37,131 nucleotides of DNA from Clostridiales bacterium (GTDB taxonomy: Bacteria > Bacillota > Clostridia > Oscillospirales > Ruminococcaceae): assembly GCA_012519635.1 (NCBI GenBank), contig JAAYPV010000058.1, forward strand, positions 1-37,131. The letters are read 5' to 3'. Under the pieces are notes generated by a model. That model was not told where the DNA came from. It made no database searches and worked only from the letters and a program-made list of their open reading frames with translations. The translations under genes were made by a program, and so were the position numbers. This document shows, one piece after another, positions 1 through 37,131 of this stretch. Position 1 is the stretch's first letter, and every line of letters starts with the position of its first letter.

Positions 1-22
1 AAGAGTGTTTCCTCTTTTTTTT
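1..22 (+). terminator. Possible 3' part of a rho-independent terminator at the window edge
   Basis: AAGAG at 1-5 can pair with CTCTT at 12-16, and an uninterrupted run of eight T follows at 15-22. This looks like the end of a terminator for a plus-strand gene left of the window. The stem is only 5 bp as seen and is probably cut by the window edge, so the call is tentative. Confidence 0.3.
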
Positions 23-82
23 ACTCCAACTTAATTTTGGTTACAAATTGATTACAGATTATAATTAACTTGCAATAATACA

Positions 83-111
83 TGCTTTTTTAACAAATTT
101 AATGCTATAAT
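83..111 (+). promoter_or_regulatory. Candidate extended -10 promoter for the LUD gene
   Basis: TGCTATAAT at 103-111 is a perfect -10 hexamer with the extended TGn element. No good -35 hexamer lies 16-18 bp upstream (only a TGCTTT-like sequence at 83-88), which extended -10 promoters tolerate. The implied transcript starts about 75 nt before the LUD gene at 194. Confidence 0.4.
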
Positions 112-193
112 ATACTAATACAAAAAACTAATAAAAAATTTGAATTCGAGTTAAAAATATATATAATAATTTATTTAAGGGAGGATGTTTTAA

Positions 194-862
194 ATGGATG
201 AGAATTTGAAAAGTGTAATTCTTAAACGAATTAACAGGGTTTCAGAAGGGTTGCAGAAAAACAATATGGAGTTTTACTATGCAGAAACAAAGGAAGATGT
301 TCCCGGCATTGTTGAAAGCCTTTTAAATGAGGGGGATATTGTTTCAAGCGGTGGCTCAATGACATTGAAGCAATGTGGCGTAATTGATTTATTAAAGAGC
401 AATAAATACAAATATCTCGACAGAGATGCTGTAGGTATTGACTCTATTGACCAGCTTTATCGTGCCTCATTTTCAGCTGATGCATATTTGTCCAGTGCTA
501 ATGCTATAACTGAAAACGGCGAATTGTATAATGTTGATGGTAACAGTAACAGAATTGCTGCAATAGCTTTTGGGCCAAAATCGGTGATAATTGTTGCGGG
601 GTATAACAAGATTGTTAAGGACATTTATGAGGCACAAAAGAGGGTGAAAATGGTATCAGCACCTGCTAATGTTCAAAGGCTCACATGTGCTACATATTGC
701 TTTGAAAGCGGTAAGTGTATATCGTTAAATTCTGGTGATTCAGAAATATCAACTGGCTGTAATAGTGACGCGAGGATTTGTTGCAATTATTTAATTTCAG
801 CAAAACAGAAGCATAAGGGCAGAATTAAAGTAATTATTGTTGGAGAAAGGCTTGGATATTAA
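194..862 (+). CDS. LUD-domain (DUF162, lactate utilisation family) protein
   Basis: This 222-residue protein looks like a stand-alone LUD domain, the fold shared with LutB/LutC (YkgG) of L-lactate oxidation. Family hallmarks are the early GDIVSSGGSMTL segment (about residues 47-58), where the family binds a ligand, and the central VGIDSIDQLYRASFSADAYL region followed by AITENGELYNVDGNSNRIAA. The C-terminal third carries seven cysteines (TCATYC, GKC, TGC, ICC), a cluster I associate with clostridial members; metal binding there is inference. The start is supported by GGGAGG nine bases upstream of the ATG. No lutA/lutB partner genes adjoin it, so a role in lactate oxidation is not established. 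The gene ends at a hairpin terminator and faces the next gene. Confidence 0.8.
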   Translation: MDENLKSVILKRINRVSEGLQKNNMEFYYAETKEDVPGIVESLLNEGDIVSSGGSMTLKQCGVIDLLKSNKYKYLDRDAVGIDSIDQLYRASFSADAYLSSANAITENGELYNVDGNSNRIAAIAFGPKSVIIVAGYNKIVKDIYEAQKRVKMVSAPANVQRLTCATYCFESGKCISLNSGDSEISTGCNSDARICCNYLISAKQKHKGRIKVIIVGERLGY

Positions 863-871
863 AATAAAAAC

Positions 872-910
872 AAAAAATCACTGATTGATGAAAATCCTCA
901 GTGATTTTTT
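872..910. terminator. Bidirectional rho-independent terminator
   Basis: A 13-bp perfect stem (872-884 with 898-910) built on AATCACTGA/TCAGTGATT has a 13-nt loop and is bounded by A-run on the left and T-run on the right. It therefore terminates both the plus-strand LUD gene and the minus-strand ATPase gene that converge here. Confidence 0.9.
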
Positions 911-921
911 GTTGGACATTT

Positions 922-1986
922 TTATATTTTCCTTTTAATATTATTGATTAGCTTTTGCGTTGCAATATTTAAGCTATCAAAATCAATGGATTTAACATAA
1001 TATTCTTCAAGCTTTCTATGAATATCATTTGCTGTTGTGATGGCTGATGATGCCTCAAGGGCTAATTCTAAGCAGGCTTTTTTATCAAAGGAAATTTTTT
1101 GTTTTTTAGAAGATAGAGTTTCTTTATCATAGAAACGGTTAAAATTAATAGCCTTTTCCCCATCAATTTTAAGCTTGTTAAAGAAGTTGCATGATATAAA
1201 TGCAAGCTTTAATTCCGGTATCAGCATATGTTCGTATGTATTGCTTGATAAAGCAAGACATTCGCTTATTATTATTTTAAATCCACGCTTCAGAGCTATA
1301 TCCGATATCGACTTTAAGAAGTAATCACTGCCTGCAAAAAAGTCATCGTTAAGTGTATATATTCTATAATCGTCGGCTATTGGATGGGTGATATAGCCTT
1401 TTGAGGTGAAAGCAGAAATTTGTCTGAACTCAATTTCACCATGCTTCTTTTCACCTTTAGGAAATAATTTATGCACAAGTCTGTTAATAAATCCATCAAG
1501 TTTATCAGTGAGTATACAGCTATAGGCTATGGAATAGATATTACTGTTGAGTGAGGCAAATGCCCGAACATAGCGTTTTGCCTGGCTATGGCATTTTTTA
1601 TTTTCATCTGTGCAATAAATTATGGCTTCCTTATGTGGCAGCAATTTATTATTATCCCAGAACTCACCAAGATTAATTATTTCCTGTGAAACAGCGGGAT
1701 AAATCGGATCAAATACATGTGGTGAAGTGCCATCAACAATTATTGTTTTCAAATCATTAATTATTACAGCATCAAGTGATGAAGTATCAGTGGAGCAGTA
1801 GAATAGCTCTTGATTCTTGTCATCAAATTCCGCTACTACTTTTTTCATTAAGGTGGATTTACCAGTACCGGGACCACCTTTTAATATATAAGTATAATAA
1901 TTAATTTTATTAATTAAATGAGAAAATTTTGTTTGATAGCCAACAGGGGAAATGCTTCCTAAAAAGTAAAGCTGCTTGTTGCTCAT
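922..1986 (-). CDS. P-loop ATPase of the PRK06851 type, with degenerate second half
   Basis: The protein has 354 residues with a clear Walker A motif, GGPGTGKST, at about residues 37-45. It resembles a Firmicutes family of uncharacterised ATPases (often labelled PRK06851) that is built from two P-loop halves; that assignment is from memory of the family. The sequence itself shows an internal duplication. SISPVGY...YTYILKGGPGTGKSTLMKK in the first half is matched by SAFTSKGY...YRIYTLNDDFFAGSDYFLKS from about residue 190, where the P-loop glycines and lysine are lost. The start has GGAGGGATTCAA just before the ATG. It lies 62 bp downstream of a GNAT gene on the same strand, so the two are probably co-transcribed. 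Substrate and cellular role are unknown. Confidence 0.7.
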   Translation of the reverse strand: MSNKQLYFLGSISPVGYQTKFSHLINKINYYTYILKGGPGTGKSTLMKKVVAEFDDKNQELFYCSTDTSSLDAVIINDLKTIIVDGTSPHVFDPIYPAVSQEIINLGEFWDNNKLLPHKEAIIYCTDENKKCHSQAKRYVRAFASLNSNIYSIAYSCILTDKLDGFINRLVHKLFPKGEKKHGEIEFRQISAFTSKGYITHPIADDYRIYTLNDDFFAGSDYFLKSISDIALKRGFKIIISECLALSSNTYEHMLIPELKLAFISCNFFNKLKIDGEKAINFNRFYDKETLSSKKQKISFDKKACLELALEASSAITTANDIHRKLEEYYVKSIDFDSLNIATQKLINNIKRKI

Positions 1987-2048
1987 TTGAATCCCTCCAA
2001 TATGATTTTATTACATATTATGTTGAAAACAACAAAATGCTACAAGGA

Positions 2049-2444
2049 TTACTGATTAATAATCATCATTGGTTGTTCTTCTGTTTTTTCTAAAAAGCCA
2101 TACTTTTCGTAGAATGAAACATTTGTATTACTGCATATTAAAATTTTACGGAAGGTATCTTTATATTGTTCGAGCATATATTTAACAAGCTTACCGCCAA
2201 TACCTTTTCGTTGATAATCAGAATGTATCAAGAGGTATGGAAAAAAGACATTCATCTCAGTATCTGATATTGCAGTCATCATTCCCACTAATTTCAAATC
2301 ATGCCATGCAGAAATGACTGTTTCGGATGACATTATTGCTTTATAGAGCTTTTGAGGGAATTTTGCTGAATCCCAGCCAACAGAGAGAAAGAGTTGAGTT
2401 ATCTGATGCATATTAAAATTTTTATCTGATTTATAAATTATCAT
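2049..2444 (-). CDS. GNAT family N-acetyltransferase
   Basis: A 131-residue single-domain GNAT protein. The acetyl-CoA pyrophosphate-binding segment is visible as QRKGIGGKLVKYML (about residues 79-92), preceded by the beta-4 strand around MNVFFPYLLI and followed by a C-terminal NVSFYEKYGF segment, both typical of the fold. It therefore probably transfers an acetyl group from acetyl-CoA to an amine, but the sequence does not reveal the substrate. The start is supported by CGGAGGC seven bases upstream. It is the first gene of a short minus-strand unit with the P-loop ATPase. Confidence 0.8.
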   Translation of the reverse strand: MIIYKSDKNFNMHQITQLFLSVGWDSAKFPQKLYKAIMSSETVISAWHDLKLVGMMTAISDTEMNVFFPYLLIHSDYQRKGIGGKLVKYMLEQYKDTFRKILICSNTNVSFYEKYGFLEKTEEQPMMIINQ

Positions 2445-2550
2445 GTTTGCCTCCGTAAGAAATTATAGAAAACCTTTGTTTTAATTATATAAAAAATCGT
2501 GCTTGGCTATTCTTTTATCTACATCTTTACAAAATGAAATATGATTTAAA

Positions 2551-2588
2551 GGAATAAGGGAATAAATGTTTATCTTTGGGAATAAGTG
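2551..2588 (+). repeat. Short direct repeats upstream of pduL, exact 20-bp period
   Basis: GGGAATAAATG at 2558-2568 and GGGAATAAGTG at 2578-2588 are near-identical and lie exactly 20 bp apart; a shorter copy, GGAATAAGG, begins at 2551. They end about 62 bp upstream of the pduL -35 hexamer. A two-helical-turn spacing would suit a DNA-binding activator, but this is inference from spacing only. Confidence 0.45.
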
Positions 2589-2650
2589 AATAAAGCTAAT
2601 GATATAGTTATGAATAAACCGACAAATACATTCAAAAAGCCTTAAAAGAC

Positions 2651-2679
2651 TTGACCAAATGATAAAAAAGTAGTAATAT
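2651..2679 (+). promoter_or_regulatory. Sigma-A type promoter of pduL
   Basis: TTGACC (2651-2656) and TAATAT (2674-2679) are separated by the ideal 17 bp. The implied start site lies about 30 nt before the pduL ATG at 2714. Confidence 0.6.
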
Positions 2680-2713
2680 TAAAGAAAAGAAATAATTAAG
2701 GGAGTAAATTATT

Positions 2714-3292
2714 ATGTCAAAAAAATTCATTGTTGAAACATCTGCAAGACATGTGCATGTTAGTAAGGAGGATTTGGAAACCCTATTTGGCAAGGGTGCA
2801 AAGCTTACATTTAAAAAGGAATTATCACAACCGGGTCAGTTTGCTTGTGAAGAAAGGGTTACAATAGTTGGTCCAAAAAGAGATCTAAAGGGTGTTACAA
2901 TATTAGGCCCTGAACGTCCATCTACACAGGTTGAAATATCTGCTACTGATGCTCGTTCACTTGGAATAACTGCACCAATCAGGGAATCAGGTGATATTAA
3001 GGGTTCAGGTGCTTGTAAGATAGTTGGTCCTTGTGGAGAGGTTGATATCACAGAAGGAGTAATTATTGCTAAAAGACATATTCACCTTACACCTGAGGAT
3101 GCTGAAGAGCTTGGCGTAAAGGATAAGGAAATTGTCTGGGTTAAGGTAAATACTGATGAAAGAAAAGCTATTTTAGGTGATGTAGTGGTAAGAGTATCTG
3201 ATAAATTCTCTCGTGCAATGCATATTGACACTGATGAGTCAAACGCTATTGGTGCTGGTTGTTTTTCAGAAGGAGAAATTGTAAGATTTTAA
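2714..3292 (+). CDS. pduL: Phosphate acyltransferase PduL (phosphotransacylase)
   Basis: PduL exchanges CoA and phosphate on acyl groups (acyl-CoA to acyl-phosphate). The 192-residue protein has two matching PduL half-motifs: SARHVHVSKED (His13, His15) and AKRHIHLTPED (His122, His124). It also has the late RAMHIDTDESNA segment (His170), which in the family completes the zinc-binding active site. There is no N-terminal extension of the kind that targets PduL to bacterial microcompartments, and no shell-protein genes adjoin it. It is therefore probably the cytosolic form that serves general acetyl-CoA/acetyl-phosphate conversion in place of Pta; an acetate kinase gene is not present in the window. 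The ATG follows GGGAG by 9 nt and the gene has its own promoter. Confidence 0.92.
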   Translation: MSKKFIVETSARHVHVSKEDLETLFGKGAKLTFKKELSQPGQFACEERVTIVGPKRDLKGVTILGPERPSTQVEISATDARSLGITAPIRESGDIKGSGACKIVGPCGEVDITEGVIIAKRHIHLTPEDAEELGVKDKEIVWVKVNTDERKAILGDVVVRVSDKFSRAMHIDTDESNAIGAGCFSEGEIVRF

Positions 3293-3341
3293 TTATTTAG
3301 ATAATGTTAACAGAATATTCAATAACAATAGTTTAAAGATA

Positions 3342-3371
3342 TTGACAAGTATTATGCATAAATGCTATAAT
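3342..3371 (+). promoter_or_regulatory. Strong sigma-A promoter of the rubredoxin-flavodiiron operon
   Basis: A perfect TTGACA (3342-3347) and a perfect TATAAT (3366-3371) are 18 bp apart, and a TGC extension directly precedes the -10. Transcription would begin near 3378 and leave a leader of about 110 nt before the rubredoxin start. Confidence 0.85.
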
Positions 3372-3433
3372 ATTAGGGACACTAAAAAGTGTAAAATTAT
3401 TTAATTAAAAATAAGAAATCACTACCGCATAGG

Positions 3434-3450
3434 TGATAAATGTGTTATCA
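3434..3450. promoter_or_regulatory. Inverted repeat in the rubredoxin-flavodiiron leader (operator or RNA hairpin)
   Basis: TGATAA (3434-3439) and TTATCA (3445-3450) are perfect inverted arms around 5 nt, about 60 nt into the transcript. It may be a repressor site for a redox or stress regulator or an RNA hairpin. It overlaps a second small stem, ATCAC/GTGAT, at about 3418-3437. I cannot match it to a known regulator's consensus. Confidence 0.35.
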
Positions 3451-3488
3451 ATAATATAAAATTAAAAATGCGGAGAAAGAGGAGTATT

Positions 3489-3647
3489 ATGGCAAAGTAT
3501 GAATGCGTATGTGGATATGTTTATGATGAAGAAATAGGTGACCTAGACGGAGGAATAGCTCCAGGAACAAAATTTGAGGATATTCCTGATGATTGGGTTT
3601 GTCCTGTATGTGGGCTTGAAAAAAGCAATTTTACAAAAGTTGAATAG
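3489..3647 (+). CDS. Rubredoxin with an unusual CxC first knuckle
   Basis: A 52-residue iron-binding electron carrier. Rubredoxin features are YVYDEEIGD, the [18 protein letters not shown] segment and the second metal knuckle CPVCG (Cys38, Cys41). The first knuckle reads Y-E-C-V-C-G-Y, so only one residue separates Cys6 from Cys8 instead of the usual two. The frame is intact around it, so this is a real 3-nt difference and not a frameshift. It lies 9 bp before the flavodiiron gene, which it would supply with electrons during O2 or NO reduction. The start follows AAGAGGAG by about 4 nt. The family call is secure; whether the shortened knuckle binds iron normally is an open point. Confidence 0.92.
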
Positions 3648-3656
3648 GGGATAATT

Positions 3657-4835
3657 ATGCTTAAAATCAAGGACGATGTTTATTTTGTAGGTGCATTTAA
3701 TCCTAATTTACGAGTCTTTGATATTATTATGACTACTGAGTATGGGACAACATATAATGCATATTTAGTGGTGGGAGAAAAAATTGCACTGATTGAAACA
3801 GTGCATAATAAATTCAAAGATGTTTTATTTGATAATATCAAGGAAATCTGCTCGCTTGAAAAGATTGATTATATAATCTTAAATCATACTGAGCCTGACC
3901 ATTCAGGAAGTGTAGCAGATTTAGTACAAATTAATCCTGATATCACAGTTATTGCTACAGCAGCTGGAATAAAGAATTTAAAATCAATCACAAATTTAAA
4001 TTTTAATGAACAGATTGCTAAAACAGGTGATAAGCTTGATTTGGGTAATGGCTTGGAATTAGAGTTTATTACAGCTCCTAACTTGCATTGGCCCGATTCG
4101 ATGTTTACTTATTTACCAAGCAGGAAAATTGTGTTTACTTGCGATGTATTGGGCTCACATTATTGCGAACCACAGGTAATGGATAGTAAACTAACCTATC
4201 CAAAGGCTTATGAAAAAGCACTTTTAGAATATTATACTGCAATATTTGCTCCATTTAAGAAATTTGTATTGGATGGGTTGGACAAGCTTGATAAGCTGGA
4301 TTTTGATACAGCCTGCACAAGTCATGGACCTGTTTTGCAACAGGAGCTTCAAAAAGCAATAAGCTTATATCGTGAGTGGTCTGCACCTGTAGAACGAGGT
4401 AAAAATGTTGCAATTTTCTATGTATCAGCTTATGGCTATACGAGGGAGCTTGCAAAAACAATCAGAAATGAGATTGAGGCAGCGGGAGTAAAAGCTAAGG
4501 CATACGATATTATTAAAACTGATAGAAAAGTATTGCTTGATGCAGTTGAAGGAAGCACGGCTATTATGTTTGGCTCACCTACAATTAACCGTGATGCACT
4601 TAAGCCCGTGTGGGATTTGATTTCATCAATGGATGCAATCACAAATAAAGGCAAGCTATGCTTTATATTTGGCTCATATGGCTGGAGTGGAGAGGCTTGC
4701 AAGGCTCTTGAAGAAAGGGTTAAGACATTAGGATTAAAGCTATTTGGCGACAGCTTAAGAGTTGTCTTTAAGCCAAGTGATGAAGAAATTGCTAAGGCTA
4801 AGAAAATTGCTAGACAGTTTGTTGAAACGATTTAG
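3657..4835 (+). CDS. fprA: Flavodiiron protein (FprA-type O2/NO reductase)
   Basis: Flavodiiron proteins reduce O2 to water, or NO to N2O, in anaerobes. The 392-residue protein has the N-terminal metallo-beta-lactamase-like domain with a full set of diiron ligands: NHTEPDH (His77, Glu79, Asp81, His82), His144 in NLHWPD, Asp163 in TCDVLG and His223 in SHGP. A flavodoxin domain follows from about residue 250 to the end, including FYVSAYGYTREL for FMN phosphate and GSPTINRD. There is no extra rubredoxin or NADH domain at the C-terminus, so it is the simple class A form, and the rubredoxin encoded immediately upstream is the likely electron donor. Expression is from the strong promoter at 3342. 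I cannot tell O2 from NO preference from the sequence. Confidence 0.95.
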   Translation: MLKIKDDVYFVGAFNPNLRVFDIIMTTEYGTTYNAYLVVGEKIALIETVHNKFKDVLFDNIKEICSLEKIDYIILNHTEPDHSGSVADLVQINPDITVIATAAGIKNLKSITNLNFNEQIAKTGDKLDLGNGLELEFITAPNLHWPDSMFTYLPSRKIVFTCDVLGSHYCEPQVMDSKLTYPKAYEKALLEYYTAIFAPFKKFVLDGLDKLDKLDFDTACTSHGPVLQQELQKAISLYREWSAPVERGKNVAIFYVSAYGYTRELAKTIRNEIEAAGVKAKAYDIIKTDRKVLLDAVEGSTAIMFGSPTINRDALKPVWDLISSMDAITNKGKLCFIFGSYGWSGEACKALEERVKTLGLKLFGDSLRVVFKPSDEEIAKAKKIARQFVETI

Positions 4836-4850
4836 TATTATTGTAGTGAA

Positions 4851-4881
4851 TGGTGAAGTGCCGGGGACGGTTACTTCACTG
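4851..4881 (+). repeat. REP-like hairpin with GCCGGGGACGGTT loop
   Basis: GTGAAGT (4853-4859) pairs with ACTTCAC (4873-4879), and two G-T pairs extend the stem outward. The 13-nt loop GCCGGGGACGGTT is very GC-rich in an AT-rich genome and can form an inner CCG/CGG stem. I recall this core as a recurrent element in intergenic repeats of many unrelated bacteria. Only this one copy was noticed in the window. It sits between the flavodiiron gene and mtnN and may also weaken read-through (GTTTTATT follows). Confidence 0.55.
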
Positions 4882-4907
4882 TTTTATTAATTGGAGGATT
4901 ACAACGG

Positions 4908-5585
4908 ATGAAAAAAATCGGAATAATAGGTGCAATGCCATCGGAGCTTGCTGACATAAGAAGTATTTTAGGTGAAACAAGTGTTAAAAAATACTCAGGA
5001 ATTGAGTTTTATATTAATGAGGTTAATGGGAAAGAGATTATAAATGCTTGCTGTGGTATTGCAAAAGTAAATGCCGCAATTTGTGCACAGGTTATGATTG
5101 ACAGGTTTAATGTGGATGCAATTATAAACACAGGTATAGCTGGCGGAATGAATTCTAAAGTAAAGGTATGTGATATTGTAATATCGGATGAGGTTTTGCC
5201 ACATGATTTGGAATTAAGGTTTTTGGAGAATTATCCTCCTTATTGCAGCGTGTTTAAGGCTGATGCTGGGTTAATTCAGCTTGCTCAAAAGGTATGCGGG
5301 GATTTCGATATAAACTGCTTTGTTGGAAGGATTGTATCAGGAGAGTCTTTTATATCTAGTAATGAGGTAAAAAAGCAGATTGTTGATAAATTAAAACCTT
5401 ATGCAGTAGATATGGAAAGTTCTGCGATAGGGCATTGTGCCTTTATGAATAATATACCATTTGTAAGCGTCAGATGCATTTCTGATAATGCTGATGATGA
5501 GGGCGCTATGTCATTTGATGAATTTGAGAAGATTGCTGCAAAAAGGGTTGCAGAAATTGTATTAGAGATGGTTAAGTATATTTAA
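4908..5585 (+). CDS. mtnN: 5'-methylthioadenosine/S-adenosylhomocysteine nucleosidase
   Basis: MTA/SAH nucleosidase cleaves adenine from methylthioadenosine and S-adenosylhomocysteine, serving methyl-cycle detoxification and methionine salvage, and making S-ribosylhomocysteine. The 225-residue protein has the family signatures: GIIGAMPSEL at the N-terminus (Glu13), the phosphorylase-fold NTGIAGGM (74-81), VDMESSAIGHCA with the substrate-binding Met-Glu pair (Glu170), and RCISDNAD with the catalytic Asp193. Length and motif spacing match the E. coli Pfs type. The ATG follows TTGGAGGATTACAACGG. The intergenic region in front carries the REP-like hairpin and no clear promoter, so transcription may come from the rubredoxin-flavodiiron promoter. 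Confidence 0.95.
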   Translation: MKKIGIIGAMPSELADIRSILGETSVKKYSGIEFYINEVNGKEIINACCGIAKVNAAICAQVMIDRFNVDAIINTGIAGGMNSKVKVCDIVISDEVLPHDLELRFLENYPPYCSVFKADAGLIQLAQKVCGDFDINCFVGRIVSGESFISSNEVKKQIVDKLKPYAVDMESSAIGHCAFMNNIPFVSVRCISDNADDEGAMSFDEFEKIAAKRVAEIVLEMVKYI

Positions 5586-5652
5586 AAGAGTGATAGTGTA
5601 TATATCGCTTGTGCTATAACTTTTTCGTTATTTTTGTGGGGAGAAAATAAAT

Positions 5653-6300
5653 ATGTATTCATTTGATGATGATTTTTTTAAAACTGAATATAACAACTAT
5701 TATGATTTAAGAGAAAAAGGGTTGAAAAAGGAAGCCAACAAGAAGCTGGAGGAGTTGATGGAGTACTTTGATTCCCTTGATGATAAAGCAAAGAGAAGCA
5801 TTTGTTATGAATTGTGCAGGCTTTATTTAGAAACAAAAGAAATATCAGAGCTGCAATTTCCGTTGTTACACCGTATAATAGCAATACTTGCTATGGATTG
5901 TGAAGAGAATAAAATGCCTCAAATGCGATGGTATTATCAATTAACAGGTGATAAAAAAATGCTCAAAAGGGCTTTTGAGCAGAAAAAGGATGATGAGATA
6001 ACCATTTATTTGATGGTAGAATCCTTGCTTTATGAATTATGGAACGGGGCACTTCATATGCCATACTGTTGTTTGCTTGAAAAGGAAAAAAGTGATACTC
6101 TGCTTAATAAACTTAGGGAAATTTTAGATAGCAATGATTTATCCGATGAAGTAATTGAGGAATTTGAGTATTATTCTAATCTTTATAGCGATTGGTGGAA
6201 ATTCGACAAGGATTTATCTGCTAAGGGTTTTTTGGAATGGTGCGTAAAGAATAAGCGTGATTATAAGTGGGTTAAGGAATACTGTTTTGATAAGGATTAA
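5653..6300 (+). CDS. Hypothetical helical, acidic protein
   Basis: I do not recognise this 215-residue protein. It has no signal peptide or membrane segment and appears almost wholly alpha-helical. It is rich in charged and aromatic residues, with a tryptophan-rich C-terminal part (SDWWKFDK, FLEWCVKNKRDYKWVKEY). The helical layout with paired-helix spacing (KEANKKLEELMEYF, LCRLYLETKEI) would allow a repeat-type solenoid or an immunity-like protein, but that is inference. The gene follows mtnN by 67 bp; that gap holds a 7-bp hairpin at 5589-5609 which may act as a weak terminator. GGGGAG lies 8 nt before the ATG. Codon use matches its neighbours, so nothing suggests recent transfer. Confidence 0.75.
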   Translation: MYSFDDDFFKTEYNNYYDLREKGLKKEANKKLEELMEYFDSLDDKAKRSICYELCRLYLETKEISELQFPLLHRIIAILAMDCEENKMPQMRWYYQLTGDKKMLKRAFEQKKDDEITIYLMVESLLYELWNGALHMPYCCLLEKEKSDTLLNKLREILDSNDLSDEVIEEFEYYSNLYSDWWKFDKDLSAKGFLEWCVKNKRDYKWVKEYCFDKD

Positions 6301-6334
6301 TTTAATAAATGTATCATTTTATATAAAATAATAC

Positions 6335-6363
6335 TTGAAAAGTGAAAAAAATTATTGTATAAT
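6335..6363 (+). promoter_or_regulatory. Sigma-A promoter of GH9 enzyme 1
   Basis: TTGAAA (6335-6340) and a perfect TATAAT (6358-6363) lie 17 bp apart. Transcription would start near 6370 and give a leader of about 60 nt before the TTG start. Confidence 0.8.
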
Positions 6364-6430
6364 TATGGGGTAAATAATTAGAACTTTTGGTTGGTGTTTT
6401 AACTAAATCTTTAAAGGGGAGGAATTGATT

Positions 6431-8647
6431 TTGAAAAAGTTATTTGCACGAAAAATAAAAGCATTGGCAACCTGTTCTGCCATTTTATGCACTGCATTAA
6501 CTTTTCCAGTGGGAATGAATGTTCAAAAAGCTGAAGCTGTTGAAGTTGATGCAAATTTTGCAAAAGCACTCCAGTATTCAATTTATTTTTATGATGCTAA
6601 TATGTGTGGTACAGAAGTATCAGAAAATAACGAATATTCATGGAGAGGTGATTGCCATACTCAAGATGCAACACTTCCGTTAAACAGCAAGTATACCAAT
6701 ATGTCGGACAGCTTTATTGCAGCACATAAGGATATATTGGATCCAGATGGTGATGGAACAGTTGATGTTGCTGGTGGATTTCATGATGCAGGTGACCATG
6801 TAAAATTTGGACTACCTGAGGCTTATTCTGGCTCAACCCTTGGTTGGGGATATTATGAATTCAGAGAAGCATATGAGAAAACTGGACAGGATGCACATAT
6901 AGAAACAATTTTGCGTTATTTTAATGATTATTTTATGAAATGTACATTTAGGGATGCAAGTGGAAAGGTTGTTGCATTTTGCTATCAAGTAGGGGATGGA
7001 GGCATAGACCATAGTATTTGGAGTGCACCTGAGCTACAGGGAGATATGTTTAGGCCTGCACGATTTGCTACTTCTGAGGATGCAGCTACTGATTGTGTTT
7101 CAAACTCTGCTGCATCACTTGCAATAAATTATTTAAATTTTAAGGATACAGACCCTGAATATGCAGAAAAATGCCTTGACTATGCTATTGCATTATTTGA
7201 TTTCGCAATAAATACACAGAATAAGGACTGTGGAAGCGATGGCGGTGGAGGTTTTTATACCTCACAAAAATGGGAAGATGACTACTGCTGGGGAGCAGTA
7301 TGGCTTTATACTATAACAAAAGAAAAAAAATATCTTGATATAATTTTTGAATACCTTGATTATTACGCTCCATCATGCTGGGTACACTGCTGGAACGATG
7401 TATGGGGTGGAGTATTGTGCTTATTAGCAGAAGCAGACGATAGAGAAAACTTTGTAGGCGCATACAAGGAATATACAGGCAAGGTATATGAAGATATTGA
7501 TTTCTGGAGTCAGGTTGGAAAGACCGTTGATGTATGGATGACTCAATATAATACTCCTGGTGGATATGCGTTCTTAGACCAATGGGGTTCAGCAAGATAT
7601 AATACAGCTGCACAGCTAATGGCACTTGTTTATGATAAGCATAATGGCGGCGTGTCAAAATACAGTCAATGGGCTAAAGGACAGATGGAATATTTAATGG
7701 GTGATAACCCTCTTGGAAGATGTTACATTGTTGGATTTAATGAAAATTCAGTAAAATATCCTCATCATAGAGCAGCATCAGGTTTGACAATGGCTGAAGA
7801 CCCTCGTGAACACAGATATGTTTTATATGGAGCATTGGTTGGTGGACCTGGTGCAAATGATGAGCATAACGACACAACTGCAGACTGGATTTTCAATGAG
7901 GTAACAATTGACTATAATGCTGCATTTGTGGGAGCTTGTGCAGGACTATACTATTTCTTTGGTAATGATTCAATGCAGGTTACACCTAATTTTCCACCTA
8001 CATTAATTGAAGAGGAAATTGAAACAAGGTACTGGGTTGAGGCATTTGGTATTGATGATGGTAAGGTAACTGCTGTTACTTTATATGTTTTTGGAACAGC
8101 CCCTGTTGCTGACAAGAAGATTTCAGTAAGATATTATTTTGATACAAAAGGAATGAGTTCACTTGCTCCTAATGATTTAGAATTAAGGCAGTATTATGAC
8201 CAGGTTTCAGCAGAAACTGAGTTTGCTGCAAAGCTTTCAGGCCCATTCCAGTATAAGGATACATCAATATATTATGTTGAGGTATCATGGCCAGATTTTG
8301 CAATAGCAAATTCAAATAAGAAATATCAGTTTGCAATAGGAAGTTACAATGTGAATAATAAATGGGACCCTAGCGATGACTGGAGTCATCAGGATTTGGC
8401 AATTGCAACTGATGCGTTTACAGGAGTTACAGAAGAAACACCATATATTTGCGTTTATTCAGATGGAAAGCTGGTTGGTGGAATAGAACCAGATGGTTCA
8501 ACTCCAGTGAAGGAAGTTACTCTAAAGGATGTAAAGAAATCCGTTCTTGGTGTGAAAAAAGCAGTTGCTGCTGAGGACTTGAACAATGACAAAAAGGTAA
8601 ATGTTTTTGATGTAATTGCAAAAAAAAGGTCAATGATTAATAAATAA
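6431..8647 (+). CDS. Secreted GH9 endoglucanase with CBM3c and a dockerin-like C-terminus
   Basis: Hydrolyses beta-1,4-glucan, probably cellulose. I chose the TTG at 6431, which lies 8 nt after GGGGAGG; an in-frame TTG at 6425 is only 2 nt from it. Order of parts: a signal peptide to about residue 36 (basic start, hydrophobic core, AEA site); GH9 catalytic domain, about 38-515, with the nucleophilic-water region GGFHDAGDHVKFGLP (Asp119, Asp122) and the acid Glu490 in FNEVTIDYNAAF; a CBM3c-like beta-sandwich, about 528-665 (TRYWVEAFG, ISVRYYFD, WDPSDDWSHQDL). This is the theme-B layout of processive GH9 endoglucanases. The last 45 residues look like a dockerin with one good calcium loop (DLNNDKKVNVFD) and a degenerate first repeat. 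It has its own promoter and terminator and is paralogous to the GH9 gene at 35171. Confidence 0.93.
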   Translation: MKKLFARKIKALATCSAILCTALTFPVGMNVQKAEAVEVDANFAKALQYSIYFYDANMCGTEVSENNEYSWRGDCHTQDATLPLNSKYTNMSDSFIAAHKDILDPDGDGTVDVAGGFHDAGDHVKFGLPEAYSGSTLGWGYYEFREAYEKTGQDAHIETILRYFNDYFMKCTFRDASGKVVAFCYQVGDGGIDHSIWSAPELQGDMFRPARFATSEDAATDCVSNSAASLAINYLNFKDTDPEYAEKCLDYAIALFDFAINTQNKDCGSDGGGGFYTSQKWEDDYCWGAVWLYTITKEKKYLDIIFEYLDYYAPSCWVHCWNDVWGGVLCLLAEADDRENFVGAYKEYTGKVYEDIDFWSQVGKTVDVWMTQYNTPGGYAFLDQWGSARYNTAAQLMALVYDKHNGGVSKYSQWAKGQMEYLMGDNPLGRCYIVGFNENSVKYPHHRAASGLTMAEDPREHRYVLYGALVGGPGANDEHNDTTADWIFNEVTIDYNAAFVGACAGLYYFFGNDSMQVTPNFPPTLIEEEIETRYWVEAFGIDDGKVTAVTLYVFGTAPVADKKISVRYYFDTKGMSSLAPNDLELRQYYDQVSAETEFAAKLSGPFQYKDTSIYYVEVSWPDFAIANSNKKYQFAIGSYNVNNKWDPSDDWSHQDLAIATDAFTGVTEETPYICVYSDGKLVGGIEPDGSTPVKEVTLKDVKKSVLGVKKAVAAEDLNNDKKVNVFDVIAKKRSMINK

Positions 8648-8658
8648 CTAACTAAATA

Positions 8659-8693
8659 AAATCCGTTACTCAATTAAGAGTAGCGGATTTTTT
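8659..8693 (+). terminator. Rho-independent terminator of GH9 enzyme 1
   Basis: AAATCCGTTACTC (8659-8671) pairs with GAGTAGCGGATTT (8678-8690) through 13 bp with one G-T pair and a 6-nt loop, and a T-run follows. It begins 12 nt after the GH9 stop codon and may also serve the minus-strand acetyltransferase gene that converges on it. Confidence 0.92.
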
Positions 8694-8712
8694 ATTGAAT
8701 AGGTATATGAGA

Positions 8713-9270
8713 TTATTCCTCAATAATTTTCAATATTCTAGCTGGATTTCCACCAATTACAACATTATCTCCAAAGCTTTTGGTTACAACAGCACCTGAT
8801 GCCACAACAACATTATTGCCAAGTGTTACACCAGGATTAATAATGGCATTACCACCTATCCAACAATTATCGCCGATTGTAACTGGTTTACCTAATTCTA
8901 AGCCAAGATAGCGTTCACTTGCCTTAATAGGATGAGTAGCTGTGTATATTCCAACTTGAGGTGCAATCATGCAATTTTTACCGATAGTGACTTTGCATAC
9001 ATCAAGGATAATACAATTGAAGTTTGCATAAAAGTTTTCTCCAACATGAATATTAATGCCATAATCGCAGTAAAATGGGGGTTCAATGTAAATTTGGTTA
9101 CCAGATGAACCAAAGAGTTGTTTTAAAATATCGTTTCGTTCTTTTAGATTTGTAATAGATGTTTTGTTAAATTTTTCAGTTAAGATTCTTGCATTATATC
9201 TAAGCTTAACCAATTCCTCATCACTTGGATTATATAATTTTGATGCAAGCATTTTTTCTTTTTCAGTCAT
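8713..9270 (-). CDS. Hexapeptide-repeat O-acetyltransferase (maltose/galactoside type)
   Basis: A 185-residue sugar O-acetyltransferase of the LacA/Maa/NodL family, which transfers acetyl from acetyl-CoA to a sugar hydroxyl. The N-terminal cap [19 protein letters not shown] (about residues 6-24) is the family's entry motif. Left-handed beta-helix hexapeptides follow from about residue 75, including the YTATHP catalytic histidine, the [19 protein letters not shown] stretch and the closing GNPARILK. The ATG at 9270 follows AGGAG by 6 nt. Reading could continue upstream through the end of the kinase gene, but the family begins here. It lies 16 nt after the kinase stop, so the two are probably co-transcribed. 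Its acceptor (free sugar or a polysaccharide precursor) is unknown. Confidence 0.9.
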
Positions 9271-9286
9271 ATTTTCTCCTAAATTA

Positions 9287-12200
9287 TTACAGAGATATAC
9301 AATCCTTACCTGAATCTTTTGCTCTATAAAGGGCAGAGTCAGCCTGTTTGAGTAGTATATCTTTTGAGCATTTATCATTGGGCAATAGAGTAACTACTCC
9401 AACAGAAATAGTAACAACATCAGAAATTTCAGAAGTTTCATGTGCTATTGTTAAGTCTTTAATAGCTTTTCTAAGCTTTTCGGCAACCTTGAGTGCGCCT
9501 TTTCTATCTGTTTCAGGTAGGAGACAGGTAAATTCTTCTCCACCCCATCTTGCAACCAGGTCGCTAGGGCGTTTAAGTGTTTTCTTCAATTCTTTAGCTA
9601 CCTTTATTAAACACTCATCACCTTCAATATGCCCATATGTATCATTATACTTCTTAAAATTGTCGATATCCAGCATAAGTAAGGAAAGCTGCGTATTAGA
9701 ACGCCTAGCTTTTTTAATTTCTTCAGTTAATGCCTCATCGAACCTACGCCTGTTAGGTATTTTTGTGAGTGGGTCAATGAGTGATGTTTCTTTAAGGCAG
9801 TCTTTATATTTTTTTAAATCAAGGTGATTTTTTAGTTTTGTTTTAACAATAGGAATGCTGAATGGCTTTCTTATAAAGTCAATAGCACCGAGCTTTAGTC
9901 CATATTCCTCACTTTCAGTATCCTGTAATGCAGTAAGAAAAACTACGGGAATATCTTTAGTTTTTTCATTTTCACGAAGTTTGGAAAGGACTTCGTAACC
10001 GTCCATTCCGGGCATTGCGATATCAAGAAGAATAATATCGGGTGGATTTTTTAAAGCACTATCCAAAGCATCTTTTCCGTTTGTTATAACAGTAATATCA
10101 TATTCAGATGACAAAGCAATTTTAAGCAACTCTAAATTCATAGGTGTGTCGTCGACTATCATGACTTTTTGTTTTTCATCAGGATAAAAATCTATATCAT
10201 CCAAGAAACCACTCATATAATGTATATTTTTATCTTTTGGTGAATAAAGGAGAGATACTATTGAATATTTTTTAAATATTTCAGTCAAGTTATTTAAATC
10301 TAGTGGCTTAATAACAATTTCATCCATACCAGCTTCAAAGCATATGTTTGGATTATCGGTAGTAGATATTCCGATTATTGGTGTATGCTTAACGCTACTT
10401 TCTATTTGTCTTATTTGTCTTGTAGCCTCAAATCCGTCCATTATGGGCATACTGCAACTCATAAGTATGATATCATAATCAGCATTCACAAATGCAATTA
10501 CAGCCTCTTGCCCATTATAGACAACATCATAATTATAATATTCGTTTGATAGATGAGAAGTAATATTATCTATAATTAATTGGTCATTTTCAGCAATAAG
10601 CAATTTTATTTTGTTATCAGTTGGAGTTAGTGCTAGAGTATGATTTAATGAGTTATCATAGTAAGAAAAATTAACATTATTAAAAGCTTTAACTAATGAG
10701 TTATAAAGACTGATTTTTCTAAAAGGCTTATAGATTATTTCGATATTCTTATTTACAATATTAAAGGGTATTTCAGAAATTATTTTTCTTGGACATAAGA
10801 TAAATAAAGGTATATGCCTTGATGGATTAATTGATTTTATAATTGAAGTAAATTTATAGCAATCAATATCATATGGATCATGCGAAATGATTATGGCATT
10901 ATAATCATGGTTAGGATGTTTTAAAATATCAATAATTGCATCAGTACTGCTTTGATTTTCAATTGCAACAACACCCTGTTCATTCAAATATGTTTTTATT
11001 ATATTATTTGTTACAGTATAATTTCCAACAATTAAGACTTTTATATTTTTAAGTAAGGAGTAATCGCGTTTATTATATTTAGGAATTGCTTCAGGCTTTT
11101 CAAGCCATACAGTGAAGGTAAAGGTAGTACCGATACCAACCTTACTTTTAACCCTAATAGTACCGTTCATTTCATTTATAATGGATTTAGAAATATATAA
11201 TCCAAGCCCACAACCTTCAGTATTTTTGCAGGTAGAATTTTCTGCCCGTTTGAATGGTGTAAACAAATCTTTTATTGCATTTTGAGGAATTCCGATGCCA
11301 GTATCCTTAATTTTGATTGAAATTTCATATTTATGTTCATTTGAATTATTTAGTAAAGCTTCGACCAGTATGCTTCCCTTTTCAGTAAATTTAACAGCGT
11401 TATTAAAGATATTTGAAATCGCCTGGCGGAGTTTTATTGGGTCACCTGATACAAATTGAGGAACATTTGGGTGAATAAACAGATTAATATCAATTTTTTT
11501 ATTATATAAATCTGCGGTGAATGGAATTACAGCATCCTCAATTGCATTATGTAAATCAAAAGGTGTATTTTCAATAGTAATACCTTTAATGTAAATTTTA
11601 GAAAGATCAAGAATATCATCAGTTAATTTTTTCAAGAGCTTTGATGAAATTTTAATGTTATTTACAAATTCAGCCTGCTGTTGAGTAAGTGTTGTATTTT
11701 CTAAAAGGTGTAAAAAGCCCATAAGTCCGTTTAAGGGAGTTCTTATTTCATGTGACATATTTGCGAGAAACATACTTTTAGCTTCACTATTAGCTTCTGC
11801 AAGTTCCTTTGCTTTTATTAATTCATCAGCAGTTCTTTTTTTATTTGTAATGTCTTGTGAAATGCCAAATGTACCACAGATTTCCCCATCAGCATTACGA
11901 ATGGGAGCCTTATAGGTTTCGTAAAAAAAAGTACCGTTTTCATTTTCAACAATCTCTTCAAAATGAGTGCGAGTACCTGATTGCATTACAATTTTATCTC
12001 TTTTGATATATTGTGCTGCAATTTCGGACGGGAAAATATCAATATCAGTAAGACCAAGAACCTGGTTCGAGTTTTTTTTCCAGGTGCTGAGAAAAGCTTT
12101 ATTTACATCAATATAGACGCCTTCAGTATTTTTAATCCATGCCTGTATTGGAAGTGTATCGAAAATTGTCATTAATTTAAATTCTGCATTTTTAAGTTCG

Positions 12201-12589
12201 GTTTCAATATTTTTTTGATAGGTAAAGTTATTCATTATAATGATATATTCTTTATTTATTTTTTTATCAAGAACATCACCATGCAATTTACAGTGTATAG
12301 CTTTTTCGTTGGTTTTTATTGTTAAACCAAAATTGTGTATGCTTTCTTTATTTTTTATACATTTAATAAGATAATCTTTTTCTGAAATATTAGAAATCGA
12401 ACAAATTTCATCAATAGTTTTACCGATTAATTTTTCTTTATTGTATCCTAGAATTTCAACAAAAGCAGAATTTAGTTTATTGAAGGTAAGCTTTTTGATA
12501 TCAATTATAGCAATGATAGATGGGCTTAATTCAAAAAGAGTTTGAAAAGGACACATATCAATGCTATCAAAATTGCTTAAGCTATTCAT
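9287..12589 (-). CDS. Hybrid sensor histidine kinase with PAS, three receivers and a GGDEF domain
   Basis: A 1100-residue cytosolic signalling protein; no membrane segment is visible. Domain order: PAS (about 15-125), PAS (135-250), HisKA with His280 in [13 protein letters not shown], HATPase (380-500; [23 protein letters not shown]), receiver 1 (515-640), receiver 2 (658-775), receiver 3 (806-930) and GGDEF (937-1100). Receivers 1 and 2 have Ser569 and Ser711 where the phosphorylated Asp belongs ([20 protein letters not shown]); receiver 3 is intact (Asp856, [14 protein letters not shown]). The GGDEF motif is GGEEF (1016-1020) with an RxxD inhibitory site (1007-1010), so it is probably an active, product-inhibited diguanylate cyclase making c-di-GMP. 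The start at 12589 follows GGAGGTGCGAA; an earlier in-frame ATG at 12619 has none. The acetyltransferase follows in the same unit. Confidence 0.93.
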
Positions 12590-12713
12590 TTCGCACCTCC
12601 ATACACATAGATAGAGCAAAGGATTATTTATACTTTGTCATCTAATTTTCACATATTACCTTATTAAAGTAAATATTTAAATGTAAACTTTTTGTAAATT
12701 TTCTTTTTAATTA

Positions 12714-14042
12714 TTACAATACTTTGTATTTTTCAACTACATTTTCCAATAATACGATTTTAGAATTGTTAATTTTTCCATCAATAACATCGCTTAGCAG
12801 TTGATTAAGAATAAATCCAATTTCTTTTCCTTTGAAACCCATATTAAGTAAGTCATATCCATTGATTGCTAATTCTGAAACGGATATACACTCATTGTCT
12901 GTAATAATTTTTTTAGCAATTTGCTCAACTTCTTCTAATTCACTGAGTTTTTCAAGACAGAAGTCCATTTTAGCACTTGCATCAGCCTTTTGAACATCAA
13001 TCAGTTTAAAGAATATTTTTTTTCCTAGTTTTGCCATAATCCGCTTTATGTTTTTTTTACTTTTAAGAGTATGACTATGATACTGAATAAGCAAAACAAT
13101 TTCTTCAATTGTCTTGTTATCATATTTTAATCGTTTTAGTGCCTTTTTTGCAAGTTCAGCACTTAAATCAGCATGATTTGGAAAGTGCCCAAAGCCATTT
13201 TCGTCCAAAGTAAAGCAAGCAGGTTTACCAGAATCATGTAAAAGCATTGCAAGACGAACTACTCTATCTTGACTGGCACAGGCAACAGCTAGTGAAGAGT
13301 GAACCCATACATCGTATTTATGATATTTACTATGCTGTTCAAAGCCAATAGAATCTTTGATTTCAGGAAGAAACACAGCAATAACATCACTATATTCAGT
13401 GAGAACTGAAAATACACCACTACCCATAATGAGCTTATCCAATTCTGCATGAATTCGTTCTGATGATATATCGAGGAGATTATAACTTAATTCATGAATC
13501 TGAGCACTTGTTTCATGGTCAATCTGAAAACCAAGCTGTGACGAGAATCTTATAGCCCTTAGTATTCTTAAAGCATCTTCTTGAAATCTAAGTTTTGCAT
13601 CACCAACACAAACAATTTTTCTTTGCGTAATATGTTTTTGTCCATCAAAAATATCAACTATGCCATGCTGAGGACTATATGCAATGGAGTTTATTGTAAA
13701 ATCTCTTCGTGATAAATCTTCGGCAATATTTGCGGAGTAAATAACATTTGAAGGGTGGCGTTTGTCTATATATTTGCCATCAACTCTATAGGTGGTAATT
13801 TCCAACTGCATTTCACCGATTATAACAGCGACTGTGCCATGCTTTATTCCTATATCAATTGTTCGATATTCACTAAAAATTTCTTTGATTTGCAATGGCA
13901 ATGCGTTTGTTGCTATATCATAGTCAACGGGAATCCTTTTTAATAACAAATCTCTGACGCAACCACCAACAATAAATGATTCAAATCCATTAGCATTTAA
14001 TTTATTAAGTGCAATTACAACAGGTTCTGGAAGCTTAAACAT
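12714..14042 (-). CDS. cca: CCA-adding tRNA nucleotidyltransferase
   Basis: Adds or repairs the 3'-CCA end of tRNAs. The 442-residue protein has the class II nucleotidyltransferase head: FIVGGCVRDLLL with the catalytic DYDIATNA Asp pair, then RRDFTINSIAY and the RILRAIRF segment that recognises the tRNA 3' end. An HD-type domain follows (LAMLLHDSGKPACF, about residues 265-280), as in the longer bacterial Cca forms, and then a C-terminal helical part. The start at 14042 is fixed by AAAGGAGTAACT just before the ATG; an in-frame upstream start at 14105 would add 21 residues with no ribosome site. It points away from htrA, and the two share a 154-bp divergent region. Confidence 0.93.
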   Translation of the reverse strand: MFKLPEPVVIALNKLNANGFESFIVGGCVRDLLLKRIPVDYDIATNALPLQIKEIFSEYRTIDIGIKHGTVAVIIGEMQLEITTYRVDGKYIDKRHPSNVIYSANIAEDLSRRDFTINSIAYSPQHGIVDIFDGQKHITQRKIVCVGDAKLRFQEDALRILRAIRFSSQLGFQIDHETSAQIHELSYNLLDISSERIHAELDKLIMGSGVFSVLTEYSDVIAVFLPEIKDSIGFEQHSKYHKYDVWVHSSLAVACASQDRVVRLAMLLHDSGKPACFTLDENGFGHFPNHADLSAELAKKALKRLKYDNKTIEEIVLLIQYHSHTLKSKKNIKRIMAKLGKKIFFKLIDVQKADASAKMDFCLEKLSELEEVEQIAKKIITDNECISVSELAINGYDLLNMGFKGKEIGFILNQLLSDVIDGKINNSKIVLLENVVEKYKVL

Positions 14043-14196
14043 AGTTACTCCTTTATAAACATAATTGTAAAAGTTAAATGTGCGTTGATTTGGTTTTCTT
14101 TTCAAACGGTTATCATATTGTTATCACATTGAAGGTTATAATATAGATATAGTTTAAATATTAGAGTAAATTTAAAATAATAAGGAGGAAGTTGTT

Positions 14197-15489
14197 ATGT
14201 TTGATAGAAATGATAATATGTTTAACAATAATACAGATAGCATTACTAATCAGACCAGTGAAGTAAGCTATGCTCCAATAGATGAAAATAATAGCATGGG
14301 TAAAATTAAAATGAAGAAGAGACTCAAAGGATTTTTTAAAGCAGTTGGAGCATTGGTTCTTGTAGCAACTATATCAACAACCTCAATTATAGGGTACAAA
14401 TGGTTTGAGGAAAATGAACCATTAGAAAAGGTGGAAAAAATTTTTACATTTGGTTATAGCGATAAAGAAAAGGATAAATCCAAAGATAGTGAAGATTCGG
14501 ATAAATCATCAGGTTCTGAAAGCTCTGGAGCAGACAATTCAATTCAAATAAAGGATTGGGTTGAGCTTGCATCAAGAAAGAATGCTTTAACTATTCCGGA
14601 GATTGTAGAAAAGGTAATGCCATCAGTGGTTGGAGTATCCTCAACACGAGTAAATGGTACATCAACAGGAACTGGAATAATCATGACAGAGGACGGTTAC
14701 ATTATTACAAATTGTCATGTTGTAGAAGATTCAAAAGAAATAATGATTGTACTTGAAAACGAGGAACAGTATAAAGCAAAGCTTATTGGAAGCGATTATC
14801 AGACTGATTTAGCTGTATTAAAGATTGATGCAGACGGTTTAACAGCAGCAGAGTTTGGTGATAGTGATGACCTTGTTGTAGGTGAACTTGCAGTAGCAAT
14901 TGGAAATCCATTGGGATTTGAATTATTTGGCTCTGTAACAAGTGGTATAATATCAGCACTTGATAGAGAGATAACAATAGATGATAAAAATATGAAGCTC
15001 ATACAAACAAATGCTGCAATGAATTCAGGAAATTCTGGCGGACCTTTAATAAACAGCTATGGACAAGTAATTGGAATTAATTCAGTTAAAATAACCTCAA
15101 GTTATTATACAAGCGTTGAAGGTTTAGGTTTTGCAATTCCGATAACAGAGGCGAAAATAATAATTAATGACTTGATAAATGTGGGATATGTAACTGGAAG
15201 ACCATCGCTGGGTATATTCTGTCAGGAAATAGATGCGATGACTGCAAGGTTCAATAATCTTCCACAGGGCATATATGTTGTATCCGTTAATGAAGGTGGT
15301 GCTGGGGATAAGGCAGGAATTAAAGCTGAAGATGTTATAATTGGAATACAAGGCCAACCAATAACTACTTATACTGAATTTAACGCGATAAAGAATCAAT
15401 ATAAGGTAGGAGATAAGATAACCATTACGGTATCGAGAAAAAACCGGGATATAGATCTTGAAGTAGTTTTAGAAGAGGCATCAAGATAA
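14197..15489 (+). CDS. htrA: HtrA/DegP-like membrane-anchored serine protease
   Basis: Envelope quality-control protease of 430 residues. A cytosolic N-terminus of about 45 residues precedes one membrane segment (about 47-66, GALVLVATISTTSIIGY), then a serine/acidic-rich linker (90-115). The trypsin-like domain follows with the triad His174 (ITNCHVVED), Asp204 (QTDLAVLKID) and Ser280 (GNSGGP), and then a single PDZ domain (about 335-425: GIYVVSVNEGGAGDKAGI, PITTYTEFNAI). The single-TM, single-PDZ layout matches Gram-positive HtrA proteins acting outside the membrane. A perfect -10-like TATAAT lies at 14137-14142, but no good -35 accompanies it. The start follows AAGGAGGAAGTTGTT. A strong terminator ends the unit. 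Confidence 0.95.
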   Translation: MFDRNDNMFNNNTDSITNQTSEVSYAPIDENNSMGKIKMKKRLKGFFKAVGALVLVATISTTSIIGYKWFEENEPLEKVEKIFTFGYSDKEKDKSKDSEDSDKSSGSESSGADNSIQIKDWVELASRKNALTIPEIVEKVMPSVVGVSSTRVNGTSTGTGIIMTEDGYIITNCHVVEDSKEIMIVLENEEQYKAKLIGSDYQTDLAVLKIDADGLTAAEFGDSDDLVVGELAVAIGNPLGFELFGSVTSGIISALDREITIDDKNMKLIQTNAAMNSGNSGGPLINSYGQVIGINSVKITSSYYTSVEGLGFAIPITEAKIIINDLINVGYVTGRPSLGIFCQEIDAMTARFNNLPQGIYVVSVNEGGAGDKAGIKAEDVIIGIQGQPITTYTEFNAIKNQYKVGDKITITVSRKNRDIDLEVVLEEASR

Positions 15490-15545
15490 GGTTTTAAGAT
15501 AATGTTTGATTAATTTTTCCCCTCCAAGTTTAATTTAATATAGAT

Positions 15546-15582
15546 AAACAGGCAGTATAATTGAGTACTGCCTGTTTGCTTT
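15546..15582 (+). terminator. Rho-independent terminator after htrA
   Basis: AAACAGGCAGTA (15546-15557) pairs perfectly with TACTGCCTGTTT (15566-15577) around an 8-nt loop, and GCTTTTT follows. It ends the plus-strand htrA transcript. On the minus strand the T-run is weaker, so termination of the opposing Cache gene is less certain. Confidence 0.9.
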
Positions 15583-16515
15583 TTAATTTGGATTATTATT
15601 TTGGCAGTGATTAATAAAAAAAGCTCTTACAGAAAGATATGATGAAAAAATCAGAATTACACTTAAAATCAACAACCAAATTGTAACAATATTGCGTGTG
15701 GAATAAACTTCGCTTACAGGAACAATACCAAGAATAATTTTATCATCCTGGATAGAATATCTTACAAGTGATTTTTTCCCATTTATCTTAGAGTAGAAAT
15801 CACCAGATTTATTTTCAAAATCAAAATCATCTTCATTAAACTGAGAGGTCAGTCCAACAACCTCAGAGTTTGTATGGCTTAAATATTTATATGTGTTGAT
15901 ATCAAGGATTGCAGTACTGCCATTTTTATAAAGAGGAAATTCAGATGTTACAAGTGAAATATCTGAATAGGTTAATGCTTTGCTTAATTTTTCGGGGGTA
16001 TATACAATTTGAACTATACCGTTACTGTCAATTCTTGATGTTCCGGATATTAGGACTAATTCGTCGTTAACCGTTGAAACTATTGTATCAGAATAATTTT
16101 TATTTTTAATTGCCTCAGTAAAAAAGGAGTTAGAGGCTATTTCCTCTTCATGCTGATTTGTGCTGTATCTTATTATTCCATTTTCATCAGTTATGCTTAT
16201 TTCATCAGCACTGATTAGCGACCTCATTTCTTCCAATGCAACTTCATTTTCAAGTACAGAAGGATTTTGAGCAATCAGCATGGAGATAATATTTGCCCTA
16301 TGTTCATAATCATTAGTAAACTCTTCTAGAATAAAGTTTGTTTCAATTTCATTTTCTTTAATCTTATTTTCAAGCTGATGGAGTCTTTTATCAATAGTTG
16401 AACGGGTATTTGCCTTGCTTACAACTCCTATTGAATAGTAGGCGGTTGAAACAATAAAAACTGAGGATAATATCATGGATGTTAATATTAGTCTATATGG
16501 GCTTTTTCTCTTCAT
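15583..16515 (-). CDS. Membrane-anchored Cache-type extracellular sensor domain without output domain
   Basis: The 310-residue protein has a membrane segment at about 10-28, an extracellular region of about 240 residues and a second membrane segment at about 275-297, followed by only about 13 cytosolic residues. The extracellular part resembles a dCache sensor: a long N-terminal helix (LHQLENKIKENEIETNFILEEF), the SITDENGIIRYST turn, then NSFFTEAIKNK and a second lobe with TAILDINTYKYLSHTN. Such domains normally feed a kinase, chemoreceptor or GGDEF domain, but none is present and the gene ends cleanly. It may act with a separate partner. It lies 19 nt after the small membrane-protein gene and starts after AGGAGGATATT. 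The ligand is unknown. Confidence 0.7.
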   Translation of the reverse strand: MKRKSPYRLILTSMILSSVFIVSTAYYSIGVVSKANTRSTIDKRLHQLENKIKENEIETNFILEEFTNDYEHRANIISMLIAQNPSVLENEVALEEMRSLISADEISITDENGIIRYSTNQHEEEIASNSFFTEAIKNKNYSDTIVSTVNDELVLISGTSRIDSNGIVQIVYTPEKLSKALTYSDISLVTSEFPLYKNGSTAILDINTYKYLSHTNSEVVGLTSQFNEDDFDFENKSGDFYSKINGKKSLVRYSIQDDKIILGIVPVSEVYSTRNIVTIWLLILSVILIFSSYLSVRAFFINHCQNNNPN

Positions 16516-16534
16516 AATATCCTCCTTTCAAATA

Positions 16535-16882
16535 TTAAGAAAAATGTTGCTCAGTGCGTTTGACAAGTTCGTTGTAAATATAATATAATTTTTGCACATT
16601 GTTTTCAAGGAAGTAATAATGCATAATATAAGGTATAACCAAACCGAGAAGAATAGCAATCAGAAGGATTAGTGCAGGTATTTGAGCTACGAGGTAAATT
16701 CCGATTGAGATAAACAAGAGTACAGCAAAAAAACAAGTTACTATAAGATGAATAAATCGTTCATGTTGCATAAAATTTATCTGTATAAGGTGTTCGTGTA
16801 TTAATTTGTCGTAATCGCATTCTTTATTATTGTTTATTATATCCTCAATATATTTAATATAGTCATTAAGATATTTTTTCAT
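16535..16882 (-). CDS. Small two-helix membrane protein of unknown function
   Basis: I do not recognise this 115-residue protein. A cytosolic, charged N-terminal helix (about 1-35) is followed by two adjacent hydrophobic segments (about 44-64 and 68-88) and an amphipathic tail of about 25 residues. This gives a hairpin with both ends on the same side. I use the ATG at 16882, which has a weak GGTGA 8 nt upstream; an in-frame GTG at 16894 has no better site. It is the first gene of an operon with the Cache protein, so the two may form one membrane complex. The promoter at 16915-16943 drives both. Confidence 0.6.
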   Translation of the reverse strand: MKKYLNDYIKYIEDIINNNKECDYDKLIHEHLIQINFMQHERFIHLIVTCFFAVLLFISIGIYLVAQIPALILLIAILLGLVIPYIMHYYFLENNVQKLYYIYNELVKRTEQHFS

Positions 16883-16914
16883 TCTAAAAATCACCGTACC
16901 AATTTATTTTAATT

Positions 16915-16943
16915 ATTATAGCATATTTATTCCGTTTAGGCAA
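16915..16943 (-). promoter_or_regulatory. Minus-strand promoter of the membrane/Cache operon
   Basis: Read on the minus strand, TTGCCT (16938-16943) and TATAAT (16915-16920) are 17 bp apart, and TGC precedes the -10, making an extended -10. The start site would be about 25 nt before the ATG at 16882. Confidence 0.75.
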
Positions 16944-17152
16944 TTAAATATGATTTTTTTACAATGTATCTTTGCAATTATGCCTTACACTTTTGAACAG
17001 ATAATCATCTGATTGCATTATAATATTCATTATAAATAGTTAAGCCTATGCTTTAAACTAGCTGTCACACAGGATTTTGTTCATCACCATTTTTTAACTA
17101 ACATATCTATTGCAAATCTACAAAAAAGTCATATATTTATCAATGTTAAAAC

Positions 17153-17182
17153 TTGACTTTATATTATGAAAAGTGTTATAAT
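17153..17182 (+). promoter_or_regulatory. Sigma-A promoter of the tepA-ylzJ-uppP-ftsK operon
   Basis: TTGACT (17153-17158) and a perfect TATAAT (17177-17182) are 18 bp apart with an extended TGT before the -10. Transcription would begin near 17189, so the leader is about 70 nt. Confidence 0.8.
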
Positions 17183-17195
17183 CAAATAGATATGT

Positions 17196-17255
17196 ATATA
17201 TCCATGCATATGAGAAATACTACATTACAGTATTTTATTGAATGAATGGATGTAT
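17196..17255 (+). promoter_or_regulatory. Nested stem structure filling the tepA leader
   Basis: ATATATCCAT (17196-17205) can pair with ATGGATGTAT (17246-17255) in ten consecutive pairs with one U-G. Inside it, AAATACT (17215-17221) pairs with AGTATTT (17229-17235). The outer helix covers the GGA that is the only Shine-Dalgarno-like sequence before the tepA ATG at 17261. Folding could therefore limit translation of tepA, which is inference. The helices are A/U-rich and no known riboswitch is recognised. Confidence 0.45.
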
Positions 17256-17260
17256 GAAAA

Positions 17261-18055
17261 ATGATTAATAATTATAACGCTTATCAATTAAAAGAAAACG
17301 GAAATGAAGATGGAAATCAGGATAATGACCAAAATGAGAAAACAGATATAGAGGAAACATTAGACCAGGCGAATTTAATTGAAAAAACAGGTGAGGTAGT
17401 TCCGAATAATGCGAAACACCTTATTCATTGCCTTACAATTATAGGTCAGGTTGAGGGGCATTATGTTCTGCCATCACAGAATAAAACCACAAAATATGAG
17501 CATATAATACCATCACTTGTTGCAATTGAACAGGACAGGTCGATAAGAGGGCTTATTATTATTCTGAACACAGTCGGCGGCGATGTTGAGGCAGGACTTG
17601 CTATTGCTGAGCTGATTGCAGGAATGAAAACGCCTACGGTATCGCTTGTTGTTGGGGGCGGACATTCAATAGGAGTGCCTCTTGCAGTAAGTGCTAAGAA
17701 GTCATTTATAGCCCAGTCGGCAACTATGACAATACACCCTGTAAGAATGAATGGATTAGTCTTGGGAGTACCACAAACAATGTCTTATTTTGAGAAAATG
17801 CAAAACAGAATAATAAATTTTGTGACATCTAACAGCAGAATTACCGATGAAGAATTCAGGAGACTTATGATGCAGACAGGTGAGCTTACTATGGACTTGG
17901 GCACAGTTATTGACGGGGAGAAGGCAGTTGAGATAGGTTTAATTGACAGCATAGGTGGTCTTGGTGATGCGATTGAGTGTTTATATCAGATGATTGAGGA
18001 AACTGGTGAAAAGTATCCTGATACGGTGCAAGAGAATGGGGTGGAGCAATCGTGA
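17261..18055 (+). CDS. tepA: ClpP-like protease TepA (translocation-enhancing protein family)
   Basis: A 264-residue serine protease of the ClpP/crotonase fold, of the YmfB/TepA branch found next to ftsK/spoIIIE in Firmicutes. A charged, low-complexity N-terminus (about 1-45, rich in N/E/D) precedes the fold. The catalytic Ser136 lies in [10 protein letters not shown] and His159 in MTIHPVR; Asp212 in MDLGTVIDG is the likely third member, followed by the ClpP-like AVEIGLIDS. TepA has been linked to protein export in Bacillus; the substrate here is unknown. The ribosome site is poor (GGA 10 nt upstream) and lies in a hairpin. The stop codon overlaps the ylzJ start (TGATG). Confidence 0.88.
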
Positions 18056-18231
18056 TGCACACTATAATAAGCCTTGATGATGTATTTTATATGACTGTAA
18101 AGAATATTAATACTATGCCTGCACCGATTAATAATCTTGATTTAACTAATCCGATGATTGATAGGGAAATATTTTCGACTAATCCAAACGACTTTCTTGA
18201 TAGGTTGCGTATGGAGGGTCAGCTTATTTAA
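18055..18231 (+). CDS. ylzJ: YlzJ-like small protein
   Basis: A 58-residue protein starting [12 protein letters not shown] and ending DRLRMEGQLI. In Firmicutes a YlzJ-like protein sits between tepA and ftsK/spoIIIE, and this gene has the same position, size and general pattern (start of the type M-x-x-I/L-x-x-x-D/E-x-V-F, central P-rich turn). It overlaps tepA by one base, which implies translational coupling; GGTGGAG lies 11 nt upstream. No membrane segment is visible. The function of the family is not known. Because it is short, the call rests mostly on context. Confidence 0.75.
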   Translation: MHTIISLDDVFYMTVKNINTMPAPINNLDLTNPMIDREIFSTNPNDFLDRLRMEGQLI

Positions 18232-18267
18232 GAAATATTCATGTTAGTTAGCAAATACAGATGAAAA

Positions 18268-18286
18268 GGGCGGGTTGAACTCGCCC
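18268..18286 (+). promoter_or_regulatory. GC-rich hairpin between ylzJ and uppP
   Basis: GGGCGGG (18268-18274) pairs with CTCGCCC (18280-18286) in seven pairs, including one G-U, around a TTGAA loop. No T-run follows. It lies 24 nt before the uppP start, so it could be a transcript-processing, stabilising or attenuating element. It is conspicuous only by its GC content in this AT-rich setting. Confidence 0.4.
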
Positions 18287-18310
18287 ATTATGAATTTACG
18301 GAGGCGACAT

Positions 18311-19180
18311 ATGACAATATTTGAGGCTATTATACAAGGAATTATTCAGGGGTTAACAGAGTTTCTACCTATTTCAAGCTCAGGGCATTTATCAGTTTAT
18401 CAGCATCTAACTGGCAATAGCGGTGAGACAGGATTTTTAATGCTGGCTGTTTTACATCTAGGTACGCTGGTAGCAGTTTTTATAGCGTTTTGGGATACAA
18501 TATGGGCATTAATAAAAGAATTTTTTGTTATGCTAAAGGATATATTTACTTGGAAGTTTAAGTGGAAAGAAATGAACGGTGAGCGACGAATGATAATAAT
18601 GCTTATAATTTCGCTTTCAATGCTTATACCATTTTACATATTCAAAGACTTTTTTGTGAGGATTTCAAAGGATAATGATATAATAGTTGAGGGAGTTTGT
18701 TTTTTATATACATCGCTGATACTATTTTTATCTGACCGTTGTGTAAAGGGAAAAAGAGAACCAAAAGATATAACATTAAGGAATGCTGTAACGGTTGGAA
18801 TCTTTCAAGGTGTGGCATTAATGCCGGGAATATCGCGTTCGGGTTCGACGATATGTGGAGGTCTGTTTAGCGGTTTTACAAGGGAAACAGCAGTGAGCTT
18901 TTCTTTTATATTGGGTATACCAGCTATTTTAGGTGGTTGTCTCCTTGAGGTTAAAGACGCATTTGAGGCAGGACAGACTGAGATAAAGGTATTGCCATTT
19001 TTAATTGGCTTTATAGTTTCAGCTGTTGTTGGAATATTTGCGATAAAATTGGTTAAATGGTTGATAAAAACTGATAAGTTTAAAGTATTTGCATTCTACA
19101 CATTTGTGTTAGGAATAGTTGTGATAAGTATTGGAATAATTGAAAAGGTTGCTGGAAAAGGCATAATGGAGATTGTGTAG
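18311..19180 (+). CDS. uppP: Undecaprenyl-diphosphatase UppP (BacA family)
   Basis: Removes phosphate from undecaprenyl diphosphate at the membrane to recycle the lipid carrier for cell-wall synthesis; the family confers bacitracin tolerance. The 289-residue multi-pass protein has both family motifs: LPISSSGHL near the N-terminus, preceded by QGLTEF, and PGISRSGST (about residue 175), plus many hydrophobic segments. The ATG at 18311 follows GGAGGCGACAT; an in-frame start at 18275 would add 12 residues without a site. It lies between ylzJ and ftsK, 29 bp before the latter. Confidence 0.95.
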   Translation: MTIFEAIIQGIIQGLTEFLPISSSGHLSVYQHLTGNSGETGFLMLAVLHLGTLVAVFIAFWDTIWALIKEFFVMLKDIFTWKFKWKEMNGERRMIIMLIISLSMLIPFYIFKDFFVRISKDNDIIVEGVCFLYTSLILFLSDRCVKGKREPKDITLRNAVTVGIFQGVALMPGISRSGSTICGGLFSGFTRETAVSFSFILGIPAILGGCLLEVKDAFEAGQTEIKVLPFLIGFIVSAVVGIFAIKLVKWLIKTDKFKVFAFYTFVLGIVVISIGIIEKVAGKGIMEIV

Positions 19181-19209
19181 AGTTTCTACAAAGGAGGGAG
19201 AGCGGAGAA

Positions 19210-21681
19210 GTGGCAGAAAAGAAAAAAAAAGGGACGAAAAACACCTCATCCGCAAAAAAGGAAAAACAGCCAGAGGTCACAACAACAAATATAAAGAAAA
19301 AAAATAAAAAAACATATACAAATCAGTTTTGGTCTGTAGTATTGTTTGCGGCAGGAATTTTAGTTTTTCTTTTAATAATTATAGAAGGCAATTCAGGCTG
19401 GTATTGGATACATAATGTTATAAGAGGACTATTTGGTTTTTCAGTAATTTTTGTACCAATAATCTTGATTTACACATCCTTGCTTATTGCAAGGGATGAA
19501 TCTCAGGAGATTGTAGCAGGTCGTGTCTTATGGGGCATAGGTCTAATGATGCTTACAAGTGCCATTGTCCAGATTTTTATAGTAGGAGAGATACCTGGTT
19601 CTGATTTCGGATTGAAGATAAAGAATCTTTATGATAATGGTAGGAATTTAAAGGGTGGAGGAGTTATAAGTGGTCTGGTAGCATGGCCACTGTTGAAGCT
19701 TTTCGGTGCGATTGGTGCAAAGATTATTATTCTATTATTGTTCTTTGTATTCATGATGCTACTTACTAATTTCGGGCTATTTGACTTTTTTGGATTATTT
19801 TATAAGCCAGTTAAAACAGCACATGGCTATATGAAAAGAATAAGAGAAGAGAACGCATTAATTGATGAGTATGATGAAGAGATAGAAAAAGAGAAGGAGC
19901 TTGAGAAGAAAAAAGACAAGGAAGCCTTAGGGATATTTAATTCTAAAAAGAATAAGCCAGTATTGCCAAACAAAGATTTTGATTTGGATATACCAATAAC
20001 AGTGGGTGGAAATAAGGTTAAGGATACAGGCCTGGACATTCCTATTTTAGATAAAGAGGTTAATGCTGACAAGTCAAAAAAGCAGAAACAGAAATCAGAC
20101 GGTGAGCCAGAAATTGAAGAATTAATCAATCGTGCTATGGAGGACTCAATCAAAAAGAAAAAAACAGAAGCCTATACACAGGATGAATCTGTAGCTAAAG
20201 CTCAAGTTGAAAGCCCATATAAATTCCCTCCGATTTCTTTGTTAAAGCAAGGTACAAATACAGAGGTTGATGTTAATTCGACCATTGAGATGAAGCAAAA
20301 GGCTGATATACTTGTTGATACACTTAAAAGCTTTGGCGTACAGACGAGGATTGTAGGGATACATAGGGGACCGACAGTTACAAGATATGAGGTACAGCCA
20401 TCTGCAGGAGTAAAGATTTCAAGGATTACAGGTTTAGCTGATGATATTGCATTAAATCTTGCAGCTGCGGGCGTGCGAATTGAAGCACCTATTCCTGGAA
20501 AACCAGCTGTTGGTATAGAGGTACCGAATGAGAAGAAGGACCTTGTTACATTGCGTGAAATTCTTGAAAGTAAAGAGTTTAAGACATCAAAGAGCAAGCT
20601 CACATTTTGTCTTGGAAAAGATATTGCGGGTAATGTTGTACTTGGAGATGTTGCAAAAATGCCTCATGTAATAATCGCTGGAGCCACTGGTTCAGGTAAA
20701 TCAGTTTGCACTAACTCAATAATTATGAGTATACTTTATAATGCATCACCTGATGAGGTAAGGCTTGTCCTCATTGACCCTAAGATAGTTGAATTTAAGG
20801 TTTATGATGGGATTCCGCATTTGCTTATTCCAGTAGTTACAGACCCTAGAAAAGCAGCTGGTGCGTTGAATTGGGCTGTTCAGGAAATGCTTAAGAGGTA
20901 CCAGCTTTTTGCAGATAATAATGTTAGGGATATTACTGGCTATAATGAATTGGCGGCAGAAAGAGAGGACATTACTCCGATTCCTAAAATTGTAATTGCA
21001 ATTGATGAGCTTGCAGACCTTATGATGGCAGCATCAAAAGAGGTTGAGGACGCAATCTGTCGTCTTGCACAGATGGCAAGAGCGGCAGGTATGCATTTAA
21101 TTATTGCAACACAGCGTCCTACTGTAAATGTAATCACAGGTTTGATTAAGGCTAATATTCCAAGCAGAATTGCTTTATCTGTTATGTCGCAAACTGACTC
21201 TAGAACAATTTTAGATATGGGTGGAGCTGAAAAATTATTAGGACATGGTGATATGCTTTACTTTCCATCTGGTATGCCAAAACCAGTAAGGGTACAGGGG
21301 TGTTTCTGTTCTACAAAAGAAATTGAATCCGTTGTTGAATTTATAAAGAAGGAAAGCCAGCCTGATTACAGCGATGAAATTTTAGATGAAATTGAAAAGA
21401 ATACACCAGTGATACCTGATGAAAAGGAATCCCCTGAAATAAGTGGTACAGATGGTGATGATGAAATAATAGAGAAGGCAATTGAAATAATAGTAGAGGC
21501 AGGACAAGCGTCCACCTCAATGCTGCAGCGACGATTGAAATTGGGGTATGCGAGGGCTGCAAGAATTATGGATGAGATTGAGGGCATGGGCATTGTTGGA
21601 GAATCAGAGGGTGCAAAGCCTAGAAAGGTGCTTTTGAGCAAGCAGCAATGGGCAGAAAGAAAGATGAGAGGTAATATTTAA
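19210..21681 (+). CDS. ftsK: DNA translocase FtsK/SpoIIIE
   Basis: An 823-residue DNA pump that clears chromosome DNA from the division or sporulation septum. A lysine-rich start is followed by four hydrophobic segments (about 40-60, 70-92, 104-125 and 160-190) and a charged linker (about 205-335). The motor follows: Walker A GATGSGKS (491-498), Walker B IVIAIDE (594-600) and the [29 protein letters not shown] segment. The C-terminal gamma winged-helix domain (about 753-823) binds oriented DNA sequences. The start is GTG after AAGGAGGGAGAGCGGAGAA. The tepA-ylzJ neighbours match the spoIIIE locus of Bacillus, so the name SpoIIIE is equally apt. The second and third lysine codons lie in a nine-A run. 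Confidence 0.95.
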
Positions 21682-21706
21682 TAAGTATGTTGAAAGTGGT
21701 GCTGTA

Positions 21707-23617
21707 ATGGATGGATTTTTACCTATATCAAGGCAGGATATGCATGAGATGGGGATTGAGCAATTGGATTTTATATTGGTAACTGGTGATGCATATGTTG
21801 ACCATCCAAGCTTTGGAATTGCAATAATTTCACGATTACTTGAGGCAAAGGGATTCAGTGTCGGAATTATTTCACAGCCTAACTGGAAAAGTGATAAGGA
21901 CTTTAAGGCTTTAGGTGTGCCTAAATACGCATTTTTAGTTACATCCGGCAACATAGATTCAATGGTGGCACATTATACAGTTGCAAAACGCAAGCGTTCT
22001 GATGACGCTTATACTGCTGGTGGAAAGGCCGGAAAGCGTCCTGATAGGGCAGTGATTGTATATTGTCAAAAGCTAAGGGAAATATTTGGAGGTATCCCTA
22101 TAATAATAGGTGGGCTTGAGGCGTCGTTAAGGCGTTTTGCACATTATGATTATTGGGACGATGTTGTAAAGCCTTCCGTTTTAGTGGAAAGTAAAGCTGA
22201 TTTGCTTTTGTATGGCATGAGTGAAAATCAAATCATTGAGGTAGCAAACAGACTTAAAAATGGTGAGGATATTAAAGCATTAACTGATATTAGAGGAACC
22301 TGTTATCTTACACAGCCTGTAAATACTCCCATAGGTTCAGCTGAATGTCCAAGCTTTGAACAGGTTTCTGTAAATAAAGAAGCCTATGCAAGGGCATGCA
22401 GAATACAATATGACCAGCAGGATGAGGTTTATGGAAGGACTGTGATACAGAGGCATGGCAAGCAGATGCTGGTTCAGAATCCTCCCGCAAAAAGTCTTAC
22501 ACAGGAAGAGCTTGATTTTGTTTATAGCTTGCCGTATAAGCGAACATATCACCCATGTTATGAGTCAGAGGGAGGAGTTCCTGGAATTGAGGAGGTAAAG
22601 TTTTCGATAACTCATAACAGGGGCTGTTTTGGGCACTGTAATTTTTGCTCAATAGCACTGCATCAAGGCAGGCGTATTTCGTGTAGAAGTGAGGAATCAA
22701 TTTTTGAAGAAGCTGAAAGGATTATGCAAATGCCTGATTTTAAAGGTTATATCCATGATGTAGGCGGTCCAACTGCGAATTTCAGGCAGCCATCCTGTCA
22801 GAAACAGCTTGAAAAGGGATTGTGTAAAGGAAAGAAGTGTTTGGCACCCTTTCCTTGCAAGGCTTTGGAGGTTGACCATACGGAATATCTTCGAATATTA
22901 AGAAGATTAAGGAAAATAAAGGGTGTAAAGCGTGTTTTCATTCGTTCAGGAATACGCTATGATTATTTGATAGAGGATGAAAATGATGAATTTATGCGTG
23001 AGCTTATTAAGCATCATGTCAGCGGACAGCTGAAGGTTGCACCTGAGCATTGTTCAGCAGTTGTGCTGGATAAGATGGGTAAGCCGCATATTGAGGGATA
23101 TAAGCGCTTTCAGGAGAAGTTTTACTCTATTACAAAGGGGATTAATAAAGAGCAATATCTTGTTCCATACCTTATGTCATCACATCCAGGAAGCACTTTG
23201 CGAGAGGCAATTGAGTTAGCTTTGTTTTTAAAGGAAAATAATATTCGTCCTGAACAGGTACAGGACTTTTATCCAACCCCTGGAACAATTTCAACTTGTA
23301 TGTTTTATACAGAGCTTGACCCATATACAATGGAGAAGGTGTATGTGCCGAAAACATCTCATGAAAAGGCAATGCAGAGAGCGTTGTTACAGTATTTCAA
23401 GCCACAGAACAGAGAACTTGTGATAGAGGCATTGAGGCGTGCAAACAGGCATGATTTAATTGGAAATACTGAAAAATGTATAGTTACAGACAATTCCAAT
23501 GGTGGAAAAGTCACTAAAAGCAAGGTTAATAAAAATTCAAAGCATACATCTGGTTATAGAAGTGAAAGGAAAGGCGAATGGCAAAGAGTAGAACAAAAAC
23601 GCAGACGAAAAAGATAA
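21707..23617 (+). CDS. YgiQ-family radical SAM protein
   Basis: A 636-residue radical S-adenosylmethionine protein of the YgiQ family. The N-terminal part (about 1-170; [38 protein letters not shown]) is characteristic of YgiQ. The radical SAM domain binds its 4Fe-4S cluster with Cys307, Cys311 and Cys314 ([10 protein letters not shown]). The middle has a second cysteine group ([22 protein letters not shown]), also typical of this family. The C-terminus is basic and ends in KRRRKR. The reaction catalysed is unknown. It starts 25 bp after ftsK with a weak ribosome site, and its last 40 bp overlap the next gene. Confidence 0.9.
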
Positions 23618-24513
23618 AAGGTAGATTAAGTGCGATAATAGTATGTATTTGTTTGCTTGTTGTAGCAACACTTGCAATAACTGATTACTTTGGTATTTTC
23701 ACATATGAAAAATTAATTAGTGTTTTTGGACTCAATAATGGAGTTGTTGTTGACGGAGATTTAAGTGTTCATTTTATCAATGTCGGACAGGGTGATTGCT
23801 CATTAATTATAAGTAATGGAGAAACAGCTCTAATTGATGCAGGTGAGGCTGAAAATGCTGATACGGTAGTGTCTTATCTAAATTCACAGGGAATAAAAAG
23901 GCTTGATTATGTAATTGTGTCACATCCTCATTCCGACCATATGGGAGGAATATCGATAGTGCTTGAAAGCTTTGAAATAGGAAAAGTGATTGTTCCGAAG
24001 GTTTCGGAGGAAATGACACCTACGACTAAAACCTACAAGGTATTCTTGCAGACAGTGCAGAATGAAGGCTTAAAGCTAACGCCAGCAAGGGTTGGAGATG
24101 TGTATAATTTAGGTGAAGCAAGTCTTGAAGTGCTTGCTCCAAATTCAGAATATAAGGATTTGAATAATTATTCAGTGGTAGCACTTTTAACACATGGTGA
24201 AAATAAGTTTTTATTTACAGGTGATGCTGAATCAGAATCCGAAAAAGAAATGTTGAAAAAAGGACTGCTTACAGGCGTTGATGTTCTCAAGGTTGGTCAT
24301 CATGGAAGTAATACATCCTCTAAGAAAAAGTTTTTAGAGGTAGTGAGGCCTGATTATGCAGTGATAATGTGTGGTGATAATTCGTACAATCATCCGCATA
24401 AGGAAACTATTGATAATTTACTTGAATATACCGATAATATATATAGGACTGACCAGCAAGGGACAATTGTGTTTATTTCCGATGGTGAAAATTTGAATGT
24501 TCGATATGAATAG
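23578..24513 (+). CDS. Membrane-anchored ComEC/Rec2-like metallo-beta-lactamase
   Basis: A 311-residue protein with one membrane or signal segment (about 17-36) and an extracellular metallo-beta-lactamase domain. It resembles the C-terminal domain of ComEC/Rec2: [15 protein letters not shown], the metal-binding [10 protein letters not shown] (His116, His118, Asp120, His121), [12 protein letters not shown] and [12 protein letters not shown]. ComEC-type domains are thought to degrade one DNA strand, and stand-alone versions may be secreted nucleases or hydrolases; the substrate here is unknown. Its first 40 bp lie inside the end of the radical SAM gene in another frame, so the two are translationally linked. 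It is paired with the DUF3006 gene, a common arrangement. Confidence 0.88.
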
Positions 24514-24525
24514 TGGAGGGGTTTA

Positions 24526-24732
24526 ATGTTAGTTATTGATAGGTTTGAGGGAGATTATGCCATTGTTGAAGATGGAAATAAGCATATTAAGCTAGAGAAA
24601 AAAAATCTCCCCCCCGATGCAAAGGAAAGTGATGTACTTATTTTTGTTGATGGAAAGTATATAATAGACAAAGAGCAAACTCAGAAAAATAAAGAGGAAA
24701 TAATAAAGCTGCAAAACAGCCTATGGGAGTAA
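24526..24732 (+). CDS. DUF3006 family small protein
   Basis: A 68-residue protein with the DUF3006 pattern: VIDRFEGDYAIVED, then LEKKNLPPDAKESDVLIF and a charged C-terminal helix. Its function is not known, but the family very often accompanies a ComEC-like metallo-beta-lactamase gene as here (12 bp downstream), so it may be a regulator or partner. GTGGAGG lies just before the ATG. The reading frame crosses an A8 run and a C7 run near 24598-24615, the latter unusual for this genome. The stop codon precedes the next start by only 2 nt. Confidence 0.85.
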   Translation: MLVIDRFEGDYAIVEDGNKHIKLEKKNLPPDAKESDVLIFVDGKYIIDKEQTQKNKEEIIKLQNSLWE

Positions 24733-24734
24733 AT

Positions 24735-25955
24735 ATGCAATATGATGTTATAATAATCGGTGGTGGTGCAGCAGGTTGTATTGCCGCAATTACAGCTGCT
24801 AAACAAGGTCGTATAGTAGCTATTTTTGAGAAAAACGGCAGGCTGGGGAAAAAGCTGCTGATAACAGGTAAGGGTAGGTGCAATATTACAAATAATTGTA
24901 CGCAAGAGGAACTTATGCAAAACATTCCTTGTAATCCAAGATTCCTATATAGTGCCTTTTCACAGTTTTCACCACAGGATGTAATGGATTTTTTTGAAAA
25001 TGAAGGTGTGCCGCTTAAAACTGAACGAGGGAATAGAGTATTTCCGCAAAGCGATAAAGCAAAGGATATTGTAGTGGCATTGGAGAAATGCATTAAGGAA
25101 TATGGAGTTAAGCTGGTTGCAAATAAGGTTACAGCACTTATTTTGGAGGATGGAGTATGCAAGGGAGTTAAATGTAATGATGAGGAATATTTTGCCGAAT
25201 CTGTTTTGATAGCAACAGGTGGAAAATCATATCCTGCAACAGGCTCAACAGGTGATGGCTATACTCTTGCAATTAGTGCTGGGCATACTGTTACACCGCT
25301 TAAGCCTTCATTAGTGCCTATTGTTGCTGAGGAAAAATATTGTTCAGATATGATGGGTTTGTCACTTAAGAATGTCACGCTTAACTTATATGATGAAAAA
25401 AAGAAGATATATAGCGAAATGGGCGAAATGCTTTTTACGCATTTTGGAATATCCGGACCATTAGTTTTGAGCGCAAGCTCACATATACGAAATATGGAGC
25501 GAGGTAGATATAAAATTTTTATTGATTTAAAGCCATCACTCAGCGAAGAGAAGCTGGACTTGCGAATACAGCGTGATTTTGCTGATAATATAAATAAGAG
25601 TTTTATTAACTCTTTAGGTAAATTATTGCCGAATAAAATGATACCAGTGGTTGTGGGATTATCCGGGATTCCTTTTGATTTAAAGGTAAATAGTATAACC
25701 AAAGAGCAAAGAAAAAATCTTGTAAAGCTATTAAAGGCATTTCCGATAACGGTAACGGGTTTTCGTCCTATTGAGGAGGCTATTGTAACAAGTGGCGGAG
25801 TATCTGTAAAGGAGATAAATCCTAAAACTATGGAGTCCAAGCTTGTAAAGGGATTGTTTTTTGCTGGAGAGGTTATAGATGTTGATGGTTATACAGGTGG
25901 ATTTAATTTGCAGATAGCTTTCTCAACTGGGTATTGTGCAGGACTTAATATATAG
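24735..25955 (+). CDS. FAD-dependent oxidoreductase of the HI0933/BaiN family
   Basis: A 406-residue flavoprotein. The dinucleotide-binding site is YDVIIIGGGAAGCIAAI at the N-terminus, and the HI0933-type motif GKKLLITGKGRCNITNN follows at about residue 40. Later come ATGGKSYPATGSTGDG, FTHFGISGP and a closing FAGEVIDVDGYTGGFNLQIAFSTG, all typical of the family. Members bind FAD; the BaiN branch was proposed to act in bile-acid dehydroxylation, but most are conserved housekeeping proteins of unknown substrate, and that is likely here. I use the ATG at 24735, after GGGAG; the ATG at 24723 lies inside DUF3006 and has no site. cmk follows at 15 bp, a common clostridial order. Confidence 0.9.
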   Translation: MQYDVIIIGGGAAGCIAAITAAKQGRIVAIFEKNGRLGKKLLITGKGRCNITNNCTQEELMQNIPCNPRFLYSAFSQFSPQDVMDFFENEGVPLKTERGNRVFPQSDKAKDIVVALEKCIKEYGVKLVANKVTALILEDGVCKGVKCNDEEYFAESVLIATGGKSYPATGSTGDGYTLAISAGHTVTPLKPSLVPIVAEEKYCSDMMGLSLKNVTLNLYDEKKKIYSEMGEMLFTHFGISGPLVLSASSHIRNMERGRYKIFIDLKPSLSEEKLDLRIQRDFADNINKSFINSLGKLLPNKMIPVVVGLSGIPFDLKVNSITKEQRKNLVKLLKAFPITVTGFRPIEEAIVTSGGVSVKEINPKTMESKLVKGLFFAGEVIDVDGYTGGFNLQIAFSTGYCAGLNI

Positions 25956-25970
25956 GAGAAGAAATGATTT

Positions 25971-26651
25971 ATGGATAAAAAGAAAATTAATATTGCAATT
26001 GATGGACCAGCTGGAGCTGGAAAAAGTACGATAGCAAAGGGTATATCAAAGAAGCTGGGCTTTATATATGTAGATACAGGTGCATTATATAGAGCAATCG
26101 CATATTATGTTTTAAAAAAAGGAAAGGACCCATCACTTGAAAGTGATGTTGAGCCATTTTTGAGTAAAATTGCTGTTGAGCTGAAATTTATTGATGGTGA
26201 ACAGCGAGTATTTGTGAATGATGAGGATGTTTCCGATAAGATAAGAACGCCTGAGGTATCGATGGGCTCATCAGCTGTTTCAGCAATTCCAAAGGTAAGG
26301 GAGTTTTTATTTGAGCTGCAAAGGAAGATTGCAAGGGAAAATGATGTAATTATGGATGGCAGGGATATTGGAACTGTTGTTCTGCCGAATGCTGATTTAA
26401 AAATTTTTCTTACAGCCACTCCTGAGGAGAGGGCAAGAAGGCGTTATAATGAGCTTAAGGATAAAGAAAATTCGCCCACATATGAAAAAATACTTGCAGA
26501 TATTAAAATTAGGGATTATAATGATAGTAACAGGGCTGTTGCCCCATTGAAACAGGCTGATGATGCTATTTTACTTGATACAACAGATTTGAGTCTTGAA
26601 GATTCTATAAATAAAGTGGTAGAATTGGTTAAAAAATTACCGAATCAGTAA
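25971..26651 (+). CDS. cmk: Cytidylate kinase
   Basis: Phosphorylates CMP and dCMP with ATP in pyrimidine nucleotide supply. The 226-residue protein has the P-loop GPAGAGKST (about 13-21), the CMP-binding YVDTGALYRA segment and the RDIGTVVLP region typical of bacterial cytidylate kinases. The lid region EERARRRYNELKDK and the closing RDYNDSNRAVAPLKQADDAI also match. TAGGAG lies 12 nt before the ATG, a little far but usable. The gene is in a compact run with the flavoprotein, a GNAT gene, plsC and ispH. Confidence 0.96.
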   Translation: MDKKKINIAIDGPAGAGKSTIAKGISKKLGFIYVDTGALYRAIAYYVLKKGKDPSLESDVEPFLSKIAVELKFIDGEQRVFVNDEDVSDKIRTPEVSMGSSAVSAIPKVREFLFELQRKIARENDVIMDGRDIGTVVLPNADLKIFLTATPEERARRRYNELKDKENSPTYEKILADIKIRDYNDSNRAVAPLKQADDAILLDTTDLSLEDSINKVVELVKKLPNQ

Positions 26652-26666
26652 AATAGGAGAGTAGTA

Positions 26667-27110
26667 ATGATTAAAGAGGTTTTTGAAAGTGATAGAGAAA
26701 GCTTTATACGATTAATGAAAGAATTTTATGATTCTGATGGTGTTTTGAATAAAATACCTAATGAAAATTTTGATAGAACCTTTGATGAAATTATCAACTC
26801 AAGGGTATATGCAAACGGATACTTGTTTGAACTGGACGGTAAAGCGGTTGGTTACGCTTTGACAGCAAACACCTACTCTAATGAATCTGGCGGTATGATT
26901 GTATGGATTGAGGAGATTTATATACAGCCTGAATACCGTTCTAGAGGACTGGGTAAGGAGTTCTTTAAGTATATAGAAAACAATATGGGAAGAGATGTAA
27001 AGAAGATAAGGCTTGAGGTAAGAGAGGACAATGAAAGAGCAGTCAAGCTTTATGAGCGTCTGGGATTTAGCAAGGTGGAGTATATGCAGATGGTTAAGGT
27101 TTATAAATAA
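26667..27110 (+). CDS. GNAT family N-acetyltransferase
   Basis: A 147-residue single GNAT domain. The acetyl-CoA loop is YRSRGLGKEFFKYIE (about 92-106), preceded by the IVWIEEIYIQPE strand, and the C-terminal EDNERAVKLYERLGFSKVEYM is the family's final segment. The substrate is unknown; its place inside a cluster of essential genes does not identify it. AGGAG lies 7 nt before the ATG. It is a different sequence from the GNAT gene at 2049. Confidence 0.9.
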   Translation: MIKEVFESDRESFIRLMKEFYDSDGVLNKIPNENFDRTFDEIINSRVYANGYLFELDGKAVGYALTANTYSNESGGMIVWIEEIYIQPEYRSRGLGKEFFKYIENNMGRDVKKIRLEVREDNERAVKLYERLGFSKVEYMQMVKVYK

Positions 27111-27128
27111 TATTAATGGAGAGAAGAT

Positions 27129-27719
27129 ATGTATACGATTGCAAGATATATTGTACTGCTGATTTATAAGATTGTATATAATCTATCCTATGAGGGTGTT
27201 GAGAACATTCCCAAAGAGGGTGGAAGAATATATGCATCAAACCACAGAAGCTATGCTGATCCTGTTCTGATATCTTTACCAGTAAGAAAAAGATTTGCCT
27301 ATATGGCTAAAGAGGAGCTTTTTAAAAATCCGTTTTTTTCTGCACTCATAAGGTTTATGGGCGCATTTCCCGTTGTAAGAGGAAGTGGCGATATGAAAGT
27401 AATAGATGAGGCAATAGCGAGACTTAATAAGGGTAGAAATCTTGTAATCTTTCCTGAGGGAACACGCTCTAAGGATGGAAGGGTTGGCAGAGGTAAAACA
27501 GGTGTTGCATTAATTGCAGCAAAAGCAAATGTGGATGTTATACCTGTTGCAATAGTTTTTGAGGGTAAATTAAAGTTTCGAAAAAAGGTTGTTGTTAAAT
27601 ATGGCAAGCCGATAAGTGCATCTCAGTTACAGATAGGTGATAAACTTGTGCCATCAGAACTGAAAAAATTGAAAAATATGGTGATGGAATCAATTACAGA
27701 ACTTGTTGATTACAGATAA
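27129..27719 (+). CDS. plsC: 1-acyl-sn-glycerol-3-phosphate acyltransferase
   Basis: Adds the second acyl chain to lysophosphatidate at the inner membrane face to make phosphatidate. The 196-residue protein has the catalytic SNHRSYADP (the HX4D motif) and FPEGTRSKDG, with AYMAKEELFKNPF and GAFPVVRG between them, all in the family order. It begins with a short hydrophobic segment (about 5-18) that would anchor it. The length is that of short bacterial PlsC enzymes. Acyl-donor choice (acyl-ACP or acyl-CoA) is not visible. It is tightly placed between the GNAT gene and ispH. Confidence 0.93.
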   Translation: MYTIARYIVLLIYKIVYNLSYEGVENIPKEGGRIYASNHRSYADPVLISLPVRKRFAYMAKEELFKNPFFSALIRFMGAFPVVRGSGDMKVIDEAIARLNKGRNLVIFPEGTRSKDGRVGRGKTGVALIAAKANVDVIPVAIVFEGKLKFRKKVVVKYGKPISASQLQIGDKLVPSELKKLKNMVMESITELVDYR

Positions 27720-27746
27720 TTTACATATAATAAAAAGGATAGTTTT

Positions 27747-29747
27747 ATGGTTGAAATAAAAGTAGCTAAGACTGCTGGATTTTGTTTTGGGGTTGACAGA
27801 GCAGTCAGGCTTGTTTATAATGAGATACAAAAGGGCGAAAAATGTGTAACCCTTGGACCGATTATTCATAATAAACAGGTGGTTAATGATTTGCAGGAAA
27901 AGGGAGTAAGAATAATTGAGGATGTATCGGAGTATGAGTCCGATGAAAGGGTTATAATTCGCTCGCATGGGGTCGGACAGTCAATATATGACAAGTTAGA
28001 GCAAAACGGAAATAAATATATTGATGCAACTTGTCCATTTGTTGCAAGAATTCACAAAATTGTAAAAGATAAAACACAAGAAGGATATATAATATTAATA
28101 GCAGGTGATTCTGAGCATCCTGAGGTGGTTGGAATTACTGGACATGGTGATAATAATTGCATCGTTTTTAAGAATTCTGATGAGTTAAAAGAAATCTTTT
28201 TAAAAAATTCAGACTTTTTGGAAAAAAAGGTTGCAATTGTTGCGCAAACAACGTATAATATTATATTATGGGAAGAGTGTCTGAAAGCTTTACCTAAGAA
28301 TAATTCTAATATAATAATATATGATACTATTTGTAATGCAACCTCATGTAGACAGGAAGAGGCAGTGGAGTTATCCAAGAGCTCTGATATAATGATTGTA
28401 ATTGGTGGAAAGCATAGCTCAAATACAATAAAGCTTTATGATGTCTGCAAGGAACATTGTAATAGTACTTATCATATTGAGAATTCTGATGAGCTTTTCG
28501 CTTTGAACCTTACTAATGCTAAAAAAATTGGCATTACCGCCGGCGCATCTACACCGGCTTATATAATTAAGGAGGTACAAACAAAAATGACTGAAATTTT
28601 AAATAATTTCGACGAGGACATTAATTTTGAGGAGGCTCTTGCACAGTCTTTCAAAAAAATACATATAGGGGAAAGGGTAAAGGCTTACGTTGTTTCTGTT
28701 AATAATAGTGAAGCTATTGTTGATGTGGGTACAAAACATACAGGATATGTACCTCTTTCAGAATTAACTGATGATCCAACGAAAACTCCAAGCGATATCC
28801 TGAGCGTTGGCGATGAAGTTGAATTGATTGTAACTAAGATTAACGATCAAGATGGAATTGTTACTCTTTCAAAGAAGAAGATTGATGAAACACTTGGCTT
28901 TGAGCAGATTATAAAGGCAAAGGAAGAAAATTCTGTTGTTGATGGTATTGTTCAGAATGTAGTCAAGGGTGGTGTATTGGCGTCTCATAATGGTGTAAGA
29001 GTATTTATTCCCGCATCACAAACAGGACTTGGCAAGAATTCTAAGCTTGAAACATTGTTAAAGAAAAAAGTTGAGTTTACAATCATTGAGGTTAATGAGC
29101 AGCGTCGTAGAGCAGTAGGTTCTATCAGTGCAGTTTTAAGAGCTAAAAGAGAAGAAGCTAAGTCTAAATTTTGGGAAACAGCTGAGGTTGGTAAGGTTTA
29201 TAAAGGTGAAGTTAAGTCTATCACAAATTATGGAGTGTTTGTTGATTTAGGCGGCGTTGATGGAATGATTCACATTTCTGAGTTGTCATGGGGAAGAATT
29301 AAGCACCCAACCGATGTTGTACAGCTGGGCGATGTTGTTGAGGTGTTCATAAAAGAACTTGACAAGGATACAAACAGAGTTTCATTGGGTTATAAGAAAA
29401 TTGAAGATAATCCATGGGAAAAATTCAAGGCTCAGTTTAATGTTGGAGATGTTATAAAGGCAACTATCGTGTCAATTACACCTTTTGGAGCATTTGCACA
29501 GATTATTGAGGGTGTTGATGGTCTAATTCACATTTCTCAGATTGCTAATCGCAGGGTTGACAATATTAATGAAATTCTTTCTATTGGCCAGGAAGTAGAT
29601 GTAAAGATACTTGAAATAGATATGGATAAGAAACGCATTAGTATTTCCATGCGTGCATTGCTTGAGGAAGAGTCTGAGGCTGTAGAGGAAGTTACTGAAG
29701 AAGCAGTAGAAGTAACTGCAGAGGTTGATACAGCTCAGGCAGAATAA
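27747..29747 (+). CDS. ispH: IspH (HMBPP reductase) fused to four S1 RNA-binding domains
   Basis: IspH is the last enzyme of the MEP isoprenoid pathway. It reduces HMBPP to IPP and DMAPP with a 4Fe-4S cluster. Residues 1-280 form the IspH domain with the cluster cysteines Cys13 (GFCFGVDRA), Cys96 (DATCPFV) and Cys196 (DTICNATS). Four S1 domains follow (about 306-377, 395-463, 482-550 and 567-636; for example SITNYGVFVDLGGVDGMIHI), then an acidic tail. The IspH-RpsA fusion is characteristic of many Clostridia, where it may double as ribosomal protein S1. At the junction an in-frame ATG (28587, Met281) follows a strong AAGGAGG, so free S1 protein could also be made. AAGGATAG precedes the main start. 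Confidence 0.97.
   Translation: MVEIKVAKTAGFCFGVDRAVRLVYNEIQKGEKCVTLGPIIHNKQVVNDLQEKGVRIIEDVSEYESDERVIIRSHGVGQSIYDKLEQNGNKYIDATCPFVARIHKIVKDKTQEGYIILIAGDSEHPEVVGITGHGDNNCIVFKNSDELKEIFLKNSDFLEKKVAIVAQTTYNIILWEECLKALPKNNSNIIIYDTICNATSCRQEEAVELSKSSDIMIVIGGKHSSNTIKLYDVCKEHCNSTYHIENSDELFALNLTNAKKIGITAGASTPAYIIKEVQTKMTEILNNFDEDINFEEALAQSFKKIHIGERVKAYVVSVNNSEAIVDVGTKHTGYVPLSELTDDPTKTPSDILSVGDEVELIVTKINDQDGIVTLSKKKIDETLGFEQIIKAKEENSVVDGIVQNVVKGGVLASHNGVRVFIPASQTGLGKNSKLETLLKKKVEFTIIEVNEQRRRAVGSISAVLRAKREEAKSKFWETAEVGKVYKGEVKSITNYGVFVDLGGVDGMIHISELSWGRIKHPTDVVQLGDVVEVFIKELDKDTNRVSLGYKKIEDNPWEKFKAQFNVGDVIKATIVSITPFGAFAQIIEGVDGLIHISQIANRRVDNINEILSIGQEVDVKILEIDMDKKRISISMRALLEEESEAVEEVTEEAVEVTAEVDTAQAE
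28569..28589 (+). promoter_or_regulatory. Internal ribosome site and start at the IspH/S1 junction
   Basis: AAGGAGG (28569-28575) lies 11 nt before an in-frame ATG at 28587-28589, which is codon 281 and the first residue after the IspH domain. In-frame translation would yield a 386-residue protein with four S1 domains. The sequence also encodes Lys-Glu-Val in the fusion, so the site may be partly coincidental. Confidence 0.5.
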
Positions 29748-29771
29748 TTAGCTGTAAAATTAATAAAGTGG

Positions 29772-29811
29772 TGGCGTAGATTGGGCGGATGTAATCTGTT
29801 CTATCGCGCCA
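29772..29811 (+). terminator. Imperfect hairpin between ispH-S1 and ispDF, possible weak terminator
   Basis: TGGCG (29772-29776) pairs with CGCCA (29807-29811), and AGATT (29778-29782) pairs with AATCT (29793-29797), leaving a GGGCGGATGT loop and an unpaired bulge on the 3' side. A moderately T-rich tail follows (TTTCTATTATTTT). It could reduce read-through from the IspH-S1 gene into ispDF. Confidence 0.45.
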
Positions 29812-29833
29812 TTTCTATTATTTTGTGGAGGTA

Positions 29834-31003
29834 ATGGATATTAATATGGATGTGTCGGCAATTATAGTTTGTGCTGGGAATTCCAGCCGTATGAATGGTC
29901 AGGATAAAATGCTTTTAAGGCTTGGAAATACAAATGTAATGGGAATGTCTATGCTTGCATATGAAAGATGTAAAAGCATAAAGGATATTGTGGTTGTAAC
30001 AAAAGAATGTCTTATACCAACTGTAATGGATACTGCTAAGCGGCTTGGAATAACAAAGCTGACTCATATTGCTGTTGGAGGAGAAACAAGGCAGCAGAGT
30101 GTAATTAATGGATTGAAGCTGATAGACAAGGATACCACTATGATAGCTATTCATGATGGTGCAAGACCACTTGTTGAGCCAGAGGATATAGAGAAAACAA
30201 TAAAGGACGCAAGGGTATTTGGTGGTGCAGTACTTGGAGTTCCTGTTAAGGATACGATAAAAGTAGTTGATGATGGACTTGTGGTGGATACTCCATACAG
30301 ACCGAAATTATTTATAACACAAACACCACAAGTTTTTAAAAGGAGATTATATTTTGAAGCTGTGGAATTTGCAATAGCGAATAGATTGGATTTTACAGAT
30401 GATTGTCAGCTTGCTGAATCCATAGGTGCAAAAATTTACATGACAGTCGGAGACTATAAAAATATAAAAATAACAACACCTGAGGATATAAAAATTGCAG
30501 GTGCTATTCTGGATAAACAGGAGGACAATATGCGAATTGGAAAGGGCTATGATGTTCACAGGCTTGTTAAGAACAGGAAATTAATTTTAGGAGGAGTTGA
30601 AATACCTTATAAAAAAGGGCTTGAGGGCCATTCTGATGCGGATGTTCTTACTCATTCAGTGATGGATGCGTTATTGGGGGCGTTGGCTCTAGGAGATATT
30701 GGAAAGCATTTCCCTGACGATGATGATCAGTTTAAGGGTGCAGACAGTATAAAGCTATTGGAAAAGGTATATGAAAAAATTGATGAGATGGGGTATAAGA
30801 TTGGCAATATTGATTCTGTTATAGTGGCTCAATCGCCAAAGCTTTCTGCATATATTGATAGTATGAGGGAGAATATAGCAAAGGCATGTAAAACAGATGT
30901 ATCTAATATCAGTATAAAAGCAACTACGGAGGAGGGACTAGGTTTTACAGGTGAAAAGCTTGGTATCGTTGCACATTGCATATGCTTGCTGAATCAGAAA
31001 TAA
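29834..31003 (+). CDS. ispDF: Bifunctional IspD-IspF (MEP pathway)
   Basis: IspD couples MEP to CTP, and IspF cyclises the later intermediate to MEcPP. The IspD half (about 1-225) has [13 protein letters not shown] with the CTP-binding loop, then VKDTIK and [12 protein letters not shown]. The IspF half (from about 233) has YDVHRL, the metal site [27 protein letters not shown] and [11 protein letters not shown]. The order D then F matches known fusions. The start is uncertain: GGAGG at 29827 is only 2 nt from the ATG at 29834 and 14 nt from the next ATG (29846), which fits the usual IspD start better. A GTG at 29825 has no site. At 30530 an in-frame ATG with AGGAGG at 5 nt marks the IspF start. 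Confidence 0.94.
30519..30532 (+). promoter_or_regulatory. Internal ribosome site and start of the IspF half
   Basis: AGGAGG (30519-30524) lies 5 nt before an in-frame ATG (30530-30532), and the residues after it ([12 protein letters not shown]) match the normal N-terminus of free IspF. Spacing and match are as good as at any real start in this window. Confidence 0.7.
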
Positions 31004-31080
31004 TTATCTTCCATTTTTTGTGGAGATATATGTCGCAAACGCATACAATATATCATACCTTAGTAAATGGAGGGGATGAT

Positions 31081-31302
31081 ATGAATAATCGTAAAAGTGG
31101 TGCAATAGCTATGCCGTCGGTGACATATGCAATGAAAGCACAAAAACTTCTTACTTCTAAAGGATATACTTGTGATATACAAAGGATATCAGGTTCTTTA
31201 ACGAAAAGTTGCACTTATAATATTTATGTAAATGAAGATGCTGACATAGTCAAGAAAATACTATTAGATAATCATATATTAATTGATGGCATGGAAAGTT
31301 AG
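31081..31302 (+). CDS. DUF3343 family small protein (proposed Se/S carrier-like)
   Basis: A 73-residue protein with the DUF3343 pattern: a YAMKAQKLLTSKG helix, then DIQRISGSLTKSCTYNIYV with a single central cysteine region, and a closing KKILLDNHI helix. The family is proposed to act as a carrier of selenium or sulfur and is often encoded beside cysteine desulfurase-like proteins, as here (8 bp before the next gene). The start at 31081 follows AAATGGAGGGGATGAT; an in-frame ATG further upstream (30976) overlaps ispDF and has no such site. Function is inferred from context only. Confidence 0.8.
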   Translation: MNNRKSGAIAMPSVTYAMKAQKLLTSKGYTCDIQRISGSLTKSCTYNIYVNEDADIVKKILLDNHILIDGMES

Positions 31303-31310
31303 GTGACATT

Positions 31311-32510
31311 ATGAGGATATTCAACTCAAATGCGTGCAGCTCTCGTACAGGTTCTAGTAGAAGGTATAATAAGCCTGCTATAGTAAATTTTGATAATGCT
31401 GCTACAAGCTTTCCAAAGCCTATAGGAGTGAAAACAGCTGTAATAGAAGCTCTTACAAAGTATGGAGGAAATGTTGGTAGAGGTGGACATAGCCTAGCTT
31501 TGTTAACATCTGCGATGGTATATGATGCACGACAGACTGTTGCCGATTTTTTTGGAGCAGAATTGGAGAATGTGGTCTTTACCTATAATTGCACACACGC
31601 ACTTAATCTGGCGATAAAGGGAGTAGTTGGCAATAGCGGTCATATTATAATTAGTTCGCTTGAACATAATTCAGTTTCACGACCTGTTGTAGCACTAAGC
31701 AAAACAGGAAGAGTTAAATACAGTGTTGCAAAGGTATATGATGATGATGAGAGAACATTACAATCATTTAAGGATTTAATTACTAATGAAACAAAAGTAA
31801 TTGCCTGCACGATAGCAAGTAATGTTACTGGTCAAATTCTGCCTTATAAAGAAATAGGTGAAATATGCAAGGCAAGGAATATATGCTTTATAGCTGATGG
31901 AGCACAGGTTTGTGGAGTAATCCCAATTAAGCTGTCGGATGGAATAAATATACTATGCACAGCTGGTCATAAGGGGTTATATGGAACAACAGGAACAGGT
32001 CTGCTGATAAGTGATGGAAAGTATGAGATATCACCAATTATGCAAGGTGGTTCAGGAAGTGCATCTTTAAGCCTTGAGCAGCCTAATTTTCTTCCAGATA
32101 GCTTAGAATGTGGCACAATCAACATAGTAGGAGCAGCATCAATAAAGGCTGGAATAGAATTTATTAATAGTATAACCCTTGAAAAGATATTTAGGCATGA
32201 AAGTATGCTTTGTAGCAAATTTATATCAAACTTATCGAATGAAGTAGGAATAAGGATATATAGAAGTCCCGGTGTAAATTATGTACCTATTGTATCATTC
32301 AATGTAGATGGAATGATGCCGGAGGAAGTTGCAGCATGTTTAAATAAGCATGGATTCTGTTTAAGGTCAGGATTCCATTGTGCAGCATTGGCACATCAGA
32401 GTCTTGGAACAGAATATGGTACGGTAAGACTGGCACCATCCGTATTTAACACAGAAAATGATATTATGAGAATTACTTCTGTTATCAAAAAAATTAATAA
32501 AAATATATAA
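31311..32510 (+). CDS. Cysteine desulfurase-like class V aminotransferase (EF2568/TIGR01977 type)
   Basis: A 399-residue PLP enzyme that would take sulfur or selenium from cysteine or selenocysteine. The PLP site is Lys221 in TAGHKGLYG, with Asp196 (IADGAQVCG) under the ring nitrogen and His119 stacking on it. The active-site loop carries Cys357 in LRSGFHCAALAH, the position of the persulfide cysteine in SufS-like enzymes. The N-terminus is about 20 residues longer than usual before VNFDNAATSFPKP. Together with DUF3343 this resembles pairs linked to sulfur or selenium transfer, but no SelD or molybdenum-hydroxylase gene is present. GTGACATT precedes the ATG without a clear GGAGG, so it may be translated by coupling. 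Confidence 0.88.
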   Translation: MRIFNSNACSSRTGSSRRYNKPAIVNFDNAATSFPKPIGVKTAVIEALTKYGGNVGRGGHSLALLTSAMVYDARQTVADFFGAELENVVFTYNCTHALNLAIKGVVGNSGHIIISSLEHNSVSRPVVALSKTGRVKYSVAKVYDDDERTLQSFKDLITNETKVIACTIASNVTGQILPYKEIGEICKARNICFIADGAQVCGVIPIKLSDGINILCTAGHKGLYGTTGTGLLISDGKYEISPIMQGGSGSASLSLEQPNFLPDSLECGTINIVGAASIKAGIEFINSITLEKIFRHESMLCSKFISNLSNEVGIRIYRSPGVNYVPIVSFNVDGMMPEEVAACLNKHGFCLRSGFHCAALAHQSLGTEYGTVRLAPSVFNTENDIMRITSVIKKINKNI

Positions 32511-32517
32511 AAAAGTA

Positions 32518-32545
32518 TTGAATTAATTTGTATTTATGATACAAT
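32518..32545 (+). promoter_or_regulatory. Promoter of cdaA-cdaR
   Basis: TTGAAT (32518-32523) and TACAAT (32540-32545) lie 16 bp apart; a second TATAAT at 32546 overlaps its end. Transcription would start near 32553 and give a leader of almost 150 nt. Confidence 0.6.
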
Positions 32546-32577
32546 TATAATAGAAGTGGTAAAGAAATTAATTAAGT

Positions 32578-32598
32578 ATCGGGCATAAACTGCCCGAT
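32578..32598 (+). promoter_or_regulatory. Leader hairpin upstream of cdaA
   Basis: ATCGGGCA (32578-32585) pairs perfectly with TGCCCGAT (32591-32598) around a TAAAC loop. No T-run follows, so it is not a plain terminator. Its place in the middle of a 150-nt leader suggests a regulatory or stabilising role, but it does not resemble a c-di-AMP (ydaO) riboswitch. Confidence 0.45.
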
Positions 32599-32699
32599 TA
32601 CATATAAAGTGATATAAGTAGATTTTTTGTATAAAGAGTAATAAGTTGCTTAATATGAGAGAAGGAAAAATTTGGTTAATACTTATTAGGATGTGAATT

Positions 32700-33629
32700 A
32701 TGCTGTATTTTTTGTATGATTTCGGTAATTCAATCTGGAATGTTATTAAATCGATGACGATAATAGATATAATAGACATAATTTTGATTACCTATCTGAT
32801 TTATAAAGGAATAAAACTGATTCGTGAAACAAGAGCGGGTCAGCTAATGAAGGGTATAATCCTGTTCATTATAATTTATATAGTAAGTAAGGAAATTGGT
32901 TTCAAGGTTATGACATTTTTACTTAAAAACACATTGGATATCGGTTTGCTTGCAGTATTGATAATGTTCCAACCGGAATTAAGGCGTATGCTTGAAAAAG
33001 TAGGACGGGCTAATGTTTCGTTTATCGGATTCTCTGAAAAAAGTGATGAAATAATAAAAAAATGGTCTGTTGCAGTGGATGCAATTTGTGAATCCTGTGA
33101 AGAGCTTTCCTTAACTACAACAGGAGCTTTATTTGTAATTGAGCGTCAGACCAAATTAGGGGAACAGATTGACACGGGCACAAAAATAAATGCAGAACCT
33201 AGCAAGGAGCTATTTGGCAATATTTTTTACCCTAAAACACCACTACATGATGGTGCAGTTATTATAAGGGATGGTATAGTTCTTGCAGCTGCTTGTTATC
33301 TTCCTAAGCCTCAGAAGGAGGAGTTGATAAACAAACAGCTTGGCTCAAGGCATCGTGCAGCTATTGGAATGAGTGAAAATTCTGATGCAATAGTAGTTGT
33401 TGTATCTGAAGAAACGGGAATTATATCAGTAGCTGATAACGGGGAATTAAAAAGAGGACTGACTGTGGATGAGTTAAAGGAAATATTATACTCAAAGGTA
33501 CTTTCAAAGCAGAAGGAAATTATAAATAGGAAGAAGAACAGAAAAAACAGATTGAAATCTCTTAAGAAAGCAGTAAAAAGAAGAGGTAAAACTAATGAAA
33601 ATATTCAAGATATTGAGGAAGAGCTTTAA
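32700..33629 (+). CDS. cdaA: Diadenylate cyclase CdaA
   Basis: Makes the second messenger c-di-AMP from two ATP. The 309-residue protein has three N-terminal membrane segments (about 18-36, 50-66 and 72-92), then the DAC (DisA_N) domain with the catalytic DGAVI motif (Asp184) and the GSRHRAAIG motif (RHR 217-219). The C-terminal part is long, basic and probably helical (SKQKEIINRKKNRKNRLKSLKK). Its end overlaps the cdaR start by 35 bp, as is usual for this pair. The ribosome site (AGGATGTGAATT) is modest. Confidence 0.95.
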   Translation: MLYFLYDFGNSIWNVIKSMTIIDIIDIILITYLIYKGIKLIRETRAGQLMKGIILFIIIYIVSKEIGFKVMTFLLKNTLDIGLLAVLIMFQPELRRMLEKVGRANVSFIGFSEKSDEIIKKWSVAVDAICESCEELSLTTTGALFVIERQTKLGEQIDTGTKINAEPSKELFGNIFYPKTPLHDGAVIIRDGIVLAAACYLPKPQKEELINKQLGSRHRAAIGMSENSDAIVVVVSEETGIISVADNGELKRGLTVDELKEILYSKVLSKQKEIINRKKNRKNRLKSLKKAVKRRGKTNENIQDIEEEL

Positions 33630-34896
33630 AAGATCTATAAGGCACGATGGTACAATAGTAATTTACTCGCTGATTATTGCTATACTTTTGTGGTTTATTG
33701 TGTCAATAAAAATATATCCTGAAACACCTAAAATGATAAGAGATGTGCCAATTACAATAGATTTAACTGGAACAACAGCAGCTGAAAATAATCTAGAGGT
33801 TGTTTCACATGATGTGGAAAAGGTAAATGTTCAAATTCAGGGAAATAGGTCGCAAGTAGGTAATCTTAAGGCGTCTGACATAAACGCTATGGTAGTTGTT
33901 GAGAATGTTGTAAATCCTGGCGAGTATAAATTGGATATTAATGTAACAAGCAAAGAGGGAATTAATTTTGAGGTAAAGTCAATTTTTCCTGAGAAGGTTT
34001 CCGTTGTTTTTGATGTTTATGAAACTAGAGAATTTGTAGTAGAGGCACAGGCACCGAATGTGACAATTGAGGAAGGACTATATAAAGGTGCATTGACCTG
34101 TACGCCAGAGACTATGAAAATAACAGGTCCAAAATCCCAATTGGATAAGATAGATAAATGTGTTGTGTTAGCAGAGAACAGGTTAACTCTGGATAATTCA
34201 CATACATTAAGAACATCGGAAATTAAGCTATATAATAAAACGGGTGGACCTGTAGATAGAACATTTTTTAATATGGAAACAGTTGAATTTACCGTAGATA
34301 TTCCTGTATATATGAAAAAGGAGTTAAAGCTTAACTATACACTCCAGAATGTACCAAGCTATTTTGACTCAAGTGTACTGAAATTTCAGTTAACTCCTGA
34401 AACTATAACTGTTGCTGCACCAAAGGGTTCATTACTGGACCAAAAGAGTTTAAATATAGGATATATTAATTTAAGGGAAATTGATTTAATAAAATCCTTT
34501 ACATTTGAAATTAAGTTGCCGTCGAACTATCAGAATTTATCGAATACAACAATGGTTACAGCAAAACTGATGAATGAAAATCTAGCTAAGAGAACAATAA
34601 CAGTGAACAGCAGTGAGTTTAAGATCATAAATGCACCAAGCAGTAGCAAGTTTAATATTCTGACAAATTCCTTAACGTTTGATATTATTGGCCCTGAGGA
34701 GGATATTATGAATATTACCGACAGGGATGTCGTGGTTGAAATAGACCTTATGGATGAAAAAATACAGAGTGACTCATTCAGTATGGATGCATCAATAATA
34801 ATTCCGAACTATAAAAAAGTATGGTCGTTAGGTAAACACAGTGTTGCATTAGAGGTAGATAAAAATGCTGTGGTACCGGCAAATGTGCTACCATAA
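33595..34896 (+). CDS. cdaR: YbbR-domain protein CdaR, CdaA regulator
   Basis: CdaR controls CdaA and sits mostly outside the membrane. The 433-residue protein has one membrane anchor (about 20-40, VIYSLIIAILLWFIVSI) and then extracellular YbbR repeats (about 55-135, 140-225, 235-315 and 325-415), recognisable by repeated V-x-V/I beta patterns such as VNVQIQGNRSQV, MKITGPKSQLDKI and ITVAAPKGSLLD. It overlaps cdaA by 35 bp, and AGAGGT lies just before its ATG. In many Firmicutes glmM follows; here GH9 enzyme 2 follows after a terminator instead, so the c-di-AMP/glmM linkage is broken at this end. Confidence 0.93.
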   Translation: MKIFKILRKSFKRSIRHDGTIVIYSLIIAILLWFIVSIKIYPETPKMIRDVPITIDLTGTTAAENNLEVVSHDVEKVNVQIQGNRSQVGNLKASDINAMVVVENVVNPGEYKLDINVTSKEGINFEVKSIFPEKVSVVFDVYETREFVVEAQAPNVTIEEGLYKGALTCTPETMKITGPKSQLDKIDKCVVLAENRLTLDNSHTLRTSEIKLYNKTGGPVDRTFFNMETVEFTVDIPVYMKKELKLNYTLQNVPSYFDSSVLKFQLTPETITVAAPKGSLLDQKSLNIGYINLREIDLIKSFTFEIKLPSNYQNLSNTTMVTAKLMNENLAKRTITVNSSEFKIINAPSSSKFNILTNSLTFDIIGPEEDIMNITDRDVVVEIDLMDEKIQSDSFSMDASIIIPNYKKVWSLGKHSVALEVDKNAVVPANVLP

Positions 34897-34912
34897 TATA
34901 TGCGTAAAAGGC

Positions 34913-34970
34913 AGCTGCAGATAGAAAAATATTACATTTATATGTAGTTTATATCTATCTGTAGCTATTT
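34913..34970 (+). terminator. Hairpin terminator after cdaR
   Basis: AGCTGCAGATAG (34913-34924) pairs with CTATCTGTAGCT (34955-34966) in 12 pairs with one G-U, around a 30-nt loop, and ATTTTATTT follows. It begins 16 nt after the cdaR stop. Beyond it, up to the GH9 start, the DNA is very AT-rich and holds only -10-like TATAAT sequences (35041 and 35121) without good -35 partners. Confidence 0.65.
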
Positions 34971-35170
34971 TATTTAAATGTATTTGTAAAATAATGTAAT
35001 TATATATAATTAATAATTTTAGAAACTTATTGTTATGTAATATAATAAATAATACGCACAATTTACAATTTATTAATATTTAGTTCATAATATGATAATA
35101 ATCATAAAAGGTATTAATAGTATAATACAATTACTATGTGAAATATTATTAAGAAATGGTGGTAAAAATT

Positions 35171-37131
35171 ATGGTGCATGTCAAAAAGAAAACTAAAATT
35201 AAAGCTGCACTGGTTGGAGCAACGATGGCAATTTCAGCAATTGTTTCTCCAATGAAACTGTCTACTAACACTCCAGTAGATGCTGCAGCTAATGCAAATT
35301 TCGCAAAAGCACTTCAGTATTCTCTTTACTTCTATGATTCTAATATGTGTGGTACAGAAGTAGGGGAGAGAAGTGCTCTTGAATGGAGAGATGATTGTCA
35401 TACATATGACGCAAATGTTTCAACTCCATATGGAAAACTAGATTTAAGCGGGGGCTTCCATGATGCGGGGGACCATGTTAAATTTGGTTTGCCTGGAGCT
35501 TATTCAGCAGTAACACTTGGATGGGGCTTTTACGAATTTAAGGAAGCATTTACAGCAACAGGTCAGGCAGCTCACGCACAGGTGATTCTAGACCACTTTG
35601 CTGAATTTTACAGAAAAGCAACAGTGATGGAAGGTGACAGGGTTAAAGCTTTCTGCTATCAGGTAGGAGAAGGTAATTCTGACCACTCATATTGGGGTCC
35701 ACCAGAAAAACAAACAACAGATAGGCCTGCATATTTTGCAACTGCAAGCAATCCAGCTACAGATATTGTAGGTTTGACTGCAGCATCATTGGCAGTTAAC
35801 TATATAAACTTTGGTAACCCTGATGATTTAAAATATGCAAAGGCTCTTTATGATTTTGCAAAAAACAATAATAAGAGTGTTGCTACTGATGGTGTAAGCG
35901 GATTTTACAGTTCTGAGGATTGGAAAGATGACATGGCTTTTGCAGCAGCATGGCTATATAAGGCTACAGGTGAAAGCTCATATAAATCAGATGCTCAAGG
36001 ATTTGTTTCACAAGGTGGTTATGCAAACACAACAACATGGCCATATTGCTGGAACTCTGTTTGGGCAGGTGCAAACGCATTGCTTGGTGATTGGAATGCT
36101 GTAAGAAGTAACTTAAGCAGTGCACAAGGCTCTAACTATGTACATATAGATCAATGGGGTTCTGCAAGATATAACACAGCATTACAGCTAGTAGGACTTA
36201 TTTATGATAAATACAATAACTCCAATACATATTCAAACTGGGCAAAAGGACAGATGGAATATTTGTTAGGTAATAATAATCATAATAAATGCTTTGTTGT
36301 AGGATATAGCTCAAATTCAGTAAAATTTCCACATCACAGAGCATCATCAGGTACTGCTGATGCAAATGATAATAGTCCACAAAAGTATGTATTAGTAGGA
36401 GCATTGGTAGGAGGACCTGAGGATCCAGGCGGTGGTCATAATGACGTAACATCAAACTATATTGGTAATGAGGTTGCTGTTGACTACAATGCTGCATTTG
36501 TTGGCGCATGTGCTGGCTTATATTTAAAATTTGGTGCAGGACAACAGGTTGACTCAAGTATTGTTGGCGTTAAATCATCATATGAGCCTCCAGTGACCAC
36601 AACTACAACAACCACAACCACAACAACTACAACTTCAACTTCAAAAGAGGAAACAACAACACTAACTTCAGAAACAACATCGGGTGAAAGCAGTGGTAAA
36701 AAGCTTATTGTTAATAAACAGATAAACAGAGATGTTGAGGGTTCAAAGACAGTAGAAGTAAAGGTAAAGGATTTAATTGGTCCAAGAGATAAAATTAAAT
36801 CCATAGCAGTAGAAATTGAGGCGTCTGGAAATATTGGCAATTTTGTTGGCGGATATGGATTCTCAGTTACTAATGGATACTCAAAGGAAACATCTAAGAA
36901 CTGGTTCCAGTCAGATAACTTCAACCAGACAATTAATTCAAATTCAGGTACAATTGTATTAGATATTGATCCTGAATTAGCAGATTATATAGCATATGAT
37001 GGTAACTTTGTATTTGGTATGTGGTGGAGTGACCAACAGCTAGTTACAGTTAAGTCAATCACAGCTACTGTAAAGGCTGGTGGGGAAGTAACAACAGTTA
37101 CAACACCTATGGTTACTACTGTAACAACAAC
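35171..37131 (+). CDS. Secreted GH9 endoglucanase, cut by the window end
   Basis: The first 653 codons are open to the last base. A signal peptide (about 1-39; basic start, hydrophobic core, VDAAA) leads to a GH9 catalytic domain (about 40-460) with the nucleophilic-water Asp98 and Asp101 (GGFHDAGDHVKFGLP) and acid Glu434 (IGNEVAVDYNAAF). After it comes a 13-threonine linker within a Thr/Ser/Glu-rich stretch (about 475-508), and then a module of about 125 residues (510-635) with a beta-sandwich pattern (FVGGYGFSV, NWFQSDNFNQTIN, FVFGMWWSDQQLVTVKSI). I read it as a likely carbohydrate-binding module but cannot name its family. A second Thr-rich linker begins at the window edge. GGTGGT lies 7 nt before the ATG. 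It is paralogous to the GH9 gene at 6431 but has no CBM3c in that position. Confidence 0.93.
   Translation, partial: MVHVKKKTKIKAALVGATMAISAIVSPMKLSTNTPVDAAANANFAKALQYSLYFYDSNMCGTEVGERSALEWRDDCHTYDANVSTPYGKLDLSGGFHDAGDHVKFGLPGAYSAVTLGWGFYEFKEAFTATGQAAHAQVILDHFAEFYRKATVMEGDRVKAFCYQVGEGNSDHSYWGPPEKQTTDRPAYFATASNPATDIVGLTAASLAVNYINFGNPDDLKYAKALYDFAKNNNKSVATDGVSGFYSSEDWKDDMAFAAAWLYKATGESSYKSDAQGFVSQGGYANTTTWPYCWNSVWAGANALLGDWNAVRSNLSSAQGSNYVHIDQWGSARYNTALQLVGLIYDKYNNSNTYSNWAKGQMEYLLGNNNHNKCFVVGYSSNSVKFPHHRASSGTADANDNSPQKYVLVGALVGGPEDPGGGHNDVTSNYIGNEVAVDYNAAFVGACAGLYLKFGAGQQVDSSIVGVKSSYEPPVTTTTTTTTTTTTTSTSKEETTTLTSETTSGESSGKKLIVNKQINRDVEGSKTVEVKVKDLIGPRDKIKSIAVEIEASGNIGNFVGGYGFSVTNGYSKETSKNWFQSDNFNQTINSNSGTIVLDIDPELADYIAYDGNFVFGMWWSDQQLVTVKSITATVKAGGEVTTVTTPMVTTVTT

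Follow-up and report, generated by a model that had tools for sequence, protein, structure and literature searches.

Conserved signals at the seam of the clostridial ispH-S1 fusion gene point to a gene within a gene

In infB (IF2) and clpB, a single open reading frame yields two in-frame products by way of an internal ribosome site. For these genes and for cas8/cas11, we know of no intragenic promoter that shifts its position between clades. The cas8/cas11 gene (Cas11b, PMC11899642) likewise gives two in-frame products from one reading frame through an internal ribosome site, the arrangement that we infer here, but none of the three is a fusion of two unrelated housekeeping genes, unlike the present locus. 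In the Rpn genes-within-genes (Zhong et al. 2023, PMC10327210), an internal in-frame start allows separate translation of a C-terminal domain, and an RNA start also lies inside the gene. The short Rpn product is the antitoxin of the long one, whereas the short product here would be a complete ribosomal protein, one that the long product joins to a metabolic enzyme. The fusion itself is also known: genes joining IspH to S1 repeats were described in anaerobic Firmicutes as IspH-RPS1 Rosetta stone fusions (Rao et al. 2015, PMC4746011), the family catalogued as NCBIfam NF000907 / PRK00087. That study treats the product as one polypeptide, and the words internal, start codon and Shine are absent from its text; our comparison, by contrast, gives the S1 half a conserved start of its own and, in many lineages, a promoter-like element. 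Genes within genes (PMC10327210) and the fusion (PMC4746011) are thus both known, while an internal start or promoter in ispH-S1 is unreported in the literature that we found. Subscription papers and supplements lay outside this search and prior notice is possible; ribosome-profiling papers on acetogens are silent about IspH-S1 in the main text, their supplements not being covered.

We analysed a stretch of 37,131 nucleotides (the window; contig JAAYPV010000058.1) assigned to a Clostridiales bacterium of the Ruminococcaceae, in which ispH and S1 form one reading frame (table 1). The IspH part is 4-hydroxy-3-methylbut-2-enyl diphosphate reductase, an enzyme of isoprenoid synthesis. Pfam LYTB covers residues 4-281 and is followed by four S1 matches, the first S1-type domain beginning near residue 308. 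The bifunctional IspH/S1 model NF000907 matches at full length over residues 3-653 with 734 bits, above its curated cut-off of 624 bits, and the gene shows the layout of that family, a single IspH domain and then four S1 repeats. This is the only LYTB match in the assembly, and among the assembly's S1-family matches a four-domain cluster occurs only here. The gene that follows (29825-31003, 392 aa) looks from sequence features like an IspD-IspF fusion, so that two fused MEP-pathway genes adjoin; the pair is preceded by a cmk-like gene (25971-26651) and a plsC-like gene (27129-27719).

Table 1. Coordinates of the features discussed, as positions in the window.
Feature	Position	Strand	Remark
Weaker Shine-Dalgarno AAAGGA of the ispH start at 27747	27734..27739	+	duplex -6.0 kcal/mol
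Fused ORF, IspH + four-domain ribosomal protein S1	27747..29747	+	666 aa, single ORF
Site A, -35-like hexamer TTGCAA	28231..28236	+	in register with the -10 in the window's clade
Site A, -10 hexamer TATAAT	28254..28259	+	codons Tyr170-Asn171
Site B counterpart, degenerate TACTAT	28325..28330	+	codons 193-195; TGATACAAT in most other order members
Internal Shine-Dalgarno AAGGAGGT	28569..28576	+	within Lys275-Glu276-Val277 codons
Putative start codon ATG of separate S1	28587..28589	+	codon 281; in-frame, conserved in relatives
Nested S1 coding sequence	28587..29747	+	386 aa, four S1 domains

The preliminary description had pointed to AAGGAGG lying 11 nt before an in-frame ATG at the IspH/S1 boundary, and to Lys-Glu-Val being written there as AAG GAG GTA. 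Position, frame, codon number and codon choice all proved correct. The junction (28560-28589) reads tatataattaaggaggtacaaacaaaaatg; AAGGAGG occupies 28569-28575, and the ATG begins 11 nt past the last G of GGAGG. Paired with a standard 16S tail, this site forms a duplex of -12.5 kcal/mol against -6.0 for the one that precedes ispH, and the internal site was the stronger of the two in 235 of 264 genes. The tail sequence was not taken from this genome, as no 16S 3' end or anti-Shine-Dalgarno was found in the incomplete assembly. The motif alone is not rare: AGGAGG followed by ATG after 5-13 nt occurs five times in the window against 2.4 in shuffled sequence, so significance had to come from relatives, and only comparison with them ruled out a chance pairing in an AT-rich window. 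We further observed that the two Ile codons just before the site (28560-28568) are frequently written ATA ATT, GC-richer relatives included (ATA in 67 of 100 against 20 expected), which makes an AU-rich stretch immediately upstream.

A match was present in all of 120 relatives from 109 genera, and most had the full fusion. For the comparison we took 115 regions from the order, 80 named loci (among them Ruminococcus, Faecalibacterium and Flavonifractor) and, at class and phylum level, a further 110 or so regions and loci. After removal of duplicates, 284 fused genes with a readable junction, from genus to phylum, made up the comparison set. GGAGG followed 5-14 nt on by an in-frame start codon was present in 281 of them (ATG in 278, GTG in three), and the remaining three read AGAGAGG or GAGGGGG, both near-Shine-Dalgarno sequences, with the ATG kept. 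The spacer was exactly 11 nt in 269 fusions. Ten genes place the start one codon earlier, with an 8 nt spacer, and it is still a start codon there; the start moves with the spacing (8, 11 or 14 nt) yet is always ATG or GTG.

Could the protein alone explain this, the Lys/Glu-Glu-Val and Met residues serving IspH and the ribosome site being a by-product? Glu276 and Val277 are nearly invariant and the LYTB profile reaches as far as the Met, as such a constraint would have it. What is conserved, however, is the third base. Glu276 was GAG in 282 of 282 genes, while GAG makes up only 44% of the other Glu codons of the same genes, and Lys275 was AAG in 182 of 182, against 51% elsewhere. Residue 275 itself varies among K, E, R, Q, M and L, and its third base is nonetheless G in 283 of 284. 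With an ATG or GTG in frame in all 284, the check proposed in the preliminary description, whether relatives keep the Met and prefer GAG to GAA at this codon, came out in its favour. At other [KERQ]EV triplets of the same genes, which served as background in place of a genome-wide set, GGAGG appeared in 49 of 339. Moreover, IspH genes without a neighbouring S1 had GGAGG in none of six cases (L259, L330, L331, L332, L334 and L335; absence of S1 judged within the fetched stretch only), and the residue aligned with the Met was I, V or L. A pure amino-acid constraint is refuted by this synonymous conservation, and we hold the by-product reading to be close to untenable.

Related genes are not independent, an objection that we answered on a tree of the S1 half: codon 276 showed no GAG/GAA change, while five other near-invariant Glu codons each changed at least 26-33 times. 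The same counts bear on whether the site is a relic of an ancestral ispH-rpsA operon that stopped working when the frames fused. Relatives with split genes, a two-gene layout either ancestral or derived, carry the same site, which would suit a relic. But a relic would decay as the other Glu codons have switched, and the conservation spans the phylum sample. The tree rules this origin out as a sufficient account, and we consider it extremely improbable.

Two further properties of the junction were examined. The residue after the internal start was Ser in 144 genes, Thr in 31 and Ala in 13 (188 of 284), resembling, as far as sequence can tell, true N-termini from which Met is removed. RNA from -20 to +24 of the internal start is unusually weakly folded, at -3.45 kcal/mol compared with -7.65 around the remaining codons of these genes (Wilcoxon p about 1e-44). 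The junction meets the definition of an in-frame Shine-Dalgarno and start codon inside an open reading frame, conserved beyond coding needs, and is very probably a conserved internal translation start, initiation there being inferred.

Relatives in which the frames are not joined served as natural controls. In six of them (L144, L148 and L325-L328), ispH runs to its own stop and the S1 reading frame is a separate, out-of-frame gene starting 9-10 nt behind the same GGAGG. In L326-L328 the start was read as GTG by position, and the exact start of L326 is unconfirmed. These six are overlapping or translationally coupled gene pairs with the S1 start inside the end of ispH; the window differs from such pairs in that its frames are joined and the upstream gene makes the fusion only. 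In four other relatives (L118, L333, L260 and L264), S1 starts further downstream and the GGAGG at Lys-Glu-Val is gone; in L118 and L333 a Shine-Dalgarno-like sequence adjoins the later start. Judged from these layouts, the site follows the S1 start and not the IspH protein, and in the unfused relatives it is the sole apparent start of S1. Within one genus, the fused L147 and the split L148 differ by one A in the run after GGAGGT (eight against seven); a slip of one base could turn either arrangement into the other, or one of the assemblies may contain an error.

The controls also speak to a role in elongation. Pausing at internal Shine-Dalgarno motifs has been proposed, and this sequence lies exactly between the domains, where slowed ribosomes would let IspH fold before S1 is made. 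A pause needs no start codon, yet one is always present and keeps step with the spacing; and the site coincides with the apparent S1 start of out-of-frame relatives and disappears where S1 starts further on. We regard pausing as a very improbable explanation.

In the codon scan that had ranked the junction, a still higher peak lay inside ispH, at codons 187 and 193-195 (ACA in 78 of 78 against 17.6 expected, ACA in 88 of 114, ATA in 90 of 112). The peak corresponds to a promoter-like element, absent from the preliminary description and here called site B, of the form T[AGT]TACA-17-TGATACAAT. Its -10 is of the extended type and close to the best that Asp-Thr-Ile-Cys can encode, and codon constraint across the gene reaches its maximum at this site (among carriers, ACA in 178 of 178 and ATA in 166 of 178; unbiased z 14-17). 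Site B was labelled in 130 of 188 genes of the order, most of those outside the window's clade; in the wider class sample its -10 was present in 25 of 44, roughly half, but the site was rare in the other classes sampled. It is absent from the window's clade, which instead carries site A, 24 codons further upstream: TTGCAA-17-TATAAT at 28231-28259 (codons 162-171), matching the consensus at 10 of 12 positions. All 36 order members with Tyr-Asn at this place write it TAT AAT, against 16.2 expected. The two sites are nearly mutually exclusive, with site A in 31 of the 188 order genes, site B in 130, neither in 27 and both in full in none. On the S1 tree, site A genes cluster in a single group, 17 in number, that lies within the site B genes (support 93, not starred), which fits one replacement event.

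Both sites have a 17-nt spacer, inside the 16-18 nt taken to define sigma-A promoters, and hexamers conserved in register at synonymous positions. Codon shuffles of single AT-rich genes were not significant (p = 0.57 for the window; order medians of 0.12 with site B and 0.22 for the others), so the claim of a promoter rests on conserved position and mutual exclusion. On that footing, and without RNA data, we consider a conserved promoter inside ispH likely. An RNA hairpin, which would form by pairing of TGTACAAA with TTTGATACA, was another candidate for site B; genes with -35 variants that would break this pairing keep the -10. The window also holds a perfect 12-of-12 sigma-A consensus, TTGACA-17-TATAAT, at 27793-27821, just 46 nt into ispH; both hexamers recur in L039, and other close relatives repeat TTGACA but mostly not the -10. 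Codons 95, 224-225 and 229 of ispH (window numbering) show raised synonymous conservation in site B carriers (z 9-12), explained by neither promoter nor ribosome site.

The comparison demonstrates base-level conservation of the ribosome site, the start codon and the promoter-like hexamers, and places the S1 start of unfused relatives at the same site. These data leave room for internal initiation on the full-length message only, coupled to ispH translation or not, with the promoter-like elements arising by chance or serving another role. In other classes of the phylum no promoter-like element was seen, only the ribosome site, and the per-gene shuffles are weak. Such a reading does not account for the exceptional constraint on site B codons, the 17-nt spacer and extended -10, or the replacement of sites A and B by one another from clade to clade. 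It remains possible, but we think it unlikely.

The reading that we find highly probable is a gene within a gene, which makes both the fusion and, from the internal site, free S1, probably with a promoter of its own; initiation and transcription are inferred. That the gene could make both products had been suggested in the preliminary description, and the comparison supports it. Ribosomes starting at 27747 would make the IspH-S1 fusion, while those binding AAGGAGGT at 28569 would begin at 28587, on the in-frame ATG, and yield free S1 with its four domains. A spacer of 11 nt is rather long for this, though S1 starts at 9-10 nt in the unfused relatives. Because no stop separates the two parts, IspH would be made only as the fusion unless it is cleaved afterwards; S1 would be made alone as well, probably in excess, since its site is the stronger. 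For the window's clade, a promoter of the sigma-A type at 28231-28259 would probably give a shorter transcript with an RNA start predicted near 28266, of which S1 would be the only large product; in lineages with either site, the shorter message would yield S1 alone.

Catalysis by IspH does not need the S1 repeats, the Clostridium thermocellum enzyme being active with or without them, and no other ispH or rps1 gene was reported in organisms bearing the fusion (Rao et al., PMC4746011). Together, these observations fit a requirement for S1 production separate from that of the enzyme. The relative amounts of the products and this purpose, an S1 supply independent of an iron-sulfur enzyme, are likewise inferred.

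On balance we favour a wider picture, held with less assurance, in which much of the phylum keeps two genes in one frame and free S1 is the main product, made from the embedded ribosome site and, in many lineages, from an embedded promoter spelled out in synonymous ispH codons, which moved once within the coding sequence in the window's clade. IspH would then be locked to S1 while S1 dosage is free, and a share of the iron-sulfur enzyme would possibly be placed on ribosomes or mRNA. The fusion, with its near-unchanging seam site, is shared by gut and anaerobic bacteria that make up a large group, and for very many species public annotation lists the locus as a single bifunctional protein. The locus would clearly exemplify an enzyme whose coding sequence maintains both a promoter and a ribosome site, and it can be tested directly through its natural variants, namely the split genes and the clades with site A or site B. 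Should free S1 arise from within the fusion, the way in which these bacteria supply a ribosomal protein has been misunderstood, and the fusion no longer argues for a one-to-one tie between isoprenoid synthesis and the ribosome.
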